Source of the DNA: Bordetella sp. H567
Lineage (GTDB): Bacteria > Pseudomonadota > Gammaproteobacteria > Burkholderiales > Burkholderiaceae_B
NCBI RefSeq assembly: GCF_001704295.1
Contig: NZ_CP012334.1
Coordinates: forward strand, 3,794,084 to 3,858,083
Length of the DNA: 64,000 bases
Direction: 5' to 3'
Shown piece by piece: positions 1 to 64,000 of this stretch (positions within the stretch are counted from its first letter, which is position 1; the number at the start of each line of letters is the position of its first letter). The translations under genes and the position numbers were made by a program. The notes under the pieces are model-generated. The model saw only the letters and a list, made by a program, of their open reading frames with translations. It was not told the DNA's origin and searched no databases.

Positions 1-779
1 ACGACTGCCACCGTGGGTTCGCACAGCACGCTCAGGGCCGGCACGACGATATCGAGCTGGCCCGCGCCGAATTCCTTCTGCGCCAGGAAGGCATCGTTTT
101 CCCAGGAAATCAGCACGTCGCCCACGCCGCGTTGCGCGAACGTGATGGTCGACCCGCGTGCGCCGGAATCCAGCAACGGCACATTGCGGTAGAGTTTTTC
201 AATGAAGGCCCTGGCGCCTGCCTCGCCGGAAACGCGGCGCGCGTGCTCCCATGCCGCAAGATAATTCCAGCGTGCGCCGGCCGACGTCTTGGGGTTGGGC
301 GTGATGACCGACACCCCGGGCTGGACCAGGTCGTCCCAGCCCTTGATCCCTTTGGGGTTGCCCTTGCGCACCAGCAGAATGATCGTGGATGTATACGGGG
401 AGGAATTGCCGGGAAGGCGGCCTTGCCATCCCGGCCTGACGAGGCCGCCATGGGCGACCAGCGCCTCGACATCCGGGGCCAGGCCCAGCGTGACCACATC
501 GGCGTCGACGCCGTCGATGACGCTGCGCGCCTGCTTGGAAGAACCGCCATGCGAATTCCGGATGGAGACGTCCTGGCCGGTCCTGTCTTTCCAGTACTTC
601 GCGAACAAGGGGTTGTACTGCGCATACAGCTCCCGTGTGGGATCGTAGGACACGTTCAGAAGTTCGAGCGGACGCCCCTGCCCGCGCGCGGCCGGCCCCA
701 GCGGGCTCAATCCCATGCAGGCGGACGCCAGGCCCAGCGACCGTTTCAGGAAGTCCCGCTTGTGCTTGTCGTGCGTCAT
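1..779 (-). CDS. sbp: Sulfate ABC transporter substrate-binding protein (5' part; 3' end beyond window)
   Basis: Periplasmic sulfate or thiosulfate receptor of the Sbp/CysP family, which delivers the anion to a CysTWA-type importer. The minus-strand frame is open from an ATG at 777-779 to the window edge, so about 259 residues are visible and the C-terminus is missing. The N-terminus has basic residues (KRDFLKR) and then a hydrophobic stretch, a signal peptide that resembles but does not fully match a Tat signal. After it come family blocks: [28 protein letters not shown] (anion site), [42 protein letters not shown] and [11 protein letters not shown]. No permease genes are visible because the downstream side lies outside the window. 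Family assignment is firm; sulfate versus thiosulfate is not decided. Confidence 0.9.
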
Positions 780-976
780 GGCGTCCGTTTGGGCGATGTT
801 GCCCCGCGGGGCATTATGGGTCTGCTCGGGCGACGCGCGAGCGCCTCACGATGAAGCGGCATTGTGCGGGCGATGTCCGGCGCATCAAACGAAGATGTGC
901 TTGTTTGCATATTTCTGGAAGCGGAATCGCGGCGTGCTTGACGACCGCGGCCGGGAATATTCCCGCCGCGGCGCCC

Positions 977-1005
977 AAAAAAAAGCCTCCGTCCACCGGA
1001 GGCCT
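977..1005 (-). terminator. Rho-independent terminator after the peroxiredoxin gene
   Basis: A 7-bp stem (GCCTCCG 985-991 with CGGAGGC 997-1003) and a 5-nt loop are followed, reading the minus strand, by eight T residues (the A-tract at 977-984). It lies about 30 nt after the peroxiredoxin stop codon and should separate that gene from the sulfate-binding-protein gene. Confidence 0.85.
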
Positions 1006-1031
1006 TCGACGCAAGCGGACGCTTGCCGCGC

Positions 1032-1673
1032 TTACTTGTTCGGTTGGGGCGTGATGCGCAGATAGGGCCGCACCGCCTTGTATCCCTTGGGGAATTTCTG
1101 CTTGATGACGTCCTCGTCCTTCAGCGACGGCACGATGATGACGTCGTCGCCATCCTGCCAATTCACCGGCGTGGCCACGCTGTGGCTGTCGGTCAATTGC
1201 AGCGAATCGATCACGCGCAGGATCTCGTTGAAGTTGCGGCCCGTGCTGGCGGGATAGGTAATGATCAGGCGTACCTTCTTGGCGGGATCGACGATGAATA
1301 CCGAACGCACCGTGGCCGTGGCGCTGGCGTTCGGGTGAATCATGTCATACAGCTCCGATACCTTGCGGTCTTCGTCCGCCAGGATGGGGAAGTTGACCGT
1401 CGTTCCTTGCGTGTCGTTGATGTCGTCGATCCACTTGGTGTGCGAATCCACGGGGTCCACCGACAGCGCCAGCACTTTCACGTTGCGCTTGGCGAACTCG
1501 TCCGCCAGCTTGGCGGTATAGCCCAGTTCCGTGGTGCATACCGGCGTGAAGTCGGCCGGATGGGAAAAAAGCACACCCCAGCTATTGCCCAGGTACTCGT
1601 GAAAACGGATGGGGCCGACGGAGGATTTTTGCTCGAAATCGGGGGCTTCATCGCCCAAACGTAGTTGTCCCAT
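1032..1673 (-). CDS. 1-Cys peroxiredoxin (Prx6 family)
   Basis: Cytosolic thiol peroxidase reducing H2O2 and organic hydroperoxides. The 213-residue product begins MGQLRLGDEAPDF and carries the Prx6-type active-site block HPADFTPVCTTELG, with the peroxidatic Cys in PVCTTE. A conserved Arg follows at ATVRSVFIVDP, and the long C-terminal domain ends in YLRITPQPNK. The start at 1673 is chosen over an upstream in-frame extension because GGAAAGG lies 6-7 nt before this ATG and the family begins here. It is a single-gene unit with its own terminator; the 142-nt upstream gap is AT-rich and presumably holds the promoter. No OxyR gene is adjacent. Confidence 0.93.
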   Translation of the reverse strand: MGQLRLGDEAPDFEQKSSVGPIRFHEYLGNSWGVLFSHPADFTPVCTTELGYTAKLADEFAKRNVKVLALSVDPVDSHTKWIDDINDTQGTTVNFPILADEDRKVSELYDMIHPNASATATVRSVFIVDPAKKVRLIITYPASTGRNFNEILRVIDSLQLTDSHSVATPVNWQDGDDVIIVPSLKDEDVIKQKFPKGYKAVRPYLRITPQPNK

Positions 1674-1815
1674 GATCGATCCTTTCCGGAGAAAATAAAG
1701 GCCGGGCGCGAAATGCTGTCCGGCGGACATATGGGCTCGCGCCCATTCCCGACGCAATCCATCCCATGATTCTTGCATCAAACTCCGCTACACAAAAGCA
1801 AAAATGTATATAACT

Positions 1816-3660
1816 TTATGCAATATCGGAGTATCTCGCGCAGGTCTCCACGACAACGCCGGCCTGCACCGCGGACGATAGCGCCGCCGCCCGCGGAAGG
1901 ATGTGCGCCCCATAGAAAAACGCCGTCGCCACCTTGTTGCGCAGAAATTCCGCGGACCATTCCGTACCCGTCGCATCGCCTTCGCTCAGAAGTCGCTCGC
2001 ACGCTATCGCCGTCCGGCCCATCTGCCATCCCGCCACGAGTATCCCGGTGAGCATCAGGAAAGGCACGCTGCCCGCGAAAACCGCGCGCACGTTGCCCAT
2101 CGCCGTGCGCGCCATGAACTCCAGGGCCTGCTGCTGAGCCTGCATGGCCTGCGCCAGATTGGCATGCAGTAGCGCCAGGGCCGGCGCGTTGCGGTCATCG
2201 GCCCGCGCCTGTGCCGCCTGCAGCGCATCCAGCGTCGCGCGGATCTCCTGCTGGATGCGGCGCGCGGTGGCGCCGCCGTCGCGCAGCAGCTTGCGCCCGA
2301 TCAAGTCGTTTGCCTGGATGGCGGTCGTGCCTTCGTAGATCGGCAGGATGCGGGCGTCGCGATAGTGCTGCGCGGCTCCGGTCTCTTCGATATAGCCCAT
2401 GCCGCCGTGTACCTGCACCCCCAGGGAAGCCACCTCCACCGCGGACTCCGTGCAGAACCCCTTGACCACGGGCACCATGAACTCGTAGAAAGCGCGGTTG
2501 CGGTCGCGCGTGCCCGCGTCCGGATGATGGTTCGCCATATCCAGGGCAGCCGCCGTCGCATAGGACAGCGAGCGTCCGCCTTCCGTCAAGGCCCGCATGG
2601 TCAACAGCATGCGCTGCACATCCGGATGGTGCGCGATGGTCACTGGCCCGCTCGAACCTTCCACGGCCCGGCCCTGGACGCGTTCGCGCGCATAGGCCAC
2701 CGCCTGCTGCGTGGCCCGCTCGGCCAGCGCCACGCCCTGCTGTCCAACGGCATAGCGGGCCGCGTTCATCATGATGAACATGTATTCCAGGCCGTGGTTT
2801 TCCTCGCCCACCAGATGGCCGACCGCGCCCTCGCCCACGTCGCCCTTGCCCGCGCCATACATCAACACCGCCGTCGGGCTGCCGTGAATGCCCAGCTTGT
2901 GCTCCAGCGAGGCACACCACACATCGTTGCGCACGCCCGGGCGGCCGTCGGCGTCGGGCAGGTATTTGGGAACGACGAACAGCGATATGCCTTTCACGCC
3001 GCGCGGAGCATCAGGCGTGCGCGCCAGCACCAGATGGACGATGTTCTCGGCCATATCGTGTTCGCCGTAAGTAATGAAGATTTTCTGGCCCGCCAGACGG
3101 TAGCTGCCGTCCGGCTGCGGCACCGCGCGCGTGGCGATCTGCGCCAGGTCCGAGCCGGCTTGCGGTTCGGTCAGGTTCATCGTGCCGGTCCATTTGCCCG
3201 AGACCAGATTCGGCACATAGGTATTGCGCAGCGCTTCGCTGCCTACCGTCAGCAGGGCCTCGATCACGCCGTCGGTCAACAGCGGGCAAAGCGAAAAAGC
3301 AAGGCAGGCGGCATTGATGTTCTCGTTTGCAATCGCCGCCACCACCTTGGGCAGGCCCTGGCCGCCCCACGCGGGCGGATGCAGCAAGCCCTGCCAGCCG
3401 CCCTCGGCATAGGTGCGATAGGCCGCGGCATAGCCCGGCGGCGTGGCCACCGCACCGTCGCGCCAGGCGGCAGGCTGCCGATCGCCGGTGCGATTCAGCG
3501 GCGCCACGGCCTCTTCCACGAAGCGCGCGTTTTCGCGCAGCACCGCATCCACCAGATCCGCGGAAACCTCTGCGTATCCCGGCAAGGCCAGGATGTCGTC
3601 CAGGCTGGCCAGTTCCTTCAGGGTGAAGCGGATATCCGCGATCGGTACGTGGTAGCTCAT
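1816..3660 (-). CDS. Acyl-CoA dehydrogenase, long form (about 614 aa)
   Basis: FAD-dependent acyl-CoA dehydrogenase that introduces the alpha-beta double bond in an acyl-CoA and passes electrons to ETF. The length (614 aa) and N-terminal helical region match the extended FadE/DmdC-like group rather than the 380-aa short-chain enzymes. Visible blocks are MNLTEPQAGSDLAQIATRA (FAD and substrate site), a middle beta domain (GQKIFITYGEHD), QVHGGMGYIEETGAAQHYRD, and PIYEGTTAIQANDLIGRKL with the likely catalytic Glu in YEGTT. The start has AAGGAG 5-6 nt upstream. It lies 151 nt downstream of etfA on the same strand, which supports direct electron transfer to the neighbouring ETF. The substrate cannot be read from sequence; 3-methylmercaptopropionyl-CoA and long-chain acyl-CoAs are both possible. 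Confidence 0.9.
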   Translation of the reverse strand: MSYHVPIADIRFTLKELASLDDILALPGYAEVSADLVDAVLRENARFVEEAVAPLNRTGDRQPAAWRDGAVATPPGYAAAYRTYAEGGWQGLLHPPAWGGQGLPKVVAAIANENINAACLAFSLCPLLTDGVIEALLTVGSEALRNTYVPNLVSGKWTGTMNLTEPQAGSDLAQIATRAVPQPDGSYRLAGQKIFITYGEHDMAENIVHLVLARTPDAPRGVKGISLFVVPKYLPDADGRPGVRNDVWCASLEHKLGIHGSPTAVLMYGAGKGDVGEGAVGHLVGEENHGLEYMFIMMNAARYAVGQQGVALAERATQQAVAYARERVQGRAVEGSSGPVTIAHHPDVQRMLLTMRALTEGGRSLSYATAAALDMANHHPDAGTRDRNRAFYEFMVPVVKGFCTESAVEVASLGVQVHGGMGYIEETGAAQHYRDARILPIYEGTTAIQANDLIGRKLLRDGGATARRIQQEIRATLDALQAAQARADDRNAPALALLHANLAQAMQAQQQALEFMARTAMGNVRAVFAGSVPFLMLTGILVAGWQMGRTAIACERLLSEGDATGTEWSAEFLRNKVATAFFYGAHILPRAAALSSAVQAGVVVETCARYSDIA

Positions 3661-3734
3661 GTCGTCTCCTTGTCGGACGCAACCGGCGGCCGCCGTGCGG
3701 GACGCCGGGTGCGCCCCGGCCCACGCCGAAAGCA

Positions 3735-3762
3735 CAACGGCCGTCCACCAGGACGGCCGTTG
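3735..3762. terminator. Strong hairpin between etfA and the acyl-CoA dehydrogenase
   Basis: A perfect 12-bp stem (CAACGGCCGTCC 3735-3746 with its complement 3751-3762) closes a 4-nt loop. No long T-run follows on either strand, so it could be a leaky terminator or an mRNA-processing/stability hairpin that sets the etfBA to acyl-CoA dehydrogenase transcript ratio. Confidence 0.5.
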
Positions 3763-3811
3763 CTGTGCGCGCGGCGAACCGCAATGCGCCTTGGTCTGCC
3801 TATATTAAAGC

Positions 3812-4741
3812 TTAAAGCGCGCTGACCAGTTCGGGCACTAGCGTGAACAGATCGCCCACCAGGCCGTAGTCCGCCACGCCGAAAATCGGCGCTTCCGCAT
3901 CCTTGTTGATGGCCACGATGACCTTGGAATCCTTCATCCCCGCCAAATGCTGGATGGCGCCGGAAATGCCGACCGCCACGTACAGCTGCGGGGCGACGAT
4001 CTTGCCGGTCTGGCCCACCTGCCAGTCGTTGGGCGCATAGCCGGCATCGACGGCCGCGCGCGAGGCACCCAGCGCCGCGCCCAGCTTGTCGGCCAGCGGA
4101 TCCAGGATCTTGAAGTTCTCCGCGCTGCCCAGCCCGCGGCCGCCCGATACCACCGCGCGCGCGCCCGCCAGTTCAGGACGATCGCTCTTGGCCACTTCGC
4201 GGCCGACGAACGACGACAGGCCGCTGTCGGCCACCGGCGCCACGGTGTCGACCTGGGCCGAACCGCCTTGCGCGGCCGCGGCGTCGAAGGCCGTCGTGCG
4301 CACCGTAATGACCTTGACCGCATCGCTGGACTGGACCGTGGCGATCGCATTGCCCGCATAGATGGGCCGCTCGAAGGTATCCGCGGAGTCCACCGCCGAA
4401 ATGTCGGAAATCTGCGCGACATCCAGCTTGGCGGCCACGCGCGGCGCGACGTTCTTGCCGGAGGCCGTGGCCGGGAACAGGATGTGGCTGTAGGCCTGCG
4501 CCACCGCCAGCACCTGAGCGGCGAGGTTTTCCGCCAGGCCGTTGGCCAGGTGCGGCGCATCGGCCAGCAGTACCTTGGACACGCCCGCGATACGGGCGGC
4601 TTGCTCCGCGACGGCTTGCGCGCCGCCGCCGGCCACCAGCACGTGTACGTCGCCGCCCAGCTTGGCGGCCGCGGCGACCGTGTTCAGCGTCGCCCCTTTC
4701 AGCTGGGCGTTATCGTGTTCGGCAATAACCAGGCTCGTCAT
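3812..4741 (-). CDS. etfA: Electron transfer flavoprotein subunit alpha
   Basis: Alpha subunit of the soluble FAD/AMP heterodimer that carries electrons from acyl-CoA dehydrogenases to ETF-ubiquinone oxidoreductase. The protein has 309 residues, normal for the family. The C-terminal FAD domain contains the diagnostic stretch from [20 protein letters not shown] through [19 protein letters not shown] and [20 protein letters not shown] to [15 protein letters not shown]. The N-terminal domain ([18 protein letters not shown]) is also typical. It begins one nucleotide after the etfB stop codon (TGAGATG), so translation is coupled, which is usual for heterodimer subunits. Confidence 0.97.
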
Positions 4742-4742
4742 C

Positions 4743-5492
4743 TCAAACCACCTTCGCTTCGTTCTTCAGTTTGTCCACCAGCGTCGCCACGTCGGGCACC
4801 TTGATGCCGGCCTTGCGCGCGGGCGGCTCGGTCACCTTCAAGGTCTTCAGGCGCGGCGCCGGATCCACGCCCAGGTCCTGCGGCGTGACGGTGTCCAGCG
4901 TCTTCTTCTTGGCCTTCATGATGTTCGGCAGCGTGACGTAGCGCGGCTCGTTCAGGCGCAGGTCGGTGGTGACGATGGCGGGCAGCTTCAGCGCCACGGT
5001 TTCCAGGCCGCCGTCGACCTCGCGGGTGACCGTGGCCTTGCCGTCGGCGATCTCCACCTTGTTGGCGAAGGTGGCCTGCGGCCAGTCCAGCAGCGCGGCC
5101 AGCATCTGGCCCGTCTGGTTGGCGTCGTCATCGATGGCCTGCTTGCCGAGGATGACCAGCTGCGGCTGCTCCTTGTCCACCAGCGCCTTCAAGAGCTTGG
5201 CGACGGCCAGCGGCTGCAACTCGGCATCGGTCTGCACCAGGACGCCGCGGTCCGCCCCGATGGCCATGGCCGTGCGCAGGGTTTCCTGGCACTGCGCGAC
5301 GCCGCACGACACCGCGATGACTTCGCTTGCCGTGCCGTTTTCCTTGAGCCGGGTGGCCTCTTCCACGGCGATTTCGTCGAACGGGTTCATCGACATTTTG
5401 ACGTTGGCAATGTCGACGCCCGTTTGATCGGATTTCACGCGCACCTTGACGTTGTAGTCAACCACGCGTTTGACCGGTACCAAGACCTTCAT
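4743..5492 (-). CDS. etfB: Electron transfer flavoprotein subunit beta
   Basis: Beta (AMP-binding) subunit of ETF, 249 residues. It begins [20 protein letters not shown] and contains [18 protein letters not shown], the recognition-loop region [21 protein letters not shown] (which docks acyl-CoA dehydrogenases), and an [26 protein letters not shown] stretch typical of the family. The ATG has GGAGGCTGCTGG directly upstream. It is first in the minus-strand group etfB-etfA-acyl-CoA dehydrogenase; the 139-nt gap upstream (5493-5631) must hold the promoter. Confidence 0.97.
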
Positions 5493-5631
5493 CCAGCAGC
5501 CTCCAGATATCGAATAATCGAACGCCGCGCGAAAACCGCGGCGTATAGTGGAATCGCCTGATTCTACAACCTTGGGGGCACGGCCTGCCCTGCCCCCGTT
5601 TCACGTCGCGAAAAGCAAGCGGCAACGGCGG

Positions 5632-6555
5632 CTACAAGCGCGCCAGCTCGCGGATATGGGCGACCGCGCTGCGGCCCAGCGCGGAAAGGTCGTAGCCCCC
5701 TTCCAGCATGCTGACCACGCGGCCCTGGGCATGGCGATCGGCAAGTTGCATGAGCTGGTTCGTGATCCAGGCGTAATCGGCCTCGACCAAGCCCAGTTGG
5801 CCCAGTTCGTCCTCGCGATGGGCGTCGAAGCCGGCCGATACCAGCACCAGTTGCGGACGGTGGGCCTCCAGCCGCGGCAGCCAGATCCGCGTCACGATGT
5901 CGCGCACCTCGGCGCCGGCCGTGTACGCCGCCACGGGCACATTGAGCATATTGTCCGCGGCCGGATCGGCGCCGCTATAGGGATAGAACGGGTGCTGGAA
6001 AATCCCGCACATCAGCACGCGCGCATCGCCCGCGAAGATATCCTCGGTGCCATTGCCATGGTGCACGTCGAAGTCCACGATGGCCACGCGCTCCAGGCCG
6101 TAGCGCGCCATGGCGTGATGCGCGGCGATCGCGACGTTGTTGAACAGGCAGAAACCCATGGCACGGTCGCGGCAGGCATGATGGCCGGGTGGACGGACCG
6201 CGCAGAAGGCCGTGGGCGCCTCGCCTGCCATGATCCAGTCCACCGCCTGCACACCCGCACCCGCGGCATGCAAGGCGGCCTCGTAGCTGTGCGGATTCAT
6301 GTGGGTATCCGGATCCAGCGCGCGGTAGCCCGCGCTGGGCACCGCCGCGGCCAAGGCATCCACATAGGCCGCGTCATGGGCGCGCAACAGGGCCTCGCGT
6401 GGCGCGGGACCGGCTTCGCGCGCATCCAGGTAGGGCATGATGCCGCTGGCCAGCAGCTGATCCGAGATGGCATCGAGTCTCTGCGGACATTCGGGATGCC
6501 ACTCGCCCATTTCATGCAGCCGGCAGGATGGGTGGGTAAGATACAGGGTCTCCAT
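5632..6555 (-). CDS. Histone deacetylase-family amidohydrolase (AcuC/APAH-like)
   Basis: Zn-dependent deacetylase fold of about 307 residues. Catalytic features are RPPGHHACRDRAMGFCLFNN (tandem His and the charge-relay region), VAIVDFDVHHGNGTEDIF (metal-binding Asp and His), VLVSAGFDAHREDELG (second metal Asp) and MLEGGYDLSALGRS near the C-terminus. Bacterial members deacetylate acetylpolyamines or other small acetylated amines, or proteins; the substrate is not evident here. ATG at 6555 is preferred, but a TTG at 6582 is also in frame, and neither has a strong Shine-Dalgarno. The gene is divergent from mltB with only a 9-nt gap, so its promoter must lie inside mltB. Confidence 0.9.
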   Translation of the reverse strand: METLYLTHPSCRLHEMGEWHPECPQRLDAISDQLLASGIMPYLDAREAGPAPREALLRAHDAAYVDALAAAVPSAGYRALDPDTHMNPHSYEAALHAAGAGVQAVDWIMAGEAPTAFCAVRPPGHHACRDRAMGFCLFNNVAIAAHHAMARYGLERVAIVDFDVHHGNGTEDIFAGDARVLMCGIFQHPFYPYSGADPAADNMLNVPVAAYTAGAEVRDIVTRIWLPRLEAHRPQLVLVSAGFDAHREDELGQLGLVEADYAWITNQLMQLADRHAQGRVVSMLEGGYDLSALGRSAVAHIRELARL

Positions 6556-6564
6556 GGAAGGATT

Positions 6565-7815
6565 ATGTTCACCTGTCGGCAATTACTGCAACTCGGCCTG
6601 ATAACCACCCTGCTATTGACGGGCTGCTCCACCGCCCGCAACCGGCCGGATGGCATCCCCGGCGCGGCGGGCGCCCAGGCGCCGGCTGTTCCGGACGCGT
6701 CGGTGCCGCGCATCCGCATCGGCCCGCCCCCCGGGGTAGGCTCCGCATCCACGATAGGCAGCGAAGGCGGCGCCGTAACGGCCGATGAGCAGCGGTCCGC
6801 GGTCGCGGCGCCGGACGGCCAGATGCGAGCGGACGTGCAGGCCTTCATCCAGCAACTGTCCACGGAACGCGGCCTGCCCGCATCCCAGCTGGCCGGGGCG
6901 CTGGCCGATGCCCGCTATAGCCCCGCCGTGGCACGGCTGATTGCCCCGCCGCCGGGCCGGAAGATCTCGCGCAGCTGGGCCACGTATCGGGCCCGCGTGG
7001 TGGAACCGAAGCGCATCGGCTGGGGCATGACATTCTGGCAGGAGAACGCCGATACGCTGAACCAGGCGGCGCAGCGTTTCGGCGTGCCGCCGGCCATCAT
7101 CGTGGGCATCATCGGCGTGGAAACCCTGTACGGCCGCAACATGGGGAATTTCCGCGTCCTGGACGCGCTGTCGACCCTGGCCTTCGACTATCCGGACCCG
7201 TCCAAGCCCGAACGCGCGCAGATGTTCCAATCGCAACTGGCGGATTTCCTGACATTGGCGCTGCAGGGCAAACTGGACCTGCAGACCCAAGGGTCCTATG
7301 CCGGCGCCATCGGCATGCCGCAGTTCATGCCGGGCAGCATCATGCGCTATGCGGTGGATGGGGACGGCAGCGGCCATATCGACCTGGCCAACAACCCCCG
7401 CGACGCCATTCTGTCGGTGGGCAATTTCCTGATGGAGCACGGTTGGGAACGGGGCCGCCCGGTGTTCGCGCCGGTTCTTTTACCCGCCGATGCCGGACGG
7501 CTGGTGGACGGCGGGCTGGCGCCGACGCGCACATGGCCGCAACTGCAGGCCGCGGGCGCGACCCTGACCGCGAGCGCGACGCCGGTTTCAGATACCGGCT
7601 GGCAGCAGGGCATGCTGGGTGTCATTGACTTGCCGGAGGAGTCCGCCGGTACCGCCGAATACCGCACCGGCACGGTGAATTTCTTTGCCCTGACGCAATA
7701 CAACCACAGCTATTTCTACGCCACGTCCGTGGCGGACCTGGCCACCGCCATCCAGGCGCGCATGGGCGCCATGGCGGCCCAATCGCTTCAGTTGAACACG
7801 CCGGTGGACAGATAG
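6565..7815 (+). CDS. mltB: Membrane-bound lytic murein transglycosylase B
   Basis: Outer-membrane lipoprotein that cleaves peptidoglycan glycan strands with formation of 1,6-anhydro-MurNAc. The 416-residue product starts MFTCRQLLQLG, followed by a lipobox (LLTGCS) around Cys21. The SLT_2/MltB catalytic domain then shows YRARVVEPKRIGWGMTFW, AIIVGIIGVETLYGRNMG (catalytic Glu in GVETLYG), LDALSTLAFDYP, GSYAGAIGMPQFMPGS and VDGDGSGHIDLANNPRDAI. The ATG at 6565 is chosen because it produces the lipoprotein signal and has GGAAGG just upstream; a much longer in-frame extension lacks any homology. It overlaps cysM tail-to-tail by 28 nt. Confidence 0.94.
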   Translation: MFTCRQLLQLGLITTLLLTGCSTARNRPDGIPGAAGAQAPAVPDASVPRIRIGPPPGVGSASTIGSEGGAVTADEQRSAVAAPDGQMRADVQAFIQQLSTERGLPASQLAGALADARYSPAVARLIAPPPGRKISRSWATYRARVVEPKRIGWGMTFWQENADTLNQAAQRFGVPPAIIVGIIGVETLYGRNMGNFRVLDALSTLAFDYPDPSKPERAQMFQSQLADFLTLALQGKLDLQTQGSYAGAIGMPQFMPGSIMRYAVDGDGSGHIDLANNPRDAILSVGNFLMEHGWERGRPVFAPVLLPADAGRLVDGGLAPTRTWPQLQAAGATLTASATPVSDTGWQQGMLGVIDLPEESAGTAEYRTGTVNFFALTQYNHSYFYATSVADLATAIQARMGAMAAQSLQLNTPVDR

Positions 7816-8699
7816 CGGTCGCCACGGTCGCACACGATGAACACGATGGTGGCGTTTTCCACGCGGGCGGCCACGCGCAGCGCGGCCAGCAGCGCGCCGG
7901 CCGAGGAAATGCCGGCGAAGATGCCCTCTTCCGCCGCCAGGCGGCGGGCCATGGCTTCGGCATCGGCCTGCTTGATGTTTTCGTAGGCATCCACGCGGCT
8001 GCGATCGAAAATGGCCGGCAGATAGGCTTCCGGCCATTTGCGTATGCCGGGGATCTGCGAGCCTTCCTCGGGCTGCGCGCCGATCACCTGGATGGCGGAA
8101 TTACGCGCCTTCAGATAGGTGGACACGCCCATGATGGTGCCGGTGGTCCCCATCGCGCTGACGAAATGGGTGATGCCGCCCTCGGTCTGGCTCCAGAGTT
8201 CGGGCCCCGTGCCTTCGATATGCGCGCGGGGATTGTCCGGATTGGCGAACTGGTCCAGGACCTTGCCCTTGCCTTCGCTCTGCATCGCCATCGCCAGATC
8301 GCGCGCGTACTCCATGCCGCCCTTGTTCGCCGGCGTCAGGATCAACTGCGCGCCATACGCGGTCATGGCGGCACGTCGTTCCACCGAGAGGTTGTCCGGC
8401 ATGATCAGGATCATGCGGTAGCCACGCATCGCCGCCACCATGGCCAGCGCAATGCCGGTGTTGCCGCTCGTGGCCTCGATCAACGTGTCGCCGGGCTTGA
8501 TTTCGCCGCGCGCCTCGGCGTGGCGGATCATGGACAAGGCGGGACGGTCCTTGACCGAACCGGCGGGATTGTTGCCTTCCAGCTTGGCCAGGATGACGTT
8601 GCCGCGGGCGGCATTATCCGACCCGGGGATGCGCTGCAGGCGAACCAATGGCGTATTGCCGACGGTCTGTTCGACGGTGGGATAGGTAACGGGTTTCAT
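7788..8699 (-). CDS. cysM: Cysteine synthase B (O-acetylserine sulfhydrylase, thiosulfate-using)
   Basis: PLP enzyme making cysteine from O-acetylserine and sulfide, or S-sulfocysteine from thiosulfate. The 303-residue sequence begins with TVEQTVGNTPLVRLQRI. The PLP lysine lies in EGNNPAGSVKDRPAL, the substrate loop is EATSGNTGIALAM, the phosphate-binding stretch is MGTTGTIMGVSTYLK, and the C-terminus reads EEGIFAGISSAGALLA and CDRGDRYLSTGVF. The short length, NNPAGSVKDR motif and the basic R-rich C-terminal region favour CysM over CysK. It is a single gene, 74 nt downstream of the helix-hairpin-helix gene, and converges on mltB. Confidence 0.93.
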   Translation of the reverse strand: MKPVTYPTVEQTVGNTPLVRLQRIPGSDNAARGNVILAKLEGNNPAGSVKDRPALSMIRHAEARGEIKPGDTLIEATSGNTGIALAMVAAMRGYRMILIMPDNLSVERRAAMTAYGAQLILTPANKGGMEYARDLAMAMQSEGKGKVLDQFANPDNPRAHIEGTGPELWSQTEGGITHFVSAMGTTGTIMGVSTYLKARNSAIQVIGAQPEEGSQIPGIRKWPEAYLPAIFDRSRVDAYENIKQADAEAMARRLAAEEGIFAGISSAGALLAALRVAARVENATIVFIVCDRGDRYLSTGVFN

Positions 8700-8773
8700 G
8701 CCCCCACTATAACTCGGCCAAAAATGCGCCGACGCCTTGGCCGCGTCGGCGCAAGGGGCACGCAATACGCGGA

Positions 8774-9247
8774 TCAGCGCGCGCCGCGCGGCGCGCTGCG
8801 TCCGGCTTGCGCATCCTTGTTGTTCCGGCCGCCTGGGGTGGCCCCCGCGGCGGGGGCGGACGGGGAACGGGCGCCCGGCGCGGCGACGCCCGGCGACACG
8901 CGCAGGCCGGCGGCTTCCAGGGCTTGCGCACGGCGCGGTCCGATGCCGCGGACGCGTTCGGACAGATCTTCCATGGATTCGAAGCGGCCGCCGCGTTCGC
9001 GTTCCTTGACGATGGTTTCGGCCGTCTTGGGCCCTACACCGCGGATGGCGCGCAACTGGTCGACCGTCGCGCTGTTTACGTCCAGCGCCCGCGCGGGCAG
9101 CACTGCCATGGCCAGGCCGGCGGCAAGCGCCAGGCGGCCGAACGCGCGCTGCCAGCGCGTATGCCGCGGCGCCGGCGTGGGCGGCGCGGCGACGCAGGCC
9201 GGCGCCGCCGGAACGGTCGCCACGGAATTGTGCAGAAAAGGATACAT
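8774..9247 (-). CDS. ComEA-like helix-hairpin-helix DNA-binding protein
   Basis: A small protein (157 aa) with an N-terminal signal or membrane segment (about residues 36-53, RLALAAGLAMAVLPARA). Two tandem helix-hairpin-helix motifs follow: DVNSATVDQLRAIRGVGPKTAETIV and SERVRGIGPRRAQALEAAGL. A low-complexity Ala/Pro/Gly tail is probably disordered. The family binds double-stranded DNA non-specifically at the periplasmic face; ComEA homologues serve DNA uptake, but short proteobacterial versions are often uncharacterised. The ATG is preceded by GGAGG. The unusually long 35-residue lead before the hydrophobic segment could mean a downstream start is used. Confidence 0.8.
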   Translation of the reverse strand: MYPFLHNSVATVPAAPACVAAPPTPAPRHTRWQRAFGRLALAAGLAMAVLPARALDVNSATVDQLRAIRGVGPKTAETIVKERERGGRFESMEDLSERVRGIGPRRAQALEAAGLRVSPGVAAPGARSPSAPAAGATPGGRNNKDAQAGRSAPRGAR

Positions 9248-9365
9248 AAGGGCCTCCGGACAGCGGTGAAAGGCGTTGATGGGCGGCGTCTGAAACGCCG
9301 AAGCCATCATCGCCCGCCGCCATCCGGGGCGGAGCGCGAGTGAACGTAAACGTCCACCCGGGAAT

Positions 9366-10361
9366 CTACGCCTGCTTGCGCGCGCGCCAGTAGCGCACGT
9401 ATTCGGCCACCCCCGTCTGCACGTCCCGCATCGGTTGGTCGAAGCCCGCCGCGCGCAGACGGCTGGTGTCGGCCTGCGTGTAGCTCTGGTAGCGGCCCTT
9501 CAGATCGTCCGGGAAGGGGATATAGCGGATCAGCCCCTGGCTGACGAGCTGGTCCAGGGGCAGCGGGGCTTCCCCGCGCTCTTCGCGCAGGCTGTTGACC
9601 ACGGCCATCGCCACATCGTTGAAGGGCTGGGCGCGGCCGGTGCCGCAGTTGAAGACGCCCGAGGTCCGCGGGTTGTCCAGGAAGTGCAGGTTGACCGCCA
9701 CCACGTCCTCGACGGAAATGAAGTCGCGGCTTTGGCCGCCGTCCGGGTAGCCGTCCCAGCCGGCGAACAGGCGCACATGCCCCTCCGCCAGGAACTGGTT
9801 CATGTTGTGGAAGGCCACGGACGCCATGCGGCCCTTGTGCTGCTCGTGCGGGCCGTAGACATTGAAGTAGCGCAGGCCCACGGCCTGGGCCGTCAGCGAC
9901 GACAGCCGCGTGCGCAGCACCTGGTCGAAGAGCAGCTTGGAATAACCGTAGACGTTCAGCGGCTGCTCGTTGGCGGGATCTTCCGCATAGACCGACGACC
10001 CGCCATAGGTTGCCGCCGAGGATGCATACAGGAAGGGCACGCATTCCGATTGGCAATAGTCGAACAATTCCAGCGTCACGCGGTAATTGTTGTCCATCAT
10101 GTACTTGCCGTTGCGCTCGGTCGTGTCGGAACACGCGCCCTGGTGAAACACGGCGTCCATCTTCGGCAACGAGCGGGCGTTCACCAGCTGGCGGAAGTAG
10201 TCCTTGTCCATGTAGTCCGCGATCCGGCAATCCGCCAGGTTCACGAACTTGTCGCCATCGCTGAGGTCGTCCACCGCGATGATGTCCTGGATGCCGCGCC
10301 GGTTCAGACCGCGCACCAGGTTGCTGCCGATGAAGCCTGCCGCTCCGGTCACGACGATCAT
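9366..10361 (-). CDS. hldD: ADP-L-glycero-D-manno-heptose 6-epimerase
   Basis: Short-chain dehydrogenase-fold epimerase making ADP-L-glycero-D-manno-heptose, the precursor of the LPS inner core. The 331-residue sequence starts [20 protein letters not shown] with the NAD(P)-binding GxxGxxG. The catalytic YGYSK motif lies in [15 protein letters not shown], and the conserved stretch [20 protein letters not shown] follows. It overlaps the hldE stop by 4 nt (ATGA), so the kinase and epimerase of the same pathway are translationally coupled. Confidence 0.96.
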
Positions 10362-11296
10362 GATAGGTCTCCCAGTTCCTTGGCGCTGACGGTGGATGTT
10401 CCCAGCTTGCCGACCACCACGCCGCCGGCGCGGTTGGCCCAACGCATGGCCTGCGGCCACGGCATGCCGACCGCGCGCGTCACCGCCAGCGTGGCCAGCA
10501 CGGTATCGCCCGCGCCGGAGACGTCGAATACCTCGTGCGCCTGGGCATCCACGTGTTCCCGGCCGTCATCCGTGAACAGCGTCATGCCCTGTTCCGAGCG
10601 GGTCACCAGCAACGCCTCCAGCGCCAGGTCCGCGCGCAGGCGCTGAGCGCGCCCTGCCAGGTCGTCCTCGGAGGTCCATCGGCCCACCGCCTGCTGCATT
10701 TCCGAACGGTTGGGCGTGACCAGCGTGGCGCCGCGATAGATATCGTAATGATCGCCCTTGGGATCCACCAGCACCGGGATGCCGGCCTTGCGGGCGCTAT
10801 GGATGAGCTGCGACACGCGCGCCAGCGCCCCCTTGGCGTAGTCCGACACCACTACCACGTCATGGCCGGCCAGGTGCCGTTCGAATTCCGCGCCCAAGGC
10901 ATCCAGGGCGGCGACACGCGGGGACTCTTCGAAGTCCACTCGCAGCAGCTGCTGCTGGCGGCCTAGTACGCGCATCTTCAGCGTGGTGGGATGGCCCGCA
11001 TCGGCGACCAGGGCCGGCGCGATGCCGGCATCGTGCGCCAGCGCGTGGATCCGTTCGCCGGCCTCGTCGGCGCCGACGACGCCGATGAGCGTGGCCCGGC
11101 CACCGAGTGCGACCACGTTGCGCGCCACGTTGGCGGCGCCGCCCAGGCGATCCTCACGGCGGGCCACGCGCACGATGGGCACCGGCGCTTCCGGCGATAC
11201 GCGGTCGACTTCGCCGAACCAGTAGCGGTCCAGCATGACGTCGCCCACGACCAGGATGCGGCGACGCGAAATGTCGTCAACGGGAAATGCACTCAT
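10358..11296 (-). CDS. hldE: D-glycero-beta-D-manno-heptose 7-phosphate kinase (HldE kinase domain)
   Basis: PfkB-family kinase that phosphorylates D-glycero-D-manno-heptose 7-phosphate at C1. The 312 residues correspond only to the N-terminal kinase half of E. coli HldE; the adenylyltransferase domain is absent, so a separate gene (hldC or rfaE2-like) must exist elsewhere. Motifs are [35 protein letters not shown] and the catalytic PfkB signature [15 protein letters not shown] near the end. It overlaps lapB upstream and hldD downstream by 4 nt each. Confidence 0.93.
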
Positions 11297-12513
11297 TCAA
11301 GTTCTTCCAGACGGCGCGGCGCGTAGGTCTCCCACGCGTTGCAACCAGGACATTGCCAATAATAGCGGCGCGCCTGAAAGCCGCAGGAACGGCAGGCGTA
11401 GCGATCGAGGCGCTGGGTGTGCTTGTGGATCAGGCTGCGCAACAGGCTGAGATCGGCGCCCGGCACGGGGCTGGTCTCGCCATCGCCGCCGGGTGCCGCC
11501 AATTCGGCTTCCAGCAAGCGGTCCAGGCCCAGCAGCGAGGGATGATGGCGCAGCGCCGAACGGGCGAACGCCCAGGCCGGGGCCGCGCCCTGCAGCGCGC
11601 GCAATTCGCGGAAGACCACGTTGAACAGGTCCAGCGAGGGATAGTTGGCGTACTGCTTTTGCAGCAGCTCCAGCGCGGCGGCAGCGCCGTTGTTGGCGCG
11701 ATAGCTGTTGAGCAGCGATTCCGCCACCAGGCCGGCGAATTCCGGCTCGTCGGTCAGGACGGACTCCAGATGCAGGCGTTCGCGCTTGGCATCGCCCTCC
11801 AGGGCGGCAAGCCGGGCACGCAGCATGGAAATCCGCACCAGCGACCCCTTGCTGGGCGAACTGCCTTCGCCCGCGATACTGGCCGCATGGTCGGCCGCGT
11901 CCAGGGCGGCCAGGGCGGCATCGACGTCCGGCGGCTGCAAGGACATGGCCTGCTGCGCCTGTTCGCAGTGGTAATGCACCAGTTGGGGCACCGGCTCATC
12001 CACCAGGCCGCGCAGCGTCTTGACGGCTTCGATGGCCCGAGGCCAATCATGTTCGGATTCGTAGATGCGGATCAGCGAACGCAGGGCGGGCAGCGAATAA
12101 CGCGTATCGCGCAGCTGTTTGAAGCCTGCTTCGGCGCGGTCCAGCATGCCGGCCTTCAGGAAGTCCTGGGCCAGCTCGTGCTGGGCGTGTTCGCGTTCCG
12201 CGACAGGCAGGTCGGCGCGGTTGAGCAGGCTTTGGTGCACGCGGATGGCGCGTTCCATTTCACCGCGGCGGCGGAACAGGCTGCCCAGCGCGAAGTGCAG
12301 TTCGGTGGTTTCCGGATCCAGCTTGGCGACTTCGACGAACGCATCGATCGCGCGATCCGGCTCTTCATTCAACAGGAAGTTCAGGCCACGGAAGTAGGAG
12401 TCCGGCAGGACACGGGTTTCCGACAGCATCTGGCGGATATCGAAACGCGCGGCCAGCCAGCCGAGCGCGAACAACAGGGGGACGAATATCAACCACCAGG
12501 GTTCAAAATCCAC
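11293..12513 (-). CDS. lapB: Lipopolysaccharide assembly protein B
   Basis: Inner-membrane-anchored TPR protein that in E. coli (YciM) controls LpxC turnover with FtsH and coordinates LPS synthesis and export. The predicted 406 aa start with one transmembrane helix (WWLIFVPLLFALGWLAA), continue with TPR-type helical repeats (for example ETTELHFALGSLFRRRGEMERAI), and end in a rubredoxin-like zinc ribbon, CRSCGFQARRYYWQCPGCNAW. I place the start at the GTG ending at 12513 because the hydrophobic anchor then begins at residue 5, as in the family; an ATG at 12558 would add 15 Arg-rich residues. The stop overlaps the hldE start by 4 nt, and lapA lies upstream. Confidence 0.9.
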   Translation of the reverse strand: MDFEPWWLIFVPLLFALGWLAARFDIRQMLSETRVLPDSYFRGLNFLLNEEPDRAIDAFVEVAKLDPETTELHFALGSLFRRRGEMERAIRVHQSLLNRADLPVAEREHAQHELAQDFLKAGMLDRAEAGFKQLRDTRYSLPALRSLIRIYESEHDWPRAIEAVKTLRGLVDEPVPQLVHYHCEQAQQAMSLQPPDVDAALAALDAADHAASIAGEGSSPSKGSLVRISMLRARLAALEGDAKRERLHLESVLTDEPEFAGLVAESLLNSYRANNGAAAALELLQKQYANYPSLDLFNVVFRELRALQGAAPAWAFARSALRHHPSLLGLDRLLEAELAAPGGDGETSPVPGADLSLLRSLIHKHTQRLDRYACRSCGFQARRYYWQCPGCNAWETYAPRRLEELE

Positions 12514-12576
12514 GGCGCTCGCTCTTGAGGGGTTGGGACGCGCGCGGCGGCGCGGCAATGAAAACGGCCACCGGCA

Positions 12577-12900
12577 TTACAGGGGTGACATGGGGGCTAT
12601 GGCTTCCGGCGGCACATTGGCCGGCTGGCCAGCCTGGTTGTTCAGGGCGGCCTGCATACGGTCCAATTCCTTGCGCAGGCGCACGGCTTCGCGCCGGCGG
12701 CGCATGGCTGCGGGTACGGTCAACAGCAACCCGAAAATCGCGCCCACCACGAAGGTGATGAGCATGACGACGATGAGCGGTACATCGTGCATGATGTAGT
12801 CGCCGTAGAAATTGACCTGGACAGGGTTGGTGTTCTTGAGCGCGAACATCAGCACCGCGACGAATACGATCAATCGCAGCGCCCAGACGAAATAGCGCAT
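12577..12900 (-). CDS. lapA: LapA-domain (DUF1049) inner-membrane protein
   Basis: A 107-residue protein with two transmembrane helices (about residues 3-20 and 42-64) separated by the conserved loop NTNPVQVNFYGD. A basic cytoplasmic segment, MRRRREAVRLRKELDRMQ, probably forms a short coiled coil. This is the LapA architecture, a partner of LapB in LPS assembly control. GGAG lies 8 nt before the ATG, and lapB starts 63 nt downstream. A strong terminator lies upstream, so lapA-lapB-hldE-hldD may form its own transcript separate from rpsA-ihfB. Confidence 0.9.
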   Translation of the reverse strand: MRYFVWALRLIVFVAVLMFALKNTNPVQVNFYGDYIMHDVPLIVVMLITFVVGAIFGLLLTVPAAMRRRREAVRLRKELDRMQAALNNQAGQPANVPPEAIAPMSPL

Positions 12901-13033
12901 GACGCGAGCTCCACAAGGTTCAGTATCGGGATTGTAAGCGCGCTTTGACCCCGGTAGCCCAATCCTCTTGAATGGGCCGATATATCGGCTTTCCACCCCC
13001 CAGGGTCGTTCTGCCTTGGAGCGGCGCCAAGGC

Positions 13034-13063
13034 AAAAAGGCCGCCGTAGAACGGCGGCCTTTT
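13034..13063 (-). terminator. Rho-independent terminator after ihfB
   Basis: A perfect 12-bp stem, AAAAGGCCGCCG (13035-13046) with CGGCGGCCTTTT (13052-13063), closes a 5-nt loop. The minus strand then reads a short T-run. It sits 100 nt after the ihfB stop and about 134 nt before lapA, dividing the cmk-rpsA-ihfB transcript from the LPS genes. Confidence 0.85.
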
Positions 13064-13162
13064 GCATACTATCGGAGAGACCCGACGGAGAAGATCCATG
13101 GGGACGGTGTAGACCCCTGCGACACCCCTGTACCGGCGAAGTGGCAACCGCCACCGCCCGGA

Positions 13163-13525
13163 TCAGAGCATCGCGTGGGCACCTACGCCCGACACCGCGG
13201 TTTCCACGCTGTCGCCGGCGGCATTCGACGATGCATCGTCGGTGCTGTCCAGGTCGACACGTTCGCGAAGTTCCTTGCCCGCCTTGAAATGCGGCACCTG
13301 CTTGCCAGGCACCAGCACCTGTTCGCCGGATTTGGGATTACGGCCGATGCGCGGCGAACGCCGCGACAGCGAAAAACTGCCGAAACCCCGGATTTCGATG
13401 CGCTGGCCCGCGGCAAGCGCCTGGGCCATCGCATCGAGAATCGTCTTCACGGCGAAATCGGTATCGCGGGCGGCCAGCTGTGGATAGCGGGCCGCCAAGG
13501 CGGCGATAAGCTCCGACTTGGTCAC
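13163..13525 (-). CDS. ihfB: Integration host factor subunit beta
   Basis: Beta subunit of the sequence-specific DNA-bending heterodimer IHF, used in replication, recombination and sigma54 transcription. Family features are [15 protein letters not shown], the arm-forming stretch [21 protein letters not shown], and [14 protein letters not shown] with the intercalating proline arm. The product is 120 aa against about 94 in E. coli; the extra residues are a C-terminal acidic/Ala tail ([16 protein letters not shown]). The start codon is GTG, 6 nt after the rpsA stop, the classic rpsA-ihfB arrangement. Confidence 0.95.
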
Positions 13526-13531
13526 AACGAT

Positions 13532-15256
13532 TTAACCGTCGTTGCGCTGCTGGTCCAGCTTGGCCTTCAGCAGGGCGCCCAGGTTGGTGGTGCCCGACGA
13601 AGCGCTGGCTTCAGACATGCGCTGGATCGTATCCGCGGTTTCGGCGTTGTCACGCGCCTTGATGGACAACTGGATCGAACGCGTCTTGCGATCGACGTTG
13701 ACGATCATGGCTTCGATGTTGTCGCCGGCGTTCAGCACCGTCGTGGCGTCTTCGACACGGCCCGACGAGATCTCGGAAGCACGCAGATAGCCTTCGACAT
13801 CCACGGACAGCGTCACCACGGCGCCCTTGGGCTCGACCGATTTGATCGTGCCGGGAACGACCGCACCCTTGTCATGGGTGGCGACGAAGTTGTTGAACGG
13901 ATCGCCTTCCAGCTGCTTGACGCCCAGCGAGATGCGTTCCTTGTCGGTGTCGATGCCCAGGACCACGGCTTCGATTTCGTCGCCCTTCTTGAAGTTGCGC
14001 ACGGCTTCTTCGCCGGTTTCCGTCCACGACAGGTCGGACAGGTGCACCAGGCCATCGATACCGCCGGGCAGGCCGACGAACACGCCGAAGTCCGTGATGG
14101 ACTTGATCGCGCCCTGGACCTTGTCGCCACGCTTGAAGTTCGTGGCGAATTCTTCCCACGGATTCTGTCGGCACTGCTTCATGCCCAGCGAGATGCGGCG
14201 ACGGTCTTCGTCGATTTCCAGGACCATGACTTCGACTTCTTCGCCCAGGGTAACAACCTTGCGCGGGTCGACGTTCTTGTTGGTCCAGTCCATTTCGGAG
14301 ACGTGCACCAGGCCTTCGATGCCGGCTTCGACTTCGACGAACGCGCCGTAGTCGGTGAGGTTGGTGACCTTGCCGAACAGACGGGTGCCCTGCGGATAGC
14401 GGCGAGCCAGGCCCACCCACGGATCTTCGCCCAGCTGCTTGACGCCCAGCGAGACGCGGCTCTTTTCCTGGTCGAACTTGAGGACCTTGGCTTCCACTTC
14501 CTGGCCCACCTGCAGGACCTCGGAGGGGTGACGCACGCGGCGCCATGCCATGTCGGTGATGTGCAGCAGGCCGTCGATACCGCCCAGGTCCACGAACGCG
14601 CCGTAGTCGGTGATGTTCTTGACCACGCCCTTGACCACCGCGCCTTCGTGCAGGGTTTCCAGCAGCTTCTGGCGCTCTTCGCCCATGCTGGCTTCCAGCA
14701 CCTGGCGGCGGGACAGCACGACGTTGTTGCGCTTGCGGTCGAGCTTGATGACCTTGAATTCGAGGGTCTTGCCTTCGTACGGCGTGGTGTCCTTGACCGG
14801 ACGCAGGTCCACCAGCGAGCCCGGCAGGAACGCGCGGATGCCGTTGGTCATGACAGTCAGGCCGCCCTTCACCTTGCCGGTGATGGTGCCGGTGACCAGT
14901 TCGCCGTTTTCCAGTGCCTGCTCGAGCTGCAGCCAGGCCGACAGGCGCTTGGCGCGGTCGCGCGACAGGATGGTGTCGCCATAGCCGTTTTCCAGCGAAT
15001 CGATGGCCACCGAGACGAAATCGCCCGGGTTGACTTCGACTTCGCCCTGATCATTCAGGAATTCTTCCAGCGGAATCAGCGCTTCGGACTTGAGCCCAGC
15101 ATTGACGACGACAAAGTTGTGGTCGATACGCACGACTTCGGCGCTGATGACCTCGCCGGACTTCATGTCCTGGTCTTTGAGGCTTTCGGCAAACAGGTCG
15201 GCAAAGCTTTCGCTGCCCATGGCGTCGCGGACAGCAGTAGAGGGATTGGAAGACAT
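13532..15256 (-). CDS. rpsA: 30S ribosomal protein S1
   Basis: The mRNA-binding ribosomal protein S1, with six S1/OB-fold repeats in about 574 aa. Repeats are recognisable by recurring blocks such as [41 protein letters not shown] and [20 protein letters not shown], and by repeated ISLGVKQL linkers. I choose the start [14 protein letters not shown] at 15256; ATG at 15271, five codons upstream, is an alternative, and neither has a canonical Shine-Dalgarno, as is common for autoregulated rpsA. A TATATA hexamer about 30 nt upstream could be a -10 element of a dedicated promoter in the 99-nt gap after cmk. Confidence 0.96.
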
Positions 15257-15355
15257 TGAATTGAAATCCATAGGCCGGAATGGCCTTGTTATATATGCAC
15301 GCCAGCGCGGGTTGCCCGTACCAGCGGAGTGGAACAAAAACCGTCGGAAACAGCG

Positions 15356-16135
15356 CTATCTAGGAGCGATATTCCCGGCGGCGCCGGAAAAACCTTTTGC
15401 TTTCCCCGCCGCGCCCGCCGTGGCAGGCGCGGACCCGCTGTTACGCAGGCCGTTCCAGAGATCGAGTATGGCTTGCACCGTTTCCTGGGCCGTCATTTTG
15501 GACGAATCCAACACCCGGGCGTCTTCAGCAGGCGCCAGGGGCGCCACCGTACGCTGGGTATCGCGGGCGTCGCGCTCGCGCATATCTCGCAAAAGGTCAT
15601 CTAGATTAGCAGAAATACCCTTTTCCATCAACTGCTTACGCCTTCTTTCGGCACGTGCCTCGACGTCGGCCACTAGGAAAATCTTGAGCGCAGCGTCCGG
15701 AAAGACCACCGTCCCCATGTCGCGGCCATCCGCGACCAGCCCAGGCACCCGGCGGAAGGCGCGCTGCCGGTCCAGCAAGGCCTGTCGCACCGACCCGAAA
15801 GCCGCCACCCGCGAGGCGAAATTGCCCACCCTTTCCTGGCGGATGTCGTAGCCGACTTCCCGGCCGTCCAGGTAGATATGCTGTCCCTCGAAACGCACCG
15901 CCAGCGTGCGGGCGGCCTCGGCCACGCCGGCTTCGTCCTCCGGCGCGATGCCCAGGTCCAGCGCGGCCAGCGCGGTCAGACGGTAGAGCGCCCCGCTGTC
16001 GAGCACGGTCCACCCCAGCCGCCGGGCCACGCCATGCGCGACGGTGCCTTTGCCCGAGGCGGTCGGGCCATCGATGGCGATCACCGGCGGCAGCGCCGGC
16101 GCGGTCGCCAGGGACGTGTCGTCTGCCTGCGTCAT
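15356..16135 (-). CDS. cmk: Cytidylate kinase
   Basis: Phosphorylates CMP and dCMP with ATP. The P-loop is [19 protein letters not shown], the CMP-binding region reads [15 protein letters not shown], and the lid region contains [28 protein letters not shown]. At 259 aa it is longer than the usual 225-230; the excess is an N-terminal leader before the P-loop and a C-terminal Ala/Gly-rich tail. The start overlaps the aroA stop by 4 nt. The order aroA-cmk-rpsA-ihfB is widely conserved in proteobacteria. Confidence 0.95.
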
Positions 16136-17466
16136 ACGGGCTCCTCGCCGCCGACCAGGCCGGCATAGACATCGAAATACGTGGGAAAAGTCTTGCTGAC
16201 GCATCCCGGGTCCAGGATGCGCACGGCGGCCGGCCCGAAGGCGGCCAGCGACATCGACATGGCCATCCGGTGATCGTCCCAGGTGCCGATTTCCGCATCG
16301 CGCCAACCATCCGGCCCGGGCGGCGTGACTTCCAGCCAGTCGGGGCCCGAGGACACGCCGGCCCCGAGTTTGCTCAGTTCCGTCTGCATGGCATGGATGC
16401 GATCGGTTTCCTTGACGCGCCAGCTGCCGATATTGCGCAGGCGGCACGGGCCGTCGGCAAACAGCGCCAGCGCCGCCGCCGTCATGGCGGCATCGGGAAT
16501 CAGGTTGAAATCGGCGTCGAAGGCGCGCAGGGTTTCGCCGCGCGCCACGCATACGCCGCGCGATTCGATCCAATCGCCGCCGAATTCGATGCGCACGCCC
16601 ATGGTTTCAAGGGTGTGGGCAAAGGCCACGTCGCCCTGGATGCTGTCGCGCCCGACGCCCTGCACCCGCACCGGCCCGCCGCCCACGGCCCCCAGCGCCA
16701 GGAAATACGAGGCGGACGAGGCATCGCCTTCGACCGCGATGCGCCCGGGGCTGCGATAGCATGCGCCCACGGGCACGGTAAAGCGCGACCAGCCTTCGCG
16801 CTTTACCGCGACGCCGTAGCGCGCCATCAGGTTCAGCGTGATTTCGATATACGGCTTGGAGATCAGGTCGCCCACGATCTCGATGACCAGCGGCTCGCCC
16901 ACGGTGTCGGTATAGATGGGCGCGGCCAGCAGCATGGCGGTCAGGAACTGGCTGGACACGGCGCCCGGCATGCGCACGGGCCCCTGCGTACCGAGCGTGC
17001 CGCTGCCAATGCGCAAGGGGGGATAGCCTTCGCGGCCGGTGTAGTCGATCCTCGCGCCTAGCGCGCGCAAGGCATCGACCAGGTCGCCGATGGGCCGTTC
17101 ATGCATGCGGGGAACGCCGGAAACGCCATAGTCGCCACCCATCAGCGCCAGCGCCGCGGTCAGCGGCCGCACGGCGGTGCCGGCATTGCCCAGGAAAAGA
17201 TCCGCGGCCGGCTGAGGAAAGCGCCCCGCGCCGCACACCGTGACGCGCCCTTCCCCGCGTTCGTCCAGCGTGACGCCCAACGCGCGCAGCGCCGCCAGCA
17301 TCACCCGCGTATCGTCCGAGTCCAGCAGGCCGCTGATTTCGGTCGTACCGTCGGCCAGCGCCGCCAGCAGCAGCACGCGGTTGGAAATACTCTTGGACCC
17401 GGGCAGGGATACCGTGCCTCGCGCCTGGGTCGCGCGCGGCAGATCGAGAAAAGAAGGTCCGCTCAT
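16132..17466 (-). CDS. aroA: 3-phosphoshikimate 1-carboxyvinyltransferase (EPSP synthase)
   Basis: Sixth step of the shikimate pathway, joining PEP to shikimate 3-phosphate. The 444-residue protein has [21 protein letters not shown] (substrate lysine and serine), [20 protein letters not shown] (the PEP-site loop, class I-like NAGTA/xRP pattern), [19 protein letters not shown] and the catalytic [11 protein letters not shown]. The start at 17466 fits the family N-terminus; a longer frame upstream overlaps non-coding and tyrA-proximal sequence. The sequence looks like a class I, glyphosate-sensitive type (Gly and Pro kept in the PEP loop), which is inference. It is 98 nt downstream of tyrA. Confidence 0.95.
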
Positions 17467-17564
17467 GTAAGCCGTGTCCTGTGGTAAACCGTGTTCCGTC
17501 GCGCTGCCGCCGGCCGCCACTGCGCGAACCGCCCCGATGAAGACGTGAAGCGGCCGGTGCCGCC

Positions 17565-18464
17565 TTACCGCCCCGTTTTCCAGTCCCGCCTGAACCGCGC
17601 CGCCTCTTCCAGTAAGGCTTCCAGTGCGGCGCCGTCCCCGCGGTCCAGCGCGCGCTCGGCCTCGTCGAGTACCGTGCGCACCTCCGCCAGTTCCGCCTTC
17701 ATCGCCGCGCGATTCGAAACGAAAATATCGCGCCACATTTCCGCCGATCCGGCGGCGATGCGGGTGAAATCCCGAAACCCCGTTCCCGCGATGGCAAGAC
17801 GCTGCCTGCTATCCGCGCTGCGGGCGACCTGCGCCACATACACGGCGGCCAGGAAATGCGGCATATGGCTGACCGAAGCGAGGACCTGGTCGTGTTCGAC
17901 CGTATCCATTTCCAGCACGCGTGCCCCGCAGGCTTCCCAGGCGGCCCGCACGCGCGCGACATCGGCCGCGGCGTTTTCCGGCAGCGGCGTCAGGACCACG
18001 TTGCGACCAGTATAAAGACATGGATCGGCAGCGTCAGGCCCGACTTTTTCCGCGCCGGCGATGGGGTGTCCGGGGACGAAGCAGGCGAGGCGCTCGCCCA
18101 GCGCCGCGCGTGCGGCCTGGGCAACCGCCACCTTGGTGCTGCCGGCGTCGGTGACGATGGCGCCCGGCTTCAAGCTGGCCCGCATCTCGGCCAGGATGGC
18201 GCCGAACGTGCCCACGGGCGAGGCCAGCATGATCAGGTCCGCCCGGGCCGCCGCCTCGGCCGCGCCGACGGCTTCGTCTATGAGGCCCAGTTCGCGCGCG
18301 CGCTCCAGCGAGGGGCCGTTGCGGCCGACTCCCAGCACGCGCCCCACCTGGCCCGCGCGCCGCAAGGCCGCCGCGAACGACCCGCCGATCAGGCCGACGC
18401 CCACCACGGCCAGGACCGGTATCGGCTCGGCCGCGGTGCGCGCATCCGCCTGCTGCAGCGTCAT
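17565..18464 (-). CDS. tyrA: Prephenate (or arogenate) dehydrogenase
   Basis: NAD(P)-dependent oxidative decarboxylation on the tyrosine branch. The protein (299 aa) is a monofunctional TyrA: the Rossmann motif [15 protein letters not shown] begins around residue 20. Further blocks are [31 protein letters not shown] and [23 protein letters not shown], the latter with the conserved active-site His in GHPIAG. It has no chorismate mutase domain; that activity is in pheA. Its ATG overlaps the hisC stop by 4 nt. Confidence 0.92.
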
Positions 18465-19585
18465 GATGCCTTCAGGATGCCGGTCAGCGCGTCGATGAAA
18501 CGCGTGTTTTCCTGCGGCAGGCCGATGCTGACGCGCAGCCATTCGGGCAAGCCGTCGCCCGCCACCGGGCGCACGATCACGCCGCGCTTGAGCAATTCAA
18601 GATTGATGCGCGCGGCATCGCCCACCCGCACCAGCACGAAGTTGCCGTAGCTCGGCACATACTTCAGGTTCAAGGCGTCGAAGGCCTGGCACAACTGCGC
18701 CTTGCCTTCCTTGTTGAGCGTGTAGGAACGTGCCAGGAAGTCACGGTCCTGCAGGGCCGCCACCGCCGCCGCCTGCGCCAGCGTGTTCACGTTGAAGGGC
18801 TGGCGCACCCGGTTCAGCAGGTCGGTCAACGCGGGCTGCGACGTGCCGAAGCCGACACGCAAGCCCGCCAGCCCGTAGGCCTTGGACAGCGTGCGCGACA
18901 CGATCAGGTTCGGAAATTCCCGCACCCACGCCACGCTGTCGAAGCGGTACTCCGGGTCCAGGTATTCATTGTAGGCCTCGTCGAGCACGACGACGACACG
19001 CTGCCCATGACGCTCGCGCACCTGCTCCAGAAAGGCCTGGATGCGGGGCGCCGGCAGGAAGGTCCCGGTGGGATTGTTGGGGTTGGCGATAAAGACCACG
19101 CGCGTATCGTCGGCGATGGCCGCCAGCATGGCGTCCAGGTCGTGCCCGTAGTCGCGCGCCGGCACCATGATATGGCGTGCGCCGCGCGCCTGCGTGGCCA
19201 GGCGATACACCATGAATGCGTGCTGCGCGTAGACCGCGGAGGTGCCCTTTTCCAACAGCGCCAGCGCGACCAGCTCCAGGATGTCGTTGGAACCATTGCC
19301 CAACGTGATCCAGTCCATGGGAACGCCATACAGGCGGGACAGCGTGGACTTCAGCTCGAAGCCATTGGGGTCCGGATAGCGGCCCAGGGATGTTGCGGCG
19401 GCCAGCATCGCGGCGCGCGCGGATTCCGGCATGCCCAAGGGATTTTCATTGGATGCCAGCTTGACGATCGTGGCGGGATCCAGGCCGAACTCGCGCGCGA
19501 GTTCTTCGATGGGCTTGCCGGCTTGATAGGGCGCGATGACGCTTACATGGGCGGGCGCGGCCAGGGTTTTGTTCGTGTCAGTCAT
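18461..19585 (-). CDS. hisC: Histidinol-phosphate/aromatic aminotransferase
   Basis: Class I/II PLP aminotransferase of 374 aa. PLP-site features are KLASNENPLGMPESA, NGSNDILELVALALL, IANPNNPTGTFLP, VVLDEAYNEYLDPEYR and the Schiff-base lysine in SRTLSKAYGLAGLRVGF. The family aminates imidazole-acetol phosphate (His synthesis), but this copy sits between pheA and tyrA, so it probably makes Phe and Tyr from phenylpyruvate and 4-hydroxyphenylpyruvate, with a second hisC likely elsewhere in a his operon. That role is inferred from context. Confidence 0.92.
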   Translation of the reverse strand: MTDTNKTLAAPAHVSVIAPYQAGKPIEELAREFGLDPATIVKLASNENPLGMPESARAAMLAAATSLGRYPDPNGFELKSTLSRLYGVPMDWITLGNGSNDILELVALALLEKGTSAVYAQHAFMVYRLATQARGARHIMVPARDYGHDLDAMLAAIADDTRVVFIANPNNPTGTFLPAPRIQAFLEQVRERHGQRVVVVLDEAYNEYLDPEYRFDSVAWVREFPNLIVSRTLSKAYGLAGLRVGFGTSQPALTDLLNRVRQPFNVNTLAQAAAVAALQDRDFLARSYTLNKEGKAQLCQAFDALNLKYVPSYGNFVLVRVGDAARINLELLKRGVIVRPVAGDGLPEWLRVSIGLPQENTRFIDALTGILKAS

Positions 19586-19655
19586 AGCGGATCAGGCTGG
19601 TGCCGCCCGCGGTACCCGGCGCTGTGCCGGGCTGCCGCCCGCGGCTTGCCGCCCT

Positions 19656-20741
19656 TCATTGCGCGGGATAGGAACCCAGGAGTTTGAAAAAAGCCACTTG
19701 CGAACGCAGCGTCTCGAACGCGCGCGCGACATGCGCATCCTGCGCGTGGCCAAGCACGTCGACGTAGAAATAGTATTCCCACTGGCCCGTGCGTGCCGGA
19801 CGCGATTCGAAGCGCGTCATCGACACTTTGTTTTCGGCCAGCGGCGCCAGCATTTCGTATACGGCCCCGGCACGATTCGGCACCGCCATGATCAGGCTGG
19901 TCTTGTCGTTGCCGGTGGGCTGGCTGGGAATCGATCCCAGCGCCAGGAAGCGCGTGCGGTTGTGCGGGTCGTCCTGGATACCGGCGCTGATCACGCGCAG
20001 GCCCCAGCTTGCGGCGGCAGATTCGCCGGCGATCGCCGCCACCGTGGGATCCTGCGCGGCGACGCGCGCGGCCTCGGCGTTGCTGGAGGCCGCCGAACGC
20101 GCCAGTTCCGGGTGATTGCGGCTTAGCCATGCCTGGCACTGCGCCAGTGCCTGCGGATGCGCCATGACCGTCTTCACGCCATCCAGGGCGCCGCTCTGCG
20201 ACATCAGGCAATGACGGATGACCAGCGAACGCTCGCCCATGACCGTCAGGGAGGTATTCAGCAGCAGGTCCAGGGTGCGGTTGACCGCCCCTTCGGTGGA
20301 GTTTTCCACCGGCACCATGCCCACATCGGCCTGCCCCGCCTCCAAGGCGCGAAAGACCTCATCGAAGGACGGGCAAGGCAGCCGGTTCACCGCGTGGCCG
20401 AAATGCTCGAGCGCCGCCTGTTCGGAATACGAACCTTCCGGGCCCAGGTAGGCCAGCGTCAGGCCGCGCTCCAGGCCCCGGCAGGCGGACATGATCTCGG
20501 TCCAGATGGCCGCCACCGCCTCGCGCGGGATGGGCCCCGCATTCAAGTGCTGCAGCCGGCGGATGACTTCCGCCTCGCGGTCCGGGCGCAGTACCGGGCC
20601 GTCGGCGTTTTCGGCATGCTTGACCTCGCCCACCGCGATCGCGGTGCGGGCGCGCTGCGTCAGCAAGTCCAGGATCTGCGCATCGATGGCATCGATGCGT
20701 TCGCGCAGCGGGCGCAGCTTTTCGGCAAGGGAATCAGCCAT
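19656..20741 (-). CDS. pheA: Bifunctional chorismate mutase/prephenate dehydratase
   Basis: The 361-residue P-protein has an N-terminal AroQ chorismate mutase (about 1-90; [31 protein letters not shown] region). A prephenate dehydratase domain follows ([49 protein letters not shown] with the catalytic TRF). The C-terminal ACT domain carries the Phe-binding ESRP motif (TRFESRPAR), so feedback inhibition by Phe is expected. It overlaps the serC stop by 8 nt. No attenuator leader is possible there, so transcriptional control must act upstream in the gyrA-serC region. Confidence 0.96.
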
Positions 20742-21863
20742 GGCGTCGCTCGAAATCCTGCATGTAAGACACCAGCGCCTGGACCGCTTCCAGCGGCACG
20801 GCGTTGTAGATCGACGCGCGCATGCCGCCCACGCTCTTGTGGCCCTTGAGCTGCGTCAATCCGGCCTGGTCCGCCCCTTTCAGGAAGGCGTCGTTGAGCG
20901 ATTCATCGCTGAGGATGAACGGCACGTTCATGCGCGACCGCACGGGTGCATGCACCGGATTGCGGTAGAAATCCGTGCTGTCCAGATAGCCGTACAGCAA
21001 TTCGGCCTTGGCGATGCTGGCGCGCTCCATCGCCGCCACGCCGCCCTGCGCCTTGATCCACTTGAACACCAGGCCGGCGACATAGATGGCATAGGTCGGC
21101 GGCGTATTGAAGCGCGAATGTTCGGGCGCGACGTTGGCATAGTCGAAGGCCGCCGGGCAGATCGGCAAGGCGTGGCCAATCAGGTCGCGGCGCACCACGA
21201 CGACGGTCACGCCGGCCGGGCCCGCGTTCTTCTGCGCGCCCGCGTACACCATGCCGGTACGGGCGATATCCATGGGGCGCGACAGGAAGTGGGAGGACGC
21301 GTCCACGACCAGGGGAACGTCGTCCACGCCCAGGCGGGCGGCCGTGGGCCAGTCCGTGAACTCCACCCCACCGATGGTCTCGTTGCTGCAGAAATGCAGG
21401 TAGGCGGCATTCTTGCGCACCTTCCACGTTTCCACGGGCGGCACCCAGGTCCAGGGCTTCTGCCGCTGGCCATCCAGTTCCGTCTCGGTGCCGCTGCTGG
21501 CGGCAATGCCGGCGTCGCCGTACTTGGACGCTTCCTTCTGCGACTTCACCGACCATTGGCCCGTCAGGACGTAGTCGGCCACCGCGGCGCCGCGCCGACC
21601 GATCAGGTTCATCGGAACGATGGCGTTTTCCGCCGTGGCGCCGCCCTGCATGAACAACACCGCATAGTCGTCCGACACCGCCAGCAGGTCGCGCAGGTCC
21701 TGTTCGGCCTCATCGCAGATCTGCACGAACTGCTTGCCGCGATGGCTCATTTCCATCACCGACATGCCGCTGCCGTGCCAATCGAGCATTTCCTCGGCCG
21801 CCTGCCGCAGCACGGGTTCCGGCAAGGCCGAGGGCCCCGCCGAGAAGTTCCAGGGACGCGCCA

Positions 21864-21864
<1 letters not shown>
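20734..21864 (-). CDS. serC: Phosphoserine aminotransferase
   Basis: PLP enzyme converting 3-phosphohydroxypyruvate to phosphoserine, also used for PLP synthesis. The 376-aa sequence starts [20 protein letters not shown] and contains [31 protein letters not shown] and the PLP lysine in [19 protein letters not shown]; it ends with [18 protein letters not shown]. Its ATG overlaps the gyrA stop codon (TAATG), so it depends on termination-reinitiation from gyrA. Confidence 0.96.
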
Positions 21865-24521
<2,657 letters not shown>

Positions 24522-25013
24522 ATATATAAGTAAGTGGCGACTCTAGTGAAGCCCTGGCCCGTGGCGACCCGTGGCAACTTAGTGACCGACCCGACCGGCC
24601 GGCGGCGGACTGGAACCTTCCGCGGCCGGGAGCGGCATGCAGCGCCGCGCGACATGCCCGTCGGGGAAACAGGAAATTCTATCATTCCGGGCCGTTCAGG
24701 ACGGGGCTGCGCGATTCAAGCCGGCGGGGGCGTATCGCGCGACCCATGCTCATCCAGGGGCTTTACAGGCCCTGCATGCCCTGTTGCCAAAAACCAACAT
24801 AGGGCAAGGACTGGGCGGTGAAATGGTCCAGTCGGGCATGAATGCACGGGTCAGGGCACGACAAATGCCTTAAGATTGTTTCCAGCACGCAGGAAACCCA
24901 GTCGCAATCCTTTGATCCTATTCTTGGCGTTGCTATACTGGCCCCGTTTTCCTGATAGCGGCGGGGGTTCGCTGCGAGTCACTTATCCAGCTTCAAGCTC
25001 AACGAGGAGAAAC
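24522..25013. other. Divergent gyrA/ompA intergenic region, no gene seen
   Basis: A 492-nt gap between divergently transcribed gyrA and ompA. Small open frames on the plus strand show no recognisable domain and no ribosome binding site. The right end holds the ompA promoter and leader; the left end has an AT-rich run directly before gyrA. The middle is GC-rich with nothing I can name. Confidence 0.7.
24912..24939 (+). promoter_or_regulatory. Putative sigma70 promoter of ompA
   Basis: TTGATC (24912-24917), a 16-nt spacer and TATACT (24934-24939) lie about 75 nt before the ompA ATG. The resulting leader of roughly 65 nt ends in GAGGAGAAAC. The strength fits an abundant outer-membrane protein. 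Confidence 0.6.
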
Positions 25014-25640
25014 ATGAACAAACCCTCCAAATTCGCTCTGGCGCTCGCGTTTGCCGCCGTTACGGCCTCCGGTGCAGCCTCGGCCCAGACCGTCGACAAC
25101 TGGCGCAACCCGTTCGGCAACGTGTGGAAAAACGGCACCAACGAATTGTGCTGGCGCGATGCGTTCTGGACCCCCGCCACCGGCATCCCCGGTTGCGACG
25201 GCGTGCCGGTCGCGCAGGCCGCTCCGAAGGCTCCGGCCCCCACGCCGATGGCCTCCAAGGTGGTCTTCAACGCCGACACCTTCTTCGACTTCGACAAGTC
25301 GACGTTGAAGCCGGAAGGTCAGAAGCTGCTGGATCAGGTGGCCGCTCAAACCCAAACGATCAACCTGGAAACGGTCATCGCCGTCGGCCACACCGACTCG
25401 ATCGGTACGGAGAAGTACAACCTGGCCCTGTCCAAGCGTCGCGCTGAAGCGGTCAAGAAGTACCTGGTCAGCAAGGGTGTTCCGGCCGACCGTATCTACA
25501 CCGAAGGCAAGGGCGAATCGCAGCCGGTCGCGACGAACAAGACCGCCGCAGGCCGCGCCCAGAACCGCCGCGTGGAACTGGAAATCGTCGGTACCCGTCG
25601 TGCAGGGGAAACCTCCCAGACGGTTCCGGGCGCGAAGTAA
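25014..25640 (+). CDS. ompA: OmpA-family outer membrane protein
   Basis: Peptidoglycan-linking outer-membrane protein, 208 aa. It has a signal peptide (MNKPSKFALALAFAAVTASG, cleavage predicted after ASA, mature QTVDNWRN). A short Trp- and Cys-containing N-terminal segment (about residues 25-65; one Cys pair) replaces the 8-strand barrel of E. coli OmpA. A Pro/Ala linker and a C-terminal OmpA_C domain follow: NADTFFDFDKSTLKPEGQ, VIAVGHTDSIGTEKYNLALS, KRRAEAVKKYLV, NRRVELEIVGTR. This short architecture is typical of Bordetella OmpA. The start has an excellent GAGGAG, and the gene has its own promoter and terminator. Confidence 0.95.
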   Translation: MNKPSKFALALAFAAVTASGAASAQTVDNWRNPFGNVWKNGTNELCWRDAFWTPATGIPGCDGVPVAQAAPKAPAPTPMASKVVFNADTFFDFDKSTLKPEGQKLLDQVAAQTQTINLETVIAVGHTDSIGTEKYNLALSKRRAEAVKKYLVSKGVPADRIYTEGKGESQPVATNKTAAGRAQNRRVELEIVGTRRAGETSQTVPGAK

Positions 25641-25660
25641 TCGCACCGGAAGCTACAATG

Positions 25661-25689
25661 AAAGGCCTCGCGCAAGCGAGGCCTTTTTT
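25661..25689 (+). terminator. Rho-independent terminator of ompA
   Basis: An 11-bp stem (AAAGGCCTCGC 25661-25671 with its complement from 25676) with a 4-nt loop runs into a T-run at 25684-25690, about 20 nt after the ompA stop. Confidence 0.92.
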
Positions 25690-25805
25690 TCGCCCATTTT
25701 CCGGGCCGGGACGTTGTGCCGGTCCGTATGGAAGGCCTGTCGTTCAGGCCGCGGGCGCCTGCCTCTAATTAATATATACCCGTCGAATCTGCCGCCGTTC
25801 CCGCC

Positions 25806-26528
25806 ATGACTCTTACGCCCCCCTCTGCCCCGCCTGCCAACGCCGATCAAGCTGAGCTGGAAAAGTTCAGTGCGCTGGCCGCCCGCTGGTGGGATCCGGA
25901 CAGCGAGTTCAAGCCGCTGCATGCGATCAATCCGCTGCGCCTGGACTGGATCCGCCAGGCCGTGGGCAGCCTGACGGGCAAGCGCATCCTGGATGTGGGC
26001 TGCGGAGGCGGCATTCTCTCGGAAAGCATGGCCGCCGAAGGGGCCGAAGTCACCGGCATCGACCTGGCGGAGAAGTCGCTGAAGGTGGCGCGCCTGCATG
26101 GGCTGGAGTCGGGCATCAAGGTAGAGTACCGGGCGGTGCCGGTGGAGCAACTGGCGCAGGAGCAACCCGGCCGGTACGACATCGTCACATGCATGGAGAT
26201 GCTGGAGCACGTGCCGGATGCGGCTTCGGTGATACGCGCATGCGCCACCTTGGTGCAGCCCGGCGGCTGGGTGTTCTTTTCCACCTTGAACCGGAATCCC
26301 AAATCCTTCCTGTTCGCCATCGTGGGCGCGGAATACCTGCTGCGACTGCTGCCGCGCGGCACCCACAGCTACGAGAATTTCATCAAGCCCAGCGAATTGG
26401 CCGCGTCCGCCCGCGCGGCGGAATTGCAGCCGGTGAAGATCGCCGGCATGACCTATAACCCGCTGACGCAGGTCTACGCGCTCTCGGCGGACGCGTCGGT
26501 GAATTATCTGATGGCAACCCGCAAATGA
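25806..26528 (+). CDS. ubiG: Ubiquinone biosynthesis O-methyltransferase
   Basis: SAM-dependent methyltransferase performing both O-methylations of ubiquinone synthesis. Family hallmarks in the 240 aa are [21 protein letters not shown] at the N-terminus, [12 protein letters not shown], motif [31 protein letters not shown], and [22 protein letters not shown] with [18 protein letters not shown]. Its stop overlaps the gph start by 4 nt, the ubiG-gph pairing common in beta- and gammaproteobacteria. Confidence 0.97.
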
Positions 26529-27214
26529 GCGCGCTCATCCTGTTCGACTTCGACGGCACGCTGGCCGATACGGCGCCGGATCTGGCGGCCGCGGCCAACC
26601 GGCAGCGGCTGCGCCGCGGGCTGGCGCCGATGCCTTACGAGCTGCTGCGGCCCGTGGCGTCCCAAGGGGCGCGGGGACTGTTGCGGGTCGCCCTAGGCAT
26701 GATGCCGGACCACCCCGAATTCGACGAAACCCGCAGCCAGTTCCTGGCCGACTACGCGGAAAGCTCCACCGTGCACACCCGCCTGTTCCCGGGTATCGCG
26801 CAGCTGCTCAGCGATATCCGTGCCAAGGGGCACGCCTGGGGAATCGTCACCAATAAAGTAAGCCATCTGACTTTGCCTATTGTGGAATTCCTGGGGTTGA
26901 TGGACAGCACCGCCACGCTGGTCTGCGGCGACACGGCGCCTCGCTCCAAACCCTATCCTGACCCCCTGCTCCACGCCGCGCGCGATGCCGGTTATGACGC
27001 GGCGCGCTGCGTGTATGTCGGCGACGATTTGCGCGACATCCAGGCCGCCCACGCCGCCGGAATGCCGGCCGTGGCCGCCGGCTACGGCTACCTGGGCGGC
27101 GACCACGACATTACGCTGTGGGAGGCCGACGCCCGGGCCGACACGCCGGACGCGTTGTGGGACGCCATCGAAAGTGTGCTGCCGGCGCAGGTGGGGACTG
27201 GCTCACGCGCCTGA
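26525..27214 (+). CDS. gph: Phosphoglycolate phosphatase (HAD family)
   Basis: HAD hydrolase of 229 aa removing 2-phosphoglycolate. HAD motif I is [15 protein letters not shown], motif II is in [10 protein letters not shown], and motif III/IV regions are [19 protein letters not shown] and [19 protein letters not shown]. The alpha-helical cap contains [14 protein letters not shown]. It is coupled to ubiG by a 4-nt overlap. The substrate is predicted from family and context; closely related enzymes can act on MurNAc 6-phosphate or other sugar phosphates. Confidence 0.9.
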
Positions 27215-27425
27215 CCGCATTGAGTCCACGCCGTCCCGGCCGGATGACGTGGCGCCAGGCGCGGTCCCGGCTCCGATAGCGGATTAACGTGCGTGTTCTG
27301 CGCGGCGCTGCACCGCTACGGCGGTCGTTGAAATCGCGCCATCCACCCCGATATTCGTACAAGGTCCCGCCGACGCGCGATAGCGCGTCATCACACAACG
27401 GAAGGCGGCGGGGCCGCATTGCGAG

Positions 27426-27431
27426 TACAAT
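27426..27431 (+). promoter_or_regulatory. Putative -10 element of ssrA
   Basis: TACAAT lies 11 nt before the mature tmRNA 5' end, the right spacing for a start at or near that end. No good -35 hexamer is visible in the GC-rich sequence upstream (27403-27408 reads AGGCGG), so the promoter may be extended or activator-assisted. Confidence 0.45.
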
Positions 27432-27442
27432 GAAGGACAACT

Positions 27443-27847
27443 GGGGCCGATCCGGATTCGACGTGGGTCGCGAAACAGTCAGGGCATGCCGAGCACCAGT
27501 CAGCTCGTAAATCCACTGGAACACTCACAAACGCCAACGAAGACGTTTTTGCTCAACAGCCCGCTCTGCGTGCTGCCTAAATGAGCTGCTGCACTGATTT
27601 GTCTTTGGGTCAGGTGGAGGGAGGCAACTTCCTAGGAGAGGTAACTCTTCGAACCACAGCAGTATCACTTAACAAAGAATCGGCGTATTCCGGGGTCACA
27701 CGGGGTACGTTTAAACTATGTGACTCGCTTCGGTCCGGCCTGTCGACTGGCTAAGATTCGGGGTTAAATCCAAATAGGTCGACTACGCATGTAGAACTGC
27801 CTGCAGAGGGCTTGCGGACGGGGGTTCAATTCCCCCCGGCTCCACCA
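27443..27847 (+). ncRNA. ssrA: Transfer-messenger RNA (tmRNA)
   Basis: About 405 nt, beginning GGGGCCGATCCGGATTCGACG and ending with the T-arm and acceptor GGTTCAATTCCCCCCGGCTC then CACCA, which pair as a tRNA-like domain. The resume codon GCC is at 27533-27535, and the internal frame runs to TAA at 27578-27580. It encodes ANEDVFAQQPALRAA, a 15-residue tag longer than the 10-residue tags I know from related genera and ending in ALRAA rather than ALAA. Pseudoknot-rich sequence follows (GCACTGATTTGTCTTTGGGTCAG). It rescues stalled ribosomes with SmpB. Confidence 0.96.
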
Positions 27848-27877
27848 ATTCAACGCCAAGAGATTGATTTCTTGGTG

Positions 27878-27919
27878 AAACCCATAAAGTGGTCATCTCG
27901 CCACTTTATGGGTTTTTTT
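27878..27919 (+). terminator. Rho-independent terminator of ssrA
   Basis: A perfect 15-bp stem (AAACCCATAAAGTGG 27878-27892 with its complement 27901-27915) and an 8-nt loop are followed by a T-run through 27919. It lies 31 nt after the tmRNA 3' CCA. Confidence 0.95.
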
Positions 27920-28006
27920 CTGCTTGGCCACATTATGTGGTTTCTGCAGAACGCCTGCCGGGGCGATAGTTTTTCCGCCAAGGCATGGAATAAGCCATCG
28001 GACGGA

Positions 28007-28360
28007 TCAAGCCACCTCCCATAACGCCGCCGTCAGGCCTAGCAGCAGCAGCACGGCCGACGCGATGAACCACCGAACGGTTTGCCGGTATTCGTCCTCG
28101 GCCTCGTCCTCCAGGCGCAAGGCGCGGTAAAGCGCGATGATCTGCAGCAGGATGGCCAGGAACAGGGCGATGCCAGGCAGTACCGACAGCGCGCTCCACT
28201 CGCCTGGCGCGTCGAAGCCCCAATAGCGCAGGAAGCCCAGGGAAAATCCCAGCAACACCGTAATCGAGGTAATCAATCCCGTCCGGTAGCCCTGCGGCAG
28301 ATTGCGGGGACTTGAGCCGCGGGCAGGCACTGCTTCGTCGGCAGGGGTTTCCGGTGTCAT
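28007..28360 (-). CDS. Small three-helix membrane protein, function unknown
   Basis: A 117-residue protein I do not recognise. It begins MTPETPADEAVPARGS, a polar Pro/Ala-rich tail, followed by three predicted transmembrane helices (about residues 28-48, 57-78 and 96-115). An acidic loop, LRLEDEAEDEYRQTVR, lies between helices 2 and 3. The start is the ATG ending at 28360, preceded by a weak GAG; frames extending upstream have no membrane-protein character. It is a monocistronic minus-strand gene facing the ssrA terminator. Confidence 0.65.
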   Translation of the reverse strand: MTPETPADEAVPARGSSPRNLPQGYRTGLITSITVLLGFSLGFLRYWGFDAPGEWSALSVLPGIALFLAILLQIIALYRALRLEDEAEDEYRQTVRWFIASAVLLLLGLTAALWEVA

Positions 28361-28674
28361 CGTGACATCTCGCACTGCGTGTCCACGTCCGGCCCGCCGG
28401 ACACTATGAGGGAGTGCGAAGGCGGAACACCTGCCGTCGCGCGGCAGCGGGCTGGATTCATTATGGTTGATATCACCGCGGAATGGCGCGATCTCAACCA
28501 TATGGATGTCCTTGGCGCAGCCGCGGACCGATTTGCGGTCCATGACAGGAATGCCTGGTCCAGTTTCCGGGCGCGCCAATGCCAATTTGGACACACGCTG
28601 TCCGATGGATGCAGCGCCATGCACCTGATTCTGATTTGGCGAAAGCGCTCATCCAGTATCTTGAGGAGGAAGTA
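28361..28674. other. Intergenic region with an inverted repeat, no gene seen
   Basis: A 314-nt gap between two minus-strand genes. Its main feature is an inverted repeat, ATGGTTGA (28463-28470) and TCAACCAT (28494-28501), with 23 nt between the arms and near-symmetry extending 1-2 nt outward. It could be a pair of operator half-sites or an mRNA hairpin. I see no convincing open frame or terminator. Confidence 0.5.
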
Positions 28675-29490
28675 CTACGGTGCCCGGTCGATGGGGGCCA
28701 CGCGGGCGAGGTGCCGCATCAAGGCCGCGTCGAAGGCGGTGGGATTTTCGATATTCGGAAGATGTCCCGCGGCGGGAATCATTTCCAGCACGGCGCCGGG
28801 GATGCGGTGCGCCAGCGCCGCCATTTCGGCGGGCAGCACGCCGTCGTTTTCGCCACATATCAGCGTCATGGGCAAATCGACCTCATCCAGTCCCGGGCGA
28901 AAATCGAAATCCTGCAAGGCCCGGGCAGTGCCGACGAAGCCTTCGACCGGTGTTTCGCACAGCATGCGATGGATGGCACGGGCTGGATCCGATTCGCGGA
29001 ATCCGGCGCCGAACCAGCGCGCGACCGTGGGCGATGCCAGCGCCTTCATGCCCTGCTCGCGCGCCAGTTCGATGCGTTCCTCCCAGGGCCGGGCGAAGGA
29101 TTCGGGGCTGTCGGCCCGCGCGTCGCAGATGACGGCGCTGCAAAGGCGCCGGGGATGCCGGGTGGCCAGGTCGAAGGCAATCATGCCGCCCAGCGAGAGG
29201 CCGACGAAATGCGCGCGTGCGATGCCCATGGCATCGAGCAGCCCGATGACATCGTCGGCCAGTTGCGTCAATTGGTACGGCGCGGGGGAAACCACGCTGG
29301 CGCCGTGGCCGCGCGCGTCATACGCGATGGCGCGGTAGCCCGCCCGGGACAGGCGCTCCACCTGCCCTTGCCACATGGCGTGGGTGGTCATGATGGAATG
29401 GCTGAACACGACGCAGGGCCCGGAAGCCGGCCCCTGGTCCAGGATGGCGAAGCCGGCATCGCCGACCGGTATCGTGCGGGTTGGTGGCAT
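28675..29490 (-). CDS. Alpha/beta hydrolase, 3-oxoadipate enol-lactonase-like
   Basis: Alpha/beta-hydrolase of about 271 aa. The oxyanion region is VVFSHSIMTTHAMWQGQV, the nucleophile elbow FVGLSLGGMIAFDLA (Ser), the acid is in ICGENDGVLP (Asp) and the His in IPAAGHLPNIENP. The pattern matches PcaD/CatD enol-lactonases and related C-C or ester hydrolases of aromatic catabolism. Start: ATG at 29490 has AAGG about 14 nt upstream; ATG at 29511 would overlap the NIPSNAP gene and lacks a Shine-Dalgarno. It is the last gene of the dioxygenase operon, so it may open a lactone or hydrolyse a ring-cleavage product; this is inference. Confidence 0.82.
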   Translation of the reverse strand: MPPTRTIPVGDAGFAILDQGPASGPCVVFSHSIMTTHAMWQGQVERLSRAGYRAIAYDARGHGASVVSPAPYQLTQLADDVIGLLDAMGIARAHFVGLSLGGMIAFDLATRHPRRLCSAVICDARADSPESFARPWEERIELAREQGMKALASPTVARWFGAGFRESDPARAIHRMLCETPVEGFVGTARALQDFDFRPGLDEVDLPMTLICGENDGVLPAEMAALAHRIPGAVLEMIPAAGHLPNIENPTAFDAALMRHLARVAPIDRAP

Positions 29491-29497
29491 GGTGGTA

Positions 29498-29824
29498 TCA
29501 GGCCTTCTCATGGGGTGAAAATTCCGTCGGGACGAGTGCCACGGTAGTCTGTCCAGCCAAAAGGGGGCCGTCCGTCTCGCTGGCCGCCTTGGCGGCCTTC
29601 CATTCCGGGTCCGCGCCGAATGCCTGCAGCGCGGCATCGCGCGCCTCTGCCGACGGAAAGCGCGTCAGGTAGTAGAAGGCGTCGGGGGCGCCGGGTTCGG
29701 TCCAGCAATGCAGGACTTCGATGCCCAGGCGCTCGAATATCGGCATGGTGCGCGCCTGGAAGCGCTGCTTCAAGGCCTCGGCCTTGCCTGGATTGGCGGT
29801 GTATTTCTTCAGTTCGTAGATCAT
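29498..29824 (-). CDS. NIPSNAP-family protein
   Basis: A 108-residue dimeric alpha/beta-barrel protein of the NIPSNAP family, recognised by MIYELKKYTANPGKAEALKQRF, a central FERLGIEVLHCWTEPG, and YYLTRFPSAEARDAALQAFG. The family is often found beside catabolic genes, but its biochemical role is not established. A strong GGAGGAAGG precedes the ATG. It sits 106 nt after the sulfurtransferase gene and 7 nt before the hydrolase gene. Confidence 0.85.
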   Translation of the reverse strand: MIYELKKYTANPGKAEALKQRFQARTMPIFERLGIEVLHCWTEPGAPDAFYYLTRFPSAEARDAALQAFGADPEWKAAKAASETDGPLLAGQTTVALVPTEFSPHEKA

Positions 29825-29930
29825 GGGGATTTCCTTCCTCCAATAAAGTCGATGGCCGGCCCGGGGCCGGGATCGCGTTTCACGCTCGAAGTACCGTGGC
29901 ACCGCATGCCGGCGATGAGCTCCCGGCCGG

Positions 29931-30785
29931 CTACGGCCCTGTCGCGACGGGCAGGCCGGGCGTCGAGCCCCATTCCGTCCACGAGCCGTCATAGATCCGT
30001 ACCCGGCCGGCGCCCAGGCGCGCCAGCGCGAGCCGCACCACACACGCCGTCACCCCCGAACCGCAGGTGCAGACGATGGGACCGTGTGGGTCGATCCCTG
30101 CCTGGCCGAAGACCGCCCGCAATCGCGCGGCGTCCAGCAAGGTACCGTCGGCGGCATCGAACAGGCGTGTATAGGGAAGATTGACACTGCCCGGGATATG
30201 TCCGCCGCGCAAGCCTGGCCGCGGCTCGGCTTCGTCGCCGCGATAGCGTCCCGGACTGCGCGCGTCGACGATCTGTACACCGTCCCGGGCAGCGGCCCGC
30301 ACCTCGTCCAGCGTGCAGGCGTGCGCCCATGGATCGTCGGCAACATAGCGGCGGGGCGGCGGCACGACCTGGCCGCCTTCGACCGCGCCGCCATCGGCGC
30401 GCCATTTCGGCAGGCCGCCGTCCAGTACCGCCACGCGCGCATGGCCGTAGGCCTTGAACAGCCACCACGCCCGCGGCGCCGTATGCATGCCGGCCCGGTC
30501 ATACACCACCACGGCATCGTCCCTGCCGATGCCCATGGCGCCGGCCACCGCCGCGAAGTGCGGCGCGGGCGCAAGCGTGTGGGGCAAGGTCGCCCCGGGA
30601 TCGGCGGCGGCATCCAGGTCCAGGAACACCGCGCCCGGGATATGGGCTTGCCGATAGGCCTCGCGGGCCGGCGGCGTCGAGGCCGCCATCGACCACGAGG
30701 CATCGACGATGCGCAGTCCCGGCGCATTCAGGCGCGCAGCCAGCCAGCCGCTGTCGACGACGTCCGGTATCCGGGGCGGGATCAT
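29931..30785 (-). CDS. Two-domain sulfurtransferase (rhodanese/3-mercaptopyruvate sulfurtransferase)
   Basis: A 284-residue protein with tandem rhodanese domains. The N-terminal inactive domain has LRIVDASWSM, HIPGAVFLDLD and VVVYDRAG. The C-terminal domain has VQIVDARSPGRYRGDEAEP, HIPGSVNLPYTRLFD and the active loop CTCGSGVTACVV, whose Cys-Gly-Ser-Gly-Val-Thr pattern resembles 3-mercaptopyruvate sulfurtransferase (SseA) more than thiosulfate:cyanide rhodanese. Its ATG overlaps the Bug-protein stop by 4 nt, so it is co-translated with a transporter receptor inside a dioxygenase operon, an unusual place for this enzyme. Confidence 0.88.
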   Translation of the reverse strand: MIPPRIPDVVDSGWLAARLNAPGLRIVDASWSMAASTPPAREAYRQAHIPGAVFLDLDAAADPGATLPHTLAPAPHFAAVAGAMGIGRDDAVVVYDRAGMHTAPRAWWLFKAYGHARVAVLDGGLPKWRADGGAVEGGQVVPPPRRYVADDPWAHACTLDEVRAAARDGVQIVDARSPGRYRGDEAEPRPGLRGGHIPGSVNLPYTRLFDAADGTLLDAARLRAVFGQAGIDPHGPIVCTCGSGVTACVVRLALARLGAGRVRIYDGSWTEWGSTPGLPVATGP

Positions 30786-31756
30786 TGTTCGACCTTGATG
30801 CCGGTGCGTTCGACGAAAGAACGCCATTTTTCGGATTCCTTCTCCATGAACGCCTTGAATTCCGCCGGCGTGCCGCCGCCTGGCTCGGCGCCGATATTCA
30901 TCATCTTTTCCCTTAGCGCGGGGTCCTTCAAGCCGGCAGCCAGGACCTTGTAGATCCTGTCGACGACAACCGGCGGCGTGCCCGCGGGCGCCAGCAGCGC
31001 GCTCCAGCCCTGCACGTCGAAGCCCGGCACGCCCGATTCGGCGATCGTCGGTATTTCGGGCGACTGCGGAAAGCGCTGGGTGCTGGTCAATGCGATGGGG
31101 CGCAGCTTGCCGGCCTTCATCCACGCCAGCGCATCGGAATAGTTGGCGAAGGTGATCTGCACTTCCCCCGCGGCCGCCGCCGTGACCGCCGGCGCGCCGC
31201 CGCGATAGCGAACGTGGGCGATGTTCACGCCCGTCATGTACTTGAAGATCTCGCCGCTGAATTGCGTCAGTCCGCCGGCATCGGAAAAGAAAATCTGCCC
31301 GGGCTTCTGCCTGGCCAGCGCGATCAGGTCCTGCACCGTGTGCACCGGCAAGGACGGATTCGCCATCAACACCAGTGGGTTGGTGTTCAGCAGCGTGATC
31401 GGGGCGAAGTCCTTTACGCCGTCGTAGGGCACTTTGTAGATGTATTGATTCAGCGTCTGCGGCGCGGCCAGCCCGAGCAGCAGCGTATAACCGTCGGGCT
31501 CGGCTCGCGCCACGTATTCGGTGGCCAGGCTGCCGCTGGCGCCCGGCTTGTTCTCGACGATGATGGACTGCCCCAATCCGTCTTGCAGTATCGGACTGAG
31601 CATGCGCGCCAGGATATCGGCGATGCCGCCCGGCGCGAAAGGCACGATGATGCGTATGGGCTTGACGGGCCAGTCCGCCGCCTGGGCAGCGGGCAGGCAG
31701 GCGATCAGCAGTACACAGGCGGCCATGGCGGCAAGCCGCCTGACGATCTGGTTCAT
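30782..31756 (-). CDS. Bug/TctC-family solute-binding protein
   Basis: Periplasmic receptor of the tripartite tricarboxylate transporter family, 324 aa, with a signal peptide (MNQIVRRLAAMAACVLLIAC, cleavage near AQA/AD). Family blocks are PIRIIVPFAPGGIADILARML, SIIVENKPGASGSLATEYVA and PDGYTLLLGLAA. No tctA/tctB membrane genes are adjacent, as for most Bordetella Bug proteins. The Cys at LLIAC lies in the hydrophobic core without a proper lipobox. The ligand is probably an aromatic or carboxylic acid given the operon, but this is inference. Confidence 0.9.
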   Translation of the reverse strand: MNQIVRRLAAMAACVLLIACLPAAQAADWPVKPIRIIVPFAPGGIADILARMLSPILQDGLGQSIIVENKPGASGSLATEYVARAEPDGYTLLLGLAAPQTLNQYIYKVPYDGVKDFAPITLLNTNPLVLMANPSLPVHTVQDLIALARQKPGQIFFSDAGGLTQFSGEIFKYMTGVNIAHVRYRGGAPAVTAAAAGEVQITFANYSDALAWMKAGKLRPIALTSTQRFPQSPEIPTIAESGVPGFDVQGWSALLAPAGTPPVVVDRIYKVLAAGLKDPALREKMMNIGAEPGGGTPAEFKAFMEKESEKWRSFVERTGIKVEQ

Positions 31757-31834
31757 GATAGTCTCCCCCGGACCTCTTCCGATCCGGTATGTCGTTTTAT
31801 CGCCGGGTAGCCACGCGGCCAGGGCCTGTTGACG

Positions 31835-32338
31835 CTAGATAGGAAACACCAGCAGTGTGTCTATCCTGCGCGAATCCACCACCGCACGCCTTTCCTGGAA
31901 GCGCAGCCCCGCCCCGTCGCGACGAATCACGTCCCGGTATTTGCCGGTGGCGAAGAGTTCGGCGCGGCCGTCGTACATCGTGCGGTACACCACGAAGTTG
32001 GAGCGCACGGTCAGCACGCCATCGACATCCTGCAGGATCGTGGGCTGCCCGTTGATGTGGCAGTACACATGGCTTTCGTAGATATTGGCGATCTTCAGCG
32101 CCTTGATGCGGTCCAGCAGCATGCCGCGTCCTTCGCAGTAGACGATGCCGACCGGATAATGGGCCGCTTCGTTTTCCCGCGTGGTGACCTGGTAGATACC
32201 GTCGTCGTCGAAGAAATCCACCCAGTCGTCGACGCGGCCGTCGTCCAGCGCGTCGGCATAGCGGGTAAGGAAGTGCACCACGTCCGCGTGCGCCGGATGG
32301 ATGGCCGCGCCGGTTTTCTCCTGTGCCACGATCGTCAT
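31835..32338 (-). CDS. Aromatic-ring-hydroxylating dioxygenase, small (beta) subunit
   Basis: A 167-residue NTF2-fold beta subunit that supports the catalytic alpha subunit structurally. Recognisable blocks are VVHFLTRYADALDDGRVDDW, FFDDDGIYQVTTREN, YCEGRGMLLDRIKAL and the C-terminal VVDSRRIDTLLVFPI. ATG at 32338 overlaps the alpha-subunit stop (TGATG); a GTG one codon upstream is also possible. The order alpha-beta with coupled translation fits an (alpha beta)3 terminal oxygenase. Confidence 0.9.
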   Translation of the reverse strand: MTIVAQEKTGAAIHPAHADVVHFLTRYADALDDGRVDDWVDFFDDDGIYQVTTRENEAAHYPVGIVYCEGRGMLLDRIKALKIANIYESHVYCHINGQPTILQDVDGVLTVRSNFVVYRTMYDGRAELFATGKYRDVIRRDGAGLRFQERRAVVDSRRIDTLLVFPI

Positions 32339-33606
32339 CACGCCGCCTCCCCGAAGCCCATGATTTCCCGGTAGCCATGCCAGAATCCGCGCACGGCGGC
32401 CTCGGTCGCCCGGGACGATTCGTTTGATTCGGCGACACGCCCGCCCATTTCGATAAAGGCGGCGCGATCCGGACTGCCGTGCGTGCCCCGTTGCACGAAG
32501 GAATTGATGCAGCCGTCCTCCAGCGCCACCAGCCCGGCGGCGCCGGTCAGGTTGGCCTGCATGATGCGCATTTTTTCCTGTTCCGGCGTGTCGTCCTCGT
32601 GGCCCAGGAAGATCCAGAACAGTTCGGTCTTGTCCACGCCGCGCGGCACGAAGAAGCGCACCGCCAGCGAATTCAGCGTCAGCTGGATCACCAGGGTCGG
32701 AAAGACCGTCTGGATGCTGTGGGTGATGTTGTCTTCATAGGCATCCCAGGCTTGCAGCAGCGCCGGACCCGCGAGCTCGGAATCGTATTGTGCGGAGTGC
32801 ACCGCGGATTCCTGGTATTCCGCCGCAGGCGCGAGCGTGGCGCGCTTGGAATAGCTGATGTGGTGCCATTTCTTGTCCGACAGGATGATGCCGCCATCCA
32901 TGTCCAGGCGATTCACGCGGAAGGTGGTGTAGAAGGTGTGCAGCAGCGTCGCATGGTAGGAGTCGCGCACGTTTTCGGCGTACAGCTTCCAGTTGTTGTG
33001 AATGATCTGGCTGTGCTTGCCCAGGACCTTCAGCGGCTGGTCCATGTTCCGCGCCAGGAAGGCGGAAATCTTTTCGCCCAGGAACTGCCGCAGCGGCTCG
33101 GTCTGCTCGGAATGCGTGCCGAAGACGATGCCGCCGAAGCGCTCGATGCGTAGCGGTTCGAGCCGGTGGCAGCCGGGATCGAAGTCTTCCGGCATGCCGC
33201 CCTTGCCGCGCACGCCGTTGCGAAACGCCACGCCTTTCAGCTGTCCGTCCAGGCCGTAGTTCCACGCATGGTAGACACAGGTCAGCGAATGCCGGTTGTC
33301 GTGGTCCTTCAGGCAAACGAGCGCGCCCTTGTGCGCGCAGCGGTTGATCATCGCGTGCACGCGGCCATTTTCGTCGCGCGTCACGATGATGGGCGTGTCG
33401 CCCACCCAGGTGGTACGGATGTCCCCTTTGTTGGGGATTTCCGCCTCCAGGCACAGGTAGTGCCAGACCGGGCCGCGGAAGATCTTCTGCTGCTCCATGG
33501 CATAGATCTCCGGATCCGAAAACACCTGGAAGGGGACGCGCGTCACGCCGCCCTCCGGCCAGGCCAGCGATGGGCGCGGCGCGGCCGCGGTTTGAGGGGT
33601 ATCCAT
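32338..33606 (-). CDS. Rieske ring-hydroxylating dioxygenase, large (alpha) subunit
   Basis: Catalytic subunit of 422 aa. The Rieske [2Fe-2S] ligands are Cys90, His92, Cys110 and His113 (C-x-H-x17-C-x2-H). The mononuclear iron site is in ENVRDSYHATLLHTF, with Asp215 as the inter-subunit electron bridge and His218/His223 as ligands. The MPEDFDPGCHRLEPL and RDSYHATLLHTF stretches resemble anthranilate 1,2-dioxygenase and salicylate hydroxylase large subunits, so a benzoate-type substrate is likely, though not proven. The ATG at 33606 follows an AGGCATG-like context. No ferredoxin or reductase gene is near, so electrons must come from a partner encoded elsewhere. It is first in a minus-strand operon, divergent from a LysR gene. 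Confidence 0.93.
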   Translation of the reverse strand: MDTPQTAAAPRPSLAWPEGGVTRVPFQVFSDPEIYAMEQQKIFRGPVWHYLCLEAEIPNKGDIRTTWVGDTPIIVTRDENGRVHAMINRCAHKGALVCLKDHDNRHSLTCVYHAWNYGLDGQLKGVAFRNGVRGKGGMPEDFDPGCHRLEPLRIERFGGIVFGTHSEQTEPLRQFLGEKISAFLARNMDQPLKVLGKHSQIIHNNWKLYAENVRDSYHATLLHTFYTTFRVNRLDMDGGIILSDKKWHHISYSKRATLAPAAEYQESAVHSAQYDSELAGPALLQAWDAYEDNITHSIQTVFPTLVIQLTLNSLAVRFFVPRGVDKTELFWIFLGHEDDTPEQEKMRIMQANLTGAAGLVALEDGCINSFVQRGTHGSPDRAAFIEMGGRVAESNESSRATEAAVRGFWHGYREIMGFGEAA

Positions 33607-33673
33607 GCCTTGGTCTCCGTTGTTGGAATCGTATGGATGAAGCGTAAAGAGAGGACCAAGATTTCTCAATGAC

Positions 33674-33684
33674 ATAACAGTTAT
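33674..33684. promoter_or_regulatory. Putative LysR-type operator
   Basis: The interrupted palindrome ATAAC-A-GTTAT lies in the 107-nt divergent region between the dioxygenase operon and the LysR gene. AT-rich sequence beside it (TATATTGAATAT) could hold promoter elements for both directions. The position suits a LysR regulator controlling the dioxygenase and itself. Confidence 0.45.
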
Positions 33685-33713
33685 ATTGAATATCTCGATT
33701 GGAGATAACGCCC

Positions 33714-34658
33714 ATGAACCTGGATGTCCACCTGCTGCGGGTATTCCTGGCCATTTACGAGACGCGCAGCGTGGGGCGCTCCGCGCAGCTGCTAGACATG
33801 AGCCAACCCGGGCTGAGCACGGCGCTGCGGCGGCTGCGAGGTCTGCTGGGCGATCCGCTGTTCGTGAAGACCTATAACGGCATGGAGCCCACCAGCCGGG
33901 CGCGTGAACTCGCCGCGCCGATACGCGGCATCGTGCAGGCGGTCGACAACGAACTGTTCGCCGTGCCGCGCTTCGACCCGGCCACGTCCACGCGGGAATT
34001 CCGGCTGGGACTGACCGATATCGGCGAAGGCATCTACCTGCCCTTTGCCGTCCAAGCCCTGGAGCAGGCGGCGCCGTCGATTGCCCTGCGCTCGCTGTAC
34101 CTGCCGCCACGCGAACTGGAGGAGGCCATGGCCGCCGGCGAAGTGGACCTGGCCTGCGGCTACTTCCCCGACATCACCAGCAACCAGTTCCTGCATCGCC
34201 GCATCGGGCTGCACTCTTTCGCATGCATCATGCGCGCGAACCATCCCATCCGGGATCGCGCGCTTACCATGGATCAATACCTGAGCCTGAACCACGTCGA
34301 AGTGGAGGCGCCCGGCCGCAGCCTGGAGGTGTTCGAGAACTTCCTGCGCAAGAAAAAACTGCGGCGCAAGGTGGTGCTGCGCACGCCGCATTTCATGAGC
34401 ATCTCGGTCATCGTGGGCAGTACGGACGTCGTGGCGACGGTGCCCCAGGCCCTGGCGGACTTCTTCGCTTCCATGAAGGAACTGCGCCAAGTGGGACTGC
34501 CCTTCCGGCCGCCCACGTTCCAGGTCAACATGTATTGGCACCGCAGCCAGACGAACGACCCGGGCAATCAATGGCTGCGGCAGGTGATCACGGCACAGCT
34601 GGACACGCTGAAGGCGCGGGCATATCACCGCAACGGCAGACCGGCCGCCGGCGGGTGA
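33714..34658 (+). CDS. LysR-family transcriptional regulator
   Basis: A 314-aa regulator with an N-terminal winged HTH (NLDVHLLRVFLAIYETRSVG, QLLDMSQPGLSTALRRLRGL, DPLFVKTYNGMEPTSRA). A periplasmic-binding-fold effector domain follows, typical of the NahR/LinR/NodD-like subgroup (FRLGLTDIGEGIYLPFAVQAL, VDLACGYFPD, RRKVVLRTPHFMSISVIVG). It starts at ATG 33714, 8 nt after GGAG. It is divergent from the Rieske dioxygenase operon and is the obvious regulator; NahR-like proteins often sense aromatic acids. Confidence 0.92.
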   Translation: MNLDVHLLRVFLAIYETRSVGRSAQLLDMSQPGLSTALRRLRGLLGDPLFVKTYNGMEPTSRARELAAPIRGIVQAVDNELFAVPRFDPATSTREFRLGLTDIGEGIYLPFAVQALEQAAPSIALRSLYLPPRELEEAMAAGEVDLACGYFPDITSNQFLHRRIGLHSFACIMRANHPIRDRALTMDQYLSLNHVEVEAPGRSLEVFENFLRKKKLRRKVVLRTPHFMSISVIVGSTDVVATVPQALADFFASMKELRQVGLPFRPPTFQVNMYWHRSQTNDPGNQWLRQVITAQLDTLKARAYHRNGRPAAGG

Positions 34659-34731
34659 CCCGACGGTATCGGGTGGGAGTATCGAGGCCGCAGGAGAGAT
34701 AGGGCTAAATCGAATGCGTGACGCGGCGGTA

Positions 34732-34762
34732 TTGACGCAGCGGGGGTAGGCGCTCTTATAAT
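34732..34762 (+). promoter_or_regulatory. Putative promoter of the persulfide dioxygenase gene
   Basis: TTGACG (34732-34737), a 19-nt spacer and TATAAT (34757-34762). Directly after it, around the expected start site, are interrupted dyads: ATTTC/GAAAT and a wider TCCAG/CTGGA pair. These could bind a repressor, for example a persulfide sensor, but none is encoded nearby. Confidence 0.55.
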
Positions 34763-34804
34763 TTCCAGAAATATACTTATTCCATACTGGATTAAGGAGT
34801 CGCC

Positions 34805-35500
34805 ATGATTCTGCGCCAGTTCTTCGATGCCGCGTCGTCGACCTACACCTACCTGATCGCCTCCGGGACCGGGGGCGAGGCCTTGATCATCGACCCCGTG
34901 AAAGAGCATTGCGAGGCCTACGCCACCCTGTTGCGCCAGCTTGACGTGCGTCTGCTGCATGCGATCGACACCCACACCCACGCCGACCACATCACGGCGC
35001 TCGGCGATTTGCGCGCCGTCACCGGATGCTTGACGGTGATGGGTCAACACACCAAGGCGGACTGCGTGTCGCGCCGTATCGTCGACGGCGAAGTGCTGCG
35101 CGTCGGCGATATCGCGCTGCAGGGCGTTTATACGCCGGGGCATACGGACGAGTCCTTCAGCTTCGTATTGCATCCCAGCCGGCCGCTTGCGGTATTCACC
35201 GGCGATGTGCTGCTCATACGCGGCACGGGGCGCACGGACTTCCAGGGCGGCGACCCGCATCGGTCGTGGGACTCCATCGTCAACAAGCTTTTTCGCCTGC
35301 CGGACGACACCGTCGTGTATCCGGCGCACGACTACCGTGGCTGCACGGCGACCACCATCGGCGAGGAAAAGCGCTTCAATCCCAGGCTGGCCGGCAAGTC
35401 GGAAGCCGAATACGTCGACATCATGAATGGGCTGAACCTGCCGGCGCCCAAAATGATGGATATCGCGGTTCCCGCGAATCTGAGCTGCGGTCGCGGCTAG
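34805..35500 (+). CDS. Persulfide dioxygenase (ETHE1-like metallo-beta-lactamase fold)
   Basis: Mononuclear-iron enzyme oxidising glutathione persulfide to sulfite. The 231-aa sequence shows the MBL metal motif IDTHTHADHITALGDLR, YTPGHTDESFSFVL, FTGDVLLIRGTGRTDFQGGD (the GRTDFQGG block typical of ETHE1/PDO rather than glyoxalase II) and VYPAHDYRGCTATTIGEEK. The ATG follows AAGGAG at optimal distance, and the gene has its own promoter. The sulfite produced links functionally to the sulfurtransferase at 29931 and the predicted sulfite-releasing SuyAB at 41611, but these are separate units. Confidence 0.93.
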   Translation: MILRQFFDAASSTYTYLIASGTGGEALIIDPVKEHCEAYATLLRQLDVRLLHAIDTHTHADHITALGDLRAVTGCLTVMGQHTKADCVSRRIVDGEVLRVGDIALQGVYTPGHTDESFSFVLHPSRPLAVFTGDVLLIRGTGRTDFQGGDPHRSWDSIVNKLFRLPDDTVVYPAHDYRGCTATTIGEEKRFNPRLAGKSEAEYVDIMNGLNLPAPKMMDIAVPANLSCGRG

Positions 35501-35768
35501 CAGGACTTGCCTCATGCACGGCCGCCGGCGTAGACGTCCGGCGACGGCCCTGCCGTGTCGATTCTTGGCCGCCCTGCCCGCCCTTACAAGGATTTGATCG
35601 TTTTCTTACCCGAGGTATCGGCCCAAGGAAGGATGCAGCACCACGCATCATCCATGTTCATTTCACGCGGCAGCGAGACAATGCCGGGGGCCGTATGCTG
35701 GACCAGACATTGAGTCGGCTCGATAACGCGGCCTCATCGACGCCGAGCATTGCCATCGATGGACAATC

Positions 35769-36329
35769 ATGACCACGGAAACAACGATCAAACTTCGCCC
35801 GCTGGAGCGGGAACACCTGCATTTTGTACATCAGCTGGACAACAATGCGAGCGTGATGCGGTACTGGTTCGAAGAGCCTTATGAGACCTTCGCCGAACTT
35901 TCCTCGCTCTATGAGGAACACATTCACGACCAGCGCGAACGCCGTTTCCTGGTGGAAGCCGAGGGCGTCAATGTGGGATTGGTCGAATTGGTCGAGATCG
36001 ACCACGTACATCGCCGGGCGGAATTCCAGATCATCGTCGCGCCCGATCACCAAGGGAAAGGCATCGCCTCCACGGCGACGAAGCTGGCCCTGGAGTACGG
36101 CTTCAGCGTGCTTAACCTGTACAAGATCTATCTGATCGTGGACAAGGAGAACCACAAGGCGCTGCAGATCTACAAGAAGCAGGGCTTTCAGGTGGAAGGC
36201 GAACTCAAGCATGAATTCTTTATCAACGGCCAGTACCGGGATGTGATCCGGATGAGTCTTTTTCAGCACGACTACCTGGCCAGGCACCGGCAGGCGCAGC
36301 CCGCGCTGGTAAGCTCCACCGCCAAATAA
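35769..36329 (+). CDS. speG: Spermidine N1-acetyltransferase
   Basis: GNAT enzyme acetylating spermidine and spermine to relieve polyamine toxicity. The 186 aa are very close to E. coli SpeG over the whole length: [54 protein letters not shown], and the acetyl-CoA motif [20 protein letters not shown], then [20 protein letters not shown] and [15 protein letters not shown]. Only a weak GGA precedes the ATG. It is a single gene; the 268-nt gap upstream shows no obvious promoter. Confidence 0.96.
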
Positions 36330-36390
36330 ACAGCAGCGCCGAGCGTGCTGCACAGGCCTATGGCCGCAAGGGCAAATGCCCCGCGATACG

Positions 36391-37365
36391 CTAATGAGAC
36401 GACACGTATTCCGAACCCGCATGCGCGGGCGGGATGGCGAAGCTTGCTTTCATGCGCCGTACTTCCGCGGCCGGCGTCAGGCCGAACAGGCGCTTGAATT
36501 CGCGATTGAATTGAGACGGGCTCTCGTATCCCACGGCGTGGCACGCGGTGGTGGCGGATACGCCTTCGCGGACTATCAATAGCCTGGCCTGATGCAGGCG
36601 GGTGGACTTCACGTACTGCATGGGCGAGGTGTTCGTCACGGCCTTGAAGTGCGTGTGAAAGCTGGGCACGCTCATGCCTGCTTCCGCCGCTAATTGGGCA
36701 ATATCCAGATGAGTCGCGTAGCACGCGTGAATGCGGCGCAACGCCTTTCCGATTTTGCCGAATTGGCCCTGCATGGTCAGTGCAGCTCGCATGGCGCTGC
36801 CCTGTGGCCCGGTGAGCACGCGGAAGTACAGTTCACGCACCAGCGACCGGCCCAGGATGACGGCCTCCAGGGGGCGACTCAATGCCGTGAGCAGCCGCGA
36901 TACCGAGCTTTGGAAGTCCTGGTCCATGGGGCTGGACATCATGCTTTGCGGAGGCGCCGCGGATAGCGCGGTGCCTGCCAGGTCGATCTGCAGCATCAAT
37001 TCAGCCGCCATCTGAAAATCCAGATGCATGTAGATTGCCAGCAGCGGGCGGTCCGGCGTGGCGTCGGTTTCCATGGTGAAAGGAACCGGTACGGAGACGG
37101 CCAGGTAATGCTGTTCGTCATACAGATAGACCCGATCGCCGAAGTAGCCGCGCTTGTTCCCTTGGCAGACGATGACGATGCCGGGGTCGTACAACACCGG
37201 CGTGCTGGCGAGCGGACGGTCGGACCGCAGGACACGCACGTCCGGCAGCGCCGTCAAGTTGTGGCCTTCCTGGGGCGCCAACTTGCGGAATAACGTGCCG
37301 AGCCGGCGGCTGGATGGGGCCGACATGCGCGCGGAATCCGCGGATGAAGAAGGGAGACGAAGCAT
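36391..37365 (-). CDS. AraC-family transcriptional regulator
   Basis: A 324-residue regulator with an N-terminal AraC-type sensing domain (DVRVLRSDRPLASTPVLYDP, IVCQGNKRGYFGDRVYLYDE, YLAVSVPVPFTMETDATPD) and a C-terminal double HTH (HLDIAQLAAEAGMSVPSFHT, HFKAVTNTSPMQYVKSTRLH, and CHAVGYESPSQFNREFKRLF). This architecture matches AraC proteins that control adjacent oxidoreductases. It is divergent from the SDR gene, the likely target. Start: ATG at 37365; ATG at 37326 is possible, and neither has a strong Shine-Dalgarno. Confidence 0.9.
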   Translation of the reverse strand: MLRLPSSSADSARMSAPSSRRLGTLFRKLAPQEGHNLTALPDVRVLRSDRPLASTPVLYDPGIVIVCQGNKRGYFGDRVYLYDEQHYLAVSVPVPFTMETDATPDRPLLAIYMHLDFQMAAELMLQIDLAGTALSAAPPQSMMSSPMDQDFQSSVSRLLTALSRPLEAVILGRSLVRELYFRVLTGPQGSAMRAALTMQGQFGKIGKALRRIHACYATHLDIAQLAAEAGMSVPSFHTHFKAVTNTSPMQYVKSTRLHQARLLIVREGVSATTACHAVGYESPSQFNREFKRLFGLTPAAEVRRMKASFAIPPAHAGSEYVSSH

Positions 37366-37495
37366 TTGGATCAGATAGGGATAGGCCCGGCCTGTCCCAT
37401 ATTAATAGGCAATAAACATAGAGAAATCCGGCTCACCTCGGCATTTCTTGCAGAATATCATGCACTTCTGATTGAACTTCCGGAGTGCTTTTTAT

Positions 37496-38383
37496 ATGTC
37501 GTCTGCTAGTCCGCTGGAACCCTCCCATCCCGCGCGTATCCCCAAGGGGGTATCTTCACCCAAGCTGTTGCTGATCACAGGTGTCAGCTGCGGCTTCGGT
37601 CGGGCGCTGGCGCTGGAGGCAATCGCAGCCGGCCACCGCGTGGTCGGTACCGTTCGCAGCGCCGAAGCGCGGCGCGCTTTTGAAAGCCTGGCACCGGGCT
37701 CGGCCACAGGCCGGCAGTTGGACGTGACAGACTTCGACGCCATCGGTGGCGTGGTCGCAACCATCGAATCCGACGTCGGGCCGGTGGATGTCCTGGTGAA
37801 CAACGCCGGCTACGGCCACGAAGGCGTGATGGAAGAATCCCCGCTGGCGGAAATGCGCCGTCAGTTCGACGTGAACGTGTTCGGCGCGGTCGCGATGATG
37901 AAGGCGGTTCTGCCCTACATGCGCCGGCGGCGCAGCGGCCGTATCCTCAATATCACTTCCATGGGCGGCACGATCACGATGCCGGGCATTGCCTATTACT
38001 GCGGCAGCAAATTCGCGCTGGAAGGCATCTCGGAAACCGTCGGCAAGGAGGTGCTGCCTTTCGGAATCCATGTCACCGCGGTGGCACCGGGATCGTTTCG
38101 CACGGACTGGGCGGGCCGCTCCATGGTGCGCACGCCACGATCGATCGCCGATTACGACGCATTGTTCGATCCCATACGCCGGGCGCGCGAAGAAAAAAGC
38201 GGGAAGCAGCCAGGCGACCCACTAAAGGCCGCCCGCGCCATGTTGTCGCTGATCGACAGCGACGAGCCGCCCGCCCATTTGCTGCTGGGCAGCGACGCAT
38301 TGGCATTGGTACGTGAAAAGCTCGCCGCGACGGCGCGCGAGATCAATCGTTGGGAAGCACTAAGCCGCTCAACGGACGGCTGA
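37496..38383 (+). CDS. Short-chain dehydrogenase/reductase
   Basis: Classical SDR of 295 aa. The cofactor motif is LLLITGVSCGFGRALALEAI; NNAGYG, the catalytic Ser in ILNITSMGGTITMP and YYCGSKFALEGISE (YxxxK) follow. The TGxxxGxG with Arg in the next strand (GTVRSAEARRAF) suggests NADPH preference. ATG at 37496 lies 11 nt after GGAG; a TTG 8 codons upstream is in frame. Divergent from an AraC regulator with a 130-nt gap. Substrate unknown. Confidence 0.88.
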   Translation: MSSASPLEPSHPARIPKGVSSPKLLLITGVSCGFGRALALEAIAAGHRVVGTVRSAEARRAFESLAPGSATGRQLDVTDFDAIGGVVATIESDVGPVDVLVNNAGYGHEGVMEESPLAEMRRQFDVNVFGAVAMMKAVLPYMRRRRSGRILNITSMGGTITMPGIAYYCGSKFALEGISETVGKEVLPFGIHVTAVAPGSFRTDWAGRSMVRTPRSIADYDALFDPIRRAREEKSGKQPGDPLKAARAMLSLIDSDEPPAHLLLGSDALALVREKLAATAREINRWEALSRSTDG

Positions 38384-38500
38384 GTTGAAAAGCAATGGCC
38401 CGCACAGCGCTCCTCGGCGATCTTCGCGTCGAGATCCGCGCCGTCGCGATGGCAGGCAAGCCGCACCGCCGGCACGCCGTGACGGCGGCGCGGATGTTCG

Positions 38501-39241
38501 TCATGCCGTGGACGCCGGCGCCGATGGAAACGCGCCGGCATCGCGGCGGCCGCTATCGGGTGCCGCCAGATAGCGATAAACAAGGCCGCCGACGATGCCG
38601 CCCAGCAACGGGACGAGCCAGAACATCCATAATTGCCCGATGGCCCAACTGCCTTGGAACAAGGCTACGCCGGTGCTGCGCGCCGGATTTACCGACGTGT
38701 TCGTCACGGGAATGCTGATCAGGTGTATCAGCGTCAGGCATAGGCCGATGGCCAGCGGGGCGAAGCCGGCCGGCGCGCGCGTGTCCGTGATGCCGTGGAT
38801 GACGATCAGGAAAAACGCGGTGAGCACGAATTCCGCGATCATGCAGGCAAGCAGGGAATAACCGCCGGGGGAATGTTCCGCATAGCCATTGGAGGCGAAG
38901 CCGGCGGTCGGATCGAAGCCGGTCTTGCCGCTGGCGATGGCGTAGAGCACGGCGCCCGCGGCGATGCCGCCCACGACCTGCGACAAGACATAGGGCAGGA
39001 TGTCCTTGGCGGAGATGCGGCCGCCGGCCCACAGGCCCACGGTGACCGCCGGATTGAAGTGGCCGCCGGAAATATGGCCGACCGCATAGGCCATGGTAAC
39101 CACCGTCAGGCCGAAAGCCAGCGCCACGCCGGCGAAGCCGATGCCCAGTTGAGGATAGGCGGCTGCCAGGACGGCTGAACCGCACCCGCCCAGCACCAGC
39201 CAGAAGGTACCCAGGAACTCCGCCAAACACCGCTTGCCCAT
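38501..39241 (-). CDS. aqpZ: Aquaporin Z
   Basis: Inner-membrane water channel, 246 aa, six transmembrane helices and two NPA half-helices ([13 protein letters not shown] and [14 protein letters not shown]). The N-terminus [27 protein letters not shown] closely follows E. coli AqpZ. Of two nearby ATG codons, that at 39241 is chosen because AAGGAG is 6 nt upstream, whereas the one at 39247 abuts it. It converges on the SDR gene. The C-terminal tail ([17 protein letters not shown]) is longer than in E. coli. Confidence 0.95.
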
Positions 39242-39517
39242 CGTCATCTCCTTTGAGGACCGTGCCGCCGCGCGTCTGCATGAAGGCGTGGTTGCAGCAC
39301 GCGCGGCATCGTGGAAGATCGCCATCCGCGGGCGCTCGGCGCCAGGGCCCCGTGCCGGCGGAATGAGGCAACATAGCAGCGGGAAAACCGGGCCGGGTGT
39401 ACATAAACCGTAAGCAAAATTATAGCGTTGCGTGTGGGTCAGAACTCCTTCCCCCGCTCCGTGTGCCGGCCAGGGCGCCCGAGAGTGCAATAATCGCGCT
39501 ATCGCCTGGAGAAAGCC

Positions 39518-40642
39518 TTGAACCGCCTGGATGACCCTTTACACGACCGTGAAGTCGGCAGTGCCGATTCCACCCTGGATACCACCCGCATCGACGACGT
39601 GCGCATCGGCGCCGTGCGCCCGCTGATTTCTCCCGCGCTGCTGCTGGACGAACTGCCGGTTTCGCCGGCGATACAGGACCTGGTGGAGCGAACCCGTGCG
39701 TCGATCGCCGACGTGCTGCACGCGCGCGACGACCGGCTCGTGGTGGTCGTTGGTCCCTGCTCCATCCACGATCACGACCAGGCGATGGATTACGCACGGC
39801 TGCTGAAATCGGCCGCCGACGAATTGAACGAAGACCTGCTGATCGTGATGCGGGTGTATTTCGAGAAGCCGCGCACCACGGTAGGCTGGAAAGGCTACAT
39901 CAACGATCCGCGCCTGGACGGCAGCTACCGCATCAACGAAGGGCTGCGGCGCGCACGCGAGCTGTTGCTGGACATCGCCGGCCTGGGCTTGCCCACGGGC
40001 ACGGAGTTCCTGGACCTGCTCAGCCCGCAGTTCATCGCCGACCTGATCGCCTGGGGCGCCATAGGCGCGCGCACGACGGAAAGCCAGAGCCACCGCCAGC
40101 TCTCGTCCGGCCTGAGCTGTCCCCTGGGTTTCAAGAACGGAACGGACGGTGGCGTGCAGATCGCGGCGGACGCCATCGTCGCGGCGCGCGCCAGCCATGC
40201 CTTCATGGGCATGACCAAGATGGGCATGGCGGCGATTTTCGAGACGCGCGGCAATGACGATACCCACGTCATCCTGCGCGGCGGCAAGCAAGGGACCAAC
40301 TACGACGCCGCCAGTATCGCGGCGTGCTGCGACATCCTGCAGCGTGCCGGCCTGCGCGAACAAGTCATGGTGGATTGCTCGCACGCCAACTCGAACAAGT
40401 CGCACAGCCGGCAGATCGACGTGGCCCGGGACGTCGGCGGACAGATCGCCGGTGGCGACCGGCGCATCGTCGGCGTGATGATCGAAAGCCATCTCGAAGA
40501 GGGCCGCCAGGACCTGAAGCCGGGCGTGGCGCTGCGGCGGGGCGTGTCCATTACGGACGCCTGCCTGGGGTGGGCCCAGACGGAACCGGTGTTGCGGCAA
40601 CTGGCAGAGGCCGTGCGGCAGCGTCGCGCGGCGGGCCGCTGA
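39518..40642 (+). CDS. aroG: 3-deoxy-7-phosphoheptulonate (DAHP) synthase, type I alpha
   Basis: First enzyme of the shikimate pathway, condensing PEP and erythrose 4-phosphate. The 374-residue protein has [96 protein letters not shown] and [16 protein letters not shown] (metal and PEP sites). The start codon is TTG, 5 nt after GGAGAAA; no in-frame ATG gives a plausible N-terminus. Feedback class (Phe, Tyr or Trp) cannot be told safely; the N-terminal extension resembles AroG/AroF. Confidence 0.94.
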
Positions 40643-40771
40643 AACGATCGGGTTGCCGGTCCGCGCATCGATCTGCGGCCGGCCGACGGAGACGATAGGC
40701 GGTTGACAGTTTGCGTACAGTTTCGCGGCGTATGCTGGCCGGCACCTGAACCCCACTCGGGAAGAACTGCC

Positions 40772-41290
40772 ATGCTGACCCCCGCATCCGCCCGCATGCT
40801 CGCCGACTACAAACGCTGGGCAAACCGCGAAACCTTTGCCATCGTGATGGCCTTGCCGTCGGAAGAAATCTACAAGGACCGCGTTTCGCTGTTCAAGAAT
40901 TTCGCGCGCTCCCTGAACCACACCTATGTGGTGGACCGGATCTGGCAGGCGCACATCGAAGGGCGCGAACACGGCATGGCGGCACTGAATACGGTGACTC
41001 ATCCGGATATCGCGGACCTGTGGGCGGCGCAGCAGGAAATCGACGCGTGGTACATCGCCTGGGCCGCCGCGCAGACCGAGACCTCGCTGGCGCGCGAGAA
41101 GGACTACGCATTGATCGGCGGCAATACGGGGCGCATGTCGCAAGGGGAAATCCTGCTGCACGTGGTCAACCACAACAGCTATCACCGCGGCTTCGTCTCG
41201 GACCTGCTGACGCAGATTTCCGCACCCCGGCCCAGCGTGGACCTGCCGGTGTACAAGCGCAAACTGGTTGAAAACGCGACCCGCCCCTGA
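40772..41290 (+). CDS. DinB-family metal-binding protein
   Basis: A 172-aa four-helix-bundle protein of the DinB/DUF664 superfamily. Metal-binding His residues are visible in SLNHTYVVDRIW and in HVVNHNSYHRGFVSDLL (HNSYH). MLADYKRWANRETFAIVMAL is the usual N-terminal helix. Members are bacillithiol- or mycothiol-linked transferases or of unknown role; this organism group uses glutathione, so function is undefined. ATG at 40772 is preceded by GGAAGAA. Confidence 0.85.
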   Translation: MLTPASARMLADYKRWANRETFAIVMALPSEEIYKDRVSLFKNFARSLNHTYVVDRIWQAHIEGREHGMAALNTVTHPDIADLWAAQQEIDAWYIAWAAAQTETSLAREKDYALIGGNTGRMSQGEILLHVVNHNSYHRGFVSDLLTQISAPRPSVDLPVYKRKLVENATRP

Positions 41291-41495
41291 AGAACCCCGC
41301 AAGCGCAGGCGTCCCCCCTTTTTCCTTCACCGTCCCGCTCCGGGACACCCCACGTCCGCCCATCCCACGGCGCGCCGTCCCACGCCCTCCCGTACCGCAG
41401 GGGATCGCCCCCGCCGACGTGCCGGCGCCGCCATGCATGCCTTCAGGACGACATCCGGCGAGCCGCCGATGGCGTCCCGTTTTTACTTCACTAAG

Positions 41496-41507
41496 TCATA
41501 TATATGA
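41496..41507. promoter_or_regulatory. Perfect 12-bp palindrome, candidate operator of the suy-like cluster
   Basis: TCATATATATGA is its own reverse complement; symmetry extends to 18 bp (AA-G...T-TT flanks) with one mismatched pair. It ends 5 nt before the -35 hexamer, a typical activator position or an upstream repressor site. No cognate regulator gene is adjacent. Confidence 0.6.
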
Positions 41508-41512
41508 TTTGG

Positions 41513-41541
41513 TTGACATGGATGAAATTCGAAAATAAGAT
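41513..41541 (+). promoter_or_regulatory. Sigma70 promoter of the suy-like cluster
   Basis: TTGACA (41513-41518), a 17-nt spacer and TAAGAT (41536-41541). This is the best sigma70 match in the window, with a consensus -35 and ideal spacing. Transcription would begin near 41548, giving a leader of about 60 nt before the small-subunit ATG at 41611. Confidence 0.7.
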
Positions 41542-41610
41542 CGTCAACACGATCAACAGCGGGCACGGCGCCGGGACGCAGGCGACCGTGCCGCCACCAG
41601 GAGGAAACTC

Positions 41611-41892
41611 ATGATTCATGCCGTATTGCACGATGCCAAGGACACGGTGGCCGTGGCCGTGGTGGAAGGCATCACCGCGGGCACCGATCTCAATGCCTGG
41701 ATCATGGATGAAGACAAGATCATCCAGGTCAAGGCCAAGCAGGACATTCCCATCGGGCACAAGGTGGCGCTGAAGGACATGAAGACCGGCGATACCGTCT
41801 TCAAGTACGGCGTCGATATCGGCAAGGTCGTCGCCGATATCCAGGCAGGCCAGCACGCGCACGTCCACAACATCAAGACCAAGCGCTGGTAA
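41611..41892 (+). CDS. suyA: UxaA-family lyase small subunit (SAF domain), probable sulfolactate sulfo-lyase alpha
   Basis: A 93-residue SAF-domain protein ([55 protein letters not shown]). It matches the N-terminal part of altronate/galactarate dehydratases as a separate subunit. It is followed 44 nt later by the large subunit. In sulfolactate-degrading bacteria SuyA has exactly this size and partner. The ATG has a strong CAGGAGGAAA. The symbol rests on architecture plus the downstream dehydrogenase pair; a split dehydratase for another hydroxyacid is the alternative. Confidence 0.75.
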
Positions 41893-41936
41893 GCCGCCGC
41901 GTCCTTCTCCATTCCCGCCCGCCCAAGGAACCACTC

Positions 41937-43112
41937 ATGGCTGTCATCTCCGCATCCACCACCTTCCGCGGCTATCGCCGCGACAACGGCCGCGTCGGCG
42001 TACGCAATCACGTGATCGTGCTGCCCGTGGACGATATCTCCAACGCCGCCGCCGAAGCGGTGGCCAACAACATCAAGGGCACGATGGCCCTGCCCCACCC
42101 CTATGGCCGGCTGCAGTTCGGCGAAGACCTGGAACTGCACTTCCGCACGCTGATCGGCACGGGGTCCAATCCCAACGTCGCGGCGGTGGTGGTCATCGGC
42201 ATCGAGGAAGGCTGGACCAAGCGCATCGTCGACGCGATCGCCAAGACCGGCAAGCCGGTGGCGGGGTTCTCCATCGAACTGCACGGCGACCATGACACCA
42301 TCATGCGCGCCTCCAAGGCCGCCAAGGAATTCGTGCACTACGCCACGTCGCTGCAGCGCACGGAATGCCCGATCAGCGACCTGTGGGTCTCGACCAAGTG
42401 CGGTGAATCGGATACGACGTCCGGCTGTGGCGCCAACCCCACCGTGGGCAATGCCTTCGACAAGCTGTACCCGCTGGGCACCACGCTGGTGTTCGGCGAA
42501 ACCTCCGAACTGACGGGCGGCGAACATATCGTGGCGGAACGCTGCGCCAACGACAAGGTGCGCGAGCGCTTCATGTTCATGTTCGACCGCTACCAGGCCA
42601 TGATCGACCGCTGGAAGACCAGCGATCTGTCGGAATCGCAGCCCACCAAGGGGAATATCGCCGGCGGCCTGACGACGATCGAGGAAAAAGCCATGGGCAA
42701 CATCCAGAAGATCGGCAAGAAATGCCGCATCGACGGGGTGCTGGACAAGGCGGAAATCCCGGATCACTCGGGCCTGTGGTTCATGGATTCGTCGTCGGCC
42801 GCCGCCGAAATGGTCACGCTGTGCGCGGCCTCCGGGTACGCGGTGCACTTCTTCCCCACCGGCCAGGGCAACGTGATCGGCAACCCCATCCTGCCGGTCA
42901 TCAAGATCTGCGCCAACCCACGCACGGTGCGCACCATGTCCGAGCACGTCGACGTCGATACCTCGGGCCTGCTGCAGCGCGAAATGGATCTGGACCAGGC
43001 GGGCGACAAGTTGCTGGAATGCATGCTCGCCACCGTCAACGGCCGCTGGACCGCCGCCGAGGCCCTGGGCCATCGCGAGTTCGTGCTGACGCGCCTGTTC
43101 GAAAGCGCCTGA
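41937..43112 (+). CDS. suyB: UxaA-family lyase large subunit, probable (2R)-sulfolactate sulfo-lyase beta
   Basis: A 391-residue protein of the UxaA/GarD C-terminal family. It starts [20 protein letters not shown] (the RxDGRxGVRN signature) and contains [60 protein letters not shown] (Cys-containing metal-site region), [20 protein letters not shown] and [20 protein letters not shown]. SuyAB cleaves (2R)-3-sulfolactate to pyruvate and sulfite. The case for SuyB over altronate dehydratase is the split two-gene form and co-linearity with slcC-like and comC-like dehydrogenase genes; it is not proven by sequence alone. Confidence 0.75.
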
Positions 43113-43306
43113 CGTTCGTAGACACGCCTGTCTGAAAACGCCTGAGCGTCGTTCAGACACGCCTGTTCCCAGGCTGAGGTTCAGCCCGCCGGCATGCAGC
43201 GGCCGGCATTCCTGGCGTACCGGCCCCCAGATGGCCGGACGCCGCCACGCCCGTCAGGACGCCCGCGCGTCCGGCGACGTTCCCCCTTGTCGGAGGAGAC
43301 AACCCC

Positions 43307-44326
43307 ATGAAACGCGTCATCACGGATCTGCCGGTTTCGGCTGCCCGTCGTTCCACCCTGGGCGTGCTCGGCGCCGCCGGGCTGACCCTGCTCACACCGT
43401 TTTCCAAGGCCTGGGCGCAAGGCGACAAGTGGCCGCCCAAACCCATCAACTACGTGGTCCCCTTCCCACCCGGCGGCCTGACCGACGTGGCGGCGCGGCA
43501 GGTCGCCAAGGCCGTGTCGTCTTCCGAAGGCTGGAATGTGGTGGTCGAGAACAAGCCGGGCGGCAGCGCGAATATCGGCGCGGCCTATGTGGCGCGCGCC
43601 GAAGCCGACGGATGCACCTGGCTGGCCATGACGATGTCCCACGCCGCCAACGCCACGCTGTTCCAAGGCAAGGCGGGCTATGACCTGATGCAGGACCTGA
43701 CGCCGCTGGCCGGCCTGGCGTCGTCGTCCATGATGATCGTGGTCAATCCGAAGAGCGACATCAAGACGCTGGCCGACCTGACGAAAGCCGCCCAGGCCAA
43801 GCAGGGCGGGCTGTCCGCCGGATCCAGCGGCAACGGCACGCCGCCGCACCTGACGCTGGCGCTGTACCAGCAGCTGACCGGCACCAAGTTGCTGCACGTC
43901 CCGTACAAGGGCGGCGCGCCCTCGCTGACGGACCTGATCGGCGGCCAGCTGGACGTGATTTTTTCCAATTACCCGGAATCCCTGGCCTATGTGAAAGGCG
44001 GACAGCTGCGCGCGCTGGCGGTGACCACCAAGGAGCGCAGCCCGGACCTGCCCGACGTACCCACCGTGGCGGAAGCCGGCCTGCCGGACCTGGTTGTCGA
44101 GAACTTCACCGGCGTCATGGCGCCCGCGCACACCGATCCCAAGCTGATCGCGCGCATCGGCAAGGCCATCGAGACGCAGATACGGCAGCCGGAAATGCAG
44201 AAGACGCTGACGCAGCTCGGCTTCATCCCGCGGCCACGCGGGCCCGAGGAATTCAAGCAGTACCTGGCGGGCGAAGTCGCGCGCTGGGCCAAGACGATCA
44301 AGCAGGCAAACATCCAGGTGGGATAA
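43307..44326 (+). CDS. Bug/TctC-family solute-binding protein of the suy-like cluster
   Basis: A 339-aa periplasmic receptor. The N-terminus carries a twin-arginine-like signal (SAARRSTLGVLGAAGL, cleavage after AWA). The Bug fold shows INYVVPFPPGGLTDVAARQV, NVVVENKPGGSANIGAAYVA, LLHVPYKGGAPSLTDLIGGQ and LPDVPTVAEAGLPDLV. It has a strong GGAGGAGA ribosome site. In sulfolactate clusters of other bacteria a TTT-type transporter (SlcHFG) is present; this would be the binding component, but the two membrane subunits are absent. Ligand inferred from context. Confidence 0.88.
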   Translation: MKRVITDLPVSAARRSTLGVLGAAGLTLLTPFSKAWAQGDKWPPKPINYVVPFPPGGLTDVAARQVAKAVSSSEGWNVVVENKPGGSANIGAAYVARAEADGCTWLAMTMSHAANATLFQGKAGYDLMQDLTPLAGLASSSMMIVVNPKSDIKTLADLTKAAQAKQGGLSAGSSGNGTPPHLTLALYQQLTGTKLLHVPYKGGAPSLTDLIGGQLDVIFSNYPESLAYVKGGQLRALAVTTKERSPDLPDVPTVAEAGLPDLVVENFTGVMAPAHTDPKLIARIGKAIETQIRQPEMQKTLTQLGFIPRPRGPEEFKQYLAGEVARWAKTIKQANIQVG

Positions 44327-44470
44327 AGCACCACGCCCCCATCGACATTACTGCCTGTCCGTTCACTGTTTCTCAACCAGTAGCGCCCATCCTCCCTGCA
44401 GCTCCCGCCCCGCATCAACGGTGCCGCCAGATCGGGGACGCCGCGGATCCGGCTCCGCCGGTCCGCCAGC

Positions 44471-44515
44471 GTCGCCCCCTTGAGGGGGAAGCGCGCAGCG
44501 CTTCGGGGGTGGGTT
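44471..44515. repeat. Intergenic double-hairpin element (likely dispersed repeat)
   Basis: Two adjacent imperfect dyads: CCCCC/GGGGG around 44475-44488, then AAGCGC/GCGCTT around 44489-44503, followed by GGGGGT. I recognise this kind of sequence as a dispersed intergenic element of Bordetella/Achromobacter chromosomes; only this copy is in the window. It lies between the Bug gene and the hydroxyacid dehydrogenase gene and may modulate expression of the downstream half of the cluster. Confidence 0.5.
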
Positions 44516-44531
44516 TCTCTTGGATCGCCCT

Positions 44532-45461
44532 ATGCATATCGTCATTTCCGAGTTCATGGACACCGGCGCGGTGGACCTGCTGCGGCGGGACTTCCAGGTC
44601 CTGTACGAACCCGACCTGGTGGACCGGCGCGCCGATCTGCTCAAGGCGGTGGCCGAGGCCGACGCCCTGATCGTCCGCAACCGTACCCGCGTCGATGGCG
44701 AGGTGCTGGCCGCCGGCCGGCGCCTGCGAGCGGTCGGCCGGCTGGGCGTGGGCCTGGACAACATCGATGTGCCGGCCTGCCGCGAACGCGGCATCCACGT
44801 GCTACCGGCCACCGGCGCCAATGCGCGTGCCGTGGCCGAATACGTGGTGACCAGCGTGCTGGTCCTCACGCGCGGCGTCTATCACAACAGCAGCCAGGTG
44901 GCGCAAGGCGCCTGGCCGCGCACGGCGATGTCCAACGGCCGCGAAGTCCATGGCCGCACGCTGGGCGTCGTGGGTTTCGGCGGAATCGGCCGGATGACGG
45001 CGCGCCTGGCGCAGGGCCTGGATATGCGGGTGGTGGCCTACGACCCCATGCTGCCCGGTACCGACCCGGTGTGGCGGGAAACGCAGGTCGAGCCCGTGAG
45101 CCTGGATGCGCTGCTGGCGGGCGCCGATGCGGTGACGCTGCACATTCCGTTGACGGAGGGCACGCGCAAGCTGATCGACGGGCCGCGTATCGCCGCGATG
45201 AAGGACGGGGCCGTGCTGGTCAATACCGCGCGCGGCGGCATCGTCGACGAAGCGGCGCTGGCGCAGGCCTTGCGCGACGGCAAGCTGCGCGGCGCGGCAA
45301 TGGACGTGTTCGGTGAAGAGCCTTTGCCCGCGGGCAGTCCGCTGGCCGGCGCGCCCAATCTGATCCTGACGCCGCACGTGGCGGGGTTGAGCGTGGAGGC
45401 CAACACCCGTGTCTCCGACATGGTTGCCCAGCGCGTGGCGGCCGTATTGAAGCAAGGGTGA
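44532..45461 (+). CDS. slcC: D-2-hydroxyacid dehydrogenase, probable (S)-sulfolactate dehydrogenase
   Basis: NAD-dependent dehydrogenase of the SerA/2-hydroxyacid family, 309 aa. The Rossmann motif is LGVVGFGGIGRMTARLAQ; catalytic residues are Arg in LVNTARGGIVDEAAL, Glu in FGEEPLP, and His in LTPHVAGLSVEANTR. In Chromohalobacter a member of this family (SlcC) oxidises (S)-sulfolactate to sulfopyruvate. The cluster also has an Ldh2-type gene (ComC-like), the pair that racemises sulfolactate. ATG at 44532 is preferred to a TTG four codons upstream. Substrate is inference. Confidence 0.78.
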   Translation: MHIVISEFMDTGAVDLLRRDFQVLYEPDLVDRRADLLKAVAEADALIVRNRTRVDGEVLAAGRRLRAVGRLGVGLDNIDVPACRERGIHVLPATGANARAVAEYVVTSVLVLTRGVYHNSSQVAQGAWPRTAMSNGREVHGRTLGVVGFGGIGRMTARLAQGLDMRVVAYDPMLPGTDPVWRETQVEPVSLDALLAGADAVTLHIPLTEGTRKLIDGPRIAAMKDGAVLVNTARGGIVDEAALAQALRDGKLRGAAMDVFGEEPLPAGSPLAGAPNLILTPHVAGLSVEANTRVSDMVAQRVAAVLKQG

Positions 45462-45612
45462 TCGCGGCGGGGTATCGCACGAGCCATCGCGCGTGCCCAT
45501 CGCACCAGATCGCGCATCGCGTAATCACGACGGCCCAAGGCAAGGGCCAATGGCAACGCCCGCTGGGCCCCGGGGCCGCTGCGGCCGTCGAACGACTTCA
45601 GGAAACACGAAC

Positions 45613-46620
45613 ATGGCAACCATGCATCTCGATGCTCTGTATGACCTGGCCGCGGCCGCACTGCAAGGCGCCGGCGCGAGCGCGCGTATGGCCGCCGACA
45701 CGGCACGCGCACTGATCTACGCGGAGGGCCAGGGCATCGCCTCGCACGGCGTCTCGCGCGTGCCGTTCTATGCCACCCATCTGCGCAACGGACGCGCCGA
45801 CGGCCAGGCCGTGGCCAGCGTCATCCGGGAACGCGGCGGCGCGGTGCTGGTGGATGCGGCCGATGGCCTGGCCTTCCCGGCCTGCGCCCTGGCCATCGAG
45901 CAGGCCATCGCACGCGCGCGCGAGCACGGCGTCGCCTTCGCCGGCGTCACCAACAGCCATCACTTCGGCGTCGCGGCCTATCATCTGGACGCGGTGGCGC
46001 GGGCCGGCATGGTGGGCCTGGCCATGGGAAATTCACCGTCCGCCATGCCGGCATGGGGCGGCAAGCGCGCGCTGTTCGGCACCAACCCCATCGCCGCCGC
46101 CTTCCCGCGCCGCGACGCGCTGCCCCTGGTGATCGACTTGTCGCTGTCCGAAGTGGCGCGCGGCAAACTGATGGTGGCGGCGCGCGAAGGCAAGGAGATC
46201 CCCCTGGGCTGGGCGCTGGATGCGCAGGGCAGGCCCACCACGGACCCCAAGGCGGGCCTGGCGGGCAGCATGCTGCCCATGGGGGGCGCCAAGGGCGCCA
46301 TGCTGGCCTTGACCGTCGAACTGCTGGCCTGCGCATTGACGGGCGCCCATTTCGGTTTCGAAGCGGACTCCTTCTTCACCGAGCAAGGCAACCGCGCGCG
46401 CATCGGCCAGGCCTTCCTGGTCATCGATCCGGGTGCGCTGGCCGGGCGCGAGGCCTACCTAGAACGCGTGGAAACGCTGGTATCGGCTATGCTCGCGGAC
46501 GAAGGCGTACGGCTGCCCGGCCAACGCCGCGCCGCGCTTGAACAGACGGCGCGAGAACAGGGCGTCAACGTGCCCGACGCCTTGCTGGCGGAAATGAACC
46601 AGCTGGCGGGACGGGCCTGA
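45613..46620 (+). CDS. comC: Ldh2/malate-type dehydrogenase, probable (R)-sulfolactate dehydrogenase
   Basis: NAD(P)-dependent enzyme of the malate/L-sulfolactate dehydrogenase (Ldh2, DUF-free NADPH-binding) family, 335 aa. Diagnostic blocks are AEGQGIASHGVSRVPFYATH, GVTNSHHFGVAAYHLDAVAR (catalytic His region), GNSPSAMPAWGGKRALFGTN, PLVIDLSLSEVARGKLMVAA and GAKGAMLALTVELLA. ComC homologues reduce sulfopyruvate to (R)-sulfolactate, the SuyAB substrate. The start follows AGGAAACACGAAC. It lies 151 nt after the slcC-like gene and 13 nt before the next gene. Other family members act on ureidoglycolate or malate, so substrate rests on context. Confidence 0.78.
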   Translation: MATMHLDALYDLAAAALQGAGASARMAADTARALIYAEGQGIASHGVSRVPFYATHLRNGRADGQAVASVIRERGGAVLVDAADGLAFPACALAIEQAIARAREHGVAFAGVTNSHHFGVAAYHLDAVARAGMVGLAMGNSPSAMPAWGGKRALFGTNPIAAAFPRRDALPLVIDLSLSEVARGKLMVAAREGKEIPLGWALDAQGRPTTDPKAGLAGSMLPMGGAKGAMLALTVELLACALTGAHFGFEADSFFTEQGNRARIGQAFLVIDPGALAGREAYLERVETLVSAMLADEGVRLPGQRRAALEQTAREQGVNVPDALLAEMNQLAGRA

Positions 46621-46633
46621 ACCGGAGACAGTC

Positions 46634-47533
46634 ATGGCGCAAGCCGGCAAGAACCGTATCGGCATTATTGGCGTGGGCCAGATGGGCCACGGGATCGCGT
46701 TCAACATCGTCAAGGCCGGCTATCCGCTGGTCTTCCTGGACCACCCGGGCAACCAGCCCGTGGACGATCTGCTGGCGCGTGGCGCTGCGCGCGCGAGCAC
46801 GCCCGCCGATGTGGCGCGGCAGGCGGACATGGTCATCCTGTGCGTGACCGGTACGCCGGAGGTAGAGGACGTCCTTTTCAAGGAGGACGGCGTGCTGGCC
46901 GGCATGCGGCCGGGCACGGTGGTGATCGATTGCTCCACCGCCATCCCCTCGTCCACGCTGCGGGTCGCCCAGGCGGTTGAAAAGGCCGGCGGCCTGTTCC
47001 TGGATGCCCCAATGACACGCACGCCCAAGGAGGCCGCCGAGGGGCGGCTGAACCTGATCGTGGGCGGGGACCCCGCCCTGTTCGAGCGCTGCAAGCCGGT
47101 GCTGCAAACCTATGCGGAAAACATCGTGCACGCCGGTCCGATCGGCTCGGGTCACCGCCTGAAGCTGCTGCACAATTACGTGTCGCTGGGGTTTTCGGCG
47201 GTACTGGCCGAAGCCGCGGCCTGCGCCCGGCTGGCCAACGTGGATTCCGCCGTGCTGCTGGAGATCCTGGCCAAGGGCGGCGGCGATGGCGTGGTGCTGG
47301 GGCGCCTGCGCCCCTATATCGAATCCGGCGACACGGCGAACTTCCGCTTTTCCATCGCCAATGCGTTGAAGGACATGGGGTACTACACCACCATGGCCGA
47401 GGAAACCGGCGCGCCCCACGGTACCGCGCAAGCCATCCGCGATACCTATGCCGACGCGAGCCGGGCCGGCATCGCGCAGGCGCCGGTCCCGCAAATCATC
47501 GACTATCTGGCCGGTCCGCCGGCACGGCACTGA
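46634..47533 (+). CDS. Beta-hydroxyacid dehydrogenase (HIBADH/YihU-like)
   Basis: A 299-residue 6-phosphogluconate/3-hydroxyisobutyrate dehydrogenase-fold enzyme. The NAD motif is RIGIIGVGQMGHGIAFNIV, and VVIDCSTAIPSSTLRVAQAV follows. At the substrate loop, where most family members have SGG, this protein has DAPMTRTPKEAAEG with Arg129, like the sulfonate-binding Arg of sulfolactaldehyde reductase YihU (GRTS). The catalytic Lys177 lies in LKLLHNYVSLG; Ser184 is kept, while the YihU Asn is His180. It is the last gene of the cluster and overlaps the convergent DUF455 gene by 38 nt. An organosulfonate aldehyde/alcohol substrate is plausible, not shown. Confidence 0.82.
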   Translation: MAQAGKNRIGIIGVGQMGHGIAFNIVKAGYPLVFLDHPGNQPVDDLLARGAARASTPADVARQADMVILCVTGTPEVEDVLFKEDGVLAGMRPGTVVIDCSTAIPSSTLRVAQAVEKAGGLFLDAPMTRTPKEAAEGRLNLIVGGDPALFERCKPVLQTYAENIVHAGPIGSGHRLKLLHNYVSLGFSAVLAEAAACARLANVDSAVLLEILAKGGGDGVVLGRLRPYIESGDTANFRFSIANALKDMGYYTTMAEETGAPHGTAQAIRDTYADASRAGIAQAPVPQIIDYLAGPPARH

Positions 47534-48377
47534 GCCTCTCTGGCCCGCGCGCCGCGTCCAGGGCGGCCAGCTCCGCTTCGTCGAAACCGGCCGCCCGGCG
47601 GGCCTCCAGATTGAACGGTCCGCGCTGGCGCGGCGCCGCGTAACGGGCCGCCAGTTCGGCGTGCCAGGCGACGCTATCCTTGCCGTGCGCCGTGCACAGA
47701 TACCGCCACCAGCGGTTGCCGACGGCGACATGGCCGATTTCGTCGCGCAGGATGATTTCCAGGATGGCCGCGCCCGCCTCGTCGCCCACCGCCCGCAGCT
47801 TGTCGCGAATCTGCGGCGAAGCGTCCAGGCCGCGCGCTTCCAGGATGCGAGGCACCAGCGTCAAACGCGCCGCCAGATCGGCGCGCGTCTTTTCCGCCAT
47901 TTCCCACAGGCCGTTGTGTGCCGGGAAATCGCCATAGGCGTAGCCCAGCGTGCCCAGGTGGGCGTTCAGCAGCTGGAAATGGCTGGACTCCTCCCGGGCC
48001 ACGCGCAACCAGTCCCGGTAGAAGCCCGCCGGCATGCCGGCAAAGCGCCACAGGATATCCAGCGCGAGATTGACCGCATTGAACTCGATATGCGCCAGGG
48101 CATGGATCAGGGCGGCCCGCCCCGCGGTCGTGCCGACCGGGCGCGGCTTGAGCTGGGCCGGGGCAACCAGCTCCGGCCGGGCAGGCCTGCCGGGCAGGCC
48201 GGGCGGAGCGGTCAACGTGGCTAGGGTGTCAACCTGCCCGTCCAGGGGCATGGCGTCGACGGCCCGCAGCTTCGCGGGCCAGTCCGCCAGGGCCAAGGCG
48301 CGCAGGGCGTCGCGGCGCAGCTCGCCTGCCGGCAGTGGGATGGAGGGAACGGGGTCATCGGGTACGGCGTGGCTCAT
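47496..48377 (-). CDS. Ferritin-like DUF455 protein
   Basis: A 293-residue protein of the COG2833/DUF455 ferritin-like family. Putative di-iron ligands are in LAHIEFNAVNLALDI, REESSHFQLLNAHLG and LRDEIGHVAVGNRWWRY (ExxH pairs). The N-terminal PLPAGELRRDALRALALADW is also conserved. Some relatives are hydroxylases or tRNA-modifying MiaE-like enzymes, but the function of this family is not established. ATG at 48377 is a single-gene start, divergent from the COG3146 gene. Confidence 0.83.
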   Translation of the reverse strand: MSHAVPDDPVPSIPLPAGELRRDALRALALADWPAKLRAVDAMPLDGQVDTLATLTAPPGLPGRPARPELVAPAQLKPRPVGTTAGRAALIHALAHIEFNAVNLALDILWRFAGMPAGFYRDWLRVAREESSHFQLLNAHLGTLGYAYGDFPAHNGLWEMAEKTRADLAARLTLVPRILEARGLDASPQIRDKLRAVGDEAGAAILEIILRDEIGHVAVGNRWWRYLCTAHGKDSVAWHAELAARYAAPRQRGPFNLEARRAAGFDEAELAALDAARGPERLSAVPADRPDSR

Positions 48378-48469
48378 CCCGGCAGTATAGGAAAAAGGAG
48401 CACCCCAGGCCGCGCATCCGGCTTGCTCCCCTGCTGCCCTATACTGCACGGGCATCGAAGCTGACCGCC

Positions 48470-49609
48470 ATGACCGCCGACATACGCCTGCAAGTCCTTG
48501 AATCCCTTAGCGATGTGGAGCCGGCCCAATGGGACGCGCTGGCGGGGCGCCAGCCTTTCCTGCGCCATGCCTTCCTGACCGCACTGCACCAGACCGGCTG
48601 CGCGGCGTCGGACACCGGATGGGCGCCCTTCTATCTGGCCCTGTGGCGCGACGGCGCCCTGGCGGGCGCCATGCCGCTCTACGTCAAGTCCCATTCCCGG
48701 GGCGAATATGTGTTCGACCAGCTCTGGGCCGATGCCTTCGCTCGCCATGGCCTGCGGTACTACCCCAAGCTGCTGTGCGCCGTGCCGTTTACTCCGGTGA
48801 CCGGACCGCGCCTGCTGGCCGCGGCCCACGAAGACCGCGTGCGGCTGGCCAACGGCGCCATCGAACTGGCGGCGCGGCTGAAGCTTTCTTCGCTGCATGT
48901 GCTGTTTCCCGCCGAAGAAGACCTGGCCGCGCTGCGCGAGGCCGGCTACATGGTCCGCCAGGGCGTGCAGTTCCACTGGCGCAACCAGGGCTATGCAGGG
49001 TTCGAGGGCTTCCTGGCGTCGCTGAACCACGATAAACGCAAAAAACTGCGCCAGGACCGCAAACGCGTCGCCGCGGCGGGTGTCACCTTCCGCTGGCGGC
49101 GCGGAGCGGACATCGACGACGACGCCCTGCGCTTTTTCCATGGCTGCTACGAAGAAACTTACCGCAACCATTGGTCTTCGCCGTATCTGAGCCTGGACTT
49201 CTTCCGGCGCGTGCATCACGCGCTGCCAGACGCCTTCGTCCTGATCGAGGCGGTGCGCGACGGCGAGCCCATCGCATCGGCCCTGAACGTTACCGACGGC
49301 GCCGTGCTGTATGGACGCCACTGGGGGGCGCGCGCCTTCGTGCCCGGGCTGCATTTCGAGACCTGCTATGTGCAGGGCATCGAATACTGCCTGGCGAACG
49401 GCATCGAATGCTTCGAGGGCGGCGCCCAGGGCGAACACAAGATGGCCCGCGGGCTGCTGCCGGTGCCGACATGCTCGGCGCACTGGATCGCCGACGCCCG
49501 CTTCGCGGACGCCATCGCCGACTTCCTGGACCAGGAAGGAGCCGCCGTGGGCGAGTACCGGGACGAACTGGCCGCCCATACGCCGTTCAAAAACAACGAC
49601 GAAGCCTGA
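48470..49609 (+). CDS. COG3146 GNAT/FemAB-like acyltransferase
   Basis: A 379-aa protein of the DUF482/COG3146 family with a double GNAT fold. Recognisable blocks are WDALAGRQPFLRHAFLTALH, GAMPLYVKSHSRGEYVFDQL, YPKLLCAVPFTPVTGPRLL, GVQFHWRNQGYAGFEGFLAS, LNHDKRKKLRQDRKRV, and C-terminal GAQGEHKMARGLLPVPTCS. The family is proposed to be peptidoglycan- or aminoacyl-transferase-like; biochemical role unknown. ATG at 48470 is favoured by homology; no clear Shine-Dalgarno. Confidence 0.85.
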   Translation: MTADIRLQVLESLSDVEPAQWDALAGRQPFLRHAFLTALHQTGCAASDTGWAPFYLALWRDGALAGAMPLYVKSHSRGEYVFDQLWADAFARHGLRYYPKLLCAVPFTPVTGPRLLAAAHEDRVRLANGAIELAARLKLSSLHVLFPAEEDLAALREAGYMVRQGVQFHWRNQGYAGFEGFLASLNHDKRKKLRQDRKRVAAAGVTFRWRRGADIDDDALRFFHGCYEETYRNHWSSPYLSLDFFRRVHHALPDAFVLIEAVRDGEPIASALNVTDGAVLYGRHWGARAFVPGLHFETCYVQGIEYCLANGIECFEGGAQGEHKMARGLLPVPTCSAHWIADARFADAIADFLDQEGAAVGEYRDELAAHTPFKNNDEA

Positions 49610-49735
49610 ATTCCGGCCTGTAACCCGGCTTGGAGCGATCCTTGCTTGAAATGCGGGACAGCGGCATCGTATTGTGTCGGGTCAGTCGTTTTCGACAAAA
49701 TTCAAAAGTCTCCGCAACAAATCCGAAAAGTCCGT

Positions 49736-51367
49736 ATGAAGAATCAATCTTTGAAACGGCGTCTATACGCGAGCTTCGCCGCCGTGCTGGCCGTGATGCT
49801 GTTGATGGTGGTCGTGGACTACCTGCGGCTGCTGGCGATCGATGAAGACGCGCAAGGGCTAAGCAAGGACTCGCTGCCCGGGCTGCGATACAGCATCGAT
49901 ATGCGGGACACCTGGCGCGATGCCTTCGAAATGCTGCGCGAAGGCATCGCGCACCAGGCGGAACAGCCCGGCGCCGACGGCGTGGCGGCCCTGCGCGCCA
50001 CACTGGCCCGCACGCACGGCCAGCTCGATGCGGTTATGCGGGGCTACGAGGCCACGCCTTTCGTCGACAACGACCGCGCCGTCTACGACGAATTCAGGCG
50101 CACGCTGGAGACATACCGCAAGACCGAGGACGGGGTGCTGGCCATCCTGCAGACCGGCGATGCGGCCCGCGCGCGGCTGTTGTCGCGGGAACAGCTGCAG
50201 CCGGTTTTCCACACCGGCCTGGCCGTGACGGACAAGATGCTGGTGGACAACCGTACCCGTGCCGATTCCTCCACCACGCAAATCCTGCAAGCCTTGCGGC
50301 ACACCGAAATGGTCATGCTCGTCGGGCTGATCCTGGCACTGCTGGTGGCCGCGGTGGCGGGCATGCTGCTGATGCGGGCCATCAATGGCCCGATGCAGCG
50401 CATCGTCGCCGTCCTGGGCGCCTTGGGCTCGGGCGACCTGGCCAGCCGCCTGGACCTGGGCCGGCGAGACGAGTTCGGCGCCGTCGAGACGGGCTTCAAC
50501 CGCATGGCCGACGAGTTGGCCGACCTGGTCGGCAAGACGCAGCGGTCCGCCATCCAGGTGGCCACATCGGTCACACAGATCGCGGCCACGTCCAAGGAAC
50601 AACAGGCGACGGCCTCGGAAGTCGCGGCGACCACCACGGAAATCGGTGCCACCTCGCGCGAGATCGCCGCGACGTCGCGCGACCTGGTGCGCACCATGAA
50701 CGAAGTCTCGGGGGCCGCCGACCAGACCGCCACGCTGGCCGACGAAGGCCATCACGACCTGGCCCGCATGGAAACCACCATGCGCACGGTCGTCGACGCG
50801 GCCGGCTCGGTGAATGCGAAACTGGCCGTGCTCAACGAAAAAGCCGGCAACATCAACCAGGTGGTGACCACCATCAACAAGGTCGCGGACCAGACCAACC
50901 TGCTGTCGCTGAACGCGGCCATCGAAGCCGAAAAGGCAGGCGAATACGGCCGCGGCTTCGCGGTCGTGGCGACGGAGATCCGCCGCCTGGCGGACCAGAC
51001 GGCAGTCGCCACCTACGACATCGAGCAGATCGTGCGGGAAATCCAGTCTTCCGTGGCGGCCGGCGTCATGGGCATGGATAAATTCTCGGAGGAAGTGCGG
51101 CGCGGCATGACCGAGATGCAGCAGGTGGGCGAGCAGCTGGCCCAGATCATCCAGCATGTGCAAACGCTGGCACCTCGCGTGCAGATGGTCAATGAAGGCA
51201 TGCAGGCCCAGGCCACCGGCGCCGAGCAGATCAACCAGGCGCTGAGCCAGCTGGCCGACGCCACGCAACAGACCGTGGAATCGCTGCGCCAATCCAGCGT
51301 CGCCATCGAGGACCTGAACGGGGTCGCCGGCGAACTGCGCGGCAGCGTGACGCGGTTCAGGATGTGA
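49736..51367 (+). CDS. wspA: Wsp surface-sensing methyl-accepting chemotaxis protein
   Basis: Membrane receptor of the Wsp pathway, 543 aa. TM1 is about residues 10-30 (LYASFAAVLAVMLLMVVVDY); a four-helix periplasmic domain runs to about 190; TM2 is LVGLILALLVAAVAGMLLM. A HAMP domain (INGPMQRIVAVLGALGSGDL) follows, then a long cytoplasmic coiled coil with the signalling tip INKVADQTNLLSLNAAIEAE. In Pseudomonas, WspA detects surface contact or envelope stress and activates WspE. The adjoining six genes complete the pathway. ATG at 49736 lies after a weak purine tract. Confidence 0.94.
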   Translation: MKNQSLKRRLYASFAAVLAVMLLMVVVDYLRLLAIDEDAQGLSKDSLPGLRYSIDMRDTWRDAFEMLREGIAHQAEQPGADGVAALRATLARTHGQLDAVMRGYEATPFVDNDRAVYDEFRRTLETYRKTEDGVLAILQTGDAARARLLSREQLQPVFHTGLAVTDKMLVDNRTRADSSTTQILQALRHTEMVMLVGLILALLVAAVAGMLLMRAINGPMQRIVAVLGALGSGDLASRLDLGRRDEFGAVETGFNRMADELADLVGKTQRSAIQVATSVTQIAATSKEQQATASEVAATTTEIGATSREIAATSRDLVRTMNEVSGAADQTATLADEGHHDLARMETTMRTVVDAAGSVNAKLAVLNEKAGNINQVVTTINKVADQTNLLSLNAAIEAEKAGEYGRGFAVVATEIRRLADQTAVATYDIEQIVREIQSSVAAGVMGMDKFSEEVRRGMTEMQQVGEQLAQIIQHVQTLAPRVQMVNEGMQAQATGAEQINQALSQLADATQQTVESLRQSSVAIEDLNGVAGELRGSVTRFRM

Positions 51368-51906
51368 TGGCTCCCAGCACGCGCGGTTCCGGCCCAGTGG
51401 CGCCCGCCGGCCCCGGCGGCCGCAAACGGCTGTTGTACCTGCGCTTCGATATCGCCGGGGACCGCTACGTGCTGCCCGCGTCGTCCATCGTGCGCATGCT
51501 GCCGGTCACGCCGCTGAAAAGCCTGCCCGCCGCCCCGCCGTGGGTGGCCGGCGTCCTGCTGTACGGCGACACCCCGGTGCCGGTGATCGACGTTCGCGCG
51601 CTCGCCCTCGGCCAGGCCTCGGCGGCGCGTGCCAGCACGCGCATCGCGGTGGTGGACTATCGTCCAGCCGCGGACGCGCCCGCGCATCTTCTGGGGCTGC
51701 TGCTGGAACACGCCACGGAGACCGTGCATTACGATCCGGACGACTTCGTCCCGTACGGCCTGGATAATCGCGACGCGCGCTACCTGGGGCCGGTGCGGGC
51801 CGACGCGCATGGCATGGTGCAGTGGGTCCATCTGCGGGACCTGCTGCCGGCGGACGTGCGCGAGCGGCTGTTCCAGGATGCCGCGCAGGAGGCCGCCGCG
51901 CCATGA
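51367..51906 (+). CDS. wspB: CheW-like adaptor WspB
   Basis: A CheW-domain scaffold of 179 aa coupling WspA to WspE. Blocks: LYLRFDIAGDRYVLPASSIV, MLPVTPLKSLPAAPPWVAGV, YGDTPVPVIDVRALALG, LLGLLLEHATETV. The ATG overlaps the wspA stop (TGATG); a GTG one codon earlier is the alternative. The stop overlaps wspC (ATGA). Confidence 0.92.
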   Translation: MAPSTRGSGPVAPAGPGGRKRLLYLRFDIAGDRYVLPASSIVRMLPVTPLKSLPAAPPWVAGVLLYGDTPVPVIDVRALALGQASAARASTRIAVVDYRPAADAPAHLLGLLLEHATETVHYDPDDFVPYGLDNRDARYLGPVRADAHGMVQWVHLRDLLPADVRERLFQDAAQEAAAP

Positions 51907-53264
51907 TCGTGGGCAACATCAGCGCGCTGCTCAAACGCTGGATGGGCCTGGATGCCGAATCCATCGGCATGGCGGCCGTGCGGCGCGCGGTGCGCCAGCG
52001 CGCCCAGGCCACGACGGGGGGCAACGAAGCGGCGTATTGGCAGCTGCTGGCAGGCTCGCCGCAGGAGCAGCAGGAACTGATCGAGACCGTGGTGGTGCCG
52101 GAGACTTCGTTCTTCCGGCATGCCGAATCCATGGATACGCTGGCAGCGCTGGCGCGCCAGCGCGCCTCGCACGGCGCGGCCCTCCGCATCCTGAGCCTGC
52201 CCTGCTCCAGCGGGGAAGAGCCTTACACGATCGCGATGGCCTTGCTGGACGCCGGTGTCGATCCGGAGCGTTTCGCGGTCCTGGGCATGGACATCAGCGA
52301 TCGCCTGGTGGCGCGCGCCGAGCAAGGCCTCTACGGCCGCAACGCCTTCCGCGGCGAAACGCTGGACTACCGTGCACGGCATTTCACGGAGACGCCCCAG
52401 GGGTATTCCGTGAGCCCGCGGGTGCGCGCGCACGTCCGCTTCCAGTCCGGCAACCTGCTGGATCCCGCCCTGCCCTTGCCGGCGGACGCCTACGACTTCG
52501 TGTTCTGCCGCAATCTGCTTATTTATTTCGACAATGCGACCCAGGAGGCGGCCGTGGGCGTGCTGCGCCGGCTCTGCCGGCGCGATGGCGTGATCTTCGT
52601 CGGACCGGCGGAGGCCAGCCTGCTCACTCGCCTGGGCATGAAGCAGATCGACGCGGCGCGTGCGTTCGCGTTCCGCAATGCGCAAGAGGACACGGCGTCC
52701 GTGCACGCGCAGCGTGAGCGCGGCGCGGGACCGCGATCGCGTTCGCCCGCGTGGCCGTCCGAGGGGGACGCACGGAGCCGGACGGAGCCCGCGCCAGGCC
52801 GGACGGCAAGGCTGGCCTCGGTATCGGCCGCGGCGCGATCCGGATGGGCCGCCGCGTCGCGCTCCGGCCCGGCGATATCATCGGCACCGAAAGCCGCATC
52901 GCCACCACCCATCGAAGAATCGCCATCCGCAGGCCACGGCGGCGATTCCGCCGTCCCATCGTCCCTGGCGGCTATCCAGGCATTGGCCGACGCCGGACGG
53001 CTGGACGAGGCACGCGCGGCCGCCGCGGCGCACGTCGAAACGCATGGGGCGTCCGCCGACGCCTACTACTTGATCGGCCTGCTGGACGACGCCGCCAGCC
53101 AGCCCGCCGCGGCCGAAGCCGCCTATCGCAAGACCTTGTACCTGGACCCTGGGCACCGACAGGCGCTGCTGCATCTGGCATCGCTGCTGGAAACGCGCGG
53201 ACAAATCGCGGCCGCCCGCCAGCTGAGAGCGCGCGCCGCGCGCCGCGAGAACCGCCATGCATGA
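51903..53264 (+). CDS. wspC: CheR-type methyltransferase with TPR, WspC
   Basis: SAM-dependent glutamate methyltransferase of WspA, 453 aa. An N-terminal all-alpha domain (MIVGNISALLKRWMGLDAES, VVVPETSFFRHAESMDTL) precedes the CheR catalytic domain (ILSLPCSSGEEPYTIAMALL, GMDISDRLVARAEQGLYG, FVFCRNLLIYFDNATQEAAV). A low-complexity Ala/Arg/Ser linker of about 90 residues (roughly 265-355) follows, then a C-terminal TPR segment (AYYLIGLLDDAASQPAAAEA, YRKTLYLDPGHRQALLHLAS). This domain order is diagnostic for WspC. Overlaps wspB by 4 nt and wspD by 8 nt. Confidence 0.93.
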   Translation: MIVGNISALLKRWMGLDAESIGMAAVRRAVRQRAQATTGGNEAAYWQLLAGSPQEQQELIETVVVPETSFFRHAESMDTLAALARQRASHGAALRILSLPCSSGEEPYTIAMALLDAGVDPERFAVLGMDISDRLVARAEQGLYGRNAFRGETLDYRARHFTETPQGYSVSPRVRAHVRFQSGNLLDPALPLPADAYDFVFCRNLLIYFDNATQEAAVGVLRRLCRRDGVIFVGPAEASLLTRLGMKQIDAARAFAFRNAQEDTASVHAQRERGAGPRSRSPAWPSEGDARSRTEPAPGRTARLASVSAAARSGWAAASRSGPAISSAPKAASPPPIEESPSAGHGGDSAVPSSLAAIQALADAGRLDEARAAAAAHVETHGASADAYYLIGLLDDAASQPAAAEAAYRKTLYLDPGHRQALLHLASLLETRGQIAAARQLRARAARRENRHA

Positions 53265-53919
53265 CCGCACGCCCGCCGTGGACGATTGCTGGAACCGCAT
53301 CGGGGTGCGCGGCGACCGTTCCTGTCCGCGCTTGAACGAATACGTGCATTGCCGGCAATGCCCCGTCTACGCGACCGCGGCGAAGAACCTGCTGTACCGC
53401 GTCGCGCCCAGCATGCCGGCGGCGGCCGGCACCACGGACAGCCCCGACTTGAACGGAGTGGACCCGCAGGCGGCCGGCATGAAATCGCTGCTGGTCTTCC
53501 GGCTGCACGGCGAATGGCTGGCCCTGCCCGTCGCGGCGCTGGCGGAGGTCACGCCGATGCGGCCCGTCCATAGCCTGCCGCGGCGTTCGGGCATCGTGCT
53601 CGGCGTATGCAATGTGCGAGGCCGCCTGATCCCGTGCATATCGCTCGCCACCCTGCTGGATCTCGCGCCGCGAGACGAAGCCGGCGCCGGCAAAGCGGCG
53701 CCGCGCATGCTGGTCCTGTCCATGCATACCGGAACGGTGGTCGCGCCGGTGGACGACGTCGCGGGCATACAGCCCTTCGCGGCCTCGTCCATAGGCCCGC
53801 TGCCGGATACGCTGGCCGGTGCGCGCTACGCCAGCGGCGTGGTGCGCTACCGCGAACGCGCCGTTGGCGTGCTTGACGGCGCGCGGCTCGCGCGGGCCGT
53901 CGAAGAGAGGCTGGCATGA
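53257..53919 (+). CDS. wspD: CheW-like adaptor WspD
   Basis: Second CheW-type scaffold, 220 aa. The N-terminus carries the WspD-specific Cys-rich stretch DDCWNRIGVRGDRSCPRLNE then YVHCRQCPVYATAAKNLLYR (Cys at about 11, 23, 32, 35), possibly a metal or redox site. The CheW domain follows: LLVFRLHGEWLALPVAALAE, VTPMRPVHSLPRRSGIVLGV, RGRLIPCISLATLL. Overlaps both neighbours by 4-8 nt. Confidence 0.93.
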   Translation: MHDRTPAVDDCWNRIGVRGDRSCPRLNEYVHCRQCPVYATAAKNLLYRVAPSMPAAAGTTDSPDLNGVDPQAAGMKSLLVFRLHGEWLALPVAALAEVTPMRPVHSLPRRSGIVLGVCNVRGRLIPCISLATLLDLAPRDEAGAGKAAPRMLVLSMHTGTVVAPVDDVAGIQPFAASSIGPLPDTLAGARYASGVVRYRERAVGVLDGARLARAVEERLA

Positions 53920-56150
53920 GTCCCAACCCCTTGCGCGACGCCTCGCTGCTGGACCTGTACAAGATGGAAGCGGCCGCCCAGGTGCAGGTGCTGGACGCCG
54001 GACTGCTTGCGCTGGAGCGCGATCCGCGGGCCGAGGCGCATCTGGCCGCCTGCATGCGCGCGGCCCATTCGCTCAAGGGTGCGGCCCGCATCGTCGGGCT
54101 GGACGGCCCGGTCCGCGTGGCCCATGCCATGGAAGACCGGCTCGTCGACGCCCAGAAAGGCCATGCGCCCCTGGACGCCCACGCCATCGACCTGCTGCTG
54201 CGCGGAACCGACCTGCTGCGCAACATGCCGACGCAGGACGGACAAACCGACTTCGTGGCCGCGCGCACCTTCGTGGAATCGCTGATGCAGTCGGGCGGCT
54301 CGCGGGCGGACACCATGTATTCCGAGGCCGCGACCGAACCCGCGCCGCCGGATGCCGCACACGCCGCCGCCCCCGCACCGGCCCCATCGGAACGCCCCGG
54401 CGAACGCGCGCTGCGCGTGACGGCCCGCACGCTCGATGAATTGCTGGGGCTGTCCAGCGAAACACTGGTAGAGGCCAACCGCCTGTCGCCCTTCGCGGCT
54501 TCCCTGCTGCCGCTCAAGCGTATGCAGGACGGCTTGGCGAAACTGCTGGAGTCGCTGCATCACCGCACCGCGGGCACGGCCGTGGACGAGGACATCGCCG
54601 CCGCGCTGGCGCAGGCGCGCCAACAGGCGGACGCCTGCCAGCGGATGCTGGACGACCGCATGGCGCAAGCGGACCAGTTCGGCTGGCGCATCGGCGATCT
54701 GGGCCAGCGGCTGTACGACACGGCGCTTCGATGCCGGATGCGCCCCTTCGGCGACACCCTCGCCAGCTTGCCGCGCATGGTGCGCGACCTGGCGCGCACG
54801 CTGGGCAAGCAGGCCCGCCTGGAGATCGTCGGCGCCACCACCCGGGTGGACCGCGACATTCTGGAAGGCCTGGAGGCCCCGCTGACGCATCTGCTGCGCA
54901 ACGCCGTGGACCACGGCATCGAAACGCCGGCGCGCCGCCGCGCGGCCGGCAAGCCCGAGGAAGGCACCGTCACCCTGCAGGCGCGCCATAGCGCCGGCAT
55001 GCTCCTGGTGGAAGTCAGCGATGACGGCGCCGGCATCGACGTCGCCGCGCTGCGCGATGAAGTCGTCCGCCGGGGCCTGGCGACGCAACACACCGTCGAC
55101 GCGCTCAGCGAAAGCGAAGCCCTGGCCTTCCTGTTCCTGCCTGGTTTCACCACGCGCAGCGCGGTCACCGAGATATCGGGGCGCGGTGTGGGCCTGGACG
55201 TCGTGCACGACATGGCGCGCCGCCTGCGCGGAACCGCCCGCGTGCACCAGCGGCCCGGCGAAGGCGCCCGCTTCACCCTGGAGCTGCCGCTGTCGCTATC
55301 GGTCGTGCGCAGCCTGATCGTGGAAATCGCCGATGAACGCTATGCCTTTCCACTGGCCCACGTATCCCGCACGCTGCGGCTGCCGCGCGATGCCGTCGAA
55401 CAGCTGGAAGGACGACAGCATTTCACGCACGACGGCCGCCAAATCGGCCTGGTCGGCGCCAGCCAGGTCCTGGAGTACACGCGGCGCCCGCCGCTGGGCG
55501 AAGTGGTGTCGGTGGTCCTGCTGACCGATACGCAGGGGCACCATTATGGCGTGGCGGTGGACCGCTTCGTGGCGGAACAGACCCTGGTGGTACAACCGCT
55601 GGACCCGCGCCTGGGGAAACTGCAGGACATCCAGGCGGGCGCGGTGATGGAAGACGGCGCGCCCGTGCTTATCCTCGATGTGGAGGACATGCTGCGCACC
55701 ATCGAGAAACAGGTCGCCAGCGGGACGCTGCAGCGCGTCGATGCGGACGCCGCGCCGCGCATGCCGGAGCGTCGCAAGCGCATCCTGGTGGTGGACGATT
55801 CCTTGACCGTACGCGAGCTGGAACGCAAACTGCTGTCGAACCGCGGCTACGACGTCGCCGTGGCGGTCGACGGCATGGACGGCTGGAACATGGCACGGGC
55901 GCAGCACTTCGACCTGGTCGTCACCGACGTCGATATGCCACGCATGGACGGCATCGAACTGGTCACGCTGATCCGCAAGGATCCACGCCTGCAGTCCATG
56001 CACGTGATGGTCGTGTCGTACAAGGACCGCCCGGAAGACCGCCAGCGCGGACTGGATGCCGGCGCGGACTACTACCTGGGCAAGAGCAGCTTCCACGACG
56101 ACGCGCTGCTGGACGCCGTCGAGGATCTCATCGGACGGGCGGGCACGTGA
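53916..56150 (+). CDS. wspE: Hybrid CheA-type histidine kinase/response regulator WspE
   Basis: A 744-aa kinase of the Wsp complex. The HPt domain has the phosphorylated His51 in MRAAHSLKGAARIVGL. The ATP-binding domain shows LLRNAVDHGIETPARRRAAG, VSDDGAGIDVAAL and ISGRGVGLDVVHDMARRLRG. A CheW-like domain follows (RSLIVEIADERYAFPLAHVS). A C-terminal receiver starts RILVVDDSLTVRELERKLLS and has Asp671 in LVVTDVDMPRMDG. It phosphorylates WspR and WspF. Overlaps wspD and wspF by 4 nt each. Confidence 0.95.
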   Translation: MSPNPLRDASLLDLYKMEAAAQVQVLDAGLLALERDPRAEAHLAACMRAAHSLKGAARIVGLDGPVRVAHAMEDRLVDAQKGHAPLDAHAIDLLLRGTDLLRNMPTQDGQTDFVAARTFVESLMQSGGSRADTMYSEAATEPAPPDAAHAAAPAPAPSERPGERALRVTARTLDELLGLSSETLVEANRLSPFAASLLPLKRMQDGLAKLLESLHHRTAGTAVDEDIAAALAQARQQADACQRMLDDRMAQADQFGWRIGDLGQRLYDTALRCRMRPFGDTLASLPRMVRDLARTLGKQARLEIVGATTRVDRDILEGLEAPLTHLLRNAVDHGIETPARRRAAGKPEEGTVTLQARHSAGMLLVEVSDDGAGIDVAALRDEVVRRGLATQHTVDALSESEALAFLFLPGFTTRSAVTEISGRGVGLDVVHDMARRLRGTARVHQRPGEGARFTLELPLSLSVVRSLIVEIADERYAFPLAHVSRTLRLPRDAVEQLEGRQHFTHDGRQIGLVGASQVLEYTRRPPLGEVVSVVLLTDTQGHHYGVAVDRFVAEQTLVVQPLDPRLGKLQDIQAGAVMEDGAPVLILDVEDMLRTIEKQVASGTLQRVDADAAPRMPERRKRILVVDDSLTVRELERKLLSNRGYDVAVAVDGMDGWNMARAQHFDLVVTDVDMPRMDGIELVTLIRKDPRLQSMHVMVVSYKDRPEDRQRGLDAGADYYLGKSSFHDDALLDAVEDLIGRAGT

Positions 56151-57169
56151 AAATAGGCATCGTCAACGACAAACCGGCGGCGGTGGAAGTGATCCGGCAG
56201 GCGCTGGCCGGCGACCCCGACCTGCAGGTTGCCTGGGTGGCGTCCGATGGCGCCGAGGCCGTGCAGCGATGCGCGGCGGCGCGGCCCGACATCGTCCTGA
56301 TGGAGCTGGCGATGCCCGTCATGGACGGCAGCGAAGCGACGCGCCGCATCATGGCCGATACGCCCTGCGCCATCATCATCGTCGCCACCGACGTCGAGCG
56401 CCACACGGCCTGCGTCTTCAATGCCATGGGCCATGGCGCCCTGGACGCGATCGAAATCCCGGCCCTGGCCGACCAGGACCCGCGCGCAGCAGCGGCGCCG
56501 CTGCTGCGCAAGATCCGCAACGCGGGATGGCTGATCGGCGCCTACGATCGCCAGCGTCCGGCCACGCGCATACCCGCCGAACCGGCGCCCCCAGGGCAGG
56601 GGCAGTTGGTGGCCATAGGCGCCAGCGCGGGCGGGCCGCCTTCGCTGGCCGTGCTGCTGAAGGCGCTGCCCGCCGGTTTTCCCGCCGGGATCGTGCTCGT
56701 GCAGCACGTGGACGCCACCTTCGCGCAGGACATGGCGCGCTGGCTGGACGAACAGATCGACATGCCGGTGCGCCTGGCGCTGGCGGGCGACAGGCCGCAG
56801 CCCCGTACGGTGCTGCTCGCGGGTACCAACGACCATCTGGTGCTGATGCGCGATGGCACCTTGAACTACACCAAGCACCCCGTGGAAGGCCTGTACCGCC
56901 CGTCCATCGACGTCTTCTTCAACAGCGTAGCGCGCCACTGGCGCGGCGACGCCGCGGGGGTACTATTGACCGGCATGGGCAGGGACGGCGCGTTGGGCCT
57001 GAAGGCCATGCGCGACAGCGGCTTTTTCACCATCGCCCAGGACCGCGCCACCAGCGCCGTCTACGGCATGCCCAAGGCCGCGGCGGAACTCGGGGCCGCC
57101 ATGGAAATCACGCCATTGCCCCAGATCGCCGACAGCCTCTCGGCCCGTTTCGCGCGCAAGCCGGCCTGA
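56147..57169 (+). CDS. wspF: CheB-type methylesterase WspF with atypical receiver
   Basis: The 340-aa methylesterase resets WspA. The catalytic domain has the Ser-His-Asp triad in VAIGASAGGPPSLAVLLKAL, VLVQHVDATFAQDMARW and LLTGMGRDGALGLKAM. The N-terminal receiver (KIGIVNDKPAAVEVIRQALA) reads PDIVLMELAMPVMDG, so the phosphoacceptor position 53 is Glu (GAG 56303-56305) where WspF of Pseudomonas and other receivers have Asp. The usual receiver Lys-Pro is also replaced (ALDAIEIPAL). The protein may therefore be phosphorylation-independent. Overlaps wspE by 4 nt. Confidence 0.93.
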   Translation: MKIGIVNDKPAAVEVIRQALAGDPDLQVAWVASDGAEAVQRCAAARPDIVLMELAMPVMDGSEATRRIMADTPCAIIIVATDVERHTACVFNAMGHGALDAIEIPALADQDPRAAAAPLLRKIRNAGWLIGAYDRQRPATRIPAEPAPPGQGQLVAIGASAGGPPSLAVLLKALPAGFPAGIVLVQHVDATFAQDMARWLDEQIDMPVRLALAGDRPQPRTVLLAGTNDHLVLMRDGTLNYTKHPVEGLYRPSIDVFFNSVARHWRGDAAGVLLTGMGRDGALGLKAMRDSGFFTIAQDRATSAVYGMPKAAAELGAAMEITPLPQIADSLSARFARKPA

Positions 57170-57185
57170 CAGCAAAGGACACAAC

Positions 57186-58202
57186 ATGGAACCTGTCATC
57201 GACTACGTGGCCGGCCTCGACAATAAACCCCAAAACGCGATGGTCCTGCTGGTGGACGACCAGATCATGGTGGGCGAAGCCGTGCGCCGCGCGCTGGCCG
57301 GCGAACCGAACATCGATTTCCATTTCTGCCCGGACGCGCAGGAAGCGCTGAACGTCGCCACCCAGACGCGCCCTACCGTCATCCTGCAGGACCTGGTGCT
57401 GCCCGGCGTCGACGGCCTGACGCTGGTGCGTGCCTACCGGGCGAATCCCGCGACGCGTGACATCCCCATCATCGTGCTGTCTTCCAAGGAAGACGCGCAG
57501 GTCAAGAGCGCGGCCTTCAGCGCGGGCGCCAACGATTACCTGGTCAAGCTGCCGGACACCATCGAACTGGTGGCGCGCATCCGCTACCACTCGCGTTCCT
57601 ACCTGGCGATGCAGCAGCGCGACGAGGCTTACCAGGCCCTGCGGCAGAGCCAGCAGCAGCTGATGGAAATCAACCTGGAACTGCGCCGCCTGACGAATTC
57701 CGACGGCCTGACGGGCCTGTCCAACCGGCGCTATTTCGACAGCTACCTGAGCGCGGAATGGAAACGGGCGATGCGCGAGCAAACCGAGATCAGCATGCTG
57801 ATGATCGACGTCGACCACTTCAAGAGCTACAACGACGCCTATGGCCACATGGCGGGCGACGAGGTGCTGAAGAAGGTGGCGCACACCATCGCCAGCTGCT
57901 GCGACCGCTCCACGGACCTGTCGGCGCGCTTCGGCGGCGAGGAATTCACCGTGGTGCTGCCCGGCACGCCGCTGTCCGGCGCGCGCCAGGTGGCGGAGAA
58001 AATCCGCCGCTCCATCGAAGGCCTGCATATCCCGCACCGGGATTCGGTCACGTCGGAATGGCTGACCGTCAGCGTCGGCATCGCCACCCTGGTGCCCGAC
58101 CGGCCGGACCGCTACACGCAGATCATCGATGCGGCCGACCGCGGCCTGTACAACGCCAAGCGCCAGGGACGCAACCGCGTGATGGCCCGCTCGGACGCGT
58201 GA
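57186..58202 (+). CDS. wspR: Response regulator diguanylate cyclase WspR
   Basis: Output of the Wsp pathway: a receiver-GGDEF protein of 338 aa making c-di-GMP. The receiver has Asp69 in VILQDLVLPGVDG and conserved K121 region (DYLVKLPDT). A coiled stalk (EAYQALRQSQQQLMEINLEL) links to the GGDEF domain. The active-site loop is intact as GGEEF (250-254), and the inhibitory site RSTD (241-244) is kept, so product inhibition is expected. The length and both sites align with Pseudomonas WspR offset by one residue. Starts 16 nt after wspF with AAAGGA upstream; ends 1 nt from the convergent gntR gene. Confidence 0.96.
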   Translation: MEPVIDYVAGLDNKPQNAMVLLVDDQIMVGEAVRRALAGEPNIDFHFCPDAQEALNVATQTRPTVILQDLVLPGVDGLTLVRAYRANPATRDIPIIVLSSKEDAQVKSAAFSAGANDYLVKLPDTIELVARIRYHSRSYLAMQQRDEAYQALRQSQQQLMEINLELRRLTNSDGLTGLSNRRYFDSYLSAEWKRAMREQTEISMLMIDVDHFKSYNDAYGHMAGDEVLKKVAHTIASCCDRSTDLSARFGGEEFTVVLPGTPLSGARQVAEKIRRSIEGLHIPHRDSVTSEWLTVSVGIATLVPDRPDRYTQIIDAADRGLYNAKRQGRNRVMARSDA

Positions 58203-58203
58203 A

Positions 58204-58932
58204 TCAATCGTCCTCGGCACCGAACCAGTCGGGGCTGCGCGCCCGTATGGGTTCGAAGGACATCGTCAATTCCCGCAGGTGGTGGCCCATGGCGGCCTGC
58301 GCGGCCTGCGGGTCGCCGTCGCGCAGCGCCTGGAAGATCGCCTGGTGCTGGTCGATCAGCATCTCCAGCGGCGACACTTCGGCCAGGCTCAGGTAGCGCA
58401 CCCGGTCCATATTGGCCTTGATGTTCTCGATCGTCTGCCATACCGCGGGGCACTCCGCCGCCCCAGCGATCGCCTGGTGAAAGGCATCGTCCAGGTCCAG
58501 GAAGGCGGCGGTATCGTTGTCGCGCGCGGCCTGGCGCTGGCGCTCCAGCAATTCCTCCATGGCCCGCAACTGCAAGGCCGTGACGCGCTGCGCGGCGCGC
58601 CCGGCCACCGCGACCTCGACGGCTTCGCGAATGAAGCGGCCGTCTTCCACGCGCTTGGGCGAGATCTTCATCACGAAGGTGCCACGCTGCGGCCGCACCT
58701 GGACGAGGCCCGCCTCGCCCAGCTTGATGAAGGCTTCGCGCACCGGCTGGCGCGACACCCCGAGGCGCTCGGACAGGTCCTTTTCAGAGAGCGGCGATCC
58801 CGGCGGAAAGATGCCCTTGACGATGGCCTCGCGCAGCATGCGGTATATCCGCTGGTTCACCGGCCCATGCGTATCCGGGGGCAGCGGCAGCGCCGCCACC
58901 CCGCCGTCCGCTCTCTTGCGCGCCACCGCCAT
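58204..58932 (-). CDS. GntR-family (FadR subgroup) regulator of the hexuronate module
   Basis: A 242-aa regulator with a winged HTH (NQRIYRMLREAIVKGIFPPG, LSEKDLSERLGVSRQPVREA, LVQVRPQRGTFVMKIS) and a C-terminal all-helical FCD effector domain (DLDDAFHQAIAGAAE, DRVRYLSLAEVSPLEMLID, MGHHLRELTMSFEPI with metal His). It follows the transporter and manD on the same strand, so it probably senses a hexuronate or aldonate intermediate. ATG at 58932 is preceded by GAGGA. It converges on wspR with a 1-nt gap, leaving no space for a terminator. Confidence 0.9.
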   Translation of the reverse strand: MAVARKRADGGVAALPLPPDTHGPVNQRIYRMLREAIVKGIFPPGSPLSEKDLSERLGVSRQPVREAFIKLGEAGLVQVRPQRGTFVMKISPKRVEDGRFIREAVEVAVAGRAAQRVTALQLRAMEELLERQRQAARDNDTAAFLDLDDAFHQAIAGAAECPAVWQTIENIKANMDRVRYLSLAEVSPLEMLIDQHQAIFQALRDGDPQAAQAAMGHHLRELTMSFEPIRARSPDWFGAEDD

Positions 58933-59019
58933 GGGCTTGTCCTCGTTCGTCTTACGGCCAGGCCCGAGTATATCGCCGGGACGTGTCCGCGCCGGCACGG
59001 CGCCGGGGCAAGGCTGTCT

Positions 59020-59041
59020 AGGGCCTGTTAACAGGCTCTAA
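59020..59041. promoter_or_regulatory. 22-nt near-perfect palindrome between the transporter and gntR genes
   Basis: The core GCCTGTTAACAGGC (59023-59036) is a perfect 14-bp palindrome; flanks TAG(G/A)..(C/T)CTA extend it to 22 bp with one mismatched pair. It abuts the transporter stop codon and lies 91 nt upstream of the gntR ATG, so it could be a GntR operator for autoregulation. A partial copy (AGGGCCTGTTGACGCTA) lies at 31821-31837 next to another stop codon. Confidence 0.5.
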
Positions 59042-60387
59042 CGATGGCCCCAATCGTTCAGGTCGGTACCGCCGCGCCGTGCCGGCGCGGTCTCGGGCAG
59101 CAGGCGCAGCGCCAGCAGCGATGCGATACCCAGCGCCAGCATATAGGCCGCCAGCCCCCCATAATGGCCACCGCTGGCCTGGATGATTTTCACCGCGACC
59201 AGCCCCAGTATGCCGCTGCCGATCAGCGCTCCGATCTGCCAGATCAGCGCGATGCCGCTGCAGCGCACGCGGGTGGGGAACATTTCGGGGAACATGGAGG
59301 CCTGCGGCGCATAGCACAGCGCATGGCCCACCGACAGGACCAGGATCATGGCCAGGTGCGTCAACAGGCGATCGCCGCTGTTCAGCATCAGGAAGAACGG
59401 CACCACCATGACGATCTGCACCAGCGCGCCCGCCATGTAGACGGGACGGCGGCCGAAACGGTCGGACAGCAGGCCGGCGACGGGAATGGTGAACAGCTCC
59501 AGCCCCACGGCCAGCAGGATGCCTTGCAGCAGCCAGGCGTCGTTCAGGTGGTTAGCCTTGCCGTAGGCCAGCACGATGGTGCTGTACATCGCGAAGGCGC
59601 AGGCTTCCACCAGCTTGGCGAATACGCCCTTGGTGATGATGCCGGGATAGCTGCGCAGTACCTCGGCCACCGGCCGCGATTCCACCGCCTTGGTCTTGCG
59701 GATTTCGTCGAAGACCGGCGATTCGTCGATCCGCAGCCGCACGTACAGGCCGATGATCACCAGCACCAGGCTCAACAGGAAGGGAATGCGCCAGCCCCAG
59801 TCCAGCAACTGCGATTCGCTGAGCGTGGACGTCAGCAGCGCGAACAGGCCGGCCGGGATCAGGAAGCCCGCGGGGGCGCCCAGTTGCACCCAGCTGGCGT
59901 AGAAGCCGCGGCGCGCGCGCGGCGCGTACTCCGCGGTCATGAGCACCGCGCCCGCCTGTTCACCCCCCACCCCGAAGCCCTGCAGGATGCGGATCAATAC
60001 CAGCGCCAGCGGCGCCCAGAAGCCGATGCGCGCATAGGTCGGCATCAGGCCGATGACGAAAGTGCCCAGGCCCACGATCAGGATGGTCACCACCAGGGCC
60101 TTCTTGCGGCCCAGCTTGTCGCCGAAGTGGCCGAACACGATGCCGCCGATGGGCCGTGCCAGGAAGCCGACCGCGTAGGTGGCGAATGCCGCCACGGTGC
60201 CGACCATGGGATCGGAGCTGGGAAAGAACAGCTTGCCGAAGAACAGCACGGCCGCGGTGGCATAGACGAAGAAATCGTAGTATTCGGCGGCGGTGCCGAT
60301 GGTCGAGGCCACGGCGGCCCGCCGCAGCATGCCTTCGGGGCGCTCGCCTTGGCCCACGGCGCGGGCTTCGCTGGTAAGGGTGCTCAT
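59038..60387 (-). CDS. MFS transporter, metabolite:H+ symporter type
   Basis: Inner-membrane proton symporter of the MHS/sugar-acid branch of MFS, 449 aa and 12 predicted helices. Signature blocks are STIGTAAEYYDFFVYATAAV, GGIVFGHFGDKLGRKKALVV (the MFS A motif), VLIRILQGFGVGGEQAGAVL and GLLSDRFGRRPVYMAG. The family imports organic acids such as shikimate, alpha-ketoglutarate or hexuronates. Given the adjacent manD and divergent fructuronate reductase, a hexuronate or aldonate is the probable cargo. It lies 97 nt after manD. Confidence 0.9.
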   Translation of the reverse strand: MSTLTSEARAVGQGERPEGMLRRAAVASTIGTAAEYYDFFVYATAAVLFFGKLFFPSSDPMVGTVAAFATYAVGFLARPIGGIVFGHFGDKLGRKKALVVTILIVGLGTFVIGLMPTYARIGFWAPLALVLIRILQGFGVGGEQAGAVLMTAEYAPRARRGFYASWVQLGAPAGFLIPAGLFALLTSTLSESQLLDWGWRIPFLLSLVLVIIGLYVRLRIDESPVFDEIRKTKAVESRPVAEVLRSYPGIITKGVFAKLVEACAFAMYSTIVLAYGKANHLNDAWLLQGILLAVGLELFTIPVAGLLSDRFGRRPVYMAGALVQIVMVVPFFLMLNSGDRLLTHLAMILVLSVGHALCYAPQASMFPEMFPTRVRCSGIALIWQIGALIGSGILGLVAVKIIQASGGHYGGLAAYMLALGIASLLALRLLPETAPARRGGTDLNDWGHR

Positions 60388-60484
60388 GTCTGCTCCACTT
60401 CCTTCTGTTTTTCACGTGCGGCCGCGCCGGCGGCCGCATCGGGCTATGCGCCGGCCGCGCCTGACGATCCAGGCGCGCGCCGGT

Positions 60485-61693
60485 CTACCAATTCCACAAG
60501 GTGCCGTCGTCCAGGCGGGCCACCGGCAGATAGGCCGGGTCGTACGGGTACCTGGCGGCAAGCTTCTCGTCGATGTCCACGCCCAATCCGGGGGCGTCGC
60601 CGGGATGCATGCCGCCCTTGCTGAATTCCCAGGCATGGGGGAACACATCCAGCGCCTCCGGCGGGTAGCCCATGTACTCCTGCACGCCGAAGTTGGGCAC
60701 CCACAGGTCGAAATGCAGCGCGGCGCCCATGCAGACCGGAGACAGGTCGGACGGGCCGTGGCAGCCCGTGCGGACCTGGTACAACGCGGCGAAATCGGCG
60801 ATGCGGCGCAGGTGGGTGATGCCGCCCGCGTGGGTCAGCGTCGCGCGGATGTAATCGATGAGCTGTTCTTCGATCAGCTGCTTGCAGTCCCAGATACTGT
60901 TGAACACCTCGCCGACCGCGATGGGCGTGACGGTATGCCGGCGAATCAGGCGGAAGGCCTCCTGGTTCTCGGCCGGCGTGGGGTCTTCCATCCAGAACAG
61001 GCGATAGGGTTCCACCGATTTCCCCAGCCGGGCGGCCTCGATCGGCGTCAGGCGGTGGTGCACATCGTGCAGCAGGTGGGTATCGAAGCCGAAACGGTCG
61101 CGCACCGCCTCGAACAGCCGGGGAATGAAATCCAGGTATTTTTCGCTGGACCAGGACTGTTCCTCGGGCCAGCCCTTGGTGGCGGGCTCGTAGGCGCCGC
61201 CGTGCTTGGTGACCCCGTAGACGGATTTCATGCCCGGCACGCCGCACTGGATCCGTATGGCCTGGTAGCCCTGGTCCACGTGCTCGGCGTACTTGTCCAG
61301 CGCTTCTTCCAGATCGCGGCCGGTCGCATGGCCGTACACCATCACGCGCTCGCGCGATGCCCCGCCCAGCAGCTGGTACAGGGGCATGCCGGCCATCTTC
61401 GCCTTGATATCCCATAGCGCCATATCGACCGCGGCAATCGCCGACATGGTGACCGGCCCGCGGCGCCAGTAGGCGCCCTTGTACAGGTATTGCCAGGTAT
61501 CTTCGATATTGCGCGGATCGCGACCGATCAACACAGGGCAGACGTGGTCCTTCAGGTAGGACGCCACGGCAAGCTCGCGGCCGTTCAGCGTGGCGTCGCC
61601 CACGCCATGCACGCCCTGGTCCGTGACCAGCTTCAAGGTGACGAAGTTGCGGCCGGGACAGGTGACGATGACCTCGGCATGGGTAATTTTCAT
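60485..61693 (-). CDS. manD: D-mannonate dehydratase, enolase-superfamily (ManD) type
   Basis: Converts D-mannonate to 2-keto-3-deoxygluconate. The 402 aa start [20 protein letters not shown] and match the RspA/ManD group across the full length: [97 protein letters not shown] (metal Glu), [38 protein letters not shown] and [20 protein letters not shown]. This is the enolase-type enzyme, not UxuA. It is divergent from the fructuronate reductase gene with a 48-nt gap. Confidence 0.93.
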
Positions 61694-61741
61694 GGCGGTT
61701 CCGGCTTGATCGACTTGACCTTGGATACTACCATACCAGAT

Positions 61742-63220
61742 ATGAAACTCGACATGAACGCCGCCCTTCCCCGTCTGGCACCGGACCGCCTGCCCAGCCT
61801 GGGCGCCTACCTGCCTGCCCTGCCCTGGACGCAGCCGCGCGTGGGCATCGTCCACCTGGGCCTGGGCAATTTCCATCGTGCACACCAGGCGATGTACACC
61901 GAGGACGCCATGCTGGCCGCCGGCGGCGACTGGGGCATCTGCGGCGTATCCCTGCGCCGGCCCGATACGCGCGACGCGCTGGCGCCGCAGGACTGCCTGT
62001 ACAGCGTGCTGGTGCGCGACGCGAGCGGCCAGCGGGTGCGCGTCGTGCGCGCGCTGCGGCGTATCCTGGTGGCAACGGAAGACACGGACGCGGTGCTGGC
62101 CGCCTTGCGCGATCCCGGCGTGCGTATCGTGACGCTGACGGTGACGGAAAAAGGCTATTGCCTGGATCCCCGGACGGGCGGACTGGACCTGGGCCATCCC
62201 CTGATCGTCCATGACCTGGCGGACCCGGCGCATCCGCAAAGCGTGCCGGGCTACCTGGCGGCGGCCCTGCGGGCGCGGCGCGAGCACCCCTTCACGGTAC
62301 TGTCCTGCGACAACCTGGCGCACAACGGCGCGGCCCTGCGCCGCGTGGTGGTCGACTACGCACGGGTGCTGGACCCGGAGCTGGCGGACTGGATCGCGCG
62401 CGCCGTGGCCTTCCCCTCGACCATGGTGGACCGCATCGTGCCCGCCACGACGGATGCCGACCGCCAGGCGGCCGCCGAGGCGCTGGGCTGCGTCGACGCC
62501 TGGCCCGTACCGGCGGAAAGCTTCCGGCAATGGGTCATCGAAGACCGCTTCCCCGCCGGACGTCCGGCCTGGGAACAGGCCGGCGCGCTACTGGTGGACG
62601 ATGTCACGCCCTACGAGACGGCGAAGCTGCGCATGCTGAACGGCATCCATTCCACCTTGGCCTACCTGGCGCTGCTGGCCGACATCGAGACGGTCGACCA
62701 CGCCGCCGGCCAGCCCGACCTGCGGGCGCTGCTGCATCGGATGATGACGGACGACATCGCGCCGACCCTGACGGTGCCCCCCAGTTTCGACAGGGCCCGC
62801 TATCGAGACGAGCTGCTGGCGCGTTTCGCCAACCCGGCGCTGAAGCACCGCTGCATCCAGATCGCCATGGACGGCAGCCAGAAGCTGCCCCCGCGCCTGT
62901 TGGGCACGATCTCGGATCGCCTGCGCGACGGCCAGGCGGTGGACCGGCTGGCGCTGGGCATCGCGGCCTGGATGCGCTTCCTGTCGGGCCGGTCGGAAGG
63001 CGGCGCGGCGCTGGAGCTCAACGACCCGATGGCGGCGCGCCTGCGCGCGCTGGCCGCGCCCGGCGCGCACGATCCGGTCGCGGGCTTGCTCGGGCTGCAC
63101 GAGATTTTCCCGCCGACATTGGCCGAGGACGTCCGCTTCGCGGGCGCGGTGCGGCGTGCGTACGATGCGCTGGGGCGCCAGGGCGCGCTGGCCACGGCGC
63201 GCCGCTACGCGGCGTTGTAG
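61742..63220 (+). CDS. Fructuronate reductase / mannitol dehydrogenase family
   Basis: NAD-dependent polyol/hexuronate dehydrogenase of 492 aa (UxuB/MtlD family). Blocks: [20 protein letters not shown] (dinucleotide motif), [74 protein letters not shown] (catalytic Lys region, KLRxLNxxH) and [20 protein letters not shown]. With the divergent ManD it forms the fructuronate-mannonate-KDG step pair, so D-fructuronate reductase is the likely role; mannitol 2-dehydrogenase is the alternative. ATG at 61742 gives family length. Confidence 0.88.
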
Positions 63221-63229
63221 CGGATGCGG

Positions 63230-63718
63230 CTATAAAAAGCGGTCCAGCAGCTTGCGGCTGTGCTTGTCCAGCGCGCGCATGTCGCCGACCAGGTAATGGA
63301 TGCCGTGGCTGTCGGCGATCAACAGCGCCTGGCCACCGAGCCGCCGGATATCTTCCTCGCCACGCAGCACGAAGGACGTCGCGCCACGATCGGTCTGGAC
63401 ATTCCAGGTGCAGGGCGTCGCATAGCCGGACACGGCAACGATGCGCTGGATGCGTGGCATGAATTCGCGCGCGCTCAGCGCTTCCTGCACCAGCGTGCGC
63501 ATGGACGGCGGCAGGTCGTCCACCCGGTCGATCCAGGCCACCTCGTGGCCGGACGGGTCCACCAGGGAACAGCCGCCGTCCGGCGCCGATATCGGAAAGG
63601 CACGCACCGGCACGACGCCGTCGACGCTCGCGCCGTCCGGCCCCAGGTACACCAGCCTGCCGTGGGCGTTGCGCTGCAGGGCGAAATCAGGTTTCGGCGA
63701 CGAGGTCGTCATCGTCAT
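63230..63718 (-). CDS. DUF1854-domain protein
   Basis: A 162-residue DUF1854 protein: [80 protein letters not shown] and [20 protein letters not shown]. In related betaproteobacteria this domain accompanies an ABC exporter and has been associated with cyanophycin-metabolism loci; biochemical function is unknown. Its start overlaps the end of the ABC-transporter gene by 32 nt, indicating strict co-expression. Confidence 0.85.
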
Positions 63719-64000
63719 CCTCCTCGCTGGAACGTGCTTCCGCGTCGGCCTCGGCCTGCCGGGCCTGCGCCTGGTAAAGCGCGTGATACGCGCCGCCCGC
63801 CGCCATCAGCTGCTCGTGATTGCCTTGCTCGACGATGCGGCCGCGATCCAGGACCACCAGCCGGTCCGCCTTGCGCAGCGTGCTTAGCCGGTGCGCGATG
63901 GCGATGGTCGTGCGGCCGCGCACCAGATTGTCCAGGGCTTTCTGGATTTCCTTTTCGGTGGCGGTATCCACCGACGAGGTGGCCTCGTCCAGGATCAGGA
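63687..64000 (-). CDS. ABC transporter ATP-binding/permease protein (3' part; 5' end beyond window)
   Basis: Only the C-terminal 103 or so residues lie in the window. They begin within the Walker B/D-loop ([20 protein letters not shown]) and continue with [20 protein letters not shown] (H-loop) and [20 protein letters not shown]. An acidic tail, [17 protein letters not shown], ends the protein. The HRLST and D-loop features indicate an ABC-exporter fusion of the MsbA type. It is upstream of and overlaps the DUF1854 gene, a recurrent pair. Confidence 0.9.

Follow-up and report, generated by a model that had tools for sequence, protein, structure and literature searches.

The six genes at positions 41611–47533 of the window (the whole 64,000-nucleotide stretch analyzed here) raise the question of whether their UxaA-type pair releases sulfite from sulfolactate or dehydrates a sugar acid. 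Sulfolactate, a natural sulfonate, arises when sulfosugars and DHPS are broken down, and the locus is very probably a sulfolactate catabolic operon in which SuyAB would split this compound to pyruvate and sulfite. Organosulfonate catabolism had been proposed in a first-pass annotation, a reading that turned out to be largely correct in view of the SuyB clade, the identities, and the cysteine pattern. Judged by sequence comparison, the gene set almost certainly serves a pathway already known and is a further example of it, with an extra dehydrogenase and a remote regulator gene, and a genus apparently of the Alcaligenaceae would join the bacteria probably able to mineralize sulfolactate.

Organization of the locus

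All six open reading frames lie on the + strand, and their positions in the ORF list and their Pfam assignments bear out the same-strand genes and families named earlier. They represent real genes, because the large subunit (93–96% identity) and the beta-hydroxyacid dehydrogenase (80–87%) are conserved across five sister species. The first gene, suyA (41611–41892), would encode the 93-residue small subunit of sulfolactate sulfo-lyase and is preceded by a ribosome-binding site, AGGAGG, read directly at 41599–41604 of the + strand. It is followed by the putative suyB (41937–43112; PF04295 and PF20629), for the 391-residue large (catalytic) subunit of (2R)-sulfolactate sulfo-lyase, and by genes for an orphan Bug/TctC periplasmic binding protein (43307–44326; PF03401), an slcC-like D-2-hydroxyacid dehydrogenase of the SerA family (44520–45461; PF00389/PF02826), a comC-like Ldh2-family dehydrogenase (45613–46620; PF02615), and, 13 bases 3′ of comC, a beta-hydroxyacid dehydrogenase (46634–47533; PF03446 and PF14833). 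The slcC-like frame is listed from a TTG at 44520, an ATG at 44532 being the likelier start.

The split architecture is present, with a small subunit of the UxaA N-terminal type and a large subunit of the UxaA/GarD type. The SAF domain formerly assigned to the small subunit is not returned by Pfam at E ≤ 0.001 (the SAF model has four matches in the same genome, this protein not among them), whereas a match to a UxaA N-terminal domain (PDB code: 3k3s, E 6e-13) was obtained.

Identity of the UxaA-type pair

The SuyB and SuyA encoded beside hpsN and hpsO in Cupriavidus pinatubonensis HN-2 match the large subunit at 86% identity and the small subunit at 80%; HN-2 is the strain that provided the reference proteins, the assayed strain being JMP134. 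The route from DHPS through sulfolactate to SuyAB is published for C. pinatubonensis, and the order of the hps-suyAB cluster in HN-2 is the one described for JMP134 in the available excerpts of PMC11382572. In the tree, the large subunit falls inside the SuyB clade (support 100/100) and apart from the altronate and galactarate dehydratases of E. coli, although a grouping with these had been named as the outcome that would refute the reading; its score against the galactarate dehydratase model TIGR03248 is 148.9 bits, below the cut-off of 730.85.

Of the four alignment columns in which both UxaA and GarD of E. coli carry a cysteine, only the last is still a cysteine in the window protein (C155); the first three read I34, R58, and a gap. 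These four cysteines are reported as conserved across the superfamily, sulfolactate sulfo-lyase excepted (PMC6336799). Arg58 and Cys155 are found in 107 of 107 SuyB rows, a count that includes the window and two contigs present twice (L049 = L107 and L052 = L121). A branch with support 98/86 parts SuyB, a Variovorax-type clade, and Haloarcula from the four-cysteine proteins, although the latter group was defined by its residues and its unity is thus not independent of the residue test. Within it, we take the function to be established for E. coli UxaA and GarD only; the rest are called dehydratases from annotation or similarity. One Haloarcula row reads Y-R-G-C, and two Halomarina rows, with A-T-T-C and C-C-C-S, depart from both patterns. 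Arg58 and Cys155, along with the loss of the other three cysteines, would separate SuyB and its nearest relatives from the known dehydratases.

Alternatively, the pair could be a heteromeric sugar-acid dehydratase, for example, an L-fuconate dehydratase, with the dehydrogenases acting in a sugar-acid pathway. It belongs to the same superfamily as the dehydratases, a heteromeric UxaA-type L-fuconate dehydratase has been proposed for Paraburkholderia mimosarum (PMC6336799), and a split pair of Sphingomonas stands beside fucP and an L-rhamnose-mutarotase-like gene. However, the four cysteines are present in the protein of Sphingomonas and not in that of the window, the 98/86 branch lies between the SuyB side and the four-cysteine proteins, and no lactonase, aldolase, or sugar kinase is present among the six genes. 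The tree and the cysteines lead us to reject a sugar-acid dehydratase, whose probability is very small. Literature searches gave no relevant result for UxaA and, among the papers listed, no structure paper for GarD.

As for the sulfolactate operon, the joint occurrence of the four families, from which it had been deduced at first, is confirmed but is not specific, because a Variovorax protein 38% identical to SuyB has nearly the same neighbors, with the D-2-hydroxyacid dehydrogenase on the opposite strand; the claim therefore depends on how closely the sequence matches SuyB. Moreover, the Arg/one-Cys pattern also occurs in the clade 35–40% identical to SuyB, whose Variovorax member has similar neighbors too, so neither trait fixes the substrate.

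SlcC- and ComC-like dehydrogenases and the proposed pathway

In Paracoccus aestuarii, Methylobacterium oryzae, and Sinorhizobium mexicanum, suyAB, slcC, and comC are carried on a single strand. The proteins of the first two species are 67–68% (SuyB), 57–58% (SlcC), and 47–48% (ComC) identical to those of the window, and S. mexicanum, which encodes SlcC, ComC, SuyA, and SuyB according to the accessible part of PMC12421959, has the four genes in one locus, its SuyB and ComC grouping with those of the window. All three differ in having a putative sulfate exporter nearby, and none has the beta-hydroxyacid dehydrogenase of the window; TTT genes are also present in Paracoccus, and a dicarboxylate symporter in Methylobacterium.

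The SlcC-like protein shows 53–67% identity to suy-linked proteins compared with at most 41% to paralogs of its own genome. Its tree does not separate the suy-linked proteins from these paralogs and leaves the deep fork open, so that the slcC-like assignment is sustained by identity and linkage only. For the ComC-like protein, identity (own paralogs at most 34%), linkage, and tree agree with the name given to it, the protein being placed with suy-linked ComC, whose 18 proteobacterial rows are grouped at 94/94. Its best NCBIfam model is L-sulfolactate dehydrogenase (NF040650), with 219.7 bits against a cut-off of 500. The suy-linked ComC of Paracoccus (193.5), Methylobacterium (163.6), and Rhodococcus (201.6) are also below this cut-off, which indicates that the model is narrow. 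The Rhodococcus SlcC and ComC are 41% and 36% identical to those of the window and place with paralogs or unsurely, ComC falling among paralogs in its tree.

The same enzyme families and two-dehydrogenase racemase logic are described for suyAB-slcC-comC-slcHFG of Chromohalobacter salexigens (Denger and Cook 2010, as cited in excerpts of PMC6018796, PMC5812351, and PMC12421959), a likeness of description and not of sequence. The TTT importer SlcHFG and suyR are cited there for C. salexigens, whereas the window has an orphan Bug protein and a distant regulator gene. Reactions and stereochemistry are taken from published relatives. The Bug protein would capture periplasmic sulfolactate for a membrane partner whose gene lies elsewhere; the two dehydrogenases, SlcC and ComC, would have opposite stereospecificity and convert the (S)- and (R)-enantiomers into each other by way of sulfopyruvate; and SuyAB, in an Fe2+-dependent reaction, would remove sulfite from the (R)-form and yield pyruvate to support growth. 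The sulfite would be oxidized or exported by genes elsewhere.

The additional beta-hydroxyacid dehydrogenase

The last gene is a genus-specific addition beside the suy cluster. As the first-pass annotation held, it distinguishes this version, since it adjoins the cluster in six of six species of the genus examined and has no match at 80 named SuyB loci. The label YihU-like holds at the family level and not for YihU proper: the protein is 30% identical to E. coli YihU and scores 154.5 bits against the YihU model NF012005, below the cut-off of 348. Lys171, Arg123, and Ser178 of YihU are kept, and Asn174 is replaced by His. Arg123 and Ser178, to which a role in YihU is ascribed, were rejected as proof of sulfonate specificity because all 12 relatives examined from outside the genus keep them. 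The stretches around these relatives have no suyB; in six of the 12 loci (10 proteins scanned), the neighbors are aldehyde dehydrogenase, SMP-30/gluconolactonase-like, isopropylmalate-dehydrogenase-like, MFS, or thiolase proteins.

The enzyme is perhaps a candidate DHPS or sulfolactaldehyde dehydrogenase. DHPS, rather than or besides sulfolactate, might then be the physiological substrate, the dehydrogenase starting the route and sulfolactate being an intermediate; this is compatible with a sulfolactate operon, so that the odds of both readings overlap. It would agree with the fixed position of the gene in the genus, with DhpA of Desulfovibrio DF1, a member of the same family (the likeness is at the family level) and a proven DHPS dehydrogenase acting ahead of SuyAB according to excerpts of PMC6278857, and with Rhodococcus koreensis, where suyAB is accompanied by an aldehyde dehydrogenase and by a distinct family member. 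Nevertheless, the operon has no aldehyde dehydrogenase for sulfolactaldehyde (homologs elsewhere are 34–45% identical to the Rhodococcus one), Arg123 and Ser178 are uninformative, and the best NCBIfam model is tartronate semialdehyde reductase (TIGR01505, 161.3 bits, below its cut-off). On balance, DHPS as the substrate appears rather unlikely. A route through HpsN was rejected, the only match in the genome being 33% identical and presumably HisD. Similarly tentative is the combined idea that the dehydrogenase, as a DHPS or sulfolactaldehyde dehydrogenase acquired separately from the distinct family member of Rhodococcus, allows this genus to channel DHPS to SuyAB with no need of HpsN, and that the invariant Arg58 of SuyB binds the sulfonate; if true, this arginine, at a dehydratase Cys position, would explain how a dehydratase fold became a carbon–sulfur lyase.

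Predicted promoter, operator, and regulator

Upstream of suyA, a palindrome, TCATATATATGA, at 41496–41507, with a single exact match in the window, probably serves as operator for a GntR/UTRA regulator of the SuyR type. Across 11 aligned loci (from 20 orthologous ones), it is exact in seven and has one mismatch in four. When up to three mismatches are allowed, it occurs upstream of suyA in 94 of the 107 usable regions (two of 109, L100 and L114, were excluded as slicing artifacts; L144 and L056, not SuyB, are still included) and in 3 of 109 letter-shuffled ones. A sigma-70-type promoter, TTGACA-17-TAAGAT (10/12 consensus matches), is predicted at 41513–41541 of the + strand; TTGAC of the -35 box is present in 11/11 aligned loci, the -10 box being less strictly kept.

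The GntR gene lies 74 kb from the operon, while at other loci it is usually divergent from suyA, and the same operator is found upstream of this distant gene. Its product is predicted to act at the palindrome and probably controls the operon through it. The regulator was not found in the approximately 19 kb around the cluster of each sister species, and its tree lacks an outgroup taken from GntR proteins outside suy loci. The mentions of GntR in excerpts of PMC4334477 are unrelated to suy. The conserved palindrome would offer a handle on suy regulation, including the case in which regulator and operon are apart.

Transport, sulfite, and other suy loci

The Bug protein is probably a sulfolactate receptor, its ligand being predicted, and is 50% identical to the orphan Bug following suyAB in C. 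pinatubonensis. Its novelty was rejected, since an orphan Bug occupies this position in C. pinatubonensis as well; orphan Bugs are a known class in excerpts of PMC5812351. The absence of TTT membrane subunits stands (tblastn found no TctAB within 10 kb of the operon, and eight TctA matches, one a short fragment, are elsewhere in the genome) but not its novelty, none being annotated either in the stretch examined around the C. pinatubonensis hpsRNOUPsuyAB cluster. At the locus, the search also found no exporter for sulfite or sulfate, no sulfite dehydrogenase, and no membrane gene of a TTT system. The genome has a single exporter homolog, 32–34% identical to suy-locus exporters, and a single SorA-like homolog, 33–40% identical to those of suy loci (40% over 184 residues).

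C. pinatubonensis shares the exact operator palindrome upstream of suyA and differs in having its own hpsN, hpsO, a dehydrogenase at the hpsP position, and a LacI-type regulator; SlcC and ComC were not found in the stretch examined. Among the 80 named SuyB loci, slcC is found within 10 kb in 38, comC in 50, both in 36, hpsN in 13, a putative sulfate exporter in nine, and GntR in 65, counts that are lower bounds because 30 of the 80 have less than 7 kb on one side. One scan covered the best 80 of 590 matches, and candidates were scored at up to seven per genome, with misses possible. Finally, among 13 plasmid records at least 58% identical to Paracoccus SuyB, the name UxaA family hydrolase is given to nine and D-galactarate dehydratase to one, and three are unnamed, SuyB being hidden by general annotation names.

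Gene content and identity of SuyAB

The gene content proposed for this cluster in the first-pass annotation was confirmed by the ORF listing and Pfam, as six genes of named families lie on one strand at 41611-47533, separated in order by gaps of 44, 194, 193, 151, and 13 bases. The large subunit SuyB (391 aa) carries PF04295 and PF20629, the third gene (Bug) belongs to TctC, the fourth to 2-Hacid_dh, the fifth to Ldh_2, and the sixth, referred to here as the extra dehydrogenase (46634-47533), to NAD_binding_2/NAD_binding_11. The 93 aa small subunit gave no Pfam match at E ≤ 0.001 and matches the UxaA N-terminal domain 3k3s with an E value of 6e-13. The proposal of a sulfolactate pathway is very probably right too. 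What is peculiar to the Bordetella operon is the extra dehydrogenase and a distant regulator, both being modest differences.

In a maximum likelihood tree of 41 large-subunit proteins, the clade with support of 100/100 joins the window SuyB to those of Cupriavidus, Paracoccus, Sinorhizobium, Methylobacterium, and Rhodococcus. A branch supported at 98/86 leaves on one side SuyB, four Variovorax-type proteins, and one Haloarcula protein, and on the other two Halomarina proteins and twelve four-cysteine proteins, among them UxaA and GarD from E. coli, a Sphingomonas protein of an L-fucose cluster, and three paralogues from the same genome as the window. Also, 23 of 61 related genomes match the window SuyB at E ≤ 1e-60, and of the 25 places involved, 20 have 79-100% identity, the remaining five have 34-40%, and none falls between. 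Of the matching plasmid records (n = 316), two show 80-90% identity, a further 11 show 60-80%, and the other 303 stay below 60%; in a spread of 60 of them, identity falls from 62% to 40% between the third and fourth rows. The nearest named relatives among the matches listed are from Pigmentiphaga (93%), Parapusillimonas (93%), and Achromobacter (92%), which points to the Alcaligenaceae.

A comparison with Cupriavidus pinatubonensis HN-2 gives identities of 86.4% for SuyB, 79.6% for SuyA, and 50.4% for Bug. On plasmid p2 of this strain, genes for a LacI regulator, HpsN, HpsO, an MFS protein and, at the hpsP position, an enzyme of the zinc alcohol dehydrogenase type are followed by suyA and suyB, then by genes for an orphan TTT binding protein and for transhydrogenase, and strain JMP134 is described as growing on DHPS, with a cluster hpsRNOUPsuyAB (PMC11382572). 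In the plasmid records H61-H73, SuyB is labeled "UxaA family hydrolase" in nine of 13, "D-galactarate dehydratase" in one, and is unnamed or unannotated in three.

Key residues of the large subunit

Cysteines common to UxaA and GarD of E. coli occupy exactly four alignment columns (UxaA 132, 166, 199, and 264). In the window and other SuyB rows these columns hold, in order, Ile/Leu, Arg, a gap, and Cys. The Variovorax-type proteins differ from this in the first column only, with Asn or Ala, and the Halomarina rows match neither the SuyB-like nor the four-cysteine pattern. This agrees with the description of the four cysteines as conserved across the superfamily, the sulfolactate sulfo-lyase being the exception (PMC6336799). 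The sulfo-lyase is reported as Fe2+-dependent (PMC11382572), and SuyB retains one of the four cysteines. Moreover, every one of the 107 SuyB rows compared (relatives, genome-contig loci, and named plasmids, two contigs being counted twice) has Arg58 and Cys155, and we hypothesize that Arg58 would be a ligand of the sulfonate.

In a further UxaA-family clade, 35-40% identical to the window SuyB, the key columns contain Arg and just one Cys (L144:6526-11289; also the fetched loci L032, L035, and L036). In Variovorax, its neighbors are an orphan Bug, a D-2-hydroxyacid dehydrogenase encoded on the opposite strand, and an Ldh whose best NCBIfam match is ureidoglycolate dehydrogenase; another β-elimination is possibly catalyzed by this clade. 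Haloarcula halophila (L185:4637-8168) has a split UxaA pair whose large subunit, at 34% identity, likewise shows Arg and one Cys in these columns. A putative sulfate exporter gene lies on one side of the pair and an Ldh gene on the other, and the pair may be a sulfonate lyase of archaea.

The linked SlcC- and ComC-like dehydrogenases

A scan of genome contigs gave at least 590 SuyB relatives, from which the best 80 named loci were taken and their neighbors within 10 kb searched by tblastn. Among these 80, slcC was found in 38, comC in 50, both in 36, and hpsN in 13. At least one of the three accompanies suyB in 57 of the 80, and in 42 of the 50 loci having at least 7 kb on both sides. The two-dehydrogenase racemase itself goes back to Denger and Cook 2010, as cited in PMC6018796 and PMC12421959. 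An HpsN search of the Bordetella genome returned one match, 33% identical, which is presumably HisD.

Besides the window genes, this genome holds paralogues of both dehydrogenases: for the D-2-hydroxyacid dehydrogenase, 16 matches of up to 41% identity (E ≤ 1e-15), and for the Ldh2 protein, seven of up to 34% (E ≤ 1e-10). The suy-linked counterparts from other proteobacterial genera are 53-67% identical for the former and 47-77% for the latter, one locus having a further Ldh2 copy at 34%, and those of Rhodococcus are 41% (SlcC) and 36% (ComC) identical. The Ldh2 tree gathers 18 proteobacterial suy-linked rows into a single group (94/94) and places the Rhodococcus ComC with paralogues encoded in the Bordetella genome. 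Among NCBIfam models, the window Ldh2 and three suy-linked ComC proteins all match that of L-sulfolactate dehydrogenase best, each scoring below its cut-off. The D-2-hydroxyacid dehydrogenase tree leaves a deep fork open and does not cleanly part suy-linked from paralogous proteins, so the SlcC assignment rests on identity and linkage.

The extra β-hydroxyacid dehydrogenase

The extra dehydrogenase occurs in all six species of the genus examined, as one copy each at E ≤ 1e-80 and beside comC in every case, the other five being 80-87% identical to the window protein. It was not found at 14 SuyB loci from relatives belonging to other genera, nor at the 80 named loci (the best of at least 590 relatives), some of which are short. 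Within the order, at least 13 of 300 genomes have it at E ≤ 1e-75; 11 of these belong to other genera and have it at 12 places, with 50-68% identity, and none of the 12 stretches fetched around these relatives contains suyB.

The protein is 30% identical to YihU and 29% to GarR, and the YihU residues Lys171, Arg123, and Ser178 are retained, with Asn174 replaced by His. In Desulfovibrio DF1, DhpA, a member of the same family, is described as oxidizing DHPS to sulfolactaldehyde, followed by SlaB and SuyAB (PMC6278857). Also, Rhodococcus koreensis has a different family member, 27% identical to the extra dehydrogenase, together with suyAB and an aldehyde dehydrogenase, to which the best match in the Bordetella genome is 45% identical. 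A role on DHPS would therefore be a reasonable candidate for the extra dehydrogenase.

On the R. koreensis plasmid (L011:7690-15175), suyA, suyB, the aldehyde dehydrogenase, an MFS gene, the β-hydroxyacid dehydrogenase, a D-2-hydroxyacid dehydrogenase, and an Ldh follow one another, an arrangement that resembles a full route from DHPS to pyruvate. In the related genome G008, a 64% relative of the extra dehydrogenase has aldehyde dehydrogenase, D-2-hydroxyacid dehydrogenase, Bug, and GntR genes beside it (L169:4733-11347), this locus and the suy locus being on separate contigs.

Transport and sulfite handling

In 17 of the best 80 of at least 590 loci there is a same-strand Bug of the type seen in the window and Cupriavidus (at least 49% identity), and one of the 17 has a TctAB match; the orphan Bug is thus a common variant at suy loci. 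Orphan Bugs are known to be abundant, and in R. nubinhibens and C. salexigens the TTT importer is named as SlcHFG (PMC5812351). Over the same 80 loci, TctAB-type membrane genes were found in three and a putative sulfate exporter in nine. Elsewhere in the Bordetella genome there are eight TctA matches, one being a fragment, one YeiH-type exporter homologue, which shares 32-34% identity with its counterparts at suy loci, and a single SorA-like homologue, at 33-34% identity to the protein of Methylobacterium and 40% over 184 residues to that of Paracoccus.

Promoter, candidate operator, and probable distant regulator

Upstream of suyA lie a ribosome-binding site, AGGAGG (41599-41604), a promoter, TTGACA-17-TAAGAT (41513-41541), and, just before the -35 box, the palindrome TCATATATATGA (41496-41507). 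In 11 aligned suy loci the palindrome keeps this position, exactly in seven and with one mismatch in four, and with up to three mismatches it occurs in 94 of 107 usable suyA upstream regions versus three of 109 letter-shuffled ones. Many other genera have a GntR gene reading divergently from suyA; among the best 80 of at least 590 loci, a GntR of the suy type is within 10 kb in 65 and on the strand opposite to suyB in 58. Such a gene is absent near the window operon and from about 19 kb around the operon in five sister species.

The closest relative found in the Bordetella genome is a SuyR-type gene with GntR and UTRA domains, outside the window and 73.7 kb before suyA (C1:3761217-3762020 on the contig of the window, or C1:3761184-3762020 when read from the earlier start, which is L058:3185-4021 in the fetched locus). 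It is 78% identical to the suy-linked GntR of G008, and in a tree built without suy-unlinked GntR proteins it nests among suy-linked ones of the same bacterial family, in a group of 12 rows (100/99). An exact TCATATATATGA is also found upstream of this gene. From these sequence features, we infer that the distant GntR, SuyR by analogy, would control the suy operon in trans via the candidate operator. For the system of C. salexigens, a gene suyR is on record as cited in PMC6018796, and no paper describing the operator of this GntR was found in the literature searched, which covers few subscription journals and includes PMC6018796 and PMC4334477. A gene 64% identical to E. coli GarD lies about 2 kb after the distant GntR gene.
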